Assembly (NCBI GenBank): GCA_028284525.1 | Contig: JANQRO010000187.1 | Coordinates: 1-51,448 of the forward strand | Direction of reading: 5' to 3' | Length of the DNA stretch: 51,448 bases | Origin: Myxococcota bacterium | Lineage (GTDB): Bacteria > Myxococcota_A > UBA9160 > PR03 | Made by a program: the position numbers and the translations under genes | In this document: positions 1 to 51,448 of the stretch, one piece after another | How the letters are laid out: every line of letters begins with the position of its first letter | Numbering within the stretch: the stretch's first letter is position 1 | The notes under the pieces: model-generated | What the model saw: only the letters and a program-made list of their open reading frames with translations | What the model was told of the DNA's origin: nothing | Databases searched by the model: none

Positions 1-1379
1 GGCGGGGTGACCTTCTCGATCCACGGACGCAGGGCGCCTTCGTAGCCGACCTCGCGCTGCCGTTCGGCCACCTGCGCGCCCAGACGTTCGATCCTAGCCG
101 GGTCGCGGAGCGGACGCGCCCGCACCCACTCGGCGGCTCGGCCGACGACCTCCGAGGTCTCCGAGCGCACCGCTTCGGGGAGCGCCTCCCCCGCGTGTCC
201 GGCGTCACCCAGCCCGAGGAAGGCTTCCGCCACGTGCTCCGCGACGAAACCCCCGTGCTGACGGGAGGCGACGATGTTGCCGCGCCCCGTCGCGACGTTG
301 CCCGCCGCGAAGACGTGGGGGTGATTCTCGAGCTGGCCGACCTCGTGCTCGGAGAAGGCGTAGAGCTCGCCGCGCATCTCGATGCCCGGGATCGGCTCGG
401 GGATGCTCCCGATCGAACTCACCACCGCGGCGCCCTCGAAGTCCCAGGTCTCCTCCATCGGTGTGAAGGTCTCGTCGTCCTCGGTGCAGCTCTGCCGCAT
501 CCGTAGCCCCACCAGCCGATCGCCTTCGAGGAGGAGCCCCTCGGGTAGCGCGCAGGTGACGAGGCGGAAGCGGTACTTCTCGATCGCCTTGCTGAGCAGG
601 CGTCGCCGCGACGCGTGCACCTTGTCGCGGCGGGCGGGGTCGGCGTCCGGCGGCATCTGTACCACCGGCATCGCCGATACCGCACCCCGGTGGAAGAGGG
701 TGCAGCCCTGGATGCCCAGCTCGGCGAGACTGGTGCCGTGGCGCTCGAGGATCTTGGGGAGGCCCCGAAGCTCGATCTCGAGCATCGTCTCGTCGACACC
801 GCGATCGGCGAGGGCCAGGCGAACGCTCTCCACCATCAGGATCTTGCACACGTCGATCGAGGCGAGACCGCCCCCCACGACCAGGGTGTTGTCGAGGATC
901 GGGTAGCGCGGGCCCTCGTACGTCGGGTCGGCGCTGTGGTTGAAGGCGACGACGAAGGGATTCTGATAGACGAGGCCCTTGCCCACCACCGCGTCGGCGC
1001 CAGCCACCGGGTAGGGGCGGTCGCGCCAGGCGCCGTTGGCGAGGAGCACCGCGTCGAAGTCCATCGCGACGAGCGTTTCGAAGGACAGGTCGCGGCCGAT
1101 CCGGGTGCAGGGGACGAAGTCGATCCGCGGGTGGTCGAGCTTGCCCACGATGGCGTCGAACTCTTTGCGGCGAAGCTTCTCGTGCCAGAGGGGCAGCCCG
1201 TCTTCGATCTTGCCGTAGGGCCGTGGGTTCTGATCGAAGACCGTGACCGCGGCGCCGCGCGTGGCGAAGCGGCTGGCAGCCTCGGCTCCCGCGGTGGCGC
1301 CCCCCACGACGGCGATGGCGCGCCCGGCGAGGTCGGAGCTGCTCGGCTCGTTGGATTGCGGGTCGTCGGACGGGCTCAA
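1..1379 (-). CDS. FAD/NAD(P)-dependent oxidoreductase, ferredoxin reductase-like (partial)
   Basis: Flavoprotein oxidoreductase of the adrenodoxin/ferredoxin-NADP reductase or glutamate-synthase-small-subunit type; the redox partner is not identifiable. The reading frame stays open to the left edge, so the C-terminus is missing (459 residues visible). An N-terminal Rossmann turn (AIAVVGGATAGAE, residues 21-33) is followed by a beta strand ending in VFDQN. A second nucleotide-binding stretch contains VVGGG, and a late GNVATGRGN segment matches the conserved FAD-side motif of this superfamily. I chose the TTG at 1379 because a GGAGG lies 4 bases upstream; no ATG or GTG lies nearby in frame, and a CTG immediately before it is less likely. 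It is divergent from the PaiB-like gene at 1542. Family confident, substrate unknown. Confidence 0.8.
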   Translation of the reverse strand, partial: MSPSDDPQSNEPSSSDLAGRAIAVVGGATAGAEAASRFATRGAAVTVFDQNPRPYGKIEDGLPLWHEKLRRKEFDAIVGKLDHPRIDFVPCTRIGRDLSFETLVAMDFDAVLLANGAWRDRPYPVAGADAVVGKGLVYQNPFVVAFNHSADPTYEGPRYPILDNTLVVGGGLASIDVCKILMVESVRLALADRGVDETMLEIELRGLPKILERHGTSLAELGIQGCTLFHRGAVSAMPVVQMPPDADPARRDKVHASRRRLLSKAIEKYRFRLVTCALPEGLLLEGDRLVGLRMRQSCTEDDETFTPMEETWDFEGAAVVSSIGSIPEPIPGIEMRGELYAFSEHEVGQLENHPHVFAAGNVATGRGNIVASRQHGGFVAEHVAEAFLGLGDAGHAGEALPEAVRSETSEVVGRAAEWVRARPLRDPARIERLGAQVAERQREVGYEGALRPWIEKVTP

Positions 1380-1526
1380 CAGGCCTCCAGGCGCGAGGAG
1401 GGGGACCGGCCCACGAGGATCGCACCTCGGGGGAGGGCCGGGCAAGCCCCCGCAGAGCCGCGCCGGACGCATCCCCCGTCGCGACGAGCCGTGTCGCGCG
1501 TGTGCCAGCGCGCTCGACGGGTGGGG

Positions 1527-1532
1527 TAGCGT
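1527..1532 (+). promoter_or_regulatory. -10-like element TAGCGT
   Basis: TAGCGT lies 9 bases before the ATG at 1542. It resembles the TAnACT-type hexamers seen before other genes of this window. No clear -35 is visible. Confidence 0.3.
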
Positions 1533-1541
1533 TGCAGCGCG

Positions 1542-3158
1542 ATGTATCTCCCCCGCTCGTTTCGCGTCACCGACCCCGACGAGATTCGCGCCTTCGTCCA
1601 CCGCCACGGCTTCGCCACCCTCGTGACCCAGAGCGACGCGGGTCCCCTGGTGTCCCACGTGCCCCTGATGCTCGACGCCGAGGCGGGGCCCCACGGCACC
1701 CTCCGGGGCCACATGGCCCGGGCCAACGATCACTGGCGCGCCTTTGCCCCGGACGCGGCACCCTCGCTCGCGATCTTTCACGGCCCCCACGCCTACATCT
1801 CGCCGGCTTGGGATGCCCTGCCGATCGTCCCCACCTGGAACTACGCCGTCGTCCACGCCACCGGTCGGCCCGCGGTGATCGACGACGAGACCCGGGTGAC
1901 CGAGCTTCTCGACCGCCTCGTCACGCGTTACGAGTCCGAGCGCGACGCGCCCTGGTCGCTGGCGCTCTCGGCGGAGATGCGCGCGACCCTGCACGCCGCC
2001 ATCGTCGCCTTCGAGATCCCCGTCGATCGCGTCGAGGCGAAGTACAAGCTCAGCCAGAACCGCGCGCCCGAAGACCAGCGGGGCGCGCTCGCGGGCCTCG
2101 CGGCGGAAGGCGGCGCCGCGGAGCTCGTGGCGCTCTGGCGCGACACCATGGAGCGCCACCCCCCCGAATCCCGCCCACCGGGGCCTCGATCTGGTTTAGC
2201 CTGGGGCCCGCGCCCCCCCAAGCGCCAGGTCGGCCCGCCGGCCGCGCGAGGAGTCTCCCCCATGGCCGAAGCCGAAGCCCTGTCCTCCGCCTACCCCGCA
2301 CCGAAGCAACGCGTCGAGGTGCACGGTCTCGAGATGGCCTACGTCGAGATCGGCACCGGCGACCCGATCGTCTTCCTCCACGGCAACCCGACCTCGTCGT
2401 ACCTGTGGCGCAACATCATGCCGCACCTCGCCGATCGCGGTCGCTGCGTGGCGCCGGATCTCATCGGGATGGGCGACTCCCAGAAGCTCCCCGAACCCGA
2501 GGTCTACGCCTACACCTACGCCCAGCATCGCCACTACCTCGACGGGTTCCTCGACGCGGTGGTTCCCGACGGCGCCGTCACCCTGGTGATTCACGACTGG
2601 GGCTCCGCGTTGGGCTTCGATTGGGCGCGCCGTCATCCCGAGCGCGTGCGCGGGATCGCCTACATGGAGGCGGTGGTCGCGCCCCTCGAGTGGTCGGATT
2701 TTCCGGAGGGCTTCGAAGAGCTGTTCCGCGGGTTCCGCTCCGCCGCGGGCGAGACGATGGTGCTCGAGCAGAACGTCTTCATCGAGCAGGTGCTCCCGTC
2801 GGCGATCCAGCGCAAGCTGAGCGACGAGGAGATGGGGGTCTACCGCGCGCCCTACACCGAGCCCGGCGAGTCGCGTCGCCCGACCCTCACCTGGCCCCGC
2901 CAGATCCCGCTCGCGGGCCAGCCCCGCGATGTCGTGGAGTCCGTGGCGGCGAACGCCGAGTTCATGCAAGGGGCGACCTTCCCCAAGCTCTTCGTGAACG
3001 CCGAGCCCGGTGCCCTCGGCACGGGGCGGCTCCGGGAGTTCTGCCGCACCTGGCCGAACCAGAGCGAGGTGACCGTGTCCGGCATCCACTTCCTCCAGGA
3101 GGACTGCCCCCACGAGATCGGGCGGGCGATCCGCGAGTGGCTGGAGGGGGTCGGCTAG
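1542..3158 (+). CDS. PaiB-like FMN-binding protein fused in frame to haloalkane dehalogenase (or two genes without a stop between)
   Basis: One uninterrupted 538-residue frame. Residues 1-about 205 match the PaiB/FMN-binding negative regulator family (split-barrel flavin protein): it begins MYLPRSFRV and contains the typical FHGPHAYISPAWD and KLSQNR segments. Residues 241-538 match haloalkane dehalogenase subfamily II (DhaA/LinB), which hydrolyses carbon-halogen bonds. All five catalytic positions are visible: Asn282 in HGNP, nucleophile Asp352 and halide-binding Trp353 in HDWG, Glu376 in YMEA, and the base His in SGIHF. The joining segment (about 206-240) is Pro/Arg/Gly-rich, like read-through intergenic DNA. 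An internal ATG at 2262 with GAGGAG 8 bases upstream would give a 298-residue dehalogenase of normal length. I suspect two translation products; a true fusion is the alternative. Confidence 0.85.
   Translation: MYLPRSFRVTDPDEIRAFVHRHGFATLVTQSDAGPLVSHVPLMLDAEAGPHGTLRGHMARANDHWRAFAPDAAPSLAIFHGPHAYISPAWDALPIVPTWNYAVVHATGRPAVIDDETRVTELLDRLVTRYESERDAPWSLALSAEMRATLHAAIVAFEIPVDRVEAKYKLSQNRAPEDQRGALAGLAAEGGAAELVALWRDTMERHPPESRPPGPRSGLAWGPRPPKRQVGPPAARGVSPMAEAEALSSAYPAPKQRVEVHGLEMAYVEIGTGDPIVFLHGNPTSSYLWRNIMPHLADRGRCVAPDLIGMGDSQKLPEPEVYAYTYAQHRHYLDGFLDAVVPDGAVTLVIHDWGSALGFDWARRHPERVRGIAYMEAVVAPLEWSDFPEGFEELFRGFRSAAGETMVLEQNVFIEQVLPSAIQRKLSDEEMGVYRAPYTEPGESRRPTLTWPRQIPLAGQPRDVVESVAANAEFMQGATFPKLFVNAEPGALGTGRLREFCRTWPNQSEVTVSGIHFLQEDCPHEIGRAIREWLEGVG
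2248..2264 (+). promoter_or_regulatory. Internal ribosome binding site and ATG for the dehalogenase part
   Basis: GAGGAG at 2248-2253, an 8-base pyrimidine spacer and ATG at 2262 lie exactly where the DhaA-like domain begins. A weak -10-like TAGCCT at 2197-2202 lies upstream. Together they support independent expression of the dehalogenase half. Confidence 0.5.
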
Positions 3159-3284
3159 GCCGATCGGCGACTCCGGCCGCGCTCGCCCTCCGTTCCCGCG
3201 CGCGGGGTGGTTGACACCGCCCGCGCAGCGCACAGGTTGGAGGGAGAGCGCGGCGGGCGTCCGCGGCGCGGGAGGGAGCGCGAG

Positions 3285-3980
3285 ATGGCGGAAGAGATCG
3301 TCAACCTCGGACTCGATCTGGACGAGCGCTCGGGACGCCGCTCCGTGCGAGTCAAGGTGAACGACCTCCACGGGTACACCCGCGACGGAGTGCCGACGGT
3401 GTCGATCGTCTGCGACGACGTCCGCGCCTTCGACCGCGAGGTGGAGCGTCTCCACGAAGAGCTCGACACGGTGGCGCGCGCGGGTCGCGAGGCGCTCACC
3501 GGCGAGGCGAGCGCGGCGCCGGCTGCCCGTCCACCGGACTCCCCACCGGAGGGTGGCAAGAGCCAGCTCGACGCGAATCTCCGCGTCGCCGACGCGATGA
3601 CGCGAGACGTCCAGACCGTCGATCGCAACGACCGCATCTCGGTGGCCGATGAGCTGATGCGCGCCGGTCGTTTCCGGCACGTCGTGGTCCTGGAGGACGA
3701 CGGACGGGTCGCCGGGGTGGTGAGCCATCGCGACATCGTGTTCGGCGCCGTGGCGTGGACCCTCGGCCAGGGACGCGCCGCCCACGACAAGGCCCTCGAC
3801 GCCTATCCCGTGAAGGAGGTGATGTCCACGGATGTCGCCACCGTCGACCCCGGGGCGCCGCTGCGGGAGGCCGCGACGCTGATGGCCGAGCGCAAGCTCG
3901 GCTGTCTGCCGGTGGTCGAGGGCGAGACGCTGGTGGGGATCCTCACCGAGGGAGACTTCCTCTACCTCTTGGCGGGCTGA
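3285..3980 (+). CDS. CBS-domain-pair protein
   Basis: A 231-residue protein with two C-terminal CBS motifs, usually adenosine-nucleotide sensors; the regulated partner is unknown. The first CBS begins near VADAMTRDVQTVD and includes AGVVSHRDIVFG; the second begins VKEVMSTDVATVD and ends GILTEGDFLYLL. The N-terminal about 75 residues (RSVRVKVNDLHGY, then an acidic helix) match no family I know and may be the effector part. I chose ATG 3285 because MAEEIV is preceded by GGGAGGG; the frame is open further upstream to 3207. The 3' end overlaps the convergent oxidoreductase gene by 19 bases. A second CBS-pair protein lies at 48549-49001. Confidence 0.85.
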   Translation: MAEEIVNLGLDLDERSGRRSVRVKVNDLHGYTRDGVPTVSIVCDDVRAFDREVERLHEELDTVARAGREALTGEASAAPAARPPDSPPEGGKSQLDANLRVADAMTRDVQTVDRNDRISVADELMRAGRFRHVVVLEDDGRVAGVVSHRDIVFGAVAWTLGQGRAAHDKALDAYPVKEVMSTDVATVDPGAPLREAATLMAERKLGCLPVVEGETLVGILTEGDFLYLLAG

Positions 3981-5119
3981 GCGGGCGCTTGGCGCATCCC
4001 GAGCTTGGTCACGACGCGCTCGCGCTTGCCGAGCCACCAGCCGAACTGCGGCTTCCAGCGGCCAAAGTCGTCGTCGAGGCCGAGCTCGCGGGCGACCCGG
4101 AGCGGCCAGTTGGGCTCCGCCAGCAGCTCCCGCGCCAGCGCGACCGCGTCGGCCTGCCCGCTGCGGATGATCTCGTCGGCCTGGGCGGCGTCCCAGATGA
4201 AGCCCACGGCCATCGTCGCGATCCCGGCCTCGCGCCGCACCCGCGCCGCCCGGGGCACCATGAAGCCCGGGCCCAGCGGCATGCGCGGTCGGTGGGGGCC
4301 GCCGATCCCCCCGCTCGAGCAGTCGATCAGGTCGACACCGCGCTCGCCGAGCCGCCGGGCCAGCTCCACCGACTCGTCGAGGGTCCAGCCCTCGTCCACC
4401 CAGTCGGTGAGGGAGAGCCGAAAGAAGAGCGCGAGCCGCTCGGGCCAGACTTCGCGGAGGGCGTCGGCGAGCTCGAGGGCAAAGCGGATGCGCCCCTCGA
4501 AGTCGCCGCCGTAGCCGTCGCGGCGCTCGTTGGCGAGGGGCGAGTAGAACTGGTGCGCCAGAAACCCGTGGGCCGCGTAGACCTCGATCACCTCGAGCCC
4601 CGCCGCCTCGGCGCGCCGCGCCGCGTCGCGAAACGCCGCGAGCACGGCGGCGATGTCCTCGGTGTGCATCGGCGTCGGGGCGGGCCACACCTCGCCGTAG
4701 GGCAACGCGCTCGGCGCGATGGCCTCCCACGGCGCTTCGCCGCGCAGCGCGACATCCTCGTCGTCGACGGGCGTCTCGCCGTGCCAGGGCCGGCGCTCGC
4801 TGGCCTTGCGCCCGGCGTGGGCGAGCTGCACCCCCGGCACCGCGCCCTGCTCGGCGACGAAGCGCGCCACCCGCGCCAGGGGCTCGATCTGCGTGTCGCT
4901 CCACAGCCCGAGGTCGCCGTGGGTGCGCCGTCCGCGCGCCTCGACCGCCGTCGCCTCGGTGAAGACCAACCCCGCGCCCCCGAGCGCGAAGCGCCCCAGG
5001 TGCACCAGGTGCCAGTCGTTGGCCACGCCCTCCTCGGCGATGTACTGGCTCATCGGCGAGACGACCACCCGGTTGGGAATCGTCACGCCGCGGATCACGA
5101 GGGGGTCGAAGAGGTGCAT
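3962..5119 (-). CDS. NADH:flavin oxidoreductase, old yellow enzyme family (YqjM/XenA-like)
   Basis: An FMN-dependent ene-reductase-type TIM barrel of 385 residues, expected to reduce activated C=C bonds or nitro groups with NAD(P)H. Visible family features are RGVTIPNRVVVSPMSQY at the N-terminus, the substrate-binding His pair in YAAHGFLAHQF, SPLANERRDGYGG, and C-terminal VALARELLAEPNWP. The position usually held by the redox-tuning cysteine of thermostable OYEs (PMCxY) is Ser24. The start is ATG 5119, where MHLFDPL matches the family. No Shine-Dalgarno is visible; TACTCC lies 7 bases upstream, compatible with a leaderless message. It is probably co-transcribed with the SnoaL-like and CoA-transferase genes upstream. 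Confidence 0.9.
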   Translation of the reverse strand: MHLFDPLVIRGVTIPNRVVVSPMSQYIAEEGVANDWHLVHLGRFALGGAGLVFTEATAVEARGRRTHGDLGLWSDTQIEPLARVARFVAEQGAVPGVQLAHAGRKASERRPWHGETPVDDEDVALRGEAPWEAIAPSALPYGEVWPAPTPMHTEDIAAVLAAFRDAARRAEAAGLEVIEVYAAHGFLAHQFYSPLANERRDGYGGDFEGRIRFALELADALREVWPERLALFFRLSLTDWVDEGWTLDESVELARRLGERGVDLIDCSSGGIGGPHRPRMPLGPGFMVPRAARVRREAGIATMAVGFIWDAAQADEIIRSGQADAVALARELLAEPNWPLRVARELGLDDDFGRWKPQFGWWLGKRERVVTKLGMRQAPAQPAKR

Positions 5120-5187
5120 CGGGAGAGGAGTAGCACGCCCCCCGACCAGCCAACGCGCCGGGCGGCCACGCCGACCCGGCCCGCCGA

Positions 5188-5586
5188 CTAGAGCGCGCCG
5201 ATCTGTTGCAGGGCGCCGCGGGCGTCCCAGTAGTCGGTCTGGCGGCTGATCTTCCCGTCGCGAAGGGCGAGCACACTCACCCCGCGGACGACGAAGCGGC
5301 GATTCGACACGTCGAAGCCGAGAAAGGTCCGCCCGTCGCCCCACTCGGCCGTCCACTCCCACTCGACGGCGCCGCCGGTCGGGCCCCCGCGAAAGCGCAG
5401 GAACGCAAGACGCGTGACGCCCGTGAAGAAGAAGGTGGCAAACGCTTCGCGCAGCCCGTCCCGACCCTCGACCCGTTCGCCAAAGATCGGATCCTCGAAC
5501 ACGACATCCTCGGTGTAGTGGCTCATCGCCGCGTCGAGGTCGCCGCGGGTGTAGGTGTCGAGCCAGCGTCGCAGGGTCTCCTCCAC
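5188..5586 (-). CDS. SnoaL-like / NTF2-fold protein
   Basis: A 132-residue single-domain alpha+beta cone protein of the nuclear transport factor 2-like superfamily. The N-terminal pattern (TLRRWLDTYTRGDLDAAMSH, then DVVFEDPI) and the C-terminal RDGKISRQTDYWD are typical of SnoaL-like polyketide cyclases and limonene-epoxide-hydrolase relatives. Substrate cannot be assigned. The GTG start at 5586 has a GGAGGGGGA 3-11 bases upstream. It begins 17 bases after the CoA-transferase stop, so the two are one transcriptional unit with the OYE gene next. Confidence 0.8.
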   Translation of the reverse strand: MEETLRRWLDTYTRGDLDAAMSHYTEDVVFEDPIFGERVEGRDGLREAFATFFFTGVTRLAFLRFRGGPTGGAVEWEWTAEWGDGRTFLGFDVSNRRFVVRGVSVLALRDGKISRQTDYWDARGALQQIGAL

Positions 5587-5603
5587 GGCTCCCCCTCCGG
5601 CCC

Positions 5604-6785
5604 CTACCGGACGACCCCGTCCCGGTGGAGCGCGGCGATCGCGTCGGCGTCGAGTCCGAGCTCGCCCAGCACCTCGTCGGTGTGCTCGCCCCAGCTGGGC
5701 GCGTGGCTGCGCAGCCCGGTGGGGGTGGCGCTGTACCGCGCCGGGGGGCGGGCCGTGACGGTGCGGCCGGCCACCGGGTGCTCCGACTCGACCAGGATGC
5801 CCAGATGCTGGACCTGGGGATCGACGAGGGTCTCCTCGCGACTCAGCACCGGGGCGGACGGCACGTCGGCACTGCGCAGCGCGGCGAGGGCGTCCTCGGT
5901 GTCGAAGCCGGCGAGCGCCTCGCCGAACAGCGCCCGCATCTCGAGGGAGTGCTTCAGACGGCCGTCGCGCGTGGCGAAACGCGGATCGTCGGCCACGTCG
6001 GGGCGCCCCAGGGCCCGCGCCGCCGCCTGGAACTGGCGGTAGCTCACCCAGACGGCACAGAGCTGTCCATCTCGCGTGTCGTAGGGCGCGTACCAGACGC
6101 TGTAGGTCGGCACGGGCTCTTCGTCGGGCATCGCTTCGTTCCAGTACACATCGGGCCACATCCACGCGAGCAGCGCTTCGATCATGCTGATCTCGACGTG
6201 TTGCCCCCCGGCGCCGCGACCCCGGCCGATCAGCGCGCCCAGGGTGGCGTTGGCGGCGGTCATCGCCGTGATCTTGTCGGCGAGCACGCTCTTCACGAGG
6301 TCGCCACCCTGGGCGTGGGCCATCCCGGCGACGCTCTGCACGATCGGGTCGTAGACCGGCTGGCCCGCGTAGGGCCCCGTCGGGCCAAAGCCCGAGATCG
6401 ACACGTAGACCAGCTCGGGGTTCACCGCCGAGAGCGCTTCGTATCCGATCCCGAGACGCTCGGCGACGCCGGGTCGGAAGTTCTGGAGAAAGACGTCCGC
6501 GTCCGCCACCAGCTGCTTCACCAGGTCGACGCCGCGCGGGTCTCGCAGGTTGAGGGTGATGCCCCGCTTGTTGCGGTTCATCGCCACCCACATCCCCGAC
6601 TGATCGCCCGCCACGGGACCGGTGAGCCGCATCGAATCGGGCCCGTCCACCCGCTCGATCAGGATCACGTCGGCGCCCAGGTCGGCCATCATCGTGCCGG
6701 CCCAGGGCCCGGCGAGGACGCCCGAGGCGTCCACCACCTTGATCCCGGTCATGGGCCCGTGCTCGAACTCGGTCTCTCCGCTCAT
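5604..6785 (-). CDS. CaiB/BaiF family (family III) CoA-transferase
   Basis: A 393-residue acyl-CoA:carboxylate CoA-transferase. The N-terminal MTGIKVVDASGVLAGPWAG and ADLGADVILIER are family hallmarks. Asp146 in QPVYDPIVQ is at the position of the catalytic aspartate (Asp169 in formyl-CoA transferase). RNKRGITLNLRD and GFGPTGPYA are also diagnostic. The substrate acid is not predictable. ATG 6785 is preceded by GAGGAG 4 bases upstream; the frame is open to 6848 but lacks a good site there. A -10-like TAGAAT lies 53 bases upstream at 6838-6843. The neighbouring SnoaL-like and OYE genes suggest a small activation-and-reduction pathway. Confidence 0.92.
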   Translation of the reverse strand: MSGETEFEHGPMTGIKVVDASGVLAGPWAGTMMADLGADVILIERVDGPDSMRLTGPVAGDQSGMWVAMNRNKRGITLNLRDPRGVDLVKQLVADADVFLQNFRPGVAERLGIGYEALSAVNPELVYVSISGFGPTGPYAGQPVYDPIVQSVAGMAHAQGGDLVKSVLADKITAMTAANATLGALIGRGRGAGGQHVEISMIEALLAWMWPDVYWNEAMPDEEPVPTYSVWYAPYDTRDGQLCAVWVSYRQFQAAARALGRPDVADDPRFATRDGRLKHSLEMRALFGEALAGFDTEDALAALRSADVPSAPVLSREETLVDPQVQHLGILVESEHPVAGRTVTARPPARYSATPTGLRSHAPSWGEHTDEVLGELGLDADAIAALHRDGVVR

Positions 6786-6837
6786 GCGCTCCTCACCCGC
6801 TCGCTGGCCCGCGCCCCCTCCCGACCCCGGACGCGCC

Positions 6838-6843
6838 ATTCTA
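6838..6843 (-). promoter_or_regulatory. -10-like element TAGAAT for the CoA-transferase unit
   Basis: Read on the minus strand, TAGAAT lies 53 bases before the CoA-transferase ATG. It is divergent to the TAGACT serving the tRNA. No convincing -35. Confidence 0.4.
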
Positions 6844-6872
6844 CGCAAAGCCGGCCCGGCGCCGCCGTGCCC

Positions 6873-6878
6873 TAGACT
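6873..6878 (+). promoter_or_regulatory. -10-like element TAGACT for the tRNA
   Basis: TAGACT ends 13 bases before the mature tRNA 5' end, giving a very short 5' leader. The same hexamer recurs at 21445. Confidence 0.5.
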
Positions 6879-6891
6879 CCGCGGGGTCTGC

Positions 6892-6964
6892 GGGCCCTTA
6901 GCTCAGTGGTTAGAGCAACCGGCTCATAACCGGATGGTCCCTGGTTCGAGTCCAGGAGGGCCCA
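6892..6964 (+). tRNA. tRNA with CAU anticodon, probably tRNA-Ile2 (lysidine type)
   Basis: A 73-nt cloverleaf without encoded CCA. The acceptor stem GGGCCCT pairs with AGGGCCC, the D arm is GCTC/GAGC, the anticodon loop is CTCATAA and the T arm is CCTGG-TTCGAGT-CCAGG. The CTTAGCTCAGTGGTTAGAGC start, TGGTC variable region and GG/CC-rich acceptor resemble E. coli ileX more than elongator tRNA-Met. The CAU anticodon would therefore be modified to lysidine by TilS to read AUA. Position 27-43 appears to be an A-A mismatch. Elongator Met is the alternative. Confidence 0.9.
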
Positions 6965-6974
6965 CGTTCAACGC

Positions 6975-6993
6975 CCGGATTGATCCGGTTTGT
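6975..6993 (+). terminator. Possible terminator after the tRNA
   Basis: CCGGAT and ATCCGG form a short perfect stem across TG, followed by TTTGT, 10 bases after the tRNA end. The stem is short, so this is tentative. Confidence 0.35.
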
Positions 6994-7172
6994 CACGCGA
7001 ACCCGCGTCGCCACGCGGTGCTCCGTTGCCGCAACAATTCGAGCAGCGTGTTGTCGGCGAAGCGCGTGTCGCAGCGGATCGCTTCGACGGGCCGTCGACG
7101 GGGCCGCCGGTTCGCACCTCCCAGCCTTCTTGAGGCGCCCTCCGTAGCCGTGCCGAGCGGGAGCTGCCCCGT

Positions 7173-7802
7173 TCAGCTCCCTGCGCTCGGTCGTGCGCTC
7201 ACCGCCGCGTGCCAGCGCGCGACGTTCTTGCAGCCCTCGGGGATCCCCATGCCAATCGCGTTGCCGAAGTCGACCGCACACTGAGCGGTGATGTCCGCGG
7301 CGGTGTACCGATCGGAACCGAGGTACTCCGACTCGCCAAGCCGCCTGTCGAGCTCCTCGTAGAACCAGGCGGCGCGCCTCTTGCCGCGCTCCACGAGACC
7401 CGGGATGAGGTCCAGACTCGTCGGGCCCGGCAGGCCGCGTCCCTCGAGCGCCTCGGTCTGATTGCGAAAGAACTCGCCGATCGCACCGATACCATTCTGC
7501 TCCGAGAAGCGTTCCCACGCCTCGATCTCGGCGGCCTCCAGCGGGTCCTTGCCCATGAGGTTCGGCTCCGGGTGCTGCGATTCGACGTAGCGCATGATCG
7601 CTGGCGCTTCGCGAATCACGCTGCCGTCGTCGAGCTCGAGCGCGGGGACCGTGCCCCACGGGTTGATTTTGAGGTAGTCCCCCGCGTTCGTCTCACCGCT
7701 CAGGATGTCGTGCTCGACCTTCTCGCAATCGATCCCTTTCTCGGCGAGAAAGATCCGAGCGCGGCGCGGATTCGGTGCCATCTGACAATCGTGTAGCTTC
7801 AT
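7173..7802 (-). CDS. Glutathione S-transferase
   Basis: A 209-residue two-domain cytosolic GST. The N-terminal thioredoxin-like half contains MAPNPRRARIFLAEKGI and NPWGTVPALELDDG with the cis-proline, then IREAPAIMRYVE, which carries the usual acidic glutathione-binding residue. The all-helical C-terminal half includes ERGKRRAAWFYEELDRRLG and YTAADITAQCAVDF. It likely conjugates or isomerises electrophiles with glutathione. The ATG at 7802 has GAGGA 6 bases upstream. It stands alone, 168 bases downstream of the large minus-strand operon. Sequence just downstream (6994-7172) shows no convincing gene. Confidence 0.9.
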   Translation of the reverse strand: MKLHDCQMAPNPRRARIFLAEKGIDCEKVEHDILSGETNAGDYLKINPWGTVPALELDDGSVIREAPAIMRYVESQHPEPNLMGKDPLEAAEIEAWERFSEQNGIGAIGEFFRNQTEALEGRGLPGPTSLDLIPGLVERGKRRAAWFYEELDRRLGESEYLGSDRYTAADITAQCAVDFGNAIGMGIPEGCKNVARWHAAVSARPSAGS

Positions 7803-7970
7803 CGAGTTCCTCTGTTGGCAGGTCCTTCACCGCGGCGACGTCACCGCCATGAGTGGCTGCATTTCCGCCTCCGCCGGCATGTTCTCTCAGGTCGGAAGCG
7901 CGGGGTGGAGGGTATCCCACCGTTGGGCGCTCGAAGTCCAGATCTCGGCGACCGGCGGGACACCGCTCGC

Positions 7971-8753
7971 TCAGAGCTGCTCGCGTGGGAACTCGGTGGG
8001 CCAATGATCGCATGCGGCGAGGCCTTCGAGGGCGAGGCCGTAGGGGAGCTGGTCGAGCATGGCGCGTTTGACGGCCATCAGCATGGCCTCTCGGGTGAGG
8101 CGGGTCGTGAGCGGCGGGCGTTCGCGGATGCGCCGCGCGAGCAACCAGGCGCGATCGAGGAGCTCGTTCGTGGGGAGGACCTCGTTGACCACGCCGAGGG
8201 ACAGCGCCTCCGCCGCGCTCAGCACCTGTCCGGTCATGAGGAAGTAGCGGCCGCGGTTCAGGCCGAGGAGCAGCGGCCAGACGACGTGGACGCCGTCGCC
8301 GGGGACCAACCCGCTCGGGTAGTGCGGGGCGTCCTGGAAGGTCGCGTGTTCGGCGGCCAGCACCACGTCGCAGAGCAGTGCGAGCTCGGCGTGCACGGTC
8401 GCCGGGCCGTTCACCGCTGCGATCATCGGGGCCTGGATCTCGAGCTCGTTCATCAGGAGCCGCTTGGCGTCCGGCAGGACGTGGCCGGCCCAGTCGCTCG
8501 CGCTCACCGAGCTCGCGCCACCGAGGTCCTCGTGATCGATGAAGGTGTCCCCCGAACCGGTGAGGATGATCACCTTGTTCTCGGGGTCGGCCGCGATGTC
8601 GGCGAACGCGTAGCCCACTTCCTGGTGGGGGGCGAAGCCCCACACGAGGTCCCGGTCGTCGGTGTGGAAGGTGACCTGGAGAATGCCGTCCTCGCGGTGG
8701 AACTTGATGTGTTCGTAGCGGGCGGCGTATTCGTCGAGCTGCGGAAGCTTCAC
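7971..8753 (-). CDS. Crotonase-fold hydrolase, 6-oxocamphor hydrolase-like (retro-Claisenase)
   Basis: A 260-residue enoyl-CoA hydratase/isomerase superfamily protein that matches, over its length, my memory of 6-oxocamphor hydrolase, a CoA-independent beta-diketone hydrolase. The shared stretch [18 protein letters not shown] is distinctive. Trp38, His43, His121, His144 and Asp153 sit at the positions of the remembered active-site residues Trp40, His45, His122, His145 and Asp154. I infer C-C cleavage of a cyclic beta-diketone rather than hydration of an enoyl-CoA. The GTG start 8753 has AAAGGAG about 9 bases upstream. It is the last gene of the seven-gene operon, 77 bases after the DUF917 gene. 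An ordinary enoyl-CoA hydratase is the less likely alternative. Confidence 0.85.
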
Positions 8754-8830
8754 GGTGGAGGGCTCCTTTCGAGGAGGGAGGGGGTTGGAGCCCAGACGAT
8801 AGGTCAGCCGCAGACCCGACCCCGGCGCGA

Positions 8831-9931
8831 TCACGCGTCGGGATGGATCTCTTCGAGGGGCACAAAGTCCTGCTCGATCCCGAAGACCCGGGGGCCGAAG
8901 ACCCGGAGCGCCTCGGGGCTTCGCATGACCGGCGCGGTGCTCGCCCCCACGACCTTCACCCGTTGTCCGTAGCGGAGAGCCTCGGTGGTGATGGGCTCGG
9001 CGCTCTCGGCGTCGACGACGCAGACGAGGTCGGGAACCACCGCGCGCACCTGGCCGTTCTGACGGGCGACGAGGTTCTCGTTCTGGAACTCGATCTCGAG
9101 AGACGCTCCCTCTCCCCCGATCGACTCGATGTGACAGTGCCCGATCGAGAATCCGCGGGTGGTCTCGCGGCGCAGGTCGACGATCTTTCCGTGGAAGAGG
9201 ACCTTGCAGCGGTTGTAGTACTGGCTCGCGCGCAGCGCCTCGAGCAGGGCGGCGACGGGATCGCCGGAGCGGCGGCCGCGGGCGATGGCACGGCCGATCT
9301 CGAGTGCAACCGTCAGGGTCCCGAAGACGGCGCTGCGTTTCAGGTCCGCGCCGTTCATCGCGTAGCAGGACATCAGCGCACTCAGACCCATCTGGACGAC
9401 GTTGACCCGAGCGATGTCCTCGGTCGTCTTCGCGTCCGCGGCTTCGATGATCACGCTGTTGCCGTGCTCGTCGACGAGCGAGGCGGGGGCCGCCGGAACC
9501 CCGTAGACGTTGAAGGTGACCATCTGGAGCTCGGGAAAGGCGCGCCCCATGCCGTCGGCGTCCACGAGCGGGAGCCCCATGCGAGCCGCGGCGACGATGG
9601 GGATCATCGAATTGCAACCGCCGATCTCGACGGGCGTGATGAAGTCGGCAGGGCGGCCCCGGTGCGCTTCGAGCTTGCGGACCGCGAGGACGACGTCGTC
9701 GCCGCTGGCGATCTTCTCGACGAGCACGGTCGGGGCACCGATCATCGCCGAGGTGTACACCATGGCGTCGTCGGGGACGTCCTGGGGCGCCACGACTTCC
9801 GGCATCCCGAATTCGCGGATCGCCTCTTGCGCCATCAAGCGGCCGATGTAGGGATCGCCTCCCCCACCGGTGCCCAGGAACGCCGCCCCCCGCGCCAGGT
9901 GCTCGAGGGCCTCTGCGTCGAGCTTCATCAT
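8831..9931 (-). CDS. DUF917 family protein (S-methyl-thiohydantoin desulfurase-type family)
   Basis: A 366-residue DUF917 protein. The signature N-terminal [15 protein letters not shown] is clear, with [32 protein letters not shown] in the middle, a nearly invariant family block. Members occur beside hydantoinase/oxoprolinase HyuA-like genes, exactly as here. From memory, Pfam renamed the family after an S-methyl-thiohydantoin desulfurase of ergothioneine breakdown, but no other ergothioneine gene is present, so that activity should not be assumed. ATGATGA at the start overlaps the upstream stop: ATG 9931 overlaps TGA by 4 bases, and a second ATG at 9928 is equally possible. Translational coupling with HyuA is likely. 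Confidence 0.9.
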
Positions 9932-11499
9932 CCCGCCCGTCCCGGTGCGCCGGACGCCAGGGCGAGATCCCCGGCGACCTTCATGCGCACGCGCACGGCT
10001 CCACCCGGGATGTAGGACAGAGGGACCTCCTCGATGTCGACGGTCTCCACGCTGGCTTCCGCGGCCCCGGCTTCGACGGCCAGGCGCACCGCCTCCGCGC
10101 GGGCGTCGGCCAGCGCGTTGTCGCGGCCCACGTGTTCGTAGGAGAAGACGCGGTCTACCTCGCCACCGACCTGCGCGATCGAGGCACCGATCGCGTTGGC
10201 CACGCCCGCGTGTTCGGGGACCACACGATCGGAGCAGCCCGGGATGTCGCGATCCACCAGCACCGCTCCGCCACCCACCAACACGAGGGGCACCGGGTCC
10301 GCGTTGGTCTTCACGCGGTCGACGCCTTCGGCCAGGATCGTGTGGATCCGGTCGATTCCCGCGGCCACGAGGGCGGGATCGAGGGTCGCGACCGCCGCGG
10401 GGTCGCCGATGCGAGCGGATCCGGCCGCGACCGCGAGGTCGGTCGCGGTCAGGGTGGCTCCGCCGAAGACCAACGCGTCTCGCTCGAGGCGGTAGCTCAC
10501 CGACCGGGGGCCGACCGCGACGCCCGATTCGGTCTCTTCGACCAGACTCCCACCCCCCAACCCGAGCGCGATCACGTCGGGCATCCGGAAGTTGGTGCGC
10601 ACCCCGCCGATGTCCACGGTGACCGAAGACTCTCGCGGAAACCCCCCGGAGAGCACGCCGATATCGGTGGTCGTCCCCCCGATATCGGCGACGACGGCGT
10701 CCGCGAGCCCCGAGAGGTAGACGGCGCCCCGCATGCTGTTGGTGGGTCCCGAGGCGAAGGTGAGCACCGGGTACTGCTCGACGTAGTCGGCGCGCATGAG
10801 GGTGCCGTCGTTCTGGCTGATGAAGAACGGCGCGTCGATCGAGAGGGCGCCGAGCGCCACCCGGAACGAGGCGACGACACGACCGGCGAGATCGGCCAGG
10901 CTGGCGTTCATGATGGCCGCGTTCTCTCGCTCGAGAAGACCGATGCGACCGATGCGCGCCGAGAGCGTCACGGCGGCGTCCGGGAGCTCTTCGAGGAGGA
11001 TCCCCCGGGCCCGTTCCTCCAGGTCGGCGTTGACCGGAGAGAACAGACCCACGACCGCCGCCGCCCGGAGCCCTTTGCGCTTCATGTCGCGGGCGGCGTC
11101 GCGCACACCGACTTCGTCGAAGGGCGCGTTGACACGGCCGTCGCACTGATAGCCGCCGCGGATGAGGTAGGGATGGGTGCCGACGGCACGGCGGAGGTCG
11201 GCGGGCCAATCGACCAGCGGCGGGAGCGCCTGCGCGGCCGGCAACGCGATTCGAAGCACCGCCACCTCCAGGAGGTCGCGCCGCTCGACAAAGGCGTTGG
11301 TGAACTGGGTGGTGCCGATCATCACACTCTCGATCCGATCGGCGGCGACACCGGAATCCGAGAGCACGGCGCGGATCGCCGCGACGATTCCGTCGCTCAC
11401 GTTGTCGCTCGTCGCCGACTTGTGGCTGGCGACCAGGCCGCGGCCGTCCATCACGACCGCGTCGGTGTTGGTGCCCCCGACGTCGACTCCGATCCTCAA
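9928..11499 (-). CDS. Hydantoinase/oxoprolinase family protein, HyuA-type
   Basis: A 523-residue ATP-dependent amidohydrolase-type subunit. It carries the N-terminal phosphate motif [13 protein letters not shown]-like (residues 4-14, [11 protein letters not shown]), [15 protein letters not shown], a second ATPase-like motif [17 protein letters not shown] and the GLGGGS turn. Relatives hydrolyse cyclic amides such as hydantoin, 5-oxoproline or N-methylhydantoin using ATP. No HyuB partner follows; the DUF917 gene occupies that place. The start is TTG 11499, with GAGGGAGA about 6 bases before and no ATG or GTG at the family's usual MRIGVDVGG position. It lies 41 bases after the LLM gene in the same operon. 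Confidence 0.9.
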
Positions 11500-11540
11500 T
11501 TCGATCTCCCTCTCTGTCCCAGGCGCGACCTGGGGTCGGG

Positions 11541-12533
11541 CTACACGCGGGGGAGGACGTCTCGCGCCGCGAGGGCGAGCTGGCTCTCCATCTCCTCCGC
11601 GGACGCGACCGTCAGGCACACCTGCGCGGCCCCGGCCCCGAGGAGCGCCCGGACCCGCTCGGCGCACTCGTCCGGCGTCCCGGCGACGGCGAGCTGGCCG
11701 ATCCACTCGCCCGGCATCTCCTTGGCGACGACCGCGGGATCTCCGAGAGCCTGGAGGTCGGCGATCGCGTCGTTGATGCCCAGGGGCTCGGTGAGCGGAC
11801 TCGGGCCGACGGCGGTGATGTAGTGGGCGATCACCGCGCCCGCGGCGGCGTGTGCCTTGGCGCGATCGGTGTCGCACGCGAAGATCGCGAGGACGGGGAG
11901 CTCGTGCCGGGTCCGGCCCGAGCGCGCGGCGCCGCGTTCGATATGTCGCTTTGCCGCCTCGAGGTAGGGGGGCGCGATCAGCACGCTCCCGAGTGTCCCG
12001 TCGGCCACTTCCCCGGAGAGTTCGAGCGAGCGCGGCCCCAACACCCCCGTGACGATCCGTGTCCCGGGGCAGGGGTGCGAGAGATGGATCTGGTCGCAGT
12101 GGAAGTGCCCCTGGTGCTCGGTCACGGTGTCGCCTTCGAGCAGACGGCGGATGATGGTCACGGCTTCGCGCAAGGTCCCGAGCGGCGATCGGGGACGAAG
12201 CCCCATCTGCTCGGTCCAGGCCGGAACACCGTGACCGATCCCGGCGACGAGTCGTCCCGGATAGGCGCGCCCGAGCGTGGCGATCTCCATGGCGGTGACC
12301 GCCGGGTGACGCGCGACCGACGAGACGATCCCGATTCCACAGCGGAGACGCGACGTCGAGCCCAGCACGATCCCGGCGCTGGAGAACGCCGCCAGTTCGA
12401 AGTAGTCCTCCGCCGCCCAGACGTCGCGGTAGCCGAGCTCTTCGATCGCCCGCGCCAACCCGGGGAGCCGTTCGGGCGGGAGATAGGGCGGGATGCACAC
12501 CGCGAGGGGGTGGTCGTAGCGGGCGTAGTCCAC
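11541..12533 (-). CDS. LLM class flavin/F420-type oxidoreductase
   Basis: A 330-residue luciferase-like TIM-barrel oxidoreductase. The order of segments (LARAIEELGYRDVWAAEDYFE, RLRCGIGIVSSVARHPAVTAMEIATLGRAYPGRLVAGIGHGVPAW and the C-terminal GTPDECAERVRALLGAGAAQVCL) is that of the F420-dependent methylenetetrahydromethanopterin reductase-like branch. Whether it uses F420H2 or FMNH2 cannot be told from sequence. The GTG start 12533 has GAGGAG 8 bases upstream. It is fourth in the operon, 26 bases after the molybdenum subunit gene. An oxygenase or dehydrogenase role between ring hydroxylation and amide cleavage is inferred from position only. Confidence 0.88.
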   Translation of the reverse strand: MDYARYDHPLAVCIPPYLPPERLPGLARAIEELGYRDVWAAEDYFELAAFSSAGIVLGSTSRLRCGIGIVSSVARHPAVTAMEIATLGRAYPGRLVAGIGHGVPAWTEQMGLRPRSPLGTLREAVTIIRRLLEGDTVTEHQGHFHCDQIHLSHPCPGTRIVTGVLGPRSLELSGEVADGTLGSVLIAPPYLEAAKRHIERGAARSGRTRHELPVLAIFACDTDRAKAHAAAGAVIAHYITAVGPSPLTEPLGINDAIADLQALGDPAVVAKEMPGEWIGQLAVAGTPDECAERVRALLGAGAAQVCLTVASAEEMESQLALAARDVLPRV

Positions 12534-12559
12534 GGGGAGCGCTCCTCGGGCTCGTCGGG

Positions 12560-14854
12560 TCAGGGGGCGATGCCCCGCGCTTCGAGTGCCGCGAGCACGT
12601 CTTCGGGGGCAATCGGAATCTTGGGGATTCGCACCCCGATCGCGTCGGCGACCGCGTTGCCGATGACCGCCGGCGCCAACACGAGCGACGGCTCGGCGGC
12701 GCCCTTGGCGCCGAAGGGTCCGCTGTCGTCGGGATGCTCGAGGAGCAGGGTCTCGACCTCCGGAATGTCGATCGCCAAGGGCAACCGGCAGTCCTTGAGG
12801 GTTCGCTCGAGGTAGCGCCCGTCGCGCACCCGCAGCCCTTCGTAGAGCGCGTACCCGATCCCCTGACACACACCACCCTGGATCTGTCCCCGCACCGCCG
12901 TCGGGTTGATGGCGGTCCCCACCTCCTGGGCCACCACGTAGCGCACCACCCGCACCCGGCCGGTCACCGGGTCGACGGCGACCTTGGCGAAGTGGACGTG
13001 ATAGGTGGGGGTCGGGAGCGCGGGAAACGCGAGCCCGCTGGCGCGCGAGGTGTCGAACGCGATCGGCGCCTCGCTGTGCCGGCCGGTGCCCACGATGGCG
13101 CCCGAGCCGAACGCGGCGGCCGCCAACACCTCGACGAGCGCGAGACGTTTCTCTGGCTGACCGGTGGCGAGCACGAAACCGTCGTCGAGGTCCAGATCCG
13201 CGGGGTCGGTTCCCATGAGCCTCGCCGCATCGGCGAGGACCTTCTCCCGTACCTCGACCGCGGCGTACTGGGCGGCGCGACCGACCGCCCGCGTGGTCCG
13301 GCTGCCCTGGGCGCCGCCGTCGTAGCCACTGCTGTCGGTATCGGGAGGGGCCACGTGCACCTGGCTCGGGTCGAGCCCCAGCACCTCGGCGACGACCTGC
13401 ACGACGCCCTGGTAGATCGCTCCGGTTCCGATATCGCAGCCGCCGGTCACGACGTGCGCGGTGCCGTCTTCGTTGAGCTTGACGCTGGCCGAGCCCGGGA
13501 GCGGATTGGTGAGCCACACACAGGTCGCGATGCCGATCCCCTCGAGGGGCTCTTTCTCCCGGTCGAGCGTCGCCCAGGGTGCGCTGCGTTCGATCGCGTC
13601 GAATCCTTCGCGCGCGATGTGGACGTCGTCGAGCACCTGTCCGTTGAGCAGGGGCTCGCCGTCGCGCAGCAGCTGGCGCAGCCGATAGTCGCGCCGGTCG
13701 ACACCGAGCTCGTCGGCGATGTGATCCATGTGCTCTTCGACCGCGGTGCAGATGGGCACGCCCGACACCCCGCGAAACGCGCCCGTGGGGGTCGAGTGGG
13801 TGTAGATCAGCCGGAATCGCAACCGGGCTTCGGCGACCCGATAGCAGCCCGCGCCCATGAGCAGCACGATTCCCGACATCAGCGGGAGCTCGCCGGAGTA
13901 CGCCCCGTTGTCGTGGTCCGAGAGCAGCTCGCGCCCGAGGATGTTGCCCTCGGCGTCGAGGGCGGAACGGATGGTGATCTCCGCTCCCTCCCGGCTGGTG
14001 GCGACCAGGAGATCCTCGTCGCGAGTGAACGCGAGCTTCACCGGCCGACCCGCCGCGGCGCGCGACAACAACGCGGCGTAGGGCTCGGGGCCGAAGTCGA
14101 GCTTGCCGCCGAAACCGCCGCCTACCGTCTGGCCCTCCACGCGCACATCGCTCGGCCGGACGGCGAGAAACTGCGCCACCCGGTCGCGGAGGTTGAAGAT
14201 GTACTGATGGCCGCTCTGGATGACGTAGCGTCCGTCGCGGTAGTGGGCGACCGCGGCCTTGGGCTCGAGGTATCCCTGGTACTGGCGCCCGAATGCAAAG
14301 CGATCCTCGACCACGCGATGGGCCGACCGAAAGGCCTCCTCGAACCCCTCGGTCGTGTGTTCCCACTGGGCGGCGACATTGCCGTCCCGGTGGAGCGCGA
14401 CCCCGGGGAGACACGCGTACTCCGAGAGCTCCGGATGCACCCGCGGCGCGTCGGGGGCGAGGGCCGAGGTGGGGTCGGTCAGCACGCGAGCCTCTTCGAG
14501 CTCGAGCTCCACCGCCTCGAGCGCCGCCCGGGCCTGCTCGACGCTCTCGGCGGCGATCGCCGCGATAGGCTCTCCCGCATAGCGGACCCGCTCCTGCGCA
14601 AAGAGCGGCGTGTCCCGGATGACCCAGCCCGCCAGATCCGTCGGGGCATCCGCCGCGCAGACGACGGCCCGGACGCCCGGCATCTGTTTCGCGCGCGAGA
14701 GGTCGAGCCGCACGATCCGACCCGCCGGAAGGGGGGAGCGCAAGACCGCTCCGTGCAGGAGTCGCCCGGGGGCGAGGTCGGCGGTGTAGGTCGCGCGACC
14801 CGTGACCTTCGCGCGACCGTCACGGCGAACCGTGCTCTGTCCGACCACCTTCAC
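12560..14854 (-). CDS. Molybdenum hydroxylase large subunit (xanthine dehydrogenase/CoxL family)
   Basis: The molybdopterin-binding catalytic subunit (764 residues) of a xanthine-oxidase-family hydroxylase, which inserts water-derived oxygen into electron-poor carbons or oxidises aldehydes. It carries Gln242 and GGGFGGK (245-251), the GAFRGVSG loop, GTGAIYQGVVQVVAEVLG, and the catalytic Glu721 in FGAKGAAEPS. It lacks the CO-dehydrogenase VAYxCSFR active-site loop (GAFRGVSG stands in that region), so CO oxidation is unlikely. The GTG start 14854 overlaps the 2Fe-2S subunit stop in GTGA, with GGGAGG 6 bases before. With the two following features it forms the usual three-subunit enzyme. Substrate unknown; a heterocycle is likely. 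Confidence 0.93.
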   Translation of the reverse strand: MKVVGQSTVRRDGRAKVTGRATYTADLAPGRLLHGAVLRSPLPAGRIVRLDLSRAKQMPGVRAVVCAADAPTDLAGWVIRDTPLFAQERVRYAGEPIAAIAAESVEQARAALEAVELELEEARVLTDPTSALAPDAPRVHPELSEYACLPGVALHRDGNVAAQWEHTTEGFEEAFRSAHRVVEDRFAFGRQYQGYLEPKAAVAHYRDGRYVIQSGHQYIFNLRDRVAQFLAVRPSDVRVEGQTVGGGFGGKLDFGPEPYAALLSRAAAGRPVKLAFTRDEDLLVATSREGAEITIRSALDAEGNILGRELLSDHDNGAYSGELPLMSGIVLLMGAGCYRVAEARLRFRLIYTHSTPTGAFRGVSGVPICTAVEEHMDHIADELGVDRRDYRLRQLLRDGEPLLNGQVLDDVHIAREGFDAIERSAPWATLDREKEPLEGIGIATCVWLTNPLPGSASVKLNEDGTAHVVTGGCDIGTGAIYQGVVQVVAEVLGLDPSQVHVAPPDTDSSGYDGGAQGSRTTRAVGRAAQYAAVEVREKVLADAARLMGTDPADLDLDDGFVLATGQPEKRLALVEVLAAAAFGSGAIVGTGRHSEAPIAFDTSRASGLAFPALPTPTYHVHFAKVAVDPVTGRVRVVRYVVAQEVGTAINPTAVRGQIQGGVCQGIGYALYEGLRVRDGRYLERTLKDCRLPLAIDIPEVETLLLEHPDDSGPFGAKGAAEPSLVLAPAVIGNAVADAIGVRIPKIPIAPEDVLAALEARGIAP

Positions 14855-15324
14855 GACGGACCTCCCTGCTCTCGACATCCCACGGCCTGGCGAGCGGCGC
14901 GAACGATCGCCGCATAGCCGGTGCAGCGACAGAGATTCCCGGACAGCGCTTCGCGGATGCGATCCACCGACGGGTCGGACTCCGCGCGCAAGAGCGCCGT
15001 GAGCGTCATGACGATGCCCGGTGTGCAGAACCCGCACTGCACCCCACCCGTCTCGAGGAGCGCGTTCTGGAGCGGAGACAAGGTCTCGCCACCGATGCCT
15101 TCGATGGTCTCGACCGATCGTCCGTGGGCCGACCCGCCCGGGTAGAGACAGGAGGCGACCGGTCGGCCCTCCACCAACACGGTACAGGCGCCGCACTCGC
15201 CTTCGCGGCACCCGTCCTTGGTACCCGTCAGGAAGAGGCGGTCGCGCAACACGTCGAGGAGGACTTCGCGGGGTTCGATCTCGACCTGCTCGGCACGCCC
15301 GTTGACCTGCAACCGGATCTTCAC
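14851..15324 (-). CDS. Molybdenum hydroxylase 2Fe-2S subunit
   Basis: The 157-residue electron-transfer subunit of the molybdenum hydroxylase. The plant-type ferredoxin cluster cysteines are Cys39, Cys44, Cys47 and Cys59 (CREGECGAC ... C). The second helical cluster uses Cys97, Cys100, Cys132 and Cys134 (CGFCTPG ... CRCTG). Length is typical. The GTG start 15324 has GGAGG 5 bases upstream. The gene sits 24 bases after the FAD subunit and overlaps the large subunit by 4 bases, implying coupled synthesis. Confidence 0.95.
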   Translation of the reverse strand: MKIRLQVNGRAEQVEIEPREVLLDVLRDRLFLTGTKDGCREGECGACTVLVEGRPVASCLYPGGSAHGRSVETIEGIGGETLSPLQNALLETGGVQCGFCTPGIVMTLTALLRAESDPSVDRIREALSGNLCRCTGYAAIVRAARQAVGCREQGGPS

Positions 15325-15348
15325 GATCGCCTCCGCCGACGGGCCACG

Positions 15349-16215
15349 CTACGTCGCCGCAACGGCCGCACGACACTCTCGCACCGCGCGTATCAAGAGC
15401 CGCGGAAGAACGGCGCGGCGATAGCTCGCGGACGCGCGCTCGTCGTCGACCGGCGACGACTCCGCCGCGAGCCTCTCGCCCGCCCGGGCGATCCGGTCGG
15501 GGTCGAGTGGCCCCACGAGCAGCCGCTCCGCCTCCACCGCGCGGGTCGGGACGGGGCCGACCGAACACGTCGCGAGACGGGCCGCCGCGACCTCGCGCCC
15601 GGAGGTCTCGAAGTCGAGGCGCGCCGCGAGCCCGGCGATCGCGACCTCCATCGCGCCCCGCCGCCCGACCTTGAGGTAGACGTCGGCGCTCGTCTCCGGT
15701 GGCGGGTCGAGGGAGAACGCGGTGACGAGCTCGTCGGCCTGGCGTCGCGTCTCACCCGAGCCCGTCAGGAACCGGCCGAGTTCGACGCTGTGCTCACCGC
15801 GCGCGGCACTGCGCAGCGTGACGAGCGCGTCGTGGACGAGGAGCGGTGGGAGCAGATCCGCGCTGGGTGATGCGTCGCACACGTTGCCGCCCAGCGTGGC
15901 GACGGATTGCGTTTGCCAGCCACCGACGCATCCGGCGGCCTGGCACACCGCGCGATAGCGATCGCAAAGAAGCGGATGCTCCGCCACGTCTCGAAGTGTC
16001 GTGAGCGCCCCGATCACGACGCGATCACCGTCGCGCGAAACACCGGCGAGTTCGCTCCGCAGCCCGTCGAGTTGGACCAAGGTGTCGGGATTCGACACGC
16101 CCTGTGCCAGTCTTCGCATGACGTGGGTGCCGCCGGCGAGCAGCTCGGCGCGGTGACGGCGCGCGGCCAACACGTCCAGTACGTCGTCGATCGTCTCGGC
16201 TCGCAGGAACTCCAC
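15349..16215 (-). CDS. Molybdenum hydroxylase FAD-binding subunit (CoxM-like)
   Basis: A 288-residue FAD-binding subunit of the three-subunit hydroxylase, passing electrons to the external acceptor. The N-terminal LLAGGTHVMRRL flavin-pyrophosphate motif and the second motif SVATLGGNVCDASPSADL are both recognisable; the C-terminal CO-dehydrogenase flavoprotein domain follows. It is the first gene of the operon running left to 7971. The start is GTG 16215, where MEFLRAETIDD matches the family. No Shine-Dalgarno precedes it, but TACCGT ends 7 bases upstream, so the operon mRNA may begin at the start codon. Confidence 0.92.
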   Translation of the reverse strand: MEFLRAETIDDVLDVLAARRHRAELLAGGTHVMRRLAQGVSNPDTLVQLDGLRSELAGVSRDGDRVVIGALTTLRDVAEHPLLCDRYRAVCQAAGCVGGWQTQSVATLGGNVCDASPSADLLPPLLVHDALVTLRSAARGEHSVELGRFLTGSGETRRQADELVTAFSLDPPPETSADVYLKVGRRGAMEVAIAGLAARLDFETSGREVAAARLATCSVGPVPTRAVEAERLLVGPLDPDRIARAGERLAAESSPVDDERASASYRRAVLPRLLIRAVRECRAAVAAT

Positions 16216-16222
16216 GATCCGA

Positions 16223-16228
16223 ACGGTA
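16223..16228 (-). promoter_or_regulatory. -10-like element TACCGT of the seven-gene operon
   Basis: On the minus strand TACCGT is followed by 7 bases and then the GTG of the FAD subunit, the geometry of a leaderless transcript. No -35 is recognised. Confidence 0.35.
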
Positions 16229-16546
16229 GGTCGGGGGGTCCGACCCCGTCCACGGTCTCGTCCCCGTCGGCACCGGACCCCCGGGAGCCCTGGATGGTGG
16301 GGGAGCCGCGGGGTCGCCAGGTGGGCGCAAGACGGCGAGGCCCGGCGCTAACGTCTCGGCTCCGCTCCGATTTCTCCCGATGCCGAGCGTCTCGCGTCCG
16401 GTGGGGTCCAGCTTCGCGTCCGGGGTCCGCCGCGCTCCGCGGCGGGCTGCTCCGTCGCGCGGGGAACCGGAGGCGGGAGCCGCCCTTCGACGCACAGGTC
16501 GCGGGATTGCGGGCCCACGTATGTCACCATCCGGAGCGCGGGAATC
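16229..16546. other. Intergenic region between divergent genes
   Basis: About 320 bases between the leftward molybdenum hydroxylase operon and the rightward membrane beta-helix gene. It holds a -10-like TAACGT at 16349-16354 on the plus strand. I see no RNA gene, clear operator or believable ORF. Confidence 0.4.
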
Positions 16547-17377
16547 GTGCGAAGCCCCACTGCATGGGAGCCCAGAGCGTTGGTCGAGGGCGGAGACGGA
16601 CGGGCAAAGGGCGTGGTGCGGATCCTCCGCCTGGCGTGGTCGATCGCGTCGCTCTTCGTCGTGGAGAGCCTCGTCTTCGGCGTGTCGCTGCTCCCCGCGG
16701 TCCTCTTCTGGCAGTGGCACCTCACGTGGCAACTCGAGCCGCCCTGGTTTCGGGTGTTCGTCCTCTCGATGGCGGCGATCCCCGCGTATCTCGTCTTTGC
16801 GGTGGCCTTCATGATGCTCTCGGCGCTCGCGATGCGCATCGCGGGCTGGCGCCCCCCGCGCCGGGCAGAGGTTCGGATCGACGCCTTCGAATGGCCCATG
16901 CTCGATTGGATCCGCTACACGATCTCGTTTCACATGGTGCGGGTGTTCTCGGGGAGCTTCCTCCGCACGACGCCGCTCTGGGTGCTCTACATGCGTCTCA
17001 ACGGTGCGCGGTTGGGACGCCGTGTCTGGGTCAACTCCCTCGACGTCACGGACCACTGCATGCTCGAGTTCGGAGACGACGTGGTGATCGGCGGCGGGGT
17101 GCACCTCTCGGGTCATACCGTCGAGCGGGGTCTCTTCAAGACGGCGCCGGTGGTGCTCGGGCGGGGTGTGACGATCGGGGTCGGGGCCAATATCGAAATC
17201 GGTGTCGAGGCGGGACCCGAGTGTCAGATCGGCGCGCTCTCGGCGGTGCCCAAGTTCCAACGACTCGAGGGCCACAGCACCTACGTCGGCATCCCCGCCC
17301 GAAAGATCGAGACCCGGGCGGACGCGGCTTCGGCCGAGTCCCGTCGACCCGAGCCGCCGCGGGAGACGGGCCGATGA
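16547..17377 (+). CDS. Membrane-anchored left-handed beta-helix (hexapeptide) protein
   Basis: A protein of up to 276 residues with two hydrophobic segments (about residues 30-58 and 67-98) and then hexapeptide-type repeats: NSLDVTDHCMLEFGDDVVIGGGVHLSGHT ... VVLGRGVTIGVGANIEIGVEAG, ending TYVGIPARKI. This is the acyltransferase beta-helix seen in LpxA/DapD-type enzymes and in the C-terminal part of some amide synthetases. No catalytic His is assignable with confidence. The start is uncertain: GTG 16547 gives the longest sensible form; GTG 16616, with AAAGGG 4 bases upstream, would start directly before the first membrane segment. The stop overlaps the next gene in ATGA, so the two act together. 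Confidence 0.75.
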   Translation: MRSPTAWEPRALVEGGDGRAKGVVRILRLAWSIASLFVVESLVFGVSLLPAVLFWQWHLTWQLEPPWFRVFVLSMAAIPAYLVFAVAFMMLSALAMRIAGWRPPRRAEVRIDAFEWPMLDWIRYTISFHMVRVFSGSFLRTTPLWVLYMRLNGARLGRRVWVNSLDVTDHCMLEFGDDVVIGGGVHLSGHTVERGLFKTAPVVLGRGVTIGVGANIEIGVEAGPECQIGALSAVPKFQRLEGHSTYVGIPARKIETRADAASAESRRPEPPRETGR

Positions 17378-18135
17378 CGCCGGCCTCCGCGCCGCCCGCG
17401 CTGGTCTTCGTGCCCGGGCTCGATGGCACGGCCCTCATGTTCTACCGGCAGATTCCCCTGGCCGCCGAGCGGTTTCGCCCGATGGGGTTCCCGCTCCCGA
17501 ACGACGCCGCGCTCGACATGGACGACCTGGTCGCCGCGCTGGCGACGTTTCTGGACCGCGAGGCGGGTCCGGAGGTGGTGCTCTGCGGTGAATCCTTCGG
17601 AGGCGCCCTCAGCCTGAGCTTCGCTCTCGCGTATCCCGATCGGCTCCGCGGGCTGGTGATCCTGAACTCCTTCCCGGTGATCCGCGAGCGTTGGAAGCTC
17701 TATTTGGGGCCCCTCGCGCTTCGCTTGCTGCCGTGGGGCGCGATGCCGATCGTGCGCCGGTTCACGGAGGCCCGACTGCACAGCCCCCACGCCCGTCCCG
17801 AGGATCTGCGCGAGTTTCGCGAGCGCTCCAAGCGGATCGGCAAGGCGGGGTACCTGCGGCGTCTCGAGATCTTGCGTCGCTACGACATCCGCGACCGGCT
17901 GGGCGCGCTACGCCCGCCCACGCTCTTTCTGGCCGGGGATCGCGATCGCCTCCTCCCGGCCGTATCCGAAGCGCAATACATGGCCGAGCGGGTCCCGAGG
18001 GGGAAGGCGGTGGTGCTCCGGGGCTACGGGCACATCTGTATGATCAACCACGACTTCGATCTCATGGACTACATCGGCCCGTGGTTCGAGCGGGAGCTCC
18101 GCGCCCCGGGTCGATCGGTCGACTCGACGTCGTAG
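17374..18135 (+). CDS. Alpha/beta hydrolase
   Basis: A 253-residue alpha/beta-hydrolase-fold protein. The nucleophile elbow is CGESFGG (Ser74), the acid is in LAGDRDRLLP and the base His in RGYGHICM. The oxyanion region is FVPGLDGTALMFY. The lid is Arg-rich. Its ATG overlaps the stop of the membrane beta-helix gene by 4 bases, so it probably processes a product or substrate of that protein, such as an acyl ester or thioester; this is inference. It converges on the membrane protein gene 12 bases away. Confidence 0.88.
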   Translation: MTPASAPPALVFVPGLDGTALMFYRQIPLAAERFRPMGFPLPNDAALDMDDLVAALATFLDREAGPEVVLCGESFGGALSLSFALAYPDRLRGLVILNSFPVIRERWKLYLGPLALRLLPWGAMPIVRRFTEARLHSPHARPEDLREFRERSKRIGKAGYLRRLEILRRYDIRDRLGALRPPTLFLAGDRDRLLPAVSEAQYMAERVPRGKAVVLRGYGHICMINHDFDLMDYIGPWFERELRAPGRSVDSTS

Positions 18136-18147
18136 CCCCCGGCCCGT

Positions 18148-18621
18148 CTACCCCCCGGTGACGCCGTCGAGATCCGGCGCCGGGTGCCCGCGAAGCAGGA
18201 GCGCCGCCATCGCCGCGCCGCCGAGGAGCGCGCCCATCCAGAACTGGTGAACGCCCAGCCCCGGGATCCCCCACACGCCGGTCACCCACAGGACGACGCC
18301 GAAGAGCAGCGCGGGCCCCACCACCAGGGCCGACCACAGCCCCGGGAAGATCGGCCGGAACGCGACGGCGTGGGCCGTGACCACGCCGGCGCCCATCCAC
18401 ACCGCGAAGTGGAGCACGCTGTAGACCGCCGCGCGAGCCGGATCGGGATCCGCCCCGAGCGCCGCCTCGAGGCCGTCGAAGAAGTGGGCGTGGAGCACGC
18501 TCGGGGTCCGCAGGAACGCGCCGGTCAACAGATCGTAGAGCGTGAACACGGCGAGCACGCACGCGCCCGCCACGCCCCCGGCGAGGAGGCCTCGGCTGAG
18601 GATCGGGTGGTCAGTGTCCAT
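18148..18621 (-). CDS. Small integral membrane protein, unknown function
   Basis: A 157-residue protein with about four hydrophobic segments: GLLAGGVAGACVLAVFTLYDLL, AAVYSVLHFAVWMGAGVVTAHAVAF, LWSALVVGPALLFGVVLWVTGVW and FWMGALLGGAAMAALLL. His and Trp residues within the second and fourth segments are notable. I do not recognise the family. Its ATG 18621 lies inside the end of the methyltransferase gene (11-base overlap), so translation is probably coupled to it. Confidence 0.7.
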   Translation of the reverse strand: MDTDHPILSRGLLAGGVAGACVLAVFTLYDLLTGAFLRTPSVLHAHFFDGLEAALGADPDPARAAVYSVLHFAVWMGAGVVTAHAVAFRPIFPGLWSALVVGPALLFGVVLWVTGVWGIPGLGVHQFWMGALLGGAAMAALLLRGHPAPDLDGVTGG

Positions 18622-19465
18622 GCCCCCGTATCGACCGATCGGCCCCGGACCTTTCGCCGGCCGGACGTGTCGGCTCGGCGCCGCGGCGCGACCTTGGAGT
18701 CGCCTCGCCCGCTCGCCTGGCGACGAAGAACTCGTAGCCGTACCAGTCGGGAAAACGCCGTCGGAGCTCGATCTCGCGCTCGGTGGTGTCGAGGAGGGCC
18801 CGAGCGCTCCGATCTCCCGCGTAGCGGGCTCTGAGCGCCGGAAGCTTCGCGGCGAGGGGCGCGTAGTAGTGCTCCCACCAGGCGGTGTCCGGAAGGGTGA
18901 AGTGCCCGAGCGGGTCGTAGCCGGCGGCGCGGAGGGCCTCCAGGCGCGTCTCCACGTCTCGCACGGCCGGGTACTCCGCATTCCAGAACCCGACCAGGGG
19001 AGCCGGCGGGTGGGGCCGGAGCCACACCAACTCGGTGACCGCGAGGCGTCCCCCCGGCCGGAGCAGGCTCCGCCACGCGGCGAGGGCCGTCTCGAAGCCG
19101 GCGATGTAGGCCGCGCCCTCGCACCAGAGGAGGTCGAAGCTCTCCGCCGCGAAGGGCAAGGCCCTCATGTCCGCGACGAGGGCGGCGATCCGGAACGCGA
19201 CCTCGTCACGCGTGGCGCGCCTCTCGAGCTCCCGCAGGTACGCGGGGAGGAGATCCACGGCGGTGACGGTTCCGTCGAGGGCCCTCGCCAGGGCCACCGT
19301 TTGCATACCCGGGCCACATCCGATGTCGAGCACGCGAACGCCTGCCGGGAGCTCCCCACAAAGCGACAAGGCCCGCAGGGTGCTCTCGTCGCAGCCCGGC
19401 CCCTGTCTCGGGAGGCCGTGTTGGATCTCCAAGAACACGTCGAAGAGGTCGGGGTCCTCGATCAT
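18611..19465 (-). CDS. SAM-dependent methyltransferase (class I)
   Basis: A 284-residue Rossmann-fold methyltransferase. Motif I is RVLDIGCGPGMQT, followed by the acidic end of strand 2 in VTAVDL and motif IV-like SFDLLWCEGAAYI. RSLLRPGGRLAVTE is the usual post-motif. The C-terminal third (PPAPLVGFWNAEYP, PDTAWWEHYYAPL) resembles small-molecule methyltransferases of the Methyltransf_11/25 groups. Substrate unknown. ATG 19465 has AAAGGA 5 bases upstream. The C-terminal about 25 residues are Arg-rich and overlap the downstream membrane protein gene. Confidence 0.88.
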   Translation of the reverse strand: MIEDPDLFDVFLEIQHGLPRQGPGCDESTLRALSLCGELPAGVRVLDIGCGPGMQTVALARALDGTVTAVDLLPAYLRELERRATRDEVAFRIAALVADMRALPFAAESFDLLWCEGAAYIAGFETALAAWRSLLRPGGRLAVTELVWLRPHPPAPLVGFWNAEYPAVRDVETRLEALRAAGYDPLGHFTLPDTAWWEHYYAPLAAKLPALRARYAGDRSARALLDTTEREIELRRRFPDWYGYEFFVARRAGEATPRSRRGAEPTRPAGERSGADRSIRGHGH

Positions 19466-19676
19466 CGAGTCCTTTCCGGGTTGCGGGGCGCGGCGGGGTG
19501 TCGCGACGTGTTCGAGGTGTCGTGGTGAGCGTCTGCGGGCGCGCGGCCCGGGCGCCCAGCGTTCTCGAGATCGTTCCGCGGCGCGGAGCCTAGCCGGTGG
19601 GCCCGCTGCGGAACGGGGGTGCGAGCGGCCGCGAGAGACGGCTGCGTTCGGGTTTGGAAGCGTCCGGCTCTCCCCG

Positions 19677-19682
19677 TATGAT
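19677..19682 (+). promoter_or_regulatory. -10-like element TATGAT
   Basis: TATGAT lies 9 bases upstream of the GTG at 19692 of the small exported protein. No obvious -35. Confidence 0.35.
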
Positions 19683-19691
19683 TGGGGGGTG

Positions 19692-19991
19692 GTGAGAAGC
19701 CGAGTCGGCAAAATGTTCACGGTCGGAGCGCTCGCGCTCCTGGTTCTCGCCTACGGCGGCGTCTCCGCGTCGCACCACCACGACCTGGACGACCACGGCG
19801 AGCGTCTCGACCACACCTGTTTCGTCTGCGAGACGTCGTCGCCGCTCGATGCGACCGGGGCGGTGTCCCCGTCGCTTGTCGCGTTGCCCCCGGAGTGGTC
19901 CCGCCCGCTTCCCGCGCACCCGGGGGTCGTCGCGGAGATCACCCGACGCCCGGGCGCCGCGCGCGCTCCGCCCGCGCTTCCGTCCCGCTGA
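19692..19991 (+). CDS. Small exported His/Cys-containing protein, DUF2946-like
   Basis: A 99-residue protein with an N-terminal signal (VRSRVGKMF, then FTVGALALLVLAYGGVSA) and predicted cleavage before SHHHDLDDHGE. The His/Asp cluster followed by DHTCFVCE suggests metal binding, as in the DUF2946 group of small exported proteins; the assignment is by general pattern only. The C-terminal part is Pro/Ala/Arg-rich. Starts GTG 19692 or ATG 19713 are possible; the first gives a better positively charged n-region. Confidence 0.6.
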   Translation: MRSRVGKMFTVGALALLVLAYGGVSASHHHDLDDHGERLDHTCFVCETSSPLDATGAVSPSLVALPPEWSRPLPAHPGVVAEITRRPGAARAPPALPSR

Positions 19992-20079
19992 GCCCACCCC
20001 GAAGTTCCGACCTGCGCTCGCGCCGCGCGGCCCGTCCGCGCCGGTCGCCTCACCCCCTGTCCGAAGGAGGGCCGGAGAC

Positions 20080-20211
20080 ATGGGTCCCCCCTGCACCTGG
20101 CCGATCGACTCGACGGGTCGCCCACGCCGCCTGTACGGCGGTGGCGACCGCGGGTCCACCCGAACACGCGTCGCGGCGCCGGTCGCTGGAGCCGGCCCGA
20201 GGGTCCGATGA
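20080..20211 (+). CDS. Possible 43-residue small ORF
   Basis: ATG 20080 follows a purine-rich AAGGAGGGCCGGAGA, and the stop overlaps the next ORF in ATGA. The product is Arg/Gly/Pro-rich with no recognised domain. The ribosome site and overlap are the only support; it may be a leader or chance. Confidence 0.25.
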   Translation: MGPPCTWPIDSTGRPRRLYGGGDRGSTRTRVAAPVAGAGPRVR

Positions 20212-20435
20212 GTAAACGAGAACACGACGAGACCTGTCGGGCGCTGACCCACCTCATCGAGCGCTCCCTCGAGGGGCATTCGTCGCGGTGGGTGCTGGTC
20301 GTGTCGCACCCCCACGAGAGCGAGGAGGCGGCCTACGTCCAGACCTACGCGAACGTCGACGATTCCACGCTCGCGCCGATGCTCCGGGCGGCAGCCAGGA
20401 TGCTCGACAAGCACCGCCGGAGGGTCGCGCATTGA
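20208..20435 (+). CDS. Small hypothetical protein
   Basis: A 75-residue soluble protein beginning MSKREHDETCRALTHLIE, with a central VLVVSHPHESEEAAYVQTYANV and a basic C-terminus. I do not recognise it. ATG 20208 has GAGGG 4 bases before. It overlaps the following small gene by TTGA, indicating a two-gene unit. Confidence 0.5.
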   Translation: MSKREHDETCRALTHLIERSLEGHSSRWVLVVSHPHESEEAAYVQTYANVDDSTLAPMLRAAARMLDKHRRRVAH

Positions 20436-20683
20436 ACCCCCAGCGATTCACCCACGGACAGCAGCTCGCCGCGCTCGTGGTCTCGTGGCGTCTGCGGACC
20501 ACCTTCCACCACGCGCTCGACATGGTCGCGCGGCCCTACCGGGGGAACGTGTCGGGGTTCTGGGAGAGGGCGGCCGCCACCCTGCTGGCGGGACGGCTCC
20601 CCGAGCCGGAGACAGAGCTCCGGGAGGGCTCACGATGCGCCTGCCCGGATTGCCCGGCCTCGGTCGTGTCCCGTCCCGGGTAG
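20432..20683 (+). CDS. Small hypothetical protein with Cys-x-Cys-x2-Cys tail
   Basis: An 83-residue protein starting at TTG 20432, with GGAGGG 7 bases upstream, overlapping the previous stop by 4 bases. The helical N-terminal part (RFTHGQQLAALVVSWRLRTTFHHALDMV) is followed by a C-terminal CACPDCP, a possible metal site. Family unknown. The coupled start and good ribosome site argue it is real. Confidence 0.45.
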   Translation: MNPQRFTHGQQLAALVVSWRLRTTFHHALDMVARPYRGNVSGFWERAAATLLAGRLPEPETELREGSRCACPDCPASVVSRPG

Positions 20684-20827
20684 AGACGGGCGCGGTCCAC
20701 GCGACCTCGAGGCCTGCGCGCGGCGCCCGACCTCGGGGCCCGCGCGCGCTCGAGGCGCTGCGATCTGCTACCCGTCCCTGCACCCGACCGCACGAACGCT
20801 TCGACGACGGCCTGGATGGGGGTGAGC

Positions 20828-21382
20828 ATGAAGCGAGTGGTGTTGGTTCTTCTTCTCGTGGCGGGATGGGTCGCTCCGGCGCCCGCCGAGACGGGGTTCC
20901 AGTTCGCCGCCGGAACGACGCGGGTCCCCGACGACCCGCACGTCGACGGGTTCCGGATCTCGTTCTTCCACGGGGAGAACGAGCGGATGAACGGGTTCGA
21001 TTTCGGGATCCTGTCCCTGAGCTCGACCCGGGACCGGTCGGGGCTGGCGACGATCTTCGGGGTCAGTCGGACGACCGGCACCTCCTCGGGGCTCAACGCC
21101 GCGTTCATGATCGTGCACGAGGGCGAGGCCAGCGGGGTGAACGCGGGGTTTCTCAACTTCGTGAAGACGCTGAAGTCGGGGCTCAACCTCGGCTTCATCA
21201 ACGTCACCGAGGGATTCAGCTCGATGGACCTCAGCGGGATCGGTGTGTCCGACCGATCGAACGTCCAGGTGGGCTTCATCAACGTGACGAAGAAGATCGA
21301 GAACTTTCAATTCGGCTTTGTGAACATCGCCGAGAACGGGTTTCTCCCGGTCTTTCCGATCTTCAACGTCCCGAAGCAGTAG
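20828..21382 (+). CDS. Exported VC2662/LA_2272-like surface repeat protein
   Basis: A 184-residue protein with a clear signal peptide (MKRVVLVLLLVAGWVAPAPA, cleavage before ETGF). The mature part is a run of short beta repeats of the type GxNxGFxN: LNAAFMIV, VNAGFLNFV, LNLGFINVT, VQVGFINVT and FQFGFVNIAENGFLPVFPIFN. The last block is the usual ending of the VC2662-like family, thought to be outer-membrane or surface associated; function unknown. I start at ATG 20828; ATG 20816 in the same frame adds four residues. Confidence 0.8.
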   Translation: MKRVVLVLLLVAGWVAPAPAETGFQFAAGTTRVPDDPHVDGFRISFFHGENERMNGFDFGILSLSSTRDRSGLATIFGVSRTTGTSSGLNAAFMIVHEGEASGVNAGFLNFVKTLKSGLNLGFINVTEGFSSMDLSGIGVSDRSNVQVGFINVTKKIENFQFGFVNIAENGFLPVFPIFNVPKQ

Positions 21383-21444
21383 CCCGTCGCGCGCCGGGGG
21401 ACCGCCAACGCGATCCCCCTGGCGGCGTCTCGGCGATCTGCCGG

Positions 21445-21450
21445 TAGACT
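21445..21450 (+). promoter_or_regulatory. -10-like element TAGACT before the DUF1329 gene
   Basis: TAGACT, identical to the tRNA element at 6873, lies 119 bases upstream of the chosen GTG start of the DUF1329 gene. Confidence 0.4.
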
Positions 21451-21568
21451 CGGCCTGCGCGACCCCCGGATCCAGCCAATGCGACGAGCCCTTCGGACAC
21501 GGGTGCGGCCGCGGGCCCGGATCCCGCGACGCGGTGCGGCCCGCGGCCGCCCGCGAGGAGAACTCCAC

Positions 21569-22969
21569 GTGACCGATCGAGGCGACACCCGCCCTGTGCC
21601 CACGAATTGCCCGTCGCTCCGCGCGCGGATCCCGACACGGTGGAGCGGGGTGATCCTCGCGCTCGGGCTCGTGTGGGGCGCGCTCCCCGCCCTCGCGGAC
21701 AACACCGCAGTCCGACCCGGCTCGGTGATCGACGCCCGCAACGTCCAGACGATCGCGCCGTGGGTTCCCGAGCCGCTGCGTCCCTATACGATCGACGGGT
21801 TCGACGACCTGCGCATGGAGATCGTCGCCACCGAGGACTACCCGCTCCATCCGAAGTACGTCGAGGCCACCGTGAAGTTCGCCTGTCAGGCCTCGTTGGG
21901 TCCCGATCGACAGCTGCGTGACTACACGGCGGGTCAGCCCTTTCCCCACTCGACCTGGGCGGTCGAAGCGACGTCGCACGCCTGCGATCTCGATCTCGCC
22001 GGGCCCGACGCGGGGCTCCGCCTCGCGTGGAACATCAACCACCGGTGGGTGGGGGGCGGGATCGTGATGCCCCACCAGGCCCAGAGCTTCTGGCGCGCCG
22101 CCGGGGACAACACCTGGAAGTACGCGCACTCCCACTACCGCCGCACCTACTTCAGCCACCGGGCCGATCTCCTCCCGGGCACCACCATGCTCGTCCCCGA
22201 CACCGACGTCGAGTGGGCCGAGTACACCGAGCTGGTGGCCCCCTTCGACCTGCGGGGGTTCTCGATCCTGGCCTTCCGCTACCGCGATTCCCGGGCGCGC
22301 CCCGACGACGCCTGGAGCTACGTCCCGAGTCTCCGGCGGGTGCGGCGGATCTCGGCGGAAGAGAAAGCGGACGCGTTGGTCGGGTCCGACTTCACCCTCG
22401 AGGACTTCTACCTCTTCTCGGGCTACGTGTGGGACCAGGACTGGGTGTACCACGGGGAGTCCGAGATGCTCGTCCCGCTCGATACGGCGCGCCGCTGCTT
22501 CCCGCTGAACCTCCCGTCGTGGGACGGGACGATCGGAGACCTCGGCGACGAATCGGACTTTCGCTCCTGTCGCTTCGGTCCCTACGACGCCCTGCCCTTT
22601 GTCGACGAGCGCTGGCAGGTCCGCACGGTGTTCACGCTCGAGCAGCGCCCGAAGCGCGAAGACCACCCCTACTCGCGCAAGCTCCTGTGGTTCGACAAAG
22701 AGACCTACGCACCGATCGCGTTCCTCGCCTACGACCGCGACGGTCAGCCCTTCCGGACCACCTGGTACGTCCACGATTGGAGCGAGACCGACGGGCGACC
22801 CGAAACGCAGGGGCACTACGCTCCGCTGATCGTCGCCAGCATGGTGGCCAACGTCCAGCGAGGGGTGTCGAACCTGATGCTGACCTTCGGCACCGACGGA
22901 GACGACCTGAGCGCCGCCGAGGCGCGGCGTCTCTTCGACGTCACCCGGCTCAAGCGCAAGGCGCGCTGA
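21569..22969 (+). CDS. DUF1329 family exported protein
   Basis: A 466-residue protein of the DUF1329 group, LolA/LolB-fold outer-membrane-associated proteins often found near lipid or hydrocarbon metabolism genes and RND exporters. The signal region is WSGVILALGLVWGALPALA, with cleavage near residue 43. Characteristic segments are DDAWSYVPSLRRVRRIS, FTLEDFYLFSGYV and YSRKLLWFDKETYAPIAFLAYDRDG. Six or more cysteines in the mature part could form disulphides. GTG 21569, with GAGGAG 8 bases upstream, is preferred; ATG 21479 in frame would add 30 Arg-rich residues. A role in lipid or hydrophobic substrate transport is inferred from family context. Confidence 0.88.
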   Translation: MTDRGDTRPVPTNCPSLRARIPTRWSGVILALGLVWGALPALADNTAVRPGSVIDARNVQTIAPWVPEPLRPYTIDGFDDLRMEIVATEDYPLHPKYVEATVKFACQASLGPDRQLRDYTAGQPFPHSTWAVEATSHACDLDLAGPDAGLRLAWNINHRWVGGGIVMPHQAQSFWRAAGDNTWKYAHSHYRRTYFSHRADLLPGTTMLVPDTDVEWAEYTELVAPFDLRGFSILAFRYRDSRARPDDAWSYVPSLRRVRRISAEEKADALVGSDFTLEDFYLFSGYVWDQDWVYHGESEMLVPLDTARRCFPLNLPSWDGTIGDLGDESDFRSCRFGPYDALPFVDERWQVRTVFTLEQRPKREDHPYSRKLLWFDKETYAPIAFLAYDRDGQPFRTTWYVHDWSETDGRPETQGHYAPLIVASMVANVQRGVSNLMLTFGTDGDDLSAAEARRLFDVTRLKRKAR

Positions 22970-23054
22970 GACGTATCGCCCCCCGACCGGGCCGATCGGG
23001 AGCCGGTGGACCGCTCCCGACGACGCCGCCCGCTCGCCCGCGAAAGGAAGACCC

Positions 23055-23741
<687 letters not shown>

Positions 23742-23778
23742 ACGGCACGAGCGCCGTGCAGCGCCGGCGGGCCGGGTT

Positions 23779-23784
23779 TACACT
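23779..23784 (+). promoter_or_regulatory. -10-like element TACACT before the cupin gene
   Basis: TTTACACT lies 33 bases before the cupin GTG at 23818 and matches the TAnACT pattern. Confidence 0.4.
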
Positions 23785-23817
23785 CGGGCTGGCGACACAC
23801 GTCCAAGGAGGCCACCC

Positions 23818-24258
23818 GTGGAGTTGTTCGACCCGACCCAGCTGAACTGGATCGAGCTCAAAGGCGGTGAGGAGTTCGACTACCCGATCGACTACGCCTT
23901 CGCCGTGCTCAGCGCCCGGCCCGACGGTCACATCGACGTGGTGTTTCGCTGGGAGCCCAACTCGTACTGCCACTTCCACCGCCACCTCGTCGACACGACC
24001 ACCACCGTGCTCCGGGGCGAGCACCACCTGATCGAGATGGACCAGGGTGTGGAGCTCGAGCACAAGGTGCGCGTCGCCGGCGACTACGCCCACAAGCCCG
24101 CCGGCGACGTCCACATGGAGTACGCCGGCCCGTCGGGGTCGATGCTGCTCTTCAATATGTACGCCCCCGACGGACGTCTCTTCGAGATCCTCGACAAGGA
24201 CGAGAACGTCCTCGGCGAGGCGACGATCGAGAATCTCGTGTCCGGCCGCCTCGGCTGA
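23818..24258 (+). CDS. Cupin-fold protein (paralogue A)
   Basis: A 146-residue single-cupin protein. Likely metal ligands are in YCHFHRHLVDTT, RGEHH and AGDVHMEYAG, so a metal-binding jelly roll is expected; reaction unknown. It is clearly paralogous to the protein at 39072-39545: both share FxYPIDYxxAVL, YCHxHRHL, GEHH and GDxHMEY in the same order. The GTG start 23818 follows AAGGAGG with 7-base spacing. It sits between two SDR genes; its paralogue sits beside a Baeyer-Villiger-type monooxygenase and an epoxide hydrolase. Confidence 0.8.
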   Translation: MELFDPTQLNWIELKGGEEFDYPIDYAFAVLSARPDGHIDVVFRWEPNSYCHFHRHLVDTTTTVLRGEHHLIEMDQGVELEHKVRVAGDYAHKPAGDVHMEYAGPSGSMLLFNMYAPDGRLFEILDKDENVLGEATIENLVSGRLG

Positions 24259-24304
24259 TCGGCGCCGCCCTCGAGCCTCGGTGGGACCGCGGAGGGGCCT
24301 TGTG

Positions 24305-25261
24305 ATGCTGACCACACGGGTCTGCGAGCCCGCGCTCCTCGAGAAGGACCTGGCGGGTCGCGTCTACGTCGTCACCGGCGCGAACTCCGGGGTGGGGCGG
24401 GCGACCGCGGAACAACTCGCGCGCCAGGGAGCGCGCGTCGTCGCGGGATGCCGGCGGGTCGACGCCGGGGCAGCGGCCTTCGTCGGGCTCGGCGAGGTTC
24501 CGGGTTCGGTGGAGGTGGTGGAGCTCGACCTCGGCCGCCTCGACTCGGTGCGCGTCTTCGCCGAGGCCTTCGCGGCGCGCGCCGATCGCCTCGACGGTCT
24601 GGTGAACAACGCCGGGGTCATGATGTGTCCGGAGGGACGCACCGCGGACGGCTTCGAGACCCAGCTCGGGGTGAACCACCTGGGGCACTTCCTGTTGACC
24701 GAGCTGCTCCTCGACACGCTCCGCGCCAGCGCGCCCTCGCGCATCGTGTGTGTCTCGAGCGTGCTCCACGTGGGAACGCGCAAGCAGGTGGGCGAGATCG
24801 ACCTCGACGACCCTCACTTCGAACGCCGACCCTACGACAAGACCCTGTCCTACACCCAGTCGAAGCTGGCCAATGTGCTCCACGCCGCCGAGCTGGCGCG
24901 GCGGCTCGGAGACAGCGGCGTGTCGGCGTTCTCCGTACACCCCGGCTGGGTGCGCACCAACCTGGTGCAGCACACCATGCCGGCGTGGGTGCAGAACGTG
25001 GTGATGCGCCCCTTCAGCGGGCTGCTGGGGATGATCTCCCCCGAGGAGGGGGCGCAGACCAGCCTCCACTGTCTCCTCGACGACGACGCGCCGCGACACA
25101 GCGGTGCCTACTACAGCCAGCACAGCCTGCTCTATCCCCGCAAAGAGCACCGCTCGGGGGGCTGGCCGATGACGTCGCCCAACCCCAACGCGCGCGACGC
25201 GGAGCTCGCCGCGCGGCTCTACGAGCGCAGCCGCGAGTGGGTCGGGCTCGCGTCGGCTTGA
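24305..25261 (+). CDS. Short-chain dehydrogenase/reductase (retinol dehydrogenase/WWOX-like)
   Basis: A 318-residue SDR with cofactor motif TGANSGVG, VNNAGVMMCP, VCVSSVLH and catalytic YTQSK, followed by VHPGWVRTNL. The long C-terminal region with HSGAYYSQ matches retinol dehydrogenase-like SDRs. Substrate unknown, probably a lipophilic alcohol or ketone. ATG 24305 has GGAGGGG 7 bases upstream. It converges on hpaE. Confidence 0.9.
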   Translation: MLTTRVCEPALLEKDLAGRVYVVTGANSGVGRATAEQLARQGARVVAGCRRVDAGAAAFVGLGEVPGSVEVVELDLGRLDSVRVFAEAFAARADRLDGLVNNAGVMMCPEGRTADGFETQLGVNHLGHFLLTELLLDTLRASAPSRIVCVSSVLHVGTRKQVGEIDLDDPHFERRPYDKTLSYTQSKLANVLHAAELARRLGDSGVSAFSVHPGWVRTNLVQHTMPAWVQNVVMRPFSGLLGMISPEEGAQTSLHCLLDDDAPRHSGAYYSQHSLLYPRKEHRSGGWPMTSPNPNARDAELAARLYERSREWVGLASA

Positions 25262-25283
25262 TCCGTGGAGACGGCCGCTCCGG

Positions 25284-26789
25284 TCAGACCGGATCGGCGC
25301 CGAGACGGGGAATCGGGTGGGTGCCGAGGGCGACGCACACGTTCTTCGTCTCCATGAAGAACTCGAAGCTGTAGTCGCCGCCGTCGCGACCGATGCCCGA
25401 GGCCTTCATGCCGCCGAAGGGCGCGGGGAGATGGCGGTTGTTCTCGGAGTTGAGCCAGATCATCCCGGCGTCGAGGTCTCGGGCGAGACGGTGACCACGC
25501 TCGAGGTCGCCGGTCCACACGTAGGCCGCGAGGCCGTAGCGCACGTCGTTGGCGAGGCGCAGCGCCTCCGCCTCGTCGGCGAAGGGCACGACGGTGAGGA
25601 CGGGGCCGAAGATCTCCTCCTGCGCCACCCGCATCGCGTTGTGCGCACCGAGGAGCAGCGAGGGGGGCGTGCAGGGTGGCGTCGCGGCGGGGGCGCTCAC
25701 GACCTGGGCGCCCTCTTCCGCCGCGATCTCCAGATAGCGCGCGACCTTGGCGCGGTGGGTGGGGTGGATCAAGGGGCCGAGCTCGGTGTCCGGGTCGAGG
25801 GGGTCGCCGACGCGGATGCCCGCGAGGCGGGCGCGGAGGCGGTCCGCGAACACGTCGTGGATGCTCTCCTCGACGAGGAGCCGGCTGCTCGAGGTGCAGC
25901 GCTCCCCGTTGAGGCTGAAGATCATGAAGACCACGGCTTCGAGGGCGCGATCGAGATCGGCGTCTCCGAACACCAGCACCGGATTCTTCCCGCCGAGCTC
26001 GAAGTGCACGCGCTTCAAGGTCGGCGCTCCCTGCGCCATGATCGCCGCCCCGGTGGCGGACTCGCCGACGAAGGCGATGGCGCGGATCGGCAGGGCCTCG
26101 GTGAGGGCGCGCCCGGCGACCTCGCCCACGCCGTGGACGGTGTTGAGCACTCCGTCCGGGAGTCCCGCATCGCGGGCGATCTCGGCCAGGAGCACCGCGG
26201 AGAGGGGACTCCACTCTGCGGGCTTGTGGACGACGGTGCAGCCCGAGGCCAGCGCCGGTGCGATCTTCCACGTGGAGAGCATGAAGGGCGTGTTCCACGG
26301 AGTGATCACGCCGACGGGTCCGATCGGCTGCCGCAACGTGTAGTTGAGGTGGCGCTCGGCGGGGAGCGCGAGCCCGTCGCGGGCGCTCTCGGCGCGGTCG
26401 GCGAAGAAGCGGAAGTTCTCGGCCGCTCGCGCCGCCGCCTTGCTCATGAAGCGGATGGGCTGGCCGGTGTCGCTCGATTCGACCAGGGCGATTTCGTCGG
26501 CGCGGGCCTCGATCCCGTCGGCGATGCGGTGGAGCAGCGCCTTGCGGGGCGCCCCGCCGAGGGAGGCCCAGGGACCGAAGGCGTCCTCCGCCGCCCTGGC
26601 CGCACGCTCGACGTCTGCGGGCTGTCCTGCGGCCACGCGCGCCAGGAGCGCGTCGTCGAAGGGCGCCCTCGTCTCGAAGGTCTCGCCCGCGACGGGCTCG
26701 AAGCGACCGCCGACGAAGTGACCGACCGGGGTGTCGCGGAAGCGGACCAACGCGGCGTCGGCGCGGGCGCGGTGCTCGGCGAGGCTCAC
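25284..26789 (-). CDS. hpaE: 5-carboxymethyl-2-hydroxymuconate semialdehyde dehydrogenase
   Basis: A 501-residue NAD-dependent aldehyde dehydrogenase. It has the PWNTPF cofactor region, FELGGKNP with the general-base Glu, and the catalytic Cys in NGERCTSSSR. The wording ERCTSSSRLLV, IRVGDPLDP and C-terminal MKASGIGRDGGDYSFEFFMETKNV are those of HpaE/HpcC, the enzyme after ring cleavage of homoprotocatechuate. Its neighbours (isomerase hpaF, extradiol dioxygenase hpaD, hpaG, hpaB) confirm the pathway. The GTG start 26789 overlaps the hpaF stop in GTGA. Confidence 0.92.
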   Translation of the reverse strand: MSLAEHRARADAALVRFRDTPVGHFVGGRFEPVAGETFETRAPFDDALLARVAAGQPADVERAARAAEDAFGPWASLGGAPRKALLHRIADGIEARADEIALVESSDTGQPIRFMSKAAARAAENFRFFADRAESARDGLALPAERHLNYTLRQPIGPVGVITPWNTPFMLSTWKIAPALASGCTVVHKPAEWSPLSAVLLAEIARDAGLPDGVLNTVHGVGEVAGRALTEALPIRAIAFVGESATGAAIMAQGAPTLKRVHFELGGKNPVLVFGDADLDRALEAVVFMIFSLNGERCTSSSRLLVEESIHDVFADRLRARLAGIRVGDPLDPDTELGPLIHPTHRAKVARYLEIAAEEGAQVVSAPAATPPCTPPSLLLGAHNAMRVAQEEIFGPVLTVVPFADEAEALRLANDVRYGLAAYVWTGDLERGHRLARDLDAGMIWLNSENNRHLPAPFGGMKASGIGRDGGDYSFEFFMETKNVCVALGTHPIPRLGADPV

Positions 26790-27187
26790 GGGTCCCCCCC
26801 TTGTCGCTCGCGCACGCGCTCGTGGATCGTGTTCTGACGCCACGCGAAGACGCCGTCGATCTCCCGGATCTCGATCGACAGCGCGAGCGATGCCCAATGG
26901 GGCGTGTCGCGGAACGCGGTGCACAGCGTCTCCATCAACGCCTCGCCGACCCGCTTCTTGGTCTCGGTGTCGCGGCCGGCGCCGAGCCGCACCTGGAGGT
27001 CGAGAAAGGCGTTCTCCGGGGCGCCGTCGGCGATCGCGGCGAGATCGCAACGGACGGCTCGCGTTCGGGTGCCGCCCAGGGGAAAGACCCCCGTGGCGAG
27101 GGCGGTGTCGTGTACGCGCTGCACGACGTCGCGCTCGCGTACGGTCGCGTCGAGGTTGGCGGAGTACTGGATCTCTAGGTGCGGCAC
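26786..27187 (-). CDS. hpaF: 5-carboxymethyl-2-hydroxymuconate delta-isomerase
   Basis: A 133-residue tautomerase-superfamily enzyme of the CHMI family. The mature N-terminus after the initiating residue is proline (MPHLEIQYSANL), the catalytic Pro of this superfamily. The segment GVFPLGGTRTRAVRCD is distinctive for HpaF/HpcD. It isomerises the HpaE product in homoprotocatechuate degradation. The GTG start 27187 has GAGGAG 6 bases upstream. It overlaps hpaE by 4 bases and is divergent from hpaG, 59 bases away. Confidence 0.9.
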   Translation of the reverse strand: MPHLEIQYSANLDATVRERDVVQRVHDTALATGVFPLGGTRTRAVRCDLAAIADGAPENAFLDLQVRLGAGRDTETKKRVGEALMETLCTAFRDTPHWASLALSIEIREIDGVFAWRQNTIHERVRERQGGDP

Positions 27188-27213
27188 GGCTCGCTCCTCG
27201 CGGCGCCAACGGG

Positions 27214-27219
27214 TACCGT
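27214..27219 (+). promoter_or_regulatory. -10-like element TACCGT in the hpaF-hpaG divergent gap
   Basis: TACCGT, inside GGTACCG, is 27 bases upstream of the hpaG ATG in a 59-base divergent gap. No clear operator is seen there. Confidence 0.3.
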
Positions 27220-27246
27220 GCGCCGGCCAGAGAATGGGAGAACGGG

Positions 27247-28098
27247 ATGCGGATCGCGAGCTTCGAACGCCCGACGGGCGGCGTGGGGTACGGACGGATC
27301 GAGGGGGCGGGGATCGTCGACCTCGGGGCACGACGCGGCGATGACACCCTCCTCGAGGTCCTCGCGGAGCCCGCCCGGGCGGAGGAGGCCGCGGGGGCGC
27401 CGGCGGACTACGGCCTCGACGAGGTCGTGTTGCTGCCGCCGATTCCCCGGCCGCCACGGATCCTGTGTGTCGGGGTCAACTATCTCGACCGCAACGCCGA
27501 ATACCGCGACGGGAGCGAGGCGCCCCGCTACCCGAGCCTGTTCATGCGCGCCCCCGCGTCCTTCGTGGGCCACGGGGGCGCGATCTGGCGCCCTCCGGAG
27601 TCCGACCAGCTCGACTACGAGGGAGAGATTGCGTTGGTCATCGGGCGCGGCGGCCGAAGGATCCCCCGCGAGCGCGCGGGAGCGCACATCGCGGGGATCA
27701 CCTGTTGCAACGAGGGCGGGGTTCGCGACTGGATCCGTCACGGCAAGTTCAACGTCACCCAGGGGAAGAACTTCGACCGCAGCGGCGCCATGGGTCCCTG
27801 GCTGGTGAGCGCCGACGAGGTGGATCCTCTCGGCACCCTCGCGGTGGACACGCGGGTGAACGACGAAGCGCGTCAGCACGACACCACCGACCACCTGGCC
27901 TTTCCCTTCGACTTTCTGCTCCACTACATCTCGACCTTCACCACCCTCGAGTGCGGCGACGTCATCTCCACCGGGACGCCGCGGGGGGCGGGGATCCACC
28001 GGGACCCGCCGGTGTTTCTGGCGCCGGGCGACGTGGTCGAGGTGGAGGTCTCGGGCGTGGGCACCTTGCGCAACGTCGTGGTCGACGAGCCCGCCTAG
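27247..28098 (+). CDS. hpaG: Fumarylacetoacetate hydrolase family protein, HpaG-like isomerase/decarboxylase
   Basis: A 283-residue protein with one FAH domain (about 70-280). Visible are CVGVNYLDRNAEY, DYEGEIALVIGR with the metal-binding acidic residues, QGKNFDRSGAMGPWLV and the C-terminal STGTPRGAG. In the homoprotocatechuate path HpaG decarboxylates and isomerises oxohepta-ene-trioate; in E. coli it is a two-domain protein of about 430 residues, whereas this has a single domain. The function is taken from cluster context; other FAH-family hydrolases are possible. ATG 27247 has GGGAGA upstream. Confidence 0.82.
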   Translation: MRIASFERPTGGVGYGRIEGAGIVDLGARRGDDTLLEVLAEPARAEEAAGAPADYGLDEVVLLPPIPRPPRILCVGVNYLDRNAEYRDGSEAPRYPSLFMRAPASFVGHGGAIWRPPESDQLDYEGEIALVIGRGGRRIPRERAGAHIAGITCCNEGGVRDWIRHGKFNVTQGKNFDRSGAMGPWLVSADEVDPLGTLAVDTRVNDEARQHDTTDHLAFPFDFLLHYISTFTTLECGDVISTGTPRGAGIHRDPPVFLAPGDVVEVEVSGVGTLRNVVVDEPA

Positions 28099-28190
28099 AC
28101 CCATCGGGGGGCCCGCGGTGGCCCCGGCCGCGGGAAGAGCGGGATCGAGCGCCAGGTCTTCGGGAGTCGCGATCGACGAGGCCACTCACT

Positions 28191-28196
28191 TATGAT
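28191..28196 (+). promoter_or_regulatory. -10 element TATGAT of the hpaRDB unit
   Basis: TATGAT lies 33 bases upstream of the hpaR ATG in an AT-rich island and overlaps the palindrome at 28194-28212. No good -35 is visible 17 bases upstream. Confidence 0.5.
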
Positions 28197-28212
28197 AGAA
28201 ATAATTCATATC
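28194..28212. promoter_or_regulatory. Candidate HpaR (MarR-family) operator
   Basis: GATAGAAATAATTCATATC is a 19-base imperfect palindrome centred on 28203, with 7 of 9 arm positions complementary. It overlaps the TATGAT -10 element and lies 17 bases before the MarR-type regulator gene. Position and size fit autoregulation. Confidence 0.55.
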
Positions 28213-28229
28213 GAAAGTAAAGAGGTCGA

Positions 28230-28682
28230 ATGCGCGACTTCGAACGCTCGCTCCCGATGTTGCTCTACCGGGCCCTCGACGACGTCCTGCCCCGGTTTCG
28301 CAGTCTGTTTTCGCGCTTCGGGCTGACCGAGACCCAGTGGCGCGTCCTCCGCGTGCTCTGGCAACGCGAGCACATCGGGCTCTCGGAGCTGGCGCGGGCG
28401 ACGCGCATTCCGGCCCCGAGCCTGGTCGGGGTGATCGACCGGCTCGAAGACAAAGAGCTCGTCGCGCGTCGTCGCAGCGCCGGCGACCGGCGGGCCGTGG
28501 AGCTGGCGCTCACCCGCGCCGGGCACGCCCTCGAACGCGAGGTGCGCCCCCACGTTGCGCAGATCTATCGCGAGCTCGACGCCCTGCTCACCCCGGCGCA
28601 GTGGAAGACCTTGCGCTCCCTTTTCGACGAGCTCCACGCCGGGCTCGGCGCGGCCGAGTCTCCGGTCGAGCAGGCGGGGTAG
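28230..28682 (+). CDS. hpaR: MarR-family regulator, HpaR-like
   Basis: A 150-residue winged-helix repressor. SLPMLLYRALDDVLPRFRSLFSRFGLTETQWRVLRVL aligns well with remembered HpaR, the repressor of the homoprotocatechuate operon. The recognition helix region is IPAPSLVGVIDRLEDKELVARRRS and the wing is GDRRAVELALT. In the known system 4-hydroxyphenylacetate or homoprotocatechuate relieves repression. ATG 28230 has AGAGG 6 bases upstream. A palindrome lies over its promoter. It is followed by hpaD and hpaB. Confidence 0.9.
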   Translation: MRDFERSLPMLLYRALDDVLPRFRSLFSRFGLTETQWRVLRVLWQREHIGLSELARATRIPAPSLVGVIDRLEDKELVARRRSAGDRRAVELALTRAGHALEREVRPHVAQIYRELDALLTPAQWKTLRSLFDELHAGLGAAESPVEQAG

Positions 28683-28705
28683 CGAGCCCACCGGGAGGAG
28701 TGGAC

Positions 28706-29563
28706 ATGGGAGCCGTCGTCTTTGCCGCCAAAGTCTCGCACGTGCCTTCGATCTGGCTGTCGGAGCACTCCCCCGACCACCGCGGGATCCGCGATGCGGC
28801 GATCGCCTCGCTCCGCGAGCTCGGCCGTCGCGCGCGGGCCTGCGGGGCCGACACCTTCGTCGTCTTCGACGTGCACTGGATCGTGACGATCGGGTTCCAC
28901 CTGAACGGCAACCCCCGGCACGCCGGGTCCTACACGAGCCACGAGCTCCCGCACTTCATCGAGAACCTCGATTACGCCTACCGCGGTCACCCCGCGCTCT
29001 CCGAAGCGATCGCCGCACGCGCCAACGACGCCGGGCTCAAGACCCGCGACCACCGGACGCCGGGTCTGGGGCTCGAGTACGCCACGCTGATTCCGATGCA
29101 CCACATGAACCCCGAGGCGAGCTGCGCCGTGCTCCCGGTGGCGTGCAACGTCAACGCCAGCATCGACGAGTCGTTTCGCTTCGGCGCGTGTGTACGCGAG
29201 GCGATCGAAGCAAGCGACGCCCGGGTGGCGGTACTCGCCAGCGGCTCGCTCTCGCACCAGTTCTGGGAGAACGAACACGCCGAAGCCGGTCTCGACGCCA
29301 TCAGCAGCGAGTTCAACCGCCAGGTCGATCTCCGCGTGCTCGAGCTGTGGCAAACGGGACGTCACACCGAGTTTCTCGCGATGCTCCCCGACTACGCCAC
29401 GCGTTGTCGCGGCGAGGCGGGGATGGCCGACACCGCGATGCTCTTCGGCTTGCTCGGCGGGGCCGACTACCGGGGTCGCGGCGAGCTCGTGGGGGAGTAC
29501 TTCCCGAGCTCGGGGACGGGACAGTGCAACGTAGAGTTCTCGCTCGCGGGCGCGCCCCGCTGA
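28706..29563 (+). CDS. hpaD: 3,4-dihydroxyphenylacetate 2,3-dioxygenase
   Basis: A 285-residue class III extradiol (LigB-superfamily) dioxygenase that opens the homoprotocatechuate ring. It matches E. coli HpaD from memory through most of its length: AAKVSHVPSIWLSE, FVVFDVHWIV, YTSHELPHFIENLDYAY, LEYATLIPMHHMN, VAVLASGSLSHQF and LFGLLGG ... FPSSGTGQ. Metal-binding His residues are expected in SHVPS and DVHW. ATG 28706 has GGGAGGAG 5-7 bases upstream. It lies 23 bases after hpaR and 18 before hpaB, one operon. Confidence 0.95.
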   Translation: MGAVVFAAKVSHVPSIWLSEHSPDHRGIRDAAIASLRELGRRARACGADTFVVFDVHWIVTIGFHLNGNPRHAGSYTSHELPHFIENLDYAYRGHPALSEAIAARANDAGLKTRDHRTPGLGLEYATLIPMHHMNPEASCAVLPVACNVNASIDESFRFGACVREAIEASDARVAVLASGSLSHQFWENEHAEAGLDAISSEFNRQVDLRVLELWQTGRHTEFLAMLPDYATRCRGEAGMADTAMLFGLLGGADYRGRGELVGEYFPSSGTGQCNVEFSLAGAPR

Positions 29564-29581
29564 GCACGGGAGACCCAGACG

Positions 29582-31048
29582 ATGGCGCTACGCACCGGAA
29601 AACAGTTTCTCGAAGGGCTCCGCGACGACCGGGAGGTGTGGCTCGGCGGAGAGCGGGTCGCCGACGTCACGGCCCACCCCGGGTTGCGCCGGGGCGCCGA
29701 GACCCTGGCCGCGCTCATGGACCGCAACCACCGCCCGGAGCTCCGCGAGGTGTTGACCTACCCGGTGGACGGCGGCGCCGAGCGCGCTCCGATGGCGCTG
29801 CTCCCGCCCCGCACCCGCGAGGACCTCGCGCGGCGCAGCGCCGCGATGCTCGACTGGGCGCGGGTGAGCGGCGGGATGCTCGGACGGACCCCCGACTATC
29901 TGAACGCGTCCTTCATGGCCTTCGCCGCCGCCCACGAGTTCTTCGCCGCCGTCCGTCCGGAATTCGGCGAGAACGTGCTCCGCTACTACGAGACGATCCG
30001 CGACCGAGACCTCGTCCTCACCCACACCCTGGTGAACCCCCAGGTGAATCGGCGGCTCACCGCGGACGGCACCCCCAGCCCCGAGGTGGCGCTGCACCTG
30101 GTGCGCGAGGACAGCCGCGGCCTGATCGTGCGGGGCGCGCGGCTTCTGGCGACCCTCGGGCCGATCTCCGACGAGCTCGCGGTCTTCCCCTCGACGGTCC
30201 TCAAGGTGAGCGCCGAGTCGCGCCCCTTCGCGCTGGCATTCGCCCTCCCCAACGCGACGCCGGGGATGAAGTACGTCTGCCGCGATTCCTACGACCACGG
30301 CAAGAGCCACTTCGACGCGCCGCTCGCGTCTCGCTTCGAGGAGATGGACGCGGTCGTGATCTTCGACGACGTCCTCGTGCCCTGGGAGCGGGTCTTTCTC
30401 TACGACGACCCGGCGGCCTGCAACGCCGCGTACAAAGAGACGAACGCGGTCGTCCACATGATGCACCAGGTGGTGTGCAAGAACGTCGCGAAAGCGGAGT
30501 TCATCGTGGGGTTGCTCTGTGCGATGGCGGAGGCGAGCGAGCGCGACCAGCTCCCGGCCGTGCAGGGGATGATCGCGGAGGCGATGTGGATCGCCGAATC
30601 GATGAAGGCCTTCCTGCGCGCCGCCGAGGCGGACGCCGCGCTCGACACATGGTCGACGATGACGCCGGCCCGGATGCCCCTCGACACCGCGCGCAACGTC
30701 TTTCCGAAGATGTACCCGCGTCTCGCCGAGCTCGTCCAGCTTCTGGGGTCGAGCTCGCTGATGGCGACCCCGTCCGAGGCCGACTTCGAGTCGCCGTTGG
30801 CCGAGGATCTCGAGCGCTACTTCCCGTTGGCGACCCTGGACGCCCGCGATCGCGTGGGGCTCTTCCGGCTGGCCCACGACGTCGCGGCCTCGGGCTTTGG
30901 CAACCGCCAGCTCCTCTACGAGCGCTTCTTCTTCGGCCCCCCCGAGCGGATGGCGAGCGCCTTCTACGGGATCTACGACAAGACGCCGCTCGTCGATCGC
31001 GTCCACGACTTCCTTCGCGGGGGGGCGGAAGACGCGGGGGAGGGCTGA
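29582..31048 (+). CDS. hpaB: 4-hydroxyphenylacetate 3-monooxygenase, oxygenase component
   Basis: A 488-residue flavin-dependent hydroxylase of the acyl-CoA-dehydrogenase fold, converting 4-hydroxyphenylacetate to homoprotocatechuate with FADH2 from a reductase. Diagnostic segments are MALRTGKQFLEGLRDDREVWLGGERV, LTHTLVNPQVNR, FDDVLVPWERVFLY and the C-terminal GFGNRQLLYERFF. No HpaC flavin reductase gene is in the window, so reduced flavin must be made elsewhere. It is the last gene of hpaRDB, and its substrate matches the neighbouring ring-cleavage genes. It converges on an SDR gene 33 bases away. Confidence 0.93.
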   Translation: MALRTGKQFLEGLRDDREVWLGGERVADVTAHPGLRRGAETLAALMDRNHRPELREVLTYPVDGGAERAPMALLPPRTREDLARRSAAMLDWARVSGGMLGRTPDYLNASFMAFAAAHEFFAAVRPEFGENVLRYYETIRDRDLVLTHTLVNPQVNRRLTADGTPSPEVALHLVREDSRGLIVRGARLLATLGPISDELAVFPSTVLKVSAESRPFALAFALPNATPGMKYVCRDSYDHGKSHFDAPLASRFEEMDAVVIFDDVLVPWERVFLYDDPAACNAAYKETNAVVHMMHQVVCKNVAKAEFIVGLLCAMAEASERDQLPAVQGMIAEAMWIAESMKAFLRAAEADAALDTWSTMTPARMPLDTARNVFPKMYPRLAELVQLLGSSSLMATPSEADFESPLAEDLERYFPLATLDARDRVGLFRLAHDVAASGFGNRQLLYERFFFGPPERMASAFYGIYDKTPLVDRVHDFLRGGAEDAGEG

Positions 31049-31081
31049 CCCCGGATCCGCGCGCGGCTGGCGACGCGGCGT

Positions 31082-31924
31082 TCAGCGCCGCGCGGAAGTC
31101 CGGAAGACCGGCTCGCTGCGACGCTCGATCTCGCGGTGACGGGCGGCGATCGGCGCGTCCCACTCGGTGTCGGTGAAGAGCCAGAACTGATCCTTGACGA
31201 TCGCGTCGTGGACCTGGTCGGCGACCTCGGCGGGGTCCTTGCCGGCTTCGACCAAACGACGGGCGACCTCGATGAAGCGGGCGCCACCGCGGTCGCGCTC
31301 GGTCGTCGCGGCGCCGGGCCGGTTGCGCTCGGAGTCGACGATGCGGGTCGCGACGAAGCCCGGGCACAGACAGGTGACACCGACCCGGGATCCCTCGCGT
31401 CGGAGCTCGTGGTGGAGCGTCTCCGAGAGGGTCGCGACCGCGTGCTTGGAGACGTTGTAGGGGGCGCCGTAGGGCGACGAGACGTGTCCGGCGATCGAGG
31501 CGGTCGTCACGACGTGACCCTCGTCGTGCTCGACGAGGTGGGGGACGAAGGTGCGCAGTCCGTGGATCACGCCCCACAGGTTGACGTCGAGGGTCCAGTG
31601 CCAGTCGTCCTCGCTGAGGCTCCAGCTCTTGCCGTTGGCCCCGGAGACGCCGGCGTTGAGACACACGACGTGCACCCGGCCGTAGGCGGCGAGGGCTTCT
31701 CGGAGCAGGGTCTCGTGGTCGCCCGCCACGCCGACGTCGCAACGCACTCCCCGCACCTCGGCCCCGCCGTCGCGGAGCTCGGCGACGGCGGCGTCGAGGG
31801 CCGCTTCCTCGATGTCGGCGGCGACCACGCGCATCCCCGCCCGGGCAAAGCGCGCGCAAAAGGCCTTGCCCATGCCCGAAGCGCCGCCGGTCACGACCGC
31901 GGTCTTGCCATCGAGGTCCTGCAT
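31082..31924 (-). CDS. Short-chain dehydrogenase/reductase
   Basis: A 280-residue classical SDR with TGGASGMG, LNAGVSG, TASIAG and catalytic YNVSK, then PGFVATRI. The C-terminal extension (DQFWLFTDTEWDAPI) is like that of the group with the second SDR at 42995. Substrate unknown. ATG 31924 has GAGGAA 7 bases upstream. The stop codon lies in the loop of a 7-base-pair GC hairpin (31074-31092), which may serve as terminator for this gene and hpaB. Confidence 0.9.
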   Translation of the reverse strand: MQDLDGKTAVVTGGASGMGKAFCARFARAGMRVVAADIEEAALDAAVAELRDGGAEVRGVRCDVGVAGDHETLLREALAAYGRVHVVCLNAGVSGANGKSWSLSEDDWHWTLDVNLWGVIHGLRTFVPHLVEHDEGHVVTTASIAGHVSSPYGAPYNVSKHAVATLSETLHHELRREGSRVGVTCLCPGFVATRIVDSERNRPGAATTERDRGGARFIEVARRLVEAGKDPAEVADQVHDAIVKDQFWLFTDTEWDAPIAARHREIERRSEPVFRTSARR

Positions 31925-31994
31925 CGCGCGTTCCTCGCGCCCGTTGTCGGGAACCGGTCGCGGGGGCCGCTCGGCGCGGCCCCCGCGGGCAGGA

Positions 31995-33710
31995 TCAGGC
32001 GTGGCCGTGACGCAGCAGCTTGCCCGGGGTCGCGCCGGTGCACTCGCCGTCTTCGAAGGTGACCTCGCCGTTCACCATGATGTAGCGATAGCCCTCGGCC
32101 TTCTGGATCCGGCGCCACTCGCCGGCCGGGAAGTCGTGGGCGATCTCCGAAGGCGTCGATTGGAGGGACTCGAAGTCGTAGATCACGAGGTCGGCGGGTC
32201 GCCCCTCGGCGATCACCCCGCGGTCTTCGAAGCCCGCCATCTTGGCCGGCAGCCCCGAGAGCCGGTAGTGCGCCTCCTCGAGCTCGAGCAGGTCGTTCTC
32301 GCGTACGAACTCCGCCAGGAAGTCGGTGGAGTAGCGACCGATCGTCACGAACTTGGTGTGGGCGCCGCCGTCGGAGACGCCGGGCACCGTGTACTCGCTC
32401 TTGAAGATGTCGCGGTTCTGCTCGACGTCGGTGTTGAAGGGCGGCGTGAAGATCACGGTCTGGAGCTTCTCGTCGACCACCAGATCGAGCATCGCGTCGA
32501 TCGGGTGTCTCCCCTGGGCCTTGCCGAGCTCTTCGAGGCTCATCCCCTCCCACCGCTTGTTCTCGGGCTTCACGCACTCCTGGATCACGAACTTGCGGAT
32601 CGGCCCGGTGGCGATCGGCATACGCCCGTGGTCGTAGTCGTGTCGCAGGGCCTCGCGCATCGCCGGGTCCTGCATCTTGCGCATACGCTCGTCCACGTCG
32701 CCCAAGGTCACCTCGCGCCAGTCGTCCTGGCCGTCGAGGAGGTTGAAGTCCTCGAAGGTGTAGGTGAGCTCGGTGCCGACGGTGCCGGCCTGCAGGTAGA
32801 CGGGCTTGCCGGCGGCCTGCGCCGCGTTCACCCAGTCGAGCAGCCGCTTGCTCTGGTGCGGGTGGTAGTCGTTGGCGATCACCGCGTTGTAGAGCACCGG
32901 GCAGTTCGCCGTCTCGGCGAGCTTCTCGACGAAGGCCAGGTCGTCGCGGAAGTCGTCCTCCTTGGCCTGGGTGATCTGGATGTGGCCGCCACCGCGCTTG
33001 CGCAGCACCTCGGCGAAGGCGAGACAGGTCTTGTCGCTCATCACGTCGGTCACCATCGGTGAGCCGTCGTAGTCGCGCTGGAGCGAGGTGAAGCCCTCGC
33101 CGAGACGTTGCACCGACCAGCCACAGGCTCCGGCGTCCATCCCCGCCTCGATCAGCCGACACATCTCGGCGAGCTCTTCGTCGGTGGGCTCGCGGGTCTT
33201 GGCGGCCTCGAGACCCATCACCCAGATCATCAGCGGGCCGATCGGAACGTAGGAGATGACGTTCAGGCCCTTGGGGATGCGCTCCAAGGTGTCGAGCCAC
33301 TCGGGGAAGGTCACCCAATCCCAGAGCATGCCCTCCTTCATCGAGTCGAAGGGGATCGCCTCGACCCGCGACATGCTGAGCATCGCGCGGTCGCGGTTCT
33401 CGGGAGCGACCGGTGCAAAGCCGAAGCCGCAGTTGCCGAGGACCAGCGAGGTCACGCCGTGCCAGCCCGAGAGGGTGCAGTAGGGGTCCCACTGGATCTG
33501 CGCGTCGTAGTGGGTGTGGAGGTCGACGAAGCCCGGGGCGACGACCAGGCCCTCCGCGTCGATGACACGCGCGGCGTCGTCGGCGTCGAGACCCACCCGC
33601 GAGATGGCGACGACCTTGCCGTCGCGGATTCCCAGGTCGCCTCGGAATCGCGGCGCGCGCGTCCCGTCCACGACCGTGCCGTTGCGGATCAGGGTGTCGT
33701 ACTGGGTCAT
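31995..33710 (-). CDS. Amidohydrolase, N-acyl-D-amino-acid deacylase (D-aminoacylase) family
   Basis: A 571-residue metal-dependent amidohydrolase. The metal motif HxH is in FVDLHTHYDAQ and the late metal-binding Asp in GVSDGGAHTKF. The N-terminal LIRNGTVVDGTRAPRF and the C-terminal GRPADLVIYD are composite-domain beta strands of this family. N-acyl-D-amino acids, D-glutamyl compounds or related cyclic or acylated amides are possible substrates. ATG 33710. It is divergent from the P450 gene and 70 bases upstream of the SDR on the same strand. Confidence 0.9.
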   Translation of the reverse strand: MTQYDTLIRNGTVVDGTRAPRFRGDLGIRDGKVVAISRVGLDADDAARVIDAEGLVVAPGFVDLHTHYDAQIQWDPYCTLSGWHGVTSLVLGNCGFGFAPVAPENRDRAMLSMSRVEAIPFDSMKEGMLWDWVTFPEWLDTLERIPKGLNVISYVPIGPLMIWVMGLEAAKTREPTDEELAEMCRLIEAGMDAGACGWSVQRLGEGFTSLQRDYDGSPMVTDVMSDKTCLAFAEVLRKRGGGHIQITQAKEDDFRDDLAFVEKLAETANCPVLYNAVIANDYHPHQSKRLLDWVNAAQAAGKPVYLQAGTVGTELTYTFEDFNLLDGQDDWREVTLGDVDERMRKMQDPAMREALRHDYDHGRMPIATGPIRKFVIQECVKPENKRWEGMSLEELGKAQGRHPIDAMLDLVVDEKLQTVIFTPPFNTDVEQNRDIFKSEYTVPGVSDGGAHTKFVTIGRYSTDFLAEFVRENDLLELEEAHYRLSGLPAKMAGFEDRGVIAEGRPADLVIYDFESLQSTPSEIAHDFPAGEWRRIQKAEGYRYIMVNGEVTFEDGECTGATPGKLLRHGHA

Positions 33711-33768
33711 CCTTGGGTCTCCCGTGTGAGCGGCGCCGCAGCGGCCGCGGAGATGATCGCCGGAGCGT

Positions 33769-33774
33769 TAGAAT
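33769..33774 (+). promoter_or_regulatory. -10-like element TAGAAT before the P450 gene
   Basis: TAGAAT is 69 bases before the TTG start of the P450 gene, in the divergent gap with the amidohydrolase. Confidence 0.4.
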
Positions 33775-33843
33775 TCCGTCAGCTGTCGCGGGAGTTTACG
33801 CCCGGGCGGGAGGCTCCGCTAACGGGCGCCGCAGGAGGCGACA

Positions 33844-35124
33844 TTGCCCGATCCCCCCGAGGTCCAGCTCTTCGATCCGGCCACCCTGATCGATCCCTAT
33901 CCCGCCTACCGGCGTCTGCGCGACGAGGCCCCGGTGCACTTCGTGCCGGAGATGAACCTCTACGTGGTCACCCGCTACGACCTGGTGCGTCAGGCGATCG
34001 CGGACACCGAAACCTTCTCGAGCGGGTTCGACGAGTTTCTGGTGGGGGTCCAGCGGGCCGGCTTTGCCGCGGCGCCGCCCGAGATCCGGGCGCGGCTCGC
34101 GGAGATCCACCGCGAGCTGATCCCGCCGGTCCCCACCCTGCTCACGCTGGATCCACCCCGCCACGGCCACTACCGGTCGCTGGTGAGCAAGCTCTTCACC
34201 GCGGGCCGGGTCCGGAAGGGGGAGCCCCAGGTCGCCGCCATCGTCGACCGCGCGGCCGACGTCTACGCCGCCACCTCCGGATGCGATTTCGTCGCGGGCT
34301 TTGCCGCCCCGGTGCCCCTGCGCATCATCGCCGATCGTCTCGGCATCCCTGAAGGCGACCGGGCTTTCTTCGACGAGGCCGCCCAGGCGGCCGCGGCGGC
34401 ACTGCGGATGACGCCCCTGGGCCCCGAGGAGATGGTGCACCGCGCGCAGCTCTCCCTCGACCTCCAGCGTCTCTTGGTCCGGCTGATCGAGGAGCGTCGG
34501 GCCGAGCCCGGCGACGACATGATCAGCCTCCTCGCGACGAGCGAGCTCGAGGAGGAGGCGCGCCCCCTCGAGCACGCCGAGGCGCTCTCGATCCTCGCGC
34601 AGTTCCTGGTCGCCGGACACGAGACGACCGCCAGCACCTTCGCCTGGGGGCTGCTGCTCTTGTGTCGGGAGCCGTCGCTCCAGGACGAGATTCGCGGCGA
34701 CCCGGCGCTGATCAAGGCCTTCGTGGAAGAGACCCTGCGGCTGGAGTCGCCGGTGCAGGGACTCCCCCGTGTGGTGGCCCGTGATACGGAGCTCGGCGGT
34801 GTCGCGTTGCGCGAGGGCGACACGGTGATGCTCCGCTTTGGCGCGGCCAACCGCGACGAGCGCCACTTCGAGCGCCCCGACCGCGTCGATCTGCACCGAC
34901 CCCAGGCGGGCTCGCACTTCGCCTTCGGATCCGGGCGGCACCACTGCATCGGCGCGCCGCTGGCGCGTCAGGAACTCAACCTCGGGTTCGCCGCGTTGCT
35001 CGAGCGGATGGAGCGGATCCGGTTGGCGCCCGGTCGTCCCGAGCCCCACGCCGAGCCCAGCTTCGTGCTCCGCAACCTGCCGCGTCTGGTCCTCGACTTC
35101 GACCGCCGTCCGGTCGGCGTCTAG
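33844..35124 (+). CDS. Cytochrome P450
   Basis: A 426-residue soluble bacterial P450. The I-helix oxygen-binding motif is FLVAGHETTAST, the K-helix ExxR is EETLR, and the haem loop FGSGRHHCIGAPLAR has ligand Cys368. It begins with TTG 33844, supported by AGGAGG 6 bases upstream; the first residues LPDPPEVQLFDP fit the family. Substrate unknown; no ferredoxin gene is adjacent, so redox partners are elsewhere. It converges on the small DDN-like gene. The second P450 at 43907 is of a different branch. Confidence 0.95.
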   Translation: MPDPPEVQLFDPATLIDPYPAYRRLRDEAPVHFVPEMNLYVVTRYDLVRQAIADTETFSSGFDEFLVGVQRAGFAAAPPEIRARLAEIHRELIPPVPTLLTLDPPRHGHYRSLVSKLFTAGRVRKGEPQVAAIVDRAADVYAATSGCDFVAGFAAPVPLRIIADRLGIPEGDRAFFDEAAQAAAAALRMTPLGPEEMVHRAQLSLDLQRLLVRLIEERRAEPGDDMISLLATSELEEEARPLEHAEALSILAQFLVAGHETTASTFAWGLLLLCREPSLQDEIRGDPALIKAFVEETLRLESPVQGLPRVVARDTELGGVALREGDTVMLRFGAANRDERHFERPDRVDLHRPQAGSHFAFGSGRHHCIGAPLARQELNLGFAALLERMERIRLAPGRPEPHAEPSFVLRNLPRLVLDFDRRPVGV

Positions 35125-35136
35125 TGGCGTCGCTCC

Positions 35137-35541
35137 TCAGGCGGGCACGAGGGCGACGACCGGGATCTCGCGTGGCGCCTTCTCGCGGTAGTCGCCGAAG
35201 ACGGGAACACGCTCCACCTGGGTGTCGTAGAGCCTGCTTCGCTCCTCGCCCTGTAGGACCACCGCCTCCGCGGCGCGCTTCTCGCCGCTTCCGAGCTCGA
35301 CCTGGACGTCGGGGTTCGCGACGAGGTTGTGGTACCAGCCCGGGTGCTTCTCGGCACCGGCGTTCGAGGCGAAGATCACCATACGCTCGCCGTCGGGCAA
35401 GTAGGCCAGGGGGATCTCGTAGTTCGTCCCGCTCTTCGCACCGGTGTGGTGCAGGATGAGGAGCGGGATCCCCTTGAACATCTCCACGTTGCCGCCGTTG
35501 CTGCGGAACTCCGCAATGATCTTGGCGTTGAAGTCGCTCAT
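35137..35541 (-). CDS. Nitroreductase/quinone reductase of the deazaflavin-dependent (DDN-like) family
   Basis: A 134-residue split-barrel protein. PLLILHHTGAKSGTNYEIPLAYLPDGERMVIFASNAGAEKHPGWYHNLVANPDV is the highly typical core of the F420H2-dependent Ddn/Fgd-like nitroreductase group. It may reduce quinones or nitro compounds with F420H2 or be an FMN relative; sequence alone does not decide. ATG 35541 has AAGGAG 6 bases upstream. It is divergent from an LLM-family oxidoreductase, which is compatible with deazaflavin use, though no F420 biosynthesis gene is present here. Confidence 0.88.
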   Translation of the reverse strand: MSDFNAKIIAEFRSNGGNVEMFKGIPLLILHHTGAKSGTNYEIPLAYLPDGERMVIFASNAGAEKHPGWYHNLVANPDVQVELGSGEKRAAEAVVLQGEERSRLYDTQVERVPVFGDYREKAPREIPVVALVPA

Positions 35542-35619
35542 GTCTCGCTCCTTCGCGCGCGGTTGGGGGCCGGGTTCGGCATGGGACGCGCGACGCTAGC
35601 GCGGCTCGTGCCGCTCTTC

Positions 35620-35625
35620 GATACT
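35620..35625 (+). promoter_or_regulatory. -10-like element GATACT before the LLM gene
   Basis: GATACT is 41 bases before the GTG at 35667. The same element precedes the DUF1330 gene at 49633. Confidence 0.35.
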
Positions 35626-35666
35626 CTGACCTCGCCCGCCCCCCCGTCCGTGCCAGGAGACTCCCC

Positions 35667-36506
35667 GTGAAGATCGGTGTCAACTTCCGCAATTGGGGCC
35701 CCTACGCGACGCGCGAGAACCTCCTCGCCTGCGCGCGGATCGCCGACGAGTCGACCCTCGACACCGTCTGGGTGAACGACCACATCGGCTTTCCGCCGCC
35801 CGGGACCTACTCGATCGATCTCCCGGTACCCGAGCAGATGGGCAACATCGTCGACCCCTTCGCGGTGATGACCTTTCTCGGGGCCGTGACCGAGCGGGTC
35901 CATTTCGGCTCGGGTGTCGTGGTCCTGCCCTACCGGCCGGCGCTCCCGACGGCGAAGTGGCTGCAGAGCATCCAGGTGCTCTCCGGCGAGCGGATGCTCT
36001 TCGGTGTGGGCGCCGGTTACTTCCCCGAAGAGTTCACCGCGCTCGGGGTTCCGAGGAACCGACGGGGCAAGATCACCGACGACACCCTCGACCTGCTCCA
36101 CAAGGCCTTCTCGGGCGACCCGGTCGAGTGCAACGGCCAGGACATCGTCTTCGCGCCACAGACCCGACGACCGCCCTTCCTGATCGGCGGCGCCACCGAG
36201 GTCGCGATCCCCCGGGCGATCGCACGCGGTGACGGCTGGATGCCGATGGGTATCTTGCCGAACGACCTGAAGCCCCTGGTCAAGGACTTCCAACGACGCG
36301 CGGCCGACGCCGGCCGCGAGCCGCTCGAGGTCGCGATCATGAAGACGCTCCCGCTCGAGAGCCCGAGCGAGGCGGTCGAGATGGCCCAGGCGTATCGCGA
36401 CGCCGGGGCCACCCATCTCGTGCACACCCAGAGCTACGACACGCCCGACGAGTACAAGGCCTTCGTCGACGTCGTGAGCCAGGAGATCCGTCCGGCGGTG
36501 CAGTAG
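35667..36506 (+). CDS. LLM class F420-dependent-type oxidoreductase
   Basis: A 279-residue luciferase-like TIM-barrel protein, TIGR03619/F420-like by appearance: MKIGVNFRNWGPYATRENLLACARIADES, VWVNDHIGFP, FGSGVVVLPYRPALPTAKWLQSIQVLSGERMLFGVGAGYFPEEF and PPFLIGG. Cofactor (F420 or FMN) and substrate are unknown. The GTG start 35667 has AGGAGA 8 bases before. It is followed 74 bases later by a VOC protein gene on the same strand. Confidence 0.9.
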   Translation: MKIGVNFRNWGPYATRENLLACARIADESTLDTVWVNDHIGFPPPGTYSIDLPVPEQMGNIVDPFAVMTFLGAVTERVHFGSGVVVLPYRPALPTAKWLQSIQVLSGERMLFGVGAGYFPEEFTALGVPRNRRGKITDDTLDLLHKAFSGDPVECNGQDIVFAPQTRRPPFLIGGATEVAIPRAIARGDGWMPMGILPNDLKPLVKDFQRRAADAGREPLEVAIMKTLPLESPSEAVEMAQAYRDAGATHLVHTQSYDTPDEYKAFVDVVSQEIRPAVQ

Positions 36507-36580
36507 CCGCTGGAAGCGGCGGCCGGTTCGCCGCACATCGTTCCACCCCCGCCGACGGGGGATCCGAGGAGACACCACGA

Positions 36581-36946
36581 ATGATCGCCTATGTGACGCT
36601 GGGAACGAACGACCTCGCCCGCGCGGCGGGCTTCTACGACGCGCTCTTCGGCGTGGTCGGCGCCAAGCGCGCGATGGAGACCGACAACCTCATCGCGTGG
36701 TCGACGGGGGAGGGGCCCATGGTCTGTGCGATCAAGCCCCAGGACGGCAACGCCGCGACCCACGGGAACGGAACCATGGTCGCCCTCGCCGCCTCGAGCC
36801 ACGACCAGGTCGACGCCCTGCACCGCAAGGCCCTCGAGCTCGGCGCCGCCGACGAAGGCGCACCGGGCCCCCGTGGCGACCAGTTCTACATCGGCTACTT
36901 CCGCGACCTCGACGGGAACAAGCTGAACGCGTTCGCGCCGCTCTAG
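36581..36946 (+). CDS. VOC (glyoxalase/extradiol-dioxygenase fold) family protein
   Basis: A 121-residue protein with two beta-alpha-beta-beta-beta units of the VOC superfamily. The N-terminal MIAYVTLGTNDLARAAGFYDALFG and C-terminal GDQFYIGYFRDLDGNKLNAF are typical; the last Glu metal ligand of glyoxalase I is replaced by Lys-Leu-Asn in GNKLNAF, so metal binding is doubtful. ATG 36581 has GAGGAG upstream. Function unknown. Confidence 0.85.
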   Translation: MIAYVTLGTNDLARAAGFYDALFGVVGAKRAMETDNLIAWSTGEGPMVCAIKPQDGNAATHGNGTMVALAASSHDQVDALHRKALELGAADEGAPGPRGDQFYIGYFRDLDGNKLNAFAPL

Positions 36947-37307
36947 GCCCGGCGTTGCAGCGGCCGACGCGCTCGGGGCGCCGGCAGCGCCGTGCGGCGA
37001 CCGGCAACCCACGCGCAGCCGGCGGTCGTCGGCCAGACCCGGGGGTTCGCGTCCAGCCGTCGCCGCGGGCACCCTGCACACGACTTGCGTGTCCGTCACG
37101 ACGGGGTTGCGCAGCGGTCGCCGACGCCCTGCGTCTTCGGGTGCTGCGTCGACGGGCCGGGCATTGATCGCGGCCACGCGGCGTGGTGGAATGAAGGGCG
37201 AATGCAACGCGCTGCGCGCCCGGCCACCTCGGTATCGAGGGCACGACCCGGTCCGGATCGCCGCGCGACCCAGGACGACCTAGCGGCAACGCACACGCCG
37301 CGAACCC
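36947..37307. other. Intergenic region without a supported gene
   Basis: About 360 bases after the VOC gene. Several open frames cross it on both strands but none has a good start, family match or ribosome site. I see no RNA gene or promoter motif. Confidence 0.4.
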
Positions 37308-37334
37308 GAGAGCCCGCCTCCGTGGCGGGCTCTC
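37308..37334 (-). terminator. Strong hairpin downstream of the monooxygenase gene
   Basis: GAGAGCCCGCC and GGCGGGCTCTC form a perfect 11-base-pair stem with a 5-base loop, 22 bases after the stop of the leftward monooxygenase gene. There is no U tract, so termination would be of the hairpin-only type, or the hairpin may protect the 3' end. Confidence 0.5.
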
Positions 37335-37356
37335 ACCCTGTTGGGCGTGGGCTCGT

Positions 37357-38955
<1,599 letters not shown>

Positions 38956-39071
38956 GGGCGCGGTCTCCCTGTCTCGAGCCGGTCGTCGAGGCTAGCACCC
39001 GACTTGCGCGGGGGGCGGCGTCCATCGACACTCCACCCCAGCACGGCCTCGAGCGATGCGGAGGAACGGCC

Positions 39072-39545
39072 ATGGAGATCCCCACGAGTCCGGCAGAGTA
39101 CGAGACGGTCTTCGGCGCGCAGAAGCTCGAGTGGCTGCATCTCACCGGCACCCCGCGCTTCGAGTACCCGATCGACTACTCGGTCGCGGTCCTCCGGGTG
39201 GATGCCGAGGCGGGGCGCATCGACTTCGTCTCGCGCTGGGCCCCCGACGCCTACTGTCACTATCACCGCCACCTGGGCGACACCTCGATCCTCGTCCTCG
39301 AAGGCGAGCACCACGTGGTCGAGACCCACGACTACGAGACGGTCCACAAGACCCGCCAGCCCGGCTTCTTCGCCACCAATCCCGGCGGCGACCTCCACAT
39401 GGAGTACGGCGGGGCCGAGGGCAGCCTGGTCTACTTCAGCTGTCAGGCGGTCGACGGGAGGGTCTTCGACGTCGTCGCGGACGACGGCAGGGTGCTGCGC
39501 ACGGCGACGATCGACGACTTCCGCTCCGGGCGCCTCGCGTCGTAG
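39072..39545 (+). CDS. Cupin-fold protein (paralogue B)
   Basis: A 157-residue paralogue of the cupin at 23818. Likely metal ligands are in YCHYHRHLGDTS, EGEHH and GGDLHMEYGG. It is slightly longer at the N-terminus (EIPTSPAEYETVFGAQKLEWL). ATG 39072 has GGAGGAA 7 bases before. It is divergent from the Baeyer-Villiger-type monooxygenase and followed by an epoxide hydrolase. A role in the same catabolism is possible; reaction unknown. Confidence 0.8.
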   Translation: MEIPTSPAEYETVFGAQKLEWLHLTGTPRFEYPIDYSVAVLRVDAEAGRIDFVSRWAPDAYCHYHRHLGDTSILVLEGEHHVVETHDYETVHKTRQPGFFATNPGGDLHMEYGGAEGSLVYFSCQAVDGRVFDVVADDGRVLRTATIDDFRSGRLAS

Positions 39546-39632
39546 ACGCCGTCCCGGGCCACGTCCCCGCGCCCGGTCGGCGAGCCACCGCGTGGGGTTC
39601 GCGCCGACCCCTGCGCGAGACCGGGAGAGCCC

Positions 39633-40805
39633 ATGCAGAACGCCAAGCCCTTCGAGATCCACATCCCCGACGCGGTGCTGGAGGATCTCCGCGAGCGTCT
39701 CGCGCGCACGCGCTGGGCGCCCGAGTTCGCCAACGACGACTGGCGCTACGGGACGCGACGCGCCGAGCTCGAGACCCTCTGCGCCTACTGGCGCGAGGAG
39801 TACGACTGGCGCGCCCAGGAAGCGCGGATGAACGCGCTCCCGAACTTCCGCACCGAGATCGAGGGCATCCCGATCCACTTCGTGAAGGTGGCGGGGCGGG
39901 GCCCGCGACCGATGCCGCTGATTCTCTCCCACGGCTGGCCCTGGACCTACTGGGACCTCCACAAGGTGATCGAGCCCCTCGCGAACCCGGCCGCACACGG
40001 TGGCGACCCCGCCGACGCCTTCGACGTCGTGGTGCCCTCGCTCCCGGGCTATGGCTTCTCGAGCCCGCTCACCACGACGGGAATCAACACCTGGCGCACC
40101 GCAGACCTGTGGGACGTGCTGATGCGAGAGGTGCTGGGCTACGAGCGCTACGCCGCCCAGGGCGGAGACTGGGGGGCGATCCTCTCCGCCCACATGGGGC
40201 ACAAGTACGCGGCGAATCTCTACGGGATCCACATCACGCTGACGATTCCCCTGGCCTTCGACGCCGACGGGCTCCCCGGACCCGACGAGTACGGCCCCGA
40301 GGAGGCGGGCTGGCACCAACGTTCCCAGACCTTCTTCTCGGAAGGGAGCGGCTACTCGGCGATCCAGGGAACGAGACCCCAGACCCTGTCCTACGGTCTC
40401 CACGACTCCCCGGCCGCGCTCTTCGCCTGGATCCTCGACAAGCGCCGCGCCTGGAGCGACTGCGGCGGCGACGTGCTGCGTCGCTTCACCCGGGACGATC
40501 TCTGCACGACGATGACGATCTACTGGGCCACCGAGACCTTCGGAACCTCGGCCCGCTACTACTACGAGTTCTTCCACCACCCGTGGCCCGGCGTGCACGA
40601 GCGGCGCCCGGTGGTCGAGGCGCCCACCTCCGTCGCGCTCTTCCCCGGCGAGATCTTTCAGATGCCGCGGCGCTGGGCCGAGGGCTACTACAACCTGCAG
40701 CGCTGGACCCCGATGCAGAGCGGTGGGCACTTCGCGCCGATGGAGGAGCCCGAGGCGTTGGTGGCGGACATCCGCGAGAGCTTTCGCGCCGCCCGCGCCC
40801 GCTAG
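39633..40805 (+). CDS. Epoxide hydrolase, microsomal-type (EHN domain)
   Basis: A 390-residue epoxide hydrolase. The N-terminal EHN segment (KPFEIHIPDAVLEDLRERLARTRW) precedes an alpha/beta-hydrolase core with the oxyanion motif HGWP (100-103), nucleophile Asp179 in GGDWG and the base His in SGGHFAPMEEPE. It would hydrate epoxides to diols by a two-step mechanism. ATG 39633 has GGGAGA upstream. It lies 87 bases after cupin paralogue B and 85 before the thiolase operon. Confidence 0.93.
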   Translation: MQNAKPFEIHIPDAVLEDLRERLARTRWAPEFANDDWRYGTRRAELETLCAYWREEYDWRAQEARMNALPNFRTEIEGIPIHFVKVAGRGPRPMPLILSHGWPWTYWDLHKVIEPLANPAAHGGDPADAFDVVVPSLPGYGFSSPLTTTGINTWRTADLWDVLMREVLGYERYAAQGGDWGAILSAHMGHKYAANLYGIHITLTIPLAFDADGLPGPDEYGPEEAGWHQRSQTFFSEGSGYSAIQGTRPQTLSYGLHDSPAALFAWILDKRRAWSDCGGDVLRRFTRDDLCTTMTIYWATETFGTSARYYYEFFHHPWPGVHERRPVVEAPTSVALFPGEIFQMPRRWAEGYYNLQRWTPMQSGGHFAPMEEPEALVADIRESFRAARAR

Positions 40806-40878
40806 ACGCTTCGGAGGGTCCGAGGCCCCCGGGTCTCGGGCCGGCTTCACGGGCCCTCGGGAAGACGCGCCGCGCGCG

Positions 40879-40884
40879 TATACT
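40879..40884 (+). promoter_or_regulatory. -10 element TATACT giving a probable leaderless transcript
   Basis: TATACT is followed by 6 bases and the ATG of the thiolase gene. A start site about 7 bases after the hexamer would fall on the A of the ATG. No Shine-Dalgarno is present. Confidence 0.5.
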
Positions 40885-40890
40885 TGCGCG

Positions 40891-42057
40891 ATGAGCTTTC
40901 GAGAACACGCGGCGATCGTGGGGGTCGGCGAGCTGGCGCCGGCCAAATCGACGGAGGGATCCACCCTCGACCTCATGGTCCAGGTCGGGCTCGACGCCAT
41001 CGAGGACGCGGGGGTCGAATTCGGGGCCGTCGACGGTCTCCTGGTGCACCCGGTGGGTGGGGTGTCGATGCTCGTTCCCTCGACCCTCGTCGAGCTGATG
41101 GGGATCCCCGCGCGTTTCGCCGAGACCGTCGACCTCGGCGGCGCGACCGGCGCGGGCATGGTCTGGCGGGCCGCCCAGGCGATCGCCGCGGGGATGTGCG
41201 AGACCTGTCTGTGCATCACCGCGTCGTCCAAGCGGGCGCGTCGACGCGGCTCGGGGATCGAGGGAATGCGCGACCACTCCGCCTACGCGGAGTTCGAGGT
41301 CCCCTTCGGTGCGATCGGCGCGAACTTCGGGTACGCCCAGATCGCCATGCGCTACCAGCACGAGTACGGGGTGGCGCCCGAGACGCTGGCGAAGATCGCG
41401 GTCCAGCAGCGCGACAACGCCTGTCTCAACCCGGACGCGATCTTCTACGGGCAACCGATCGGCGTGGACGACGTGCTCGACTCGCCGATGGTGGTCGACC
41501 CGCTCCATCTGCTCGAGATCGTGATGCCCACCGGGGGGGGCGCCGCCCTGCTGGTCACCACGGCGGAGCGCGCGCGCAGCCTGGGCAAGCCGGCCGCGGT
41601 CCTGCTGGGGGCCGGCGAGAACGTGACCCACAAGTCGATCACCTACGCCCCGGATCTGTGTCACTCGGCGGTGGCCGACTCGGCGCGGGCGGCCTTCCAG
41701 ATGGCGGGGGTCACCCCGGATCAGATCGATCTCGCGTCGCTCTACGACTGCTACACGATCACCGTCCTCCTCACCCTGGAGGACGCCGGGTTCTGCGCCA
41801 AGGGCGCGGGGGGTCGTTTCGTCGAGGAGCACGACCTGCGCGCCGGTGGCGACTTTCCCCTGAACTCCCACGGTGGACAGCTCTCCTTTGGCCAGTCCGG
41901 GATCGCCGGGGGCATGAGTCACGTCACCGAGGCGGTACGCCAGCTCCAGGGCCGCGCCGGCGAACGCCAGGTCTCGGATCTCGAGCTGGCGTTTGTGAAC
42001 GGCAACGGCGGCATCATGAGCGAGCAGGTGAGCCTCGTGCTCGGAGCGCAGTCGTGA
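40891..42057 (+). CDS. Thiolase-superfamily protein, lipid-transfer/Ltp2-like
   Basis: A 388-residue thiolase-fold protein of the SCP-x/Ltp group. The N-terminal HAAIVGVGEL, central ETVDLGGATGAGMVWRAAQAI, SLYDCYTITVLLTLEDAGFC and the LNSHGGQLSFGQSGIAGGMSHVTEAV block are typical. In steroid degradation, Ltp2-type members pair with a DUF35 protein and act as acyl-CoA retro-aldolases rather than condensing thiolases; the following DUF35 and MaoC genes give the same combination. ATG 40891 without a Shine-Dalgarno. The stop overlaps the DUF35 start in GTGA. Confidence 0.9.
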   Translation: MSFREHAAIVGVGELAPAKSTEGSTLDLMVQVGLDAIEDAGVEFGAVDGLLVHPVGGVSMLVPSTLVELMGIPARFAETVDLGGATGAGMVWRAAQAIAAGMCETCLCITASSKRARRRGSGIEGMRDHSAYAEFEVPFGAIGANFGYAQIAMRYQHEYGVAPETLAKIAVQQRDNACLNPDAIFYGQPIGVDDVLDSPMVVDPLHLLEIVMPTGGGAALLVTTAERARSLGKPAAVLLGAGENVTHKSITYAPDLCHSAVADSARAAFQMAGVTPDQIDLASLYDCYTITVLLTLEDAGFCAKGAGGRFVEEHDLRAGGDFPLNSHGGQLSFGQSGIAGGMSHVTEAVRQLQGRAGERQVSDLELAFVNGNGGIMSEQVSLVLGAQS

Positions 42058-42470
42058 GTGCGGGGCTCCGACCGCCGCCGCTCCCCCACCCCTCGGTCCT
42101 CACCCAGCCGTTCTGGGACGCCACCGCGCGCGAGGAGCTGCTCCTCCAGCGCTGCGAGGCCTGCGGCGCCTACGTCTTCTACCCCCGTCACAACTGCACC
42201 GCGTGTGGCGCGCGCGCCCTCGAGTGGGTGAAGGCGGGGGGCACCGGCACGGTCTTCACCTACACCGTGGCGCGGCGGCCGACCCACCCGGGCTTCGCCG
42301 ACCGGGTGCCGTACGTGATCGCGGTGGTCGAGCTCGACGAAGGCCCGCGCATGACGACCAACCTCGTCGACTGCTCCCCCGAGGACGTGTCGATCGGGAT
42401 GCGGGTGGAGGTCGTCTTTGGCCCGCTCGAGGACGGCTTGCGACTGCCCTACTTCCGCCCGGCGGCCTGA
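42054..42470 (+). CDS. DUF35 zinc-ribbon/OB-fold acyl-CoA-associated protein
   Basis: A 138-residue partner protein. The rubredoxin-like zinc ribbon has Cys34, Cys37, Cys48 and Cys51, followed by an OB-fold (GTGTVFTYTVARRPTHPGF ... PYVIAVVELDEGPRMTTNLVD). DUF35 proteins bind next to thiolase-like subunits and are needed for their activity. The GTG start 42054 overlaps the thiolase stop by 4 bases, so a stoichiometric complex is likely. Confidence 0.92.
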   Translation: MSAGLRPPPLPHPSVLTQPFWDATAREELLLQRCEACGAYVFYPRHNCTACGARALEWVKAGGTGTVFTYTVARRPTHPGFADRVPYVIAVVELDEGPRMTTNLVDCSPEDVSIGMRVEVVFGPLEDGLRLPYFRPAA

Positions 42471-42492
42471 TTCGTCTCCGGTCGAGCCGATC

Positions 42493-42966
42493 GTGGCCGC
42501 ACGCGTCCTCGCCTATTCCGACCTCGCGGTCCACGTGGGTCAGGAGCTCGGCGTCTCCGGCTGGATCCGGGTGACCCAGGACGAGGTCGACGCCTACGCG
42601 GACGCCACCAACGACCACCAGTGGTTCTGCGAAGACCCCGAACGCGCCGCCCGCGAGTCGCCCTTTGGCGGGACCGTCGCTCCCGGGTACTTCCTCCTCG
42701 CGCTGGTTCCGGGTCTGCTGAAAGAGCTCTGGTATGTGGACGGCGCAAGGATGGCGATCAACTACGGGATCGACCGGCTGCGCTTCCCGGCCCCCCTGCG
42801 CGTCGGGAGGCGGGTGCGTCTACGCGCCGTCCTCGCCGCCGTGGTCGACCGGGACCGCGGCCGGGACGTGACCCTCGAACTCGCCCTCGAGGGAGACGAC
42901 GGGTCCGCCCCCGTGTGCGCGGCCCGCGTGGTCTACCGCTTCCTCGCGCCGGGCACCGGCTCGTGA
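42493..42966 (+). CDS. MaoC-like hydratase
   Basis: A 157-residue hot-dog-fold enoyl-CoA hydratase-type protein. WIRVTQDEVDAYADATNDHQWFCED is the MaoC/R-hydratase motif, with Asp and His of the catalytic region. FGGTVAPGYFLLALVPGLLKE and the N-terminal FAS1/NodN-like layout follow. GTG 42493 starts 22 bases after DUF35. It is expected to hydrate the enoyl-CoA that the Ltp2-like protein then cleaves, as in the ChsH/Ltp2 arrangement; substrate unknown. Confidence 0.88.
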   Translation: MAARVLAYSDLAVHVGQELGVSGWIRVTQDEVDAYADATNDHQWFCEDPERAARESPFGGTVAPGYFLLALVPGLLKELWYVDGARMAINYGIDRLRFPAPLRVGRRVRLRAVLAAVVDRDRGRDVTLELALEGDDGSAPVCAARVVYRFLAPGTGS

Positions 42967-42994
42967 GCCGGGGTGTGGGGATCGCTCCGCCCCG

Positions 42995-43864
42995 CTACGC
43001 CGACCCCGAGAGACGCGCGAGGACGTTGTCCGCGGCGTACTGCTCGTCGCCGTCGTAGCGCGGGGCCTGGGCGGCAAACGCCGCTTCGGCGCCCCGCCAG
43101 CGCTCCTCGGCGATCTCGACGACGTGGGGGTGGGTCACGATGAAGAACTCCTCGTCCCGGACCCCGCGCAGGGCTCGCGCGGCGATGTCCTCCGCCGGAA
43201 GCCCCAGAGCCATCGCCGCCGCGCCGAGTTCGTTCCCGGGTTCGGCACCGCCGTAGGCCTCGTGACGTCGCTCGGTCGCGCGCCAGAGCGTGCTCTCGAC
43301 GATGCCCGGGCACAGCACGCTCACGCCGACACCCTCGGGAAGCTCGCGACGCAGCACGTCGGAGAGACCGAGCACGGCGTGTTTGGTCGCGGTGTAGAGG
43401 CCCGCTTGCAGGTGCGGCACCCCGAGGCTGTGCTCGGAGCCCGTGTTGACGATCCAGCAGGCCCGCTCGGAGGCGACGAAGCGGGGCCCGAATACACGGA
43501 TCCCGTTCATCACCCCGCCCACGTTGACGCCGAAGCACCAGTCGAGCTCCGACGCGCTGGTCTCGACCAGCGGCTTCATCGGGTGGATCACCCCCGCGTT
43601 GTTGAAGAGCAGCTCGACCGAGCCAAATCGCTCCCACGCGCGATCGGCGAGCTGCCGGAGGTGGTCCTCCTCCACGACATCGACACGCATGGCGAGCGAA
43701 CCCACGCCGTGTTCGGCGGCTTCGGAGGCGACCCGCGCGGCGGCGTCTTCCTCGATGTCGGCGACTGCCACGTTCACGCCTTCGGCGGCCAACGCCAGCG
43801 CGATCGCGCGCCCGATTCCGTTGCCCGCTCCCGTGACGACTGCGGAGGTCCCCGCAAGCTCCAT
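42995..43864 (-). CDS. Short-chain dehydrogenase/reductase
   Basis: A 289-residue classical SDR with TGAGNGIG, NNAGVIH, NTGSEHS and catalytic YTATK, then CPGIVEST. The C-terminal region (DEEFFIVTHPHVVEIAEERW) is like that of the SDR at 31082. Last gene of the TetR-epimerase-P450-SDR unit, 42 bases after the P450 stop. ATG 43864 follows AAAGGAG. Substrate unknown. Confidence 0.9.
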   Translation of the reverse strand: MELAGTSAVVTGAGNGIGRAIALALAAEGVNVAVADIEEDAAARVASEAAEHGVGSLAMRVDVVEEDHLRQLADRAWERFGSVELLFNNAGVIHPMKPLVETSASELDWCFGVNVGGVMNGIRVFGPRFVASERACWIVNTGSEHSLGVPHLQAGLYTATKHAVLGLSDVLRRELPEGVGVSVLCPGIVESTLWRATERRHEAYGGAEPGNELGAAAMALGLPAEDIAARALRGVRDEEFFIVTHPHVVEIAEERWRGAEAAFAAQAPRYDGDEQYAADNVLARLSGSA

Positions 43865-43906
43865 GGTGGCTCCTTTCTCGTGAGGCGACCGTCGTCGCCG
43901 AGGGGG

Positions 43907-45136
43907 TCAGTGGGGGCGCAGCGCGTACCGGATGGGCACGCGTTTCGGGCCGCCGACGAAGAGCGTCTTCGCGGCGGGCGCCGGTCCTGCGAGCTCGAGG
44001 GAGGCGAGACGCGGGACGAGGTGCCGGAAGAGCGAGCGCAGCTCCATCCGCGCCAGGTGCGAGCCCAGACAGAAATGCACGCCGTACCCGAAGGCGATGT
44101 GTTGATCCGCGTTGGGCCGCGCGATGTCGAAACGCAGCGGGTCGTCGAAGACGTCTGGATCGTGGTTGGCGGCGAGATAGGAGAGGTAGATCCAGTCGCC
44201 TTCGCGGATCGGCTGTCCGGCGATCTCGGTGTCGGCGGTCGCGGTCCGCATGAAGTGTCGCACGGGGCTCGTCCAGCGGAGGATCTCCTCGACGGCGTTG
44301 TCGAGGAGCTCGGGCCGTTCCTGCAGGGCGGCGAGCTGCTCGGGGTGCTCGGCGAAGGCCTGCACGCCGCCGGCCATGGCGCTCGAGGTGGTGTCGTGCC
44401 CCGCGGTGGCGACGATCAGGTAGTACCCCATCTGTTCGAGCTCGGGCATGGGTGCGTCGTCGATCTCGCCGTTGGCGATCAGGGTGGCGAGGTCGTCGGT
44501 CGGGTGCGCGCGGCGGCTCTTGGTGAGCTCCGTGAAGTAGCTGTAGAAGTCGGCGAGGACCGCGGCGAGCTTCTCCGGCCCGAGGGGCTCCCGCTGGAGG
44601 TCCGGGTCGTCGGCGCCGAAGAGCTGTTGGGTCAGCATCAACATCCGCGGGAAGTCCTCCTCGGGGAGACCGAGCAGCCGGAGGATCACCCGGAGCGGAA
44701 AGGGCAACGCCACCTCGCTCGCGAAGTCGCAGGAGCCGCCCAGCCCCTCGAGGGTCGCGATGGCCTCGACCGAGAGCGCGTCGAGGTCGGCCGCCATCCG
44801 CCGGATGCTCGCCGGTTTGAACCAGTCGCTGGTCAGGCTGCGGTACTTGCGGTGCTCCGGGTCGTCCATGTGGATCAACGCCTTGACGTTCCCCCCCTGC
44901 GCCATCTGCGCCTCGCGGTCGGCGATGCGCGCCAACACCGGTTCGGGCCGGTTGGTGAACAGCGCGGGTTGCCCTTCGACCTCGCGCAGCGTCGAGAGGT
45001 CGGTGATGGCCCAGAAGGGATGAAAGCCCTCCGCCTCGACGCGGTGGATGGGCCCTTTGGCGTGGAGCTCGAGGGCGCGTCGTCGCCAGCGATCGAGGTC
45101 GCCGAAGGCGTGGGGGTCGGTGAAGAGGTCGGTCAT
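43907..45136 (-). CDS. Cytochrome P450
   Basis: A 409-residue soluble P450 of the CYP125/142/124-like shape by eye. The I-helix is ATAGHDTTSSAM, ExxR is EEILR, and the haem loop FGYGVHFCLGSHLAR has ligand Cys356. MDDPEHRKYRSLTSDWFKP and SPVRHFMRTATADTEIAG are typical. Substrate may be a steroid or terpene-like compound (inference from the branch). ATG 45136 has GAGGA 7 bases upstream. It lies in the TetR-controlled operon, 23 bases after the epimerase stop. Confidence 0.94.
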   Translation of the reverse strand: MTDLFTDPHAFGDLDRWRRRALELHAKGPIHRVEAEGFHPFWAITDLSTLREVEGQPALFTNRPEPVLARIADREAQMAQGGNVKALIHMDDPEHRKYRSLTSDWFKPASIRRMAADLDALSVEAIATLEGLGGSCDFASEVALPFPLRVILRLLGLPEEDFPRMLMLTQQLFGADDPDLQREPLGPEKLAAVLADFYSYFTELTKSRRAHPTDDLATLIANGEIDDAPMPELEQMGYYLIVATAGHDTTSSAMAGGVQAFAEHPEQLAALQERPELLDNAVEEILRWTSPVRHFMRTATADTEIAGQPIREGDWIYLSYLAANHDPDVFDDPLRFDIARPNADQHIAFGYGVHFCLGSHLARMELRSLFRHLVPRLASLELAGPAPAAKTLFVGGPKRVPIRYALRPH

Positions 45137-45159
45137 GTCGGGTCCTCGCGTCTCGATGG

Positions 45160-46185
45160 CTAGACCAGGCCGTAGCGGATCAGGCTCTCGCCCATCTCGA
45201 CCACCATCTCCTCGATCCCGCGCGGTTTCCAGCCGAGGCGCTCCCGGATCTTCGAGGAGTCGATGTCCTGGCGGTTCCCGAGCTCGGGCAGCACCAGACG
45301 CGTGGTCTTGTCGAAGAGCGCGACGCCGCGGATCACGAAGTTCGGGAGCTTGCGGGTCGCGGCGCGGTAGCCGCGCTCGGCGAAGTGACGGTTCAGGATC
45401 TCGACGATCTCCTCCATCCACGTGTGCTCGCCCGCGCAGAGGAAGCGCTCGTTGGCCGCGCTCGGCGCCGTCATCGCGGCGACGTGGGCCGCGGCGACGT
45501 CGCGGACGTCGACGCACGCGTAGCCCAGACGCGGGATCCCCGGGAACTCCTTCGCCATGAACTTGCGCACCGCCTCCGAGGAGGTGGGCGGGGTGTCGGC
45601 GCTGAGAAGCGGCCCGAGGATCAGACCCGGGTTGATCACGGCGAACTCGAGACCGCGCTCGCGCGCGAAATCCCACGCCGCGCGTTCGGCGAGGGTCTTG
45701 CTCTTCTCGTAGGGGTTGAGCCCCTCGACTACCGACCAGTCGCTCTCGTCGAAGGTCTTGGACCCGTCGCGGGCGTGGCCGTAGACGACCGCGGCGAGCG
45801 ACGACGTCATCACGACCCGCTCGACCCCCGCGTCGGCGGCGGCGCGCAGCACGCGGAGCGCGCCCTCCCGCGCGGGAACGATCAGCTCGTCTTCGTGACG
45901 CGGGATCTCGGCGGGAATCGGCGAGGCGATGTGCTGGACGTAGCGGCACCCGCGGGTCGCCTCGTCCCAGCCCGCGTCGCTCCCGAGGTCCGCGACCGCC
46001 ACCTCGAAGCGGTCGGCGTGCTCGGTGTGGGCCGCCAGCGCTTCGCGGAGTGGCGCCTCGCGGCGCTCGGAGCGCACGGTTCCGCGAACGCGGTATCCGT
46101 CGCGCAGCAGGGCGAGGACCGTGTGGAGGCCCACGAAGCCGCCGGCGCCGGTCACCAGGACCGGGGTGTCGTCGTGTGTCGTCAT
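45160..46185 (-). CDS. NAD(P)-dependent epimerase/dehydratase, dihydroflavonol-reductase-like
   Basis: A 341-residue extended SDR. The cofactor motif is VTGAGGFVG, TSSLAAVVYG precedes catalytic YEKSKTLAER, and INPGLILGPLLSADTPP is typical of the dihydroflavonol-4-reductase/3-beta-hydroxysteroid-like group. It would reduce a ketone or oxidise a secondary alcohol. Its ATG 46185 overlaps the TetR stop in ATGA, so it is co-translated with its regulator and is likely under its control. Confidence 0.9.
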   Translation of the reverse strand: MTTHDDTPVLVTGAGGFVGLHTVLALLRDGYRVRGTVRSERREAPLREALAAHTEHADRFEVAVADLGSDAGWDEATRGCRYVQHIASPIPAEIPRHEDELIVPAREGALRVLRAAADAGVERVVMTSSLAAVVYGHARDGSKTFDESDWSVVEGLNPYEKSKTLAERAAWDFARERGLEFAVINPGLILGPLLSADTPPTSSEAVRKFMAKEFPGIPRLGYACVDVRDVAAAHVAAMTAPSAANERFLCAGEHTWMEEIVEILNRHFAERGYRAATRKLPNFVIRGVALFDKTTRLVLPELGNRQDIDSSKIRERLGWKPRGIEEMVVEMGESLIRYGLV

Positions 46186-46898
46186 CGGGAAGCGCCTTTC
46201 GGGGAGTTGGGATCGGGGAGGCCCCGACCGGGTTCGGGAGGTTCGATCTGGAGGTAGTCACACGCGGAGCGCAGCGCTTCGCGCGTGAACTCGGAATCGG
46301 AGCGCGCGGCGAGGCGTGTCGGCTCGCCGTGCTCGAGCCGGGCGCTGAGCATCGCGCTCAGCTGGTCGAGGACGAAGGCGACGGCGAGGGGCGGGTCCGG
46401 GTGGCCGATCTCGCTGCGGCGCGCCAGGAGCAGCTCTGTCAGGCGCTCCGCCAGCTCGATCCGGAATTCGGCGAGGTGGTCGCGGAGCGCGGCCTCGTGT
46501 CGCGCAATGGCCAGACCCGCGAGCTTGAAGGTGGGGCGCTCGCGCGCCACCTCTTGGGAGAACTCGAGATAGGCCCGGAGGATGTCGCCGACGGAGGCGC
46601 CCTCCCAACGCGCCGGGTCGACCGCGGCCCGGGTGGTCGCCCGCACCTCCTCCTCCATCCGCTGGAAGACCGCGTAGAGCAGGGTCTTCTTGTCGCGGAA
46701 GTGGTGGTAGAGCGCACCGACCGAGCACCCCGCCCCGGCCGCCACGTCGGCGACCGAGGTCGCTTCGACGCCCTTCTCCGCGAGCAGCGTCGCGGCGGAT
46801 TCCAAGAGTGATTCCTGGGTCTTGCGGCTTCGCGACTGCTGGCCCGCGCGGATCCACTGGAGGTCGCGAATCCAGGGACTCCGCGTCTCTTCGCCCAT
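46182..46898 (-). CDS. TetR-family transcriptional regulator
   Basis: A 238-residue repressor. The N-terminal HTH (residues about 26-72) reads ESLLESAATLLAEKGVEATSVADVAAGAGCSVGALYHHFRDKKTLLYAVF, a textbook TetR domain; the C-terminal ligand domain is unclassified. First gene of the operon with epimerase, P450 and SDR. A 28-base palindrome over its promoter is the expected operator, so it probably represses its own operon until a ligand, possibly the P450 substrate, binds. Confidence 0.93.
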   Translation of the reverse strand: MGEETRSPWIRDLQWIRAGQQSRSRKTQESLLESAATLLAEKGVEATSVADVAAGAGCSVGALYHHFRDKKTLLYAVFQRMEEEVRATTRAAVDPARWEGASVGDILRAYLEFSQEVARERPTFKLAGLAIARHEAALRDHLAEFRIELAERLTELLLARRSEIGHPDPPLAVAFVLDQLSAMLSARLEHGEPTRLAARSDSEFTREALRSACDYLQIEPPEPGRGLPDPNSPKGASR

Positions 46899-46923
46899 CT
46901 CGCCCTTCGCCCCCGTGCTCAGC

Positions 46924-46951
46924 GAACCGAATAGTAATTATGATTCGGTTC
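46924..46951. promoter_or_regulatory. TetR-type operator palindrome
   Basis: GAACCGAAT and ATTCGGTTC form a perfect 9-base inverted repeat with a 10-base AT-rich spacer. It covers the -10 hexamer and most of the promoter spacer of the TetR operon. Confidence 0.7.
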
Positions 46952-46959
46952 CCGTGCAA
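46931..46959 (-). promoter_or_regulatory. Sigma-70-type promoter of the TetR operon
   Basis: On the minus strand TTGCAC (46959-46954), 17 bases, then TACTAT (46936-46931), 32 bases upstream of the regulator ATG. It is the best -35/-10 pair in the window. Confidence 0.6.
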
Positions 46960-47036
46960 GACCCTTCCCTCAGCCGGTCTCGGCAGCGCTGGCGGCCCCG
47001 GCGCTCCCGGGTTGACCGGGGCCGGGGCTCCGCCGG

Positions 47037-48530
47037 CTAGCGCTGAATCACGCGGAGGTAGGCGACGAGGGCGTCGAGCCGGTCGGGGGCGCTCCAGAAC
47101 GCGCCCCAGCGCGGCATCTCGGGGGAGCGGTGGGCGCCGACGGGGTCGCGCCCGTCGATCAGAGATCGCACTTCGGCGCTCGGGAACTCGCCGCCCCGTC
47201 TCCCTTCGATGCGGGTGAGGTCCTTTGGCGGCGTCATCAAGGTGGGGGCCGCGGGGCCGTCGCCGGTCGCATCGGCACCGTGGCAGAAGGCGCAGTGGTC
47301 GGCGAAGAGACGCGCTCCGCGTTGGGCCAGATCGAGCTGGTCCGACGCGTCGAGGTCCACCGCGGCGCCGAGGTCCACGTCGTCGAGCGGCGTCATCCCC
47401 GCGAGCCGGCGCAAGCGCCGCAGCCGTTCTGCCTCGTCCGGCGGAAGACGCAACCCCCCGGATCCGGTGAATCCGGCGATCGTCTCCTCCTGCAGGATCG
47501 CGAAGGCCTCCCGCGACACCTCCGTCTCGGGGGCCAAGCGGATCGCGGTCTCCAGGTAGAGATCGGCGCGGGGCAGCCAGCCCGAAGGCCCGATGCCGAG
47601 CTCGGCCCGGCCCAGGAGGAGGTAGACCTCGGCCGCGTCCCTCGGGGAGTCCTGGGGTTCGGGGAGCAGGTCGGAGAGCTGCGCGGCCGCCACCAGATAC
47701 TCGATCAAGGAGCGGCGGTCGCCGGGGCTGCGACCCTCCACGTGGCCCGCGGCGAGGGCGGCGCGCGCCCGCTCGAGGGTCGTGCCCGCCAGGTCCTCGG
47801 GGCGGAGGGACGCCAAACGCTCGCGCCAGTGGTCGAGGTCCGAGCGGAGGGCGGTGGGGAGCGAGGGGCGCTCCAAGAGCGCGTTCACCAGAGTGGTGGC
47901 GCGCGCGGGATCGCGTTTTACCCGGAGCGCCACGCCCACGGCGTCGGCGAGGGGGCCGATCAACACCGAGGGCTCCTGGCCGGGGTCGCGAAAGACCGCC
48001 TCGTAGGTGTCGAGGGCCTCGCCGAACTGTCGGGTCGCGACCAGGGCAATCGCCCGCTCGAGGCGGTCGAGCTCCTGGAGCTGCGGCTCGCGCAAGAACC
48101 CGTCCGGCCAGGGAGAGTCGACGGCCGGTCGCAGGGTGTGGCACGCGACACAGTCGTCCACCAGCGACTCGACGTAGAACGCGGCGTTCTCGTTGCGTCC
48201 GCGTTCGAAGAGCTCGCGGGCCCGCTGGGCGTCGCGCGCCAGCGCCTGCCCGAAGAGCCGAGCGCCCGGGTCGAGCCCCGCGCCGTGTTCGTCGAGGGCG
48301 GCGGCGCGTGCTTCGAGCGCGCCCAGCGCGGCACGGATCTCGTCGGCGCGCGCCGGGTCGTCAAAGCGGTGTTGGACGGCTTCGGGGAGCAGCACCCGGA
48401 GCTGCGCGAAGATCTCACGCATCGCCGCCCGGGTGGCCTCGTCCGCCCCGGCGCGTTCCACGAGCGCCCACCCGGCAACGAGGAGGGCGATCGCCACCCC
48501 CGTCGCGATCCGTCGTCGCGTCTCCCCCAT
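47037..48530 (-). CDS. Diheme c-type cytochrome with helical repeat-like middle
   Basis: A 497-residue exported electron-transfer protein. The signal region is IATGVAIALLVAGWALVERAGA. The first haem site is CVACH (127-131) and the second CAFCH (413-417), with Met472 in SPEMPRWG as probable axial ligand of the C-terminal cytochrome c domain. Between them lie alpha-helical, Leu/Ala-rich segments resembling TPR repeats. The first site lies in a helical cytochrome-c'-like context (upstream HRFDDPARADEIRAALGAL). Partner unknown. Sequence after the stop can form GC-rich stems (GGCCCCGG/CCGGGGCC at 46994-47023) of possible terminator value. Confidence 0.85.
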   Translation of the reverse strand: MGETRRRIATGVAIALLVAGWALVERAGADEATRAAMREIFAQLRVLLPEAVQHRFDDPARADEIRAALGALEARAAALDEHGAGLDPGARLFGQALARDAQRARELFERGRNENAAFYVESLVDDCVACHTLRPAVDSPWPDGFLREPQLQELDRLERAIALVATRQFGEALDTYEAVFRDPGQEPSVLIGPLADAVGVALRVKRDPARATTLVNALLERPSLPTALRSDLDHWRERLASLRPEDLAGTTLERARAALAAGHVEGRSPGDRRSLIEYLVAAAQLSDLLPEPQDSPRDAAEVYLLLGRAELGIGPSGWLPRADLYLETAIRLAPETEVSREAFAILQEETIAGFTGSGGLRLPPDEAERLRRLRRLAGMTPLDDVDLGAAVDLDASDQLDLAQRGARLFADHCAFCHGADATGDGPAAPTLMTPPKDLTRIEGRRGGEFPSAEVRSLIDGRDPVGAHRSPEMPRWGAFWSAPDRLDALVAYLRVIQR

Positions 48531-48548
48531 CGGCCTGTCTCCTCGACC

Positions 48549-49001
48549 CTAGTCCGCGTCGCGCCGGAGCTGTGCCCGGAGCTCTTCGCTCGCCATCAGC
48601 TCGACGAAGTTCGATTCGGTGAGGATGCCGACCAGCCGTCCGTCCTCGAGGACGGGAAGACACCCGATCTTGTACTCGATCATCCGCTCGGCGGCCTCGG
48701 TCACCGTGGTGTCCGGGGTCACCCACATCGGGTCGGGCGTCATCACCGATCCGACCAGGACGGCGTCCAGGGCCGCTTCGGCGGCGTCGTCGTCGATCCC
48801 GAGCTTGCGGGCGAGGCCACTCCGGAACAGATCGCGTTGGGTGACGACGCCCACGAGCTCGTTGCTGTGGGACGCGAGCACCGGGAGGTGCCGGATCCGA
48901 TTCATCCCCATCAGGTCGTCGGCGACGCGAAGCACCTCGTCGGAGCGGAGGAACTCGGGAGCGGTCGTCATCAGGCTGCGCACGCGAAACACGGAGAACA
49001 T
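48549..49001 (-). CDS. CBS-domain-pair protein
   Basis: A 150-residue protein consisting of two CBS motifs: VRSLMTTAPEFLRSDEVLRVADDLMG ... LVGVVTQRDLFR and VGSVMTPDPMWVTPDTTVTEAAERMIEYKIGCLPVLEDGRLVGILTESNFVELM. It probably binds adenine nucleotides as a dimer; target unknown. ATG 49001 has AGGAGG 6 bases upstream, one of the best ribosome sites here. It is upstream of the cytochrome gene by 18 bases, same strand, so they may be co-expressed. Its second CBS is very similar to that of the protein at 3285. Confidence 0.92.
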   Translation of the reverse strand: MFSVFRVRSLMTTAPEFLRSDEVLRVADDLMGMNRIRHLPVLASHSNELVGVVTQRDLFRSGLARKLGIDDDAAEAALDAVLVGSVMTPDPMWVTPDTTVTEAAERMIEYKIGCLPVLEDGRLVGILTESNFVELMASEELRAQLRRDAD

Positions 49002-49071
49002 CGAGACCTCCTGCCCTCTGGAGACAGCTTGTGCCCTGGCTCGGGGGCGTCAAGGGGAAGCGGACGCTTTG

Positions 49072-49563
49072 TCAGCGTCCCGGGTTCTCGGTGCTTTCCC
49101 AATAGACGGTGCTGGTCTGGTGCAGTACTTCGCTGTCGATGAACTCGACGAAACGCGCGCCAAAGGTGTCGCGGTAGTCGGCCCAGCCGGGGGCGAAGAG
49201 CGCAAAGGTCCGGCGCATACGCTCGACCCGGCTGTCCCAGAGATCTTCCTCGACATCGCCCCGCTCGTGGGCGTAGAAGAGCGTCTCGTAGTAGTTCACG
49301 ACCGCCGCGAGACGCAGACCGATCAGTCGCCGCTCGGTGGGATCGAGGGTCTCCCAGTCGCCCACGGCGCGGCCCGCCATCTCGATCTCCTGGCTGCTCA
49401 TGTTCATGCCGAGCTCCGACGAGATCCGCGAGGTCTCCTGGTGGACCTGCGCGCTCGCCAGACGGTTGGACACGTTCACCTGGGCGGCCAGGTAGATCAG
49501 GGTCGCCAGCACCCCGAGCCCGCCGACCAGCTCTCCAATCGCTCCCACTTCGCCGATCGTCAT
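49072..49563 (-). CDS. Membrane-anchored protein of unknown function
   Basis: A 163-residue protein with one N-terminal hydrophobic segment (GELVGGLGVLATLIYLAAQV), a short linker with QETSRISSE, then a soluble helical domain with YYETLFYAHERGDVEEDLWDSR and WADYRDTFG. The opening AIGELxGxxxVxxxLIYLAxQV is a recurring pattern in uncharacterised bacterial proteins. No catalytic motif. ATG 49563 has GGGAGAA upstream. It is followed by the CBS gene on the same strand. Confidence 0.75.
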   Translation of the reverse strand: MTIGEVGAIGELVGGLGVLATLIYLAAQVNVSNRLASAQVHQETSRISSELGMNMSSQEIEMAGRAVGDWETLDPTERRLIGLRLAAVVNYYETLFYAHERGDVEEDLWDSRVERMRRTFALFAPGWADYRDTFGARFVEFIDSEVLHQTSTVYWESTENPGR

Positions 49564-49632
49564 GTCGTTCTCCCTTCGGCGGGGAGCCTATCAGGCATCC
49601 CTTGCGCGACCCGTGCGCGCGGCGGGGCGTGC

Positions 49633-49638
49633 GATACT
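49633..49638 (+). promoter_or_regulatory. -10-like element GATACT before the DUF1330 gene
   Basis: GATACT is 48 bases upstream of the DUF1330 ATG, which itself has AGGAGG. Confidence 0.35.
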
Positions 49639-49686
49639 CGGGCGGCTCCAGTCGCCCGCAGCGACCCCACCCAGGAGGCGCCCCGT

Positions 49687-49992
49687 ATGCCCGCTTACTT
49701 CATCCTCACCCAGACCGTCACCGATCTCGATCGCTACATGAAGGAGTACGTGCCGGGGGTGCTGCCCTTCCTCGCCAAGTACCAGGGCGAAGTGCTCGCC
49801 GCCGACTTCGACGCCGAGGTGCTGGAGGGCACCCCGGCCCAGGGCGCCGTCGTGATCCGCTTCCCCTCCGATCAGGCCATCCGCGACTTCCTGGCCGACC
49901 CGGAGTATCAGGAGCTCAAACAGCTGCGCTTCTCGATCACCACGAACGCGTCCGCGCAGCTCGCCCCCGAGTTCACGATGCCCGGCCCGTAG
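49687..49992 (+). CDS. DUF1330 family protein
   Basis: A 101-residue ferredoxin-like-fold (dimeric alpha-beta barrel) protein. MPAYFILTQTVTDLDRYMKEYVPGVLPFLAKYQGEVLAAD, then EVLEGTPAQGAVVIRFPSDQAIRDFLADPEYQELKQLR, is the DUF1330 pattern. No enzyme role is established that I can name. ATG 49687 has AGGAGG 9 bases upstream. It converges on the M48 protease gene with a tandem repeat array in between. Confidence 0.9.
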   Translation: MPAYFILTQTVTDLDRYMKEYVPGVLPFLAKYQGEVLAADFDAEVLEGTPAQGAVVIRFPSDQAIRDFLADPEYQELKQLRFSITTNASAQLAPEFTMPGP

Positions 49993-50000
49993 CGGGCGTC

Positions 50001-50144
50001 GCCGCGCCCGGGCCGTCGGCCGATGCCGGAGCGCTAGCCGCGCCCGGGCCGTCGGCCGATGCGGGAGCGCCAGCCGCGCCCGGGCCGTCGGACGATGCGG
50101 GAGCGCCAGCCGCGCCCGGGCCGTCGGACGATGCGGGAGCGCTA
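50001..50144. repeat. Four tandem copies of a 36-bp GC-rich repeat
   Basis: Units are 50001-50036, 50037-50072, 50073-50108 and 50109-50144, differing at only a few positions. Each contains CGCGCCCGGGCCGTCGG and ends GAGCGCTA or GAGCGCCA. The last unit ends with the stop codon of the leftward M48 gene. Lying between convergent genes, the array may act in termination; 36 bases is 12 codons, so copy changes would keep frame. Confidence 0.9.
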
Positions 50145-51448
50145 GCGCGGGGTGTACACCTCGCGGATGGCGAGCTTGATCGGATGCCCGGGGTCGAGGG
50201 GGGTGTCGGGGGCGAGACCGTTGGCGATGGCGGTCTGCTCGATGCTCCAGATCGTGCCGCGGCGCGTGGCCAGCTCGCCGAGGAGCTCGCCGGCTTCGCC
50301 CGCGGCGACACGCAGCCGTCCCTCGGTCACCAGACGACGCTCGTCGGCGCGGAGCCGCCGGAAGCTCTCCGCCGCCCCGCGAAATCGGGGCTCCATCGCC
50401 GAGCGCTGACTGCGCGGGGTCGAGCCGACGAATTGGAACACGTGCCCGCCGTGGGCGATCCAGTAGACGGTGAGCGAAGTGCGGCTCAGCACGCCGCCGG
50501 TCTCGGCGCGGGCGCGCAGCGCCGGGGCACCGCCGATCTCGAGCGCCGTCGGCACGCCGTCGAGACGGATCTCGCTCTGCTCGGAGAACTGGGCGGCCCC
50601 GGCCCGGGGGTCGTCGCCCTGAGCGACGACCTGGAGGATCGCGGCGCTCTTGGAATCGGCAGCGACGGCACCGACCACGGTGCTGCCGTTGGCGGTCCGC
50701 CACCCCGCCGGGAACGCGAGGCTGAAGTCGAGGTCGCGGTGCAGGAAGCGCTCCTCGACGAAGACGCCCTCGGCGCCGCTGCGGCCCACCAGCAGACCTT
50801 CGAGCTCCCCGAGGAATTCGCGGCGCGTGCCGGCGAGGGGATCGGCGGCGGCGCGGGTCAGCGCGGCGGCGGTCCGCGCCGTCGTGCGCGCGCGCTCGGG
50901 GCTCGTGGGATGGGTGGCGAAGAAGCTCTGGCGGTCGGGGTCTTCGCCGTAGAACGCCGACTCGCGGGCGAGGGTCTCCATCGTGGCGGTCATGGCCGCC
51001 GGATCCCATCCGGCTTCGGCGGCGAGGGTCTGCCCGACGCGATCGGCCTCGTTCTCCTGGCTGCGGCTGTACGCCGAGAGCACCAGGGCGCCCGGCGCGC
51101 GACCCACCGCCGCGACGGCGCCCCCGAGCTCGGGGCTCACGACGCCGACCGCCGCGGCGCCAATTCCGGTGGCGATCTGGACCGGGAGCAGCGGCACCCG
51201 CCGCGCCCGCTGTTTCTGGTGGTGGCGCGACACCACGTGACCCACCTCGTGGGCCAGGACGTTGGCGAGCTCGTCCTCGCTGTTCAGCAACGCCAGCATG
51301 CCCCGGGAGATGAACACCTCACCGCCCTCGAGGGCGAAGGCGTTGGGCTCCACCATGTCGACGACGAAGAAGCGGAGCGTCTTGGGGGTGTCGGCGAGAG
51401 CCGCGATTCTCTCGCCCACGGCGCGCACGTAGCGGACCGTGCGGCCGT
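50142..51448 (-). CDS. M48-family zinc metalloprotease (partial, N-terminus beyond window)
   Basis: The C-terminal 434 or so residues of a periplasmic BepA/YfgC-like or COG4784-like metalloprotease. The zinc motif is HEVGHVVSRHH, and the third ligand Glu is in SQENEADRVG. The segment FFATHPTSPERA follows. A second domain (FSLAFPAGWRTANGS ... GHVFQFVG) and a C-terminal LysM-like stretch (LRVAAGEAGELLGELATRRGTIWSIE) complete it. The frame is open to the right edge (RTVRYVRAVGERIAALAD is typical of the pre-catalytic helix), so the start is outside. It ends at TAG inside the last tandem repeat unit. Confidence 0.9.
   Translation of the reverse strand, partial: GRTVRYVRAVGERIAALADTPKTLRFFVVDMVEPNAFALEGGEVFISRGMLALLNSEDELANVLAHEVGHVVSRHHQKQRARRVPLLPVQIATGIGAAAVGVVSPELGGAVAAVGRAPGALVLSAYSRSQENEADRVGQTLAAEAGWDPAAMTATMETLARESAFYGEDPDRQSFFATHPTSPERARTTARTAAALTRAAADPLAGTRREFLGELEGLLVGRSGAEGVFVEERFLHRDLDFSLAFPAGWRTANGSTVVGAVAADSKSAAILQVVAQGDDPRAGAAQFSEQSEIRLDGVPTALEIGGAPALRARAETGGVLSRTSLTVYWIAHGGHVFQFVGSTPRSQRSAMEPRFRGAAESFRRLRADERRLVTEGRLRVAAGEAGELLGELATRRGTIWSIEQTAIANGLAPDTPLDPGHPIKLAIREVYTPR

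Follow-up and report, generated by a model that had tools for sequence, protein, structure and literature searches.

A perfect inverted repeat is located in front of a group of genes that includes a TetR-type regulator and a cytochrome P450 in the window, a term used here for the whole stretch of 51,448 nucleotides analysed, a contig from an uncultured lineage of Myxococcota. The question that this locus raises is whether the repeat is an operator and, if so, which protein recognizes it and in which form. From the sequence, the palindrome is best explained, with a probability of about 0.9, as the operator of the adjacent TetR, bound by one dimer or by two.

Location and symmetry of the palindrome

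The perfect 9-base inverted repeat reported in the first-pass annotation is present as described. It covers positions 46924-46951 (minus strand) and consists of GAACCGAAT CATAATTACT ATTCGGTTC, that is, GAACCGAATAGTAATTATGATTCGGTTC, with both arms perfect (GAACCGAAT-N10-ATTCGGTTC); the central TAATTA is likewise symmetric, which brings the symmetric positions to 24 out of 28. This predicted operator of 28 bp is placed inside a 138-bp gap, behind a cytochrome c gene on the same strand and 25 bp before the ATG of the TetR gene, and it is the top match in the window for the profile described below.

The arm length by itself is little proof against a chance origin, because the window contains 31 inverted repeats with perfect 9-bp arms and gaps of 0-20 when nested ones are counted (18 places once these are merged). 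The exact palindrome pattern with up to three mismatches is expected 0.03 times per shuffled window, this being a pattern picked after being seen. Its GC content is 36% versus 70% in the window, and 35 28-mers of the window are equally or more AT-rich, the palindrome itself and those overlapping it included. What sets the palindrome apart is its AT-richness, its position and, above all, its conservation in relatives.

Another perfect 9-bp inverted repeat, which is GC-rich (CGGCCCCGG-N14-CCGGGGCCG), is found at 46993-47024, right after the cytochrome c gene and without a U-run; it may insulate this gene from the TetR operon.

The operon and its encoded proteins

Four co-directional minus-strand genes, encoding a TetR, an extended-SDR reductase, a P450 and an SDR, have the palindrome at their head. 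The first one (46182-46898, minus strand) encodes a TetR-family regulator of 238 amino acids, in which the N-terminal helix-turn-helix PF00440 was found with an E value of 1.1e-14 and 54.4 bits, above the Pfam cut-off of 24. The AlphaFold2 model of this protein (mean pLDDT 83.7) has an all-helical TetR fold with a C-terminal core, and many of the best 50 fold matches listed are named TetR-family regulators (best Z 16.4, rmsd 2.6, 186 aligned). Assignment to the ScbR/gamma-butyrolactone receptors (NF041196, the best NCBIfam match) was rejected, with 62.4 bits against a curated cut-off of 150. Residues 8-23 (46830-46877, minus strand) form a conserved stretch ahead of the helix-turn-helix in which 14 homologues share W15, R17, Q21 and R23 without exception, and an additional helix is predicted at residues 8-13; this N-terminal stretch might touch DNA.

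The second gene (45160-46185, minus strand, PF01370) shares 4 bp with the end of the TetR gene. Its product had been annotated as an epimerase and is better called an extended-SDR reductase, because its nearest solved structures are cinnamoyl-CoA, dihydroflavonol and related reductases; the rest of that description, an operon that is led by TetR and includes a P450 and SDRs, was found as proposed. The P450 gene (43907-45136, minus strand, PF00067) starts 23 bp past the reductase stop and encodes a P450terp-like protein with 3tkt and P450terp (1cpt) as best solved matches. The P450terp group is known as CYP108, and membership at the level of a CYP family corresponds to about 40% identity to a named member. 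The final gene (42995-43864, minus strand), 42 bp past the P450 stop, encodes a classical short-chain dehydrogenase (PF00106, E 1.5e-40), and the operon end at 42995 faces a convergent MaoC-type gene ending at 42966. As a reasonable guess, the enzymes of this operon may oxidize a terpenoid or a hydrophobic alcohol, and a ligand may release the repressor.

Conservation of the site at close homologues

A protein search of 97 related genomes, in which no more than 29 first-look candidates were scored for each, has revealed TetR homologues with E<=1e-20 in at least 55 of them, the genome of the window included. In named genome contigs, 32 homologue loci were found; 13 of them align along most of the length of the protein, with 38-66% identity, and the other 19 along an N-terminal part only. 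The close set consists of 20 distinct loci with at least 46% identity, the window among them, and loci fetched twice off one contig (for example L003, L033, L035, L036, L038 and L039) were counted once. Locus L027, with a best local alignment of 48.5% over part of the protein, was placed outside both the close and the distant sets; a similar repeat is found upstream of its TetR gene.

A 22-bp core was parsed by eye from the AT-rich repeats upstream of homologues, and ten sites were used as a training profile. In the leave-one-out analysis, with the profile trained on the nine other loci, the window site ranked first in 51 kb (19.7 bits versus 9.8 for the next match), and it reached 22.9 bits when it was itself included in the profile, versus a maximum of 18.7 and a mean of 10.3 in 40 simulated windows. 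The left-out site was at the top of its own locus in nine of the ten training loci, and in L087 it came second, behind the same site moved by 6 bp. Since all ten sites used for training had been delimited by eye, the leave-one-out result is partly circular, a reservation that does not apply to the held-out set of ten loci or to the new places in whole genomes.

Seven of these ten held-out loci (L078, L079, L083, L085, L081, L041 and L043) beat all 40 first-order simulations, with a narrow margin in L083 (19.1 versus 18.9 in the simulations), and in L080, L082 and L042 the best match was not above all 40 simulated copies. L078, L079, L083 and L085 are four clear operon-head cases, in which another gene precedes TetR and the site is located before that first gene, the position to be expected for the operator of an operon. 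The best site lies directly before a P450 gene in L041 and before a molybdopterin-oxidoreductase gene in L081 (start codons assigned by eye). A site of at least 17.6 bits was found before TetR or its operon in 14 of the 20 close-homologue loci, ten of which trained the profile. The matches L037:9176 (16.2 bits) and L040:8283 (15.1 bits), which by eye are oxidoreductase-subunit coding DNA, were dropped as chance.

Whole-genome, distant-homologue and regulon searches

A sequence-only model built on the 14 sites was run on 12 genomes at E<=10, the number of first-look candidates scored being limited to 150 for each, and at least 20 distinct places were obtained, 11 corresponding to the model's own sites and 9 being new. 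Five of the new places are located 21-151 bp upstream of TetR relatives that had been found independently by the protein search. Another one (G034:C58, L116:2728-2755) is separated by about 10 bp from a downstream TetR-type gene, which was not matched by the window's TetR and is followed by an SDR-like gene, by eye. The remaining three (G072:C187, G039:C348 and G008:C526) are apparent coding DNA, by eye, and were dropped as chance. No place was obtained among the scored candidates of one genome, G020.

The distant set was made up of 19 homologues of 37-43% identity (taken below 45%), a part of all the protein-search matches, fetched from 30 loci plus L044 and L045. A profile match with p<=0.05 against dinucleotide shuffles was found in all 19 upstream regions (up to 220 bp plus 20 bp). 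In a rerun, the profile matched 18 of 19 regions, and twelve column-permuted symmetric profiles matched 4-12 of 19. Since the permuted profiles also score above chance, part of this signal is AT-rich composition, and the exact profile explains more.

The first-pass annotation had suggested that the palindrome could be used to find a wider regulon. This expectation was not borne out by a scan of the own draft genome (4.7 Mb, 601 contigs, 87% complete), which gave no second convincing site. Only the window site was found with the degenerate core at one mismatch, and the same was true of the 14-site model at E<=10, with 150 of 195 first-look candidates scored; a pattern search with up to three mismatches added C231:13320, C250:7352 and C565:1689, each at three. 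Control by this TetR therefore looks local, in a draft of that completeness.

The exact palindrome of the window, with up to two mismatches, was found in 6 other genomes of the 97, in every case on contigs apart from the TetR loci used; thus, the half-site layout is conserved at the TetR loci and the exact letters are not. One sequence with two mismatches to the window palindrome is GAACCGAAGAAATGATGTTAATCGGTTC, at L069:1501-1528 in another genome of the same order (G060). A literature search with the core CCGAATTCGG gave no TetR operator study, judged by title, among the matches listed, and the motif is not claimed to be unpublished.

Architecture of the probable operator and the putative promoter

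The 22-bp core CCGAAT-CATAAT-TACT-ATTCGG (46927-46948, minus strand) can be read as a pair of interleaved inverted repeats of 6-4-6 layout, whose dyads are separated by 6 bp. In the window these sub-repeats are imperfect, with three of six symmetric pairs at -3 and four of six at +3, and the outer 9-bp palindrome has a more perfect symmetry than they have; the ideal CCGAAT-N4-ATTCGG with up to two mismatches was found twice in the window versus 1.8 times expected. In the alignment A1 of the 14 sites, ten of them chosen by eye, no variation is seen in columns A7A8, T15T16 and T21T22, and A13 is kept in 12 sites and A14 in 13. CNGAAT-like half-sites recur each 6 bp on both strands across the 14 sites, and the conserved AA/TT columns thus point to half-sites of this type arranged as two interleaved 6-4-6 repeats. 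The mean number of symmetric pairs, out of six, was 4.5, 4.8 and 3.9 at -3, 0 and +3, versus 0.6-3.0 elsewhere within 15 bp, and with peaks at all three positions the dyads in use are not fixable from sequence.

On these patterns, a two-dimer site like those of QacR and CprB is the probable form of the operator and is favoured over a site for one dimer. Length and repeats were compared with those of dimer-of-dimers operators (at least 22 bp, with overlapping repeats): the site extends over 22-28 bp and the half-sites of the 14 sites are periodic, with the sub-repeats of the window imperfect, so that the two-dimer model rests on the family of sites. The simple palindrome proposed earlier, with a single dimer at the central dyad 46937/46938, is rather unlikely. 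It would agree with the 9-bp arms and the central TAATTA sharing one axis, with the mean symmetry of the 14 sites, which at the centre slightly exceeds that of the two flanking peaks, and with the single-dimer binding described for TetR, SimR and DesT (PMC4150764). However, operators of 22-32 bp are given for dimers of dimers and of 15-17 bp for single dimers (PMC4150764), against 22-28 bp here, and the AA/TT steps are conserved every 6 bp in the 14 sites, near the centre too. The earlier reading is retained in placing an operator in front of an operon that starts with TetR, but the sites of the relatives look like a double site rather than a simple one.

The promoter TTGCAC-N17-TACTAT had also been predicted over the palindrome. 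Its hexamers and spacing are as given, with a putative -35 box (3/6) at 46954-46959 and a putative -10 box (4/6) inside the operator at 46931-46936, both on the minus strand, but both are weak: 7 of 12 sigma-70 consensus positions are matched, below the threshold of at least 9 of 12 with a spacing of 16-18, and a scan of 42900-48600 at 9 or more hexamer matches gave no sigma-70 promoter. Its -10 box is also placed unlike that of most aligned sites. When the promoter geometry of the 14 sites was taken from the best-scoring hexamer pair, without a chance control, the -10 box was found just upstream of the core in 10 of them (starting at -3 to -1 in the 28-mer numbering), accompanied by a TTGAC -35 box in 9 of those 10; the exceptions were the window, L034, L090 and L084. 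The operator would thus cover the transcription start in those ten sites, and steric repression would be workable under either promoter layout.

Alternative explanations and proposed mechanism

Binding of the palindrome by some regulator other than the adjacent TetR is improbable. The model match G034:C58, which precedes a TetR-type gene not matched by the window's TetR, would fit such a situation, but the site tracks the TetR clade in 14 of 20 close loci (ten of which trained the profile), and five of the nine new whole-genome matches adjoin TetR paralogues. An inverted repeat arising by chance in an AT-rich promoter gap, with no regulatory role, has a very slight probability: repeats with perfect 9-bp arms are common in this window, as counted above, and the site is AT-rich within a window of 70% GC, but the motif recurs in relatives at the equivalent position, which argues against chance. 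It is hardly conceivable that the inverted repeat serves the cytochrome c gene as a terminator or an RNA hairpin, a role that might be suspected from its position after a gene of the same strand, considering that the loop has 10 bases and is AT-rich, that a scan of 42900-48600 gave no terminator-like site and that the motif stands behind different upstream genes in relatives.

The preferred explanation is an operator that would be recognized by the TetR repressor encoded immediately downstream. Two TetR dimers probably bind together, and each would occupy one 6-4-6 repeat (CCGAAT-N4-ATTACT or CATAAT-N4-ATTCGG), the two dyads lying at a distance of 6 bp. The bound repressor would cover the -10 region and the transcription start, and would silence its own gene and those of the reductase, the P450 and the SDR. 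The operon is very likely autoregulated, as suggested by an operator that heads the four co-directional genes 25 bp before TetR. By analogy with the TetR family, the repressor would be released by a small hydrophobic compound, perhaps the substrate or the product of the P450.

A possible conserved operator code with variable operons

The mechanism proposed is ordinary among TetR repressors. The neighbouring genes differ from relative to relative: representatives taken from ten gene clusters comprise SDRs, an aldo/keto reductase, a luciferase-like monooxygenase and a thioesterase, and also a molybdopterin oxidoreductase, an iron-sulphur protein, an ABM monooxygenase and an MFS transporter. A broader reading, for and against which the odds are even, is that a TetR clade, found in Myxococcota and also in MAGs classified as Alphaproteobacteria and Acidimicrobiales, has a single double-operator code throughout, with CNGAAT-like half-sites every 6 bp, while the operons under its control vary freely (P450, SDRs, molybdopterin oxidoreductase, luciferase-like monooxygenase, aldo/keto reductase, thioesterase). 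If true, this would be a portable catabolic switch with the DNA side fixed and the ligand and the payload variable. The TetR homologues of L034, L037, L040 and L041, with 53-59% identity and operator-like sites, come from MAGs titled Alphaproteobacteria or Acidimicrobiales, and both inter-phylum transfer and mis-binning are possible for them.

The palindrome has become a testable candidate operator with a consensus from 14 aligned sites, and a likely regulator can be named for a P450terp-like operon in an uncultured lineage. Candidate promoter-operator pairs for biosensors are also provided, an aim of the kind described for Snowprint (PMC10858194).

Comparison with known systems

The closest parallels are found in TetR-family operators with two dimers. 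One of them is CprB from Streptomyces together with the ArpA consensus operator, with a 22-bp semi-palindrome bound by two dimers on opposite sides, and CprB binds its own upstream sequence (PMC4150764). CprB (1ui5) is among the solved-structure sequence matches of the window's TetR (E 3.1e-8), but the half-site sequence differs and the window's TetR is below the ScbR-family cut-off. The IR1 operator of QacR from Staphylococcus is similarly a large inverted repeat over a promoter, bound by a pair of dimers (PMC3022030), two-dimer binding being a prediction in the present case; IR1 has 28 bp (PMC4150764), and QacR differs in regulating a multidrug efflux gene. Neither CprB nor QacR appeared among the best 50 fold matches listed for the TetR model, which excludes neither of them.

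FadRSa, a TetR-family protein from Sulfolobus, has a semi-palindromic operator, exerts local control of a gene cluster and binds as a dimer of dimers at high-affinity sites (PMC6449355). Its complex with DNA (6en8) is among the fold matches of the TetR model (Z 15.1, rmsd 3.3, 189 aligned). FadRSa differs from the present system in being archaeal, with an acyl-CoA ligand and four genomic sites in two binding modes.

The P450 of the operon resembles the P450terp group, 3tkt and P450terp being its best solved relatives. The Rhodococcus cyp108j1 gene is under a repressor named NarL (PMC7037279), in contrast to the TetR of the window operon. A second reading frame that clusters with the P450 of the operon is found in the window at 33844-35124.
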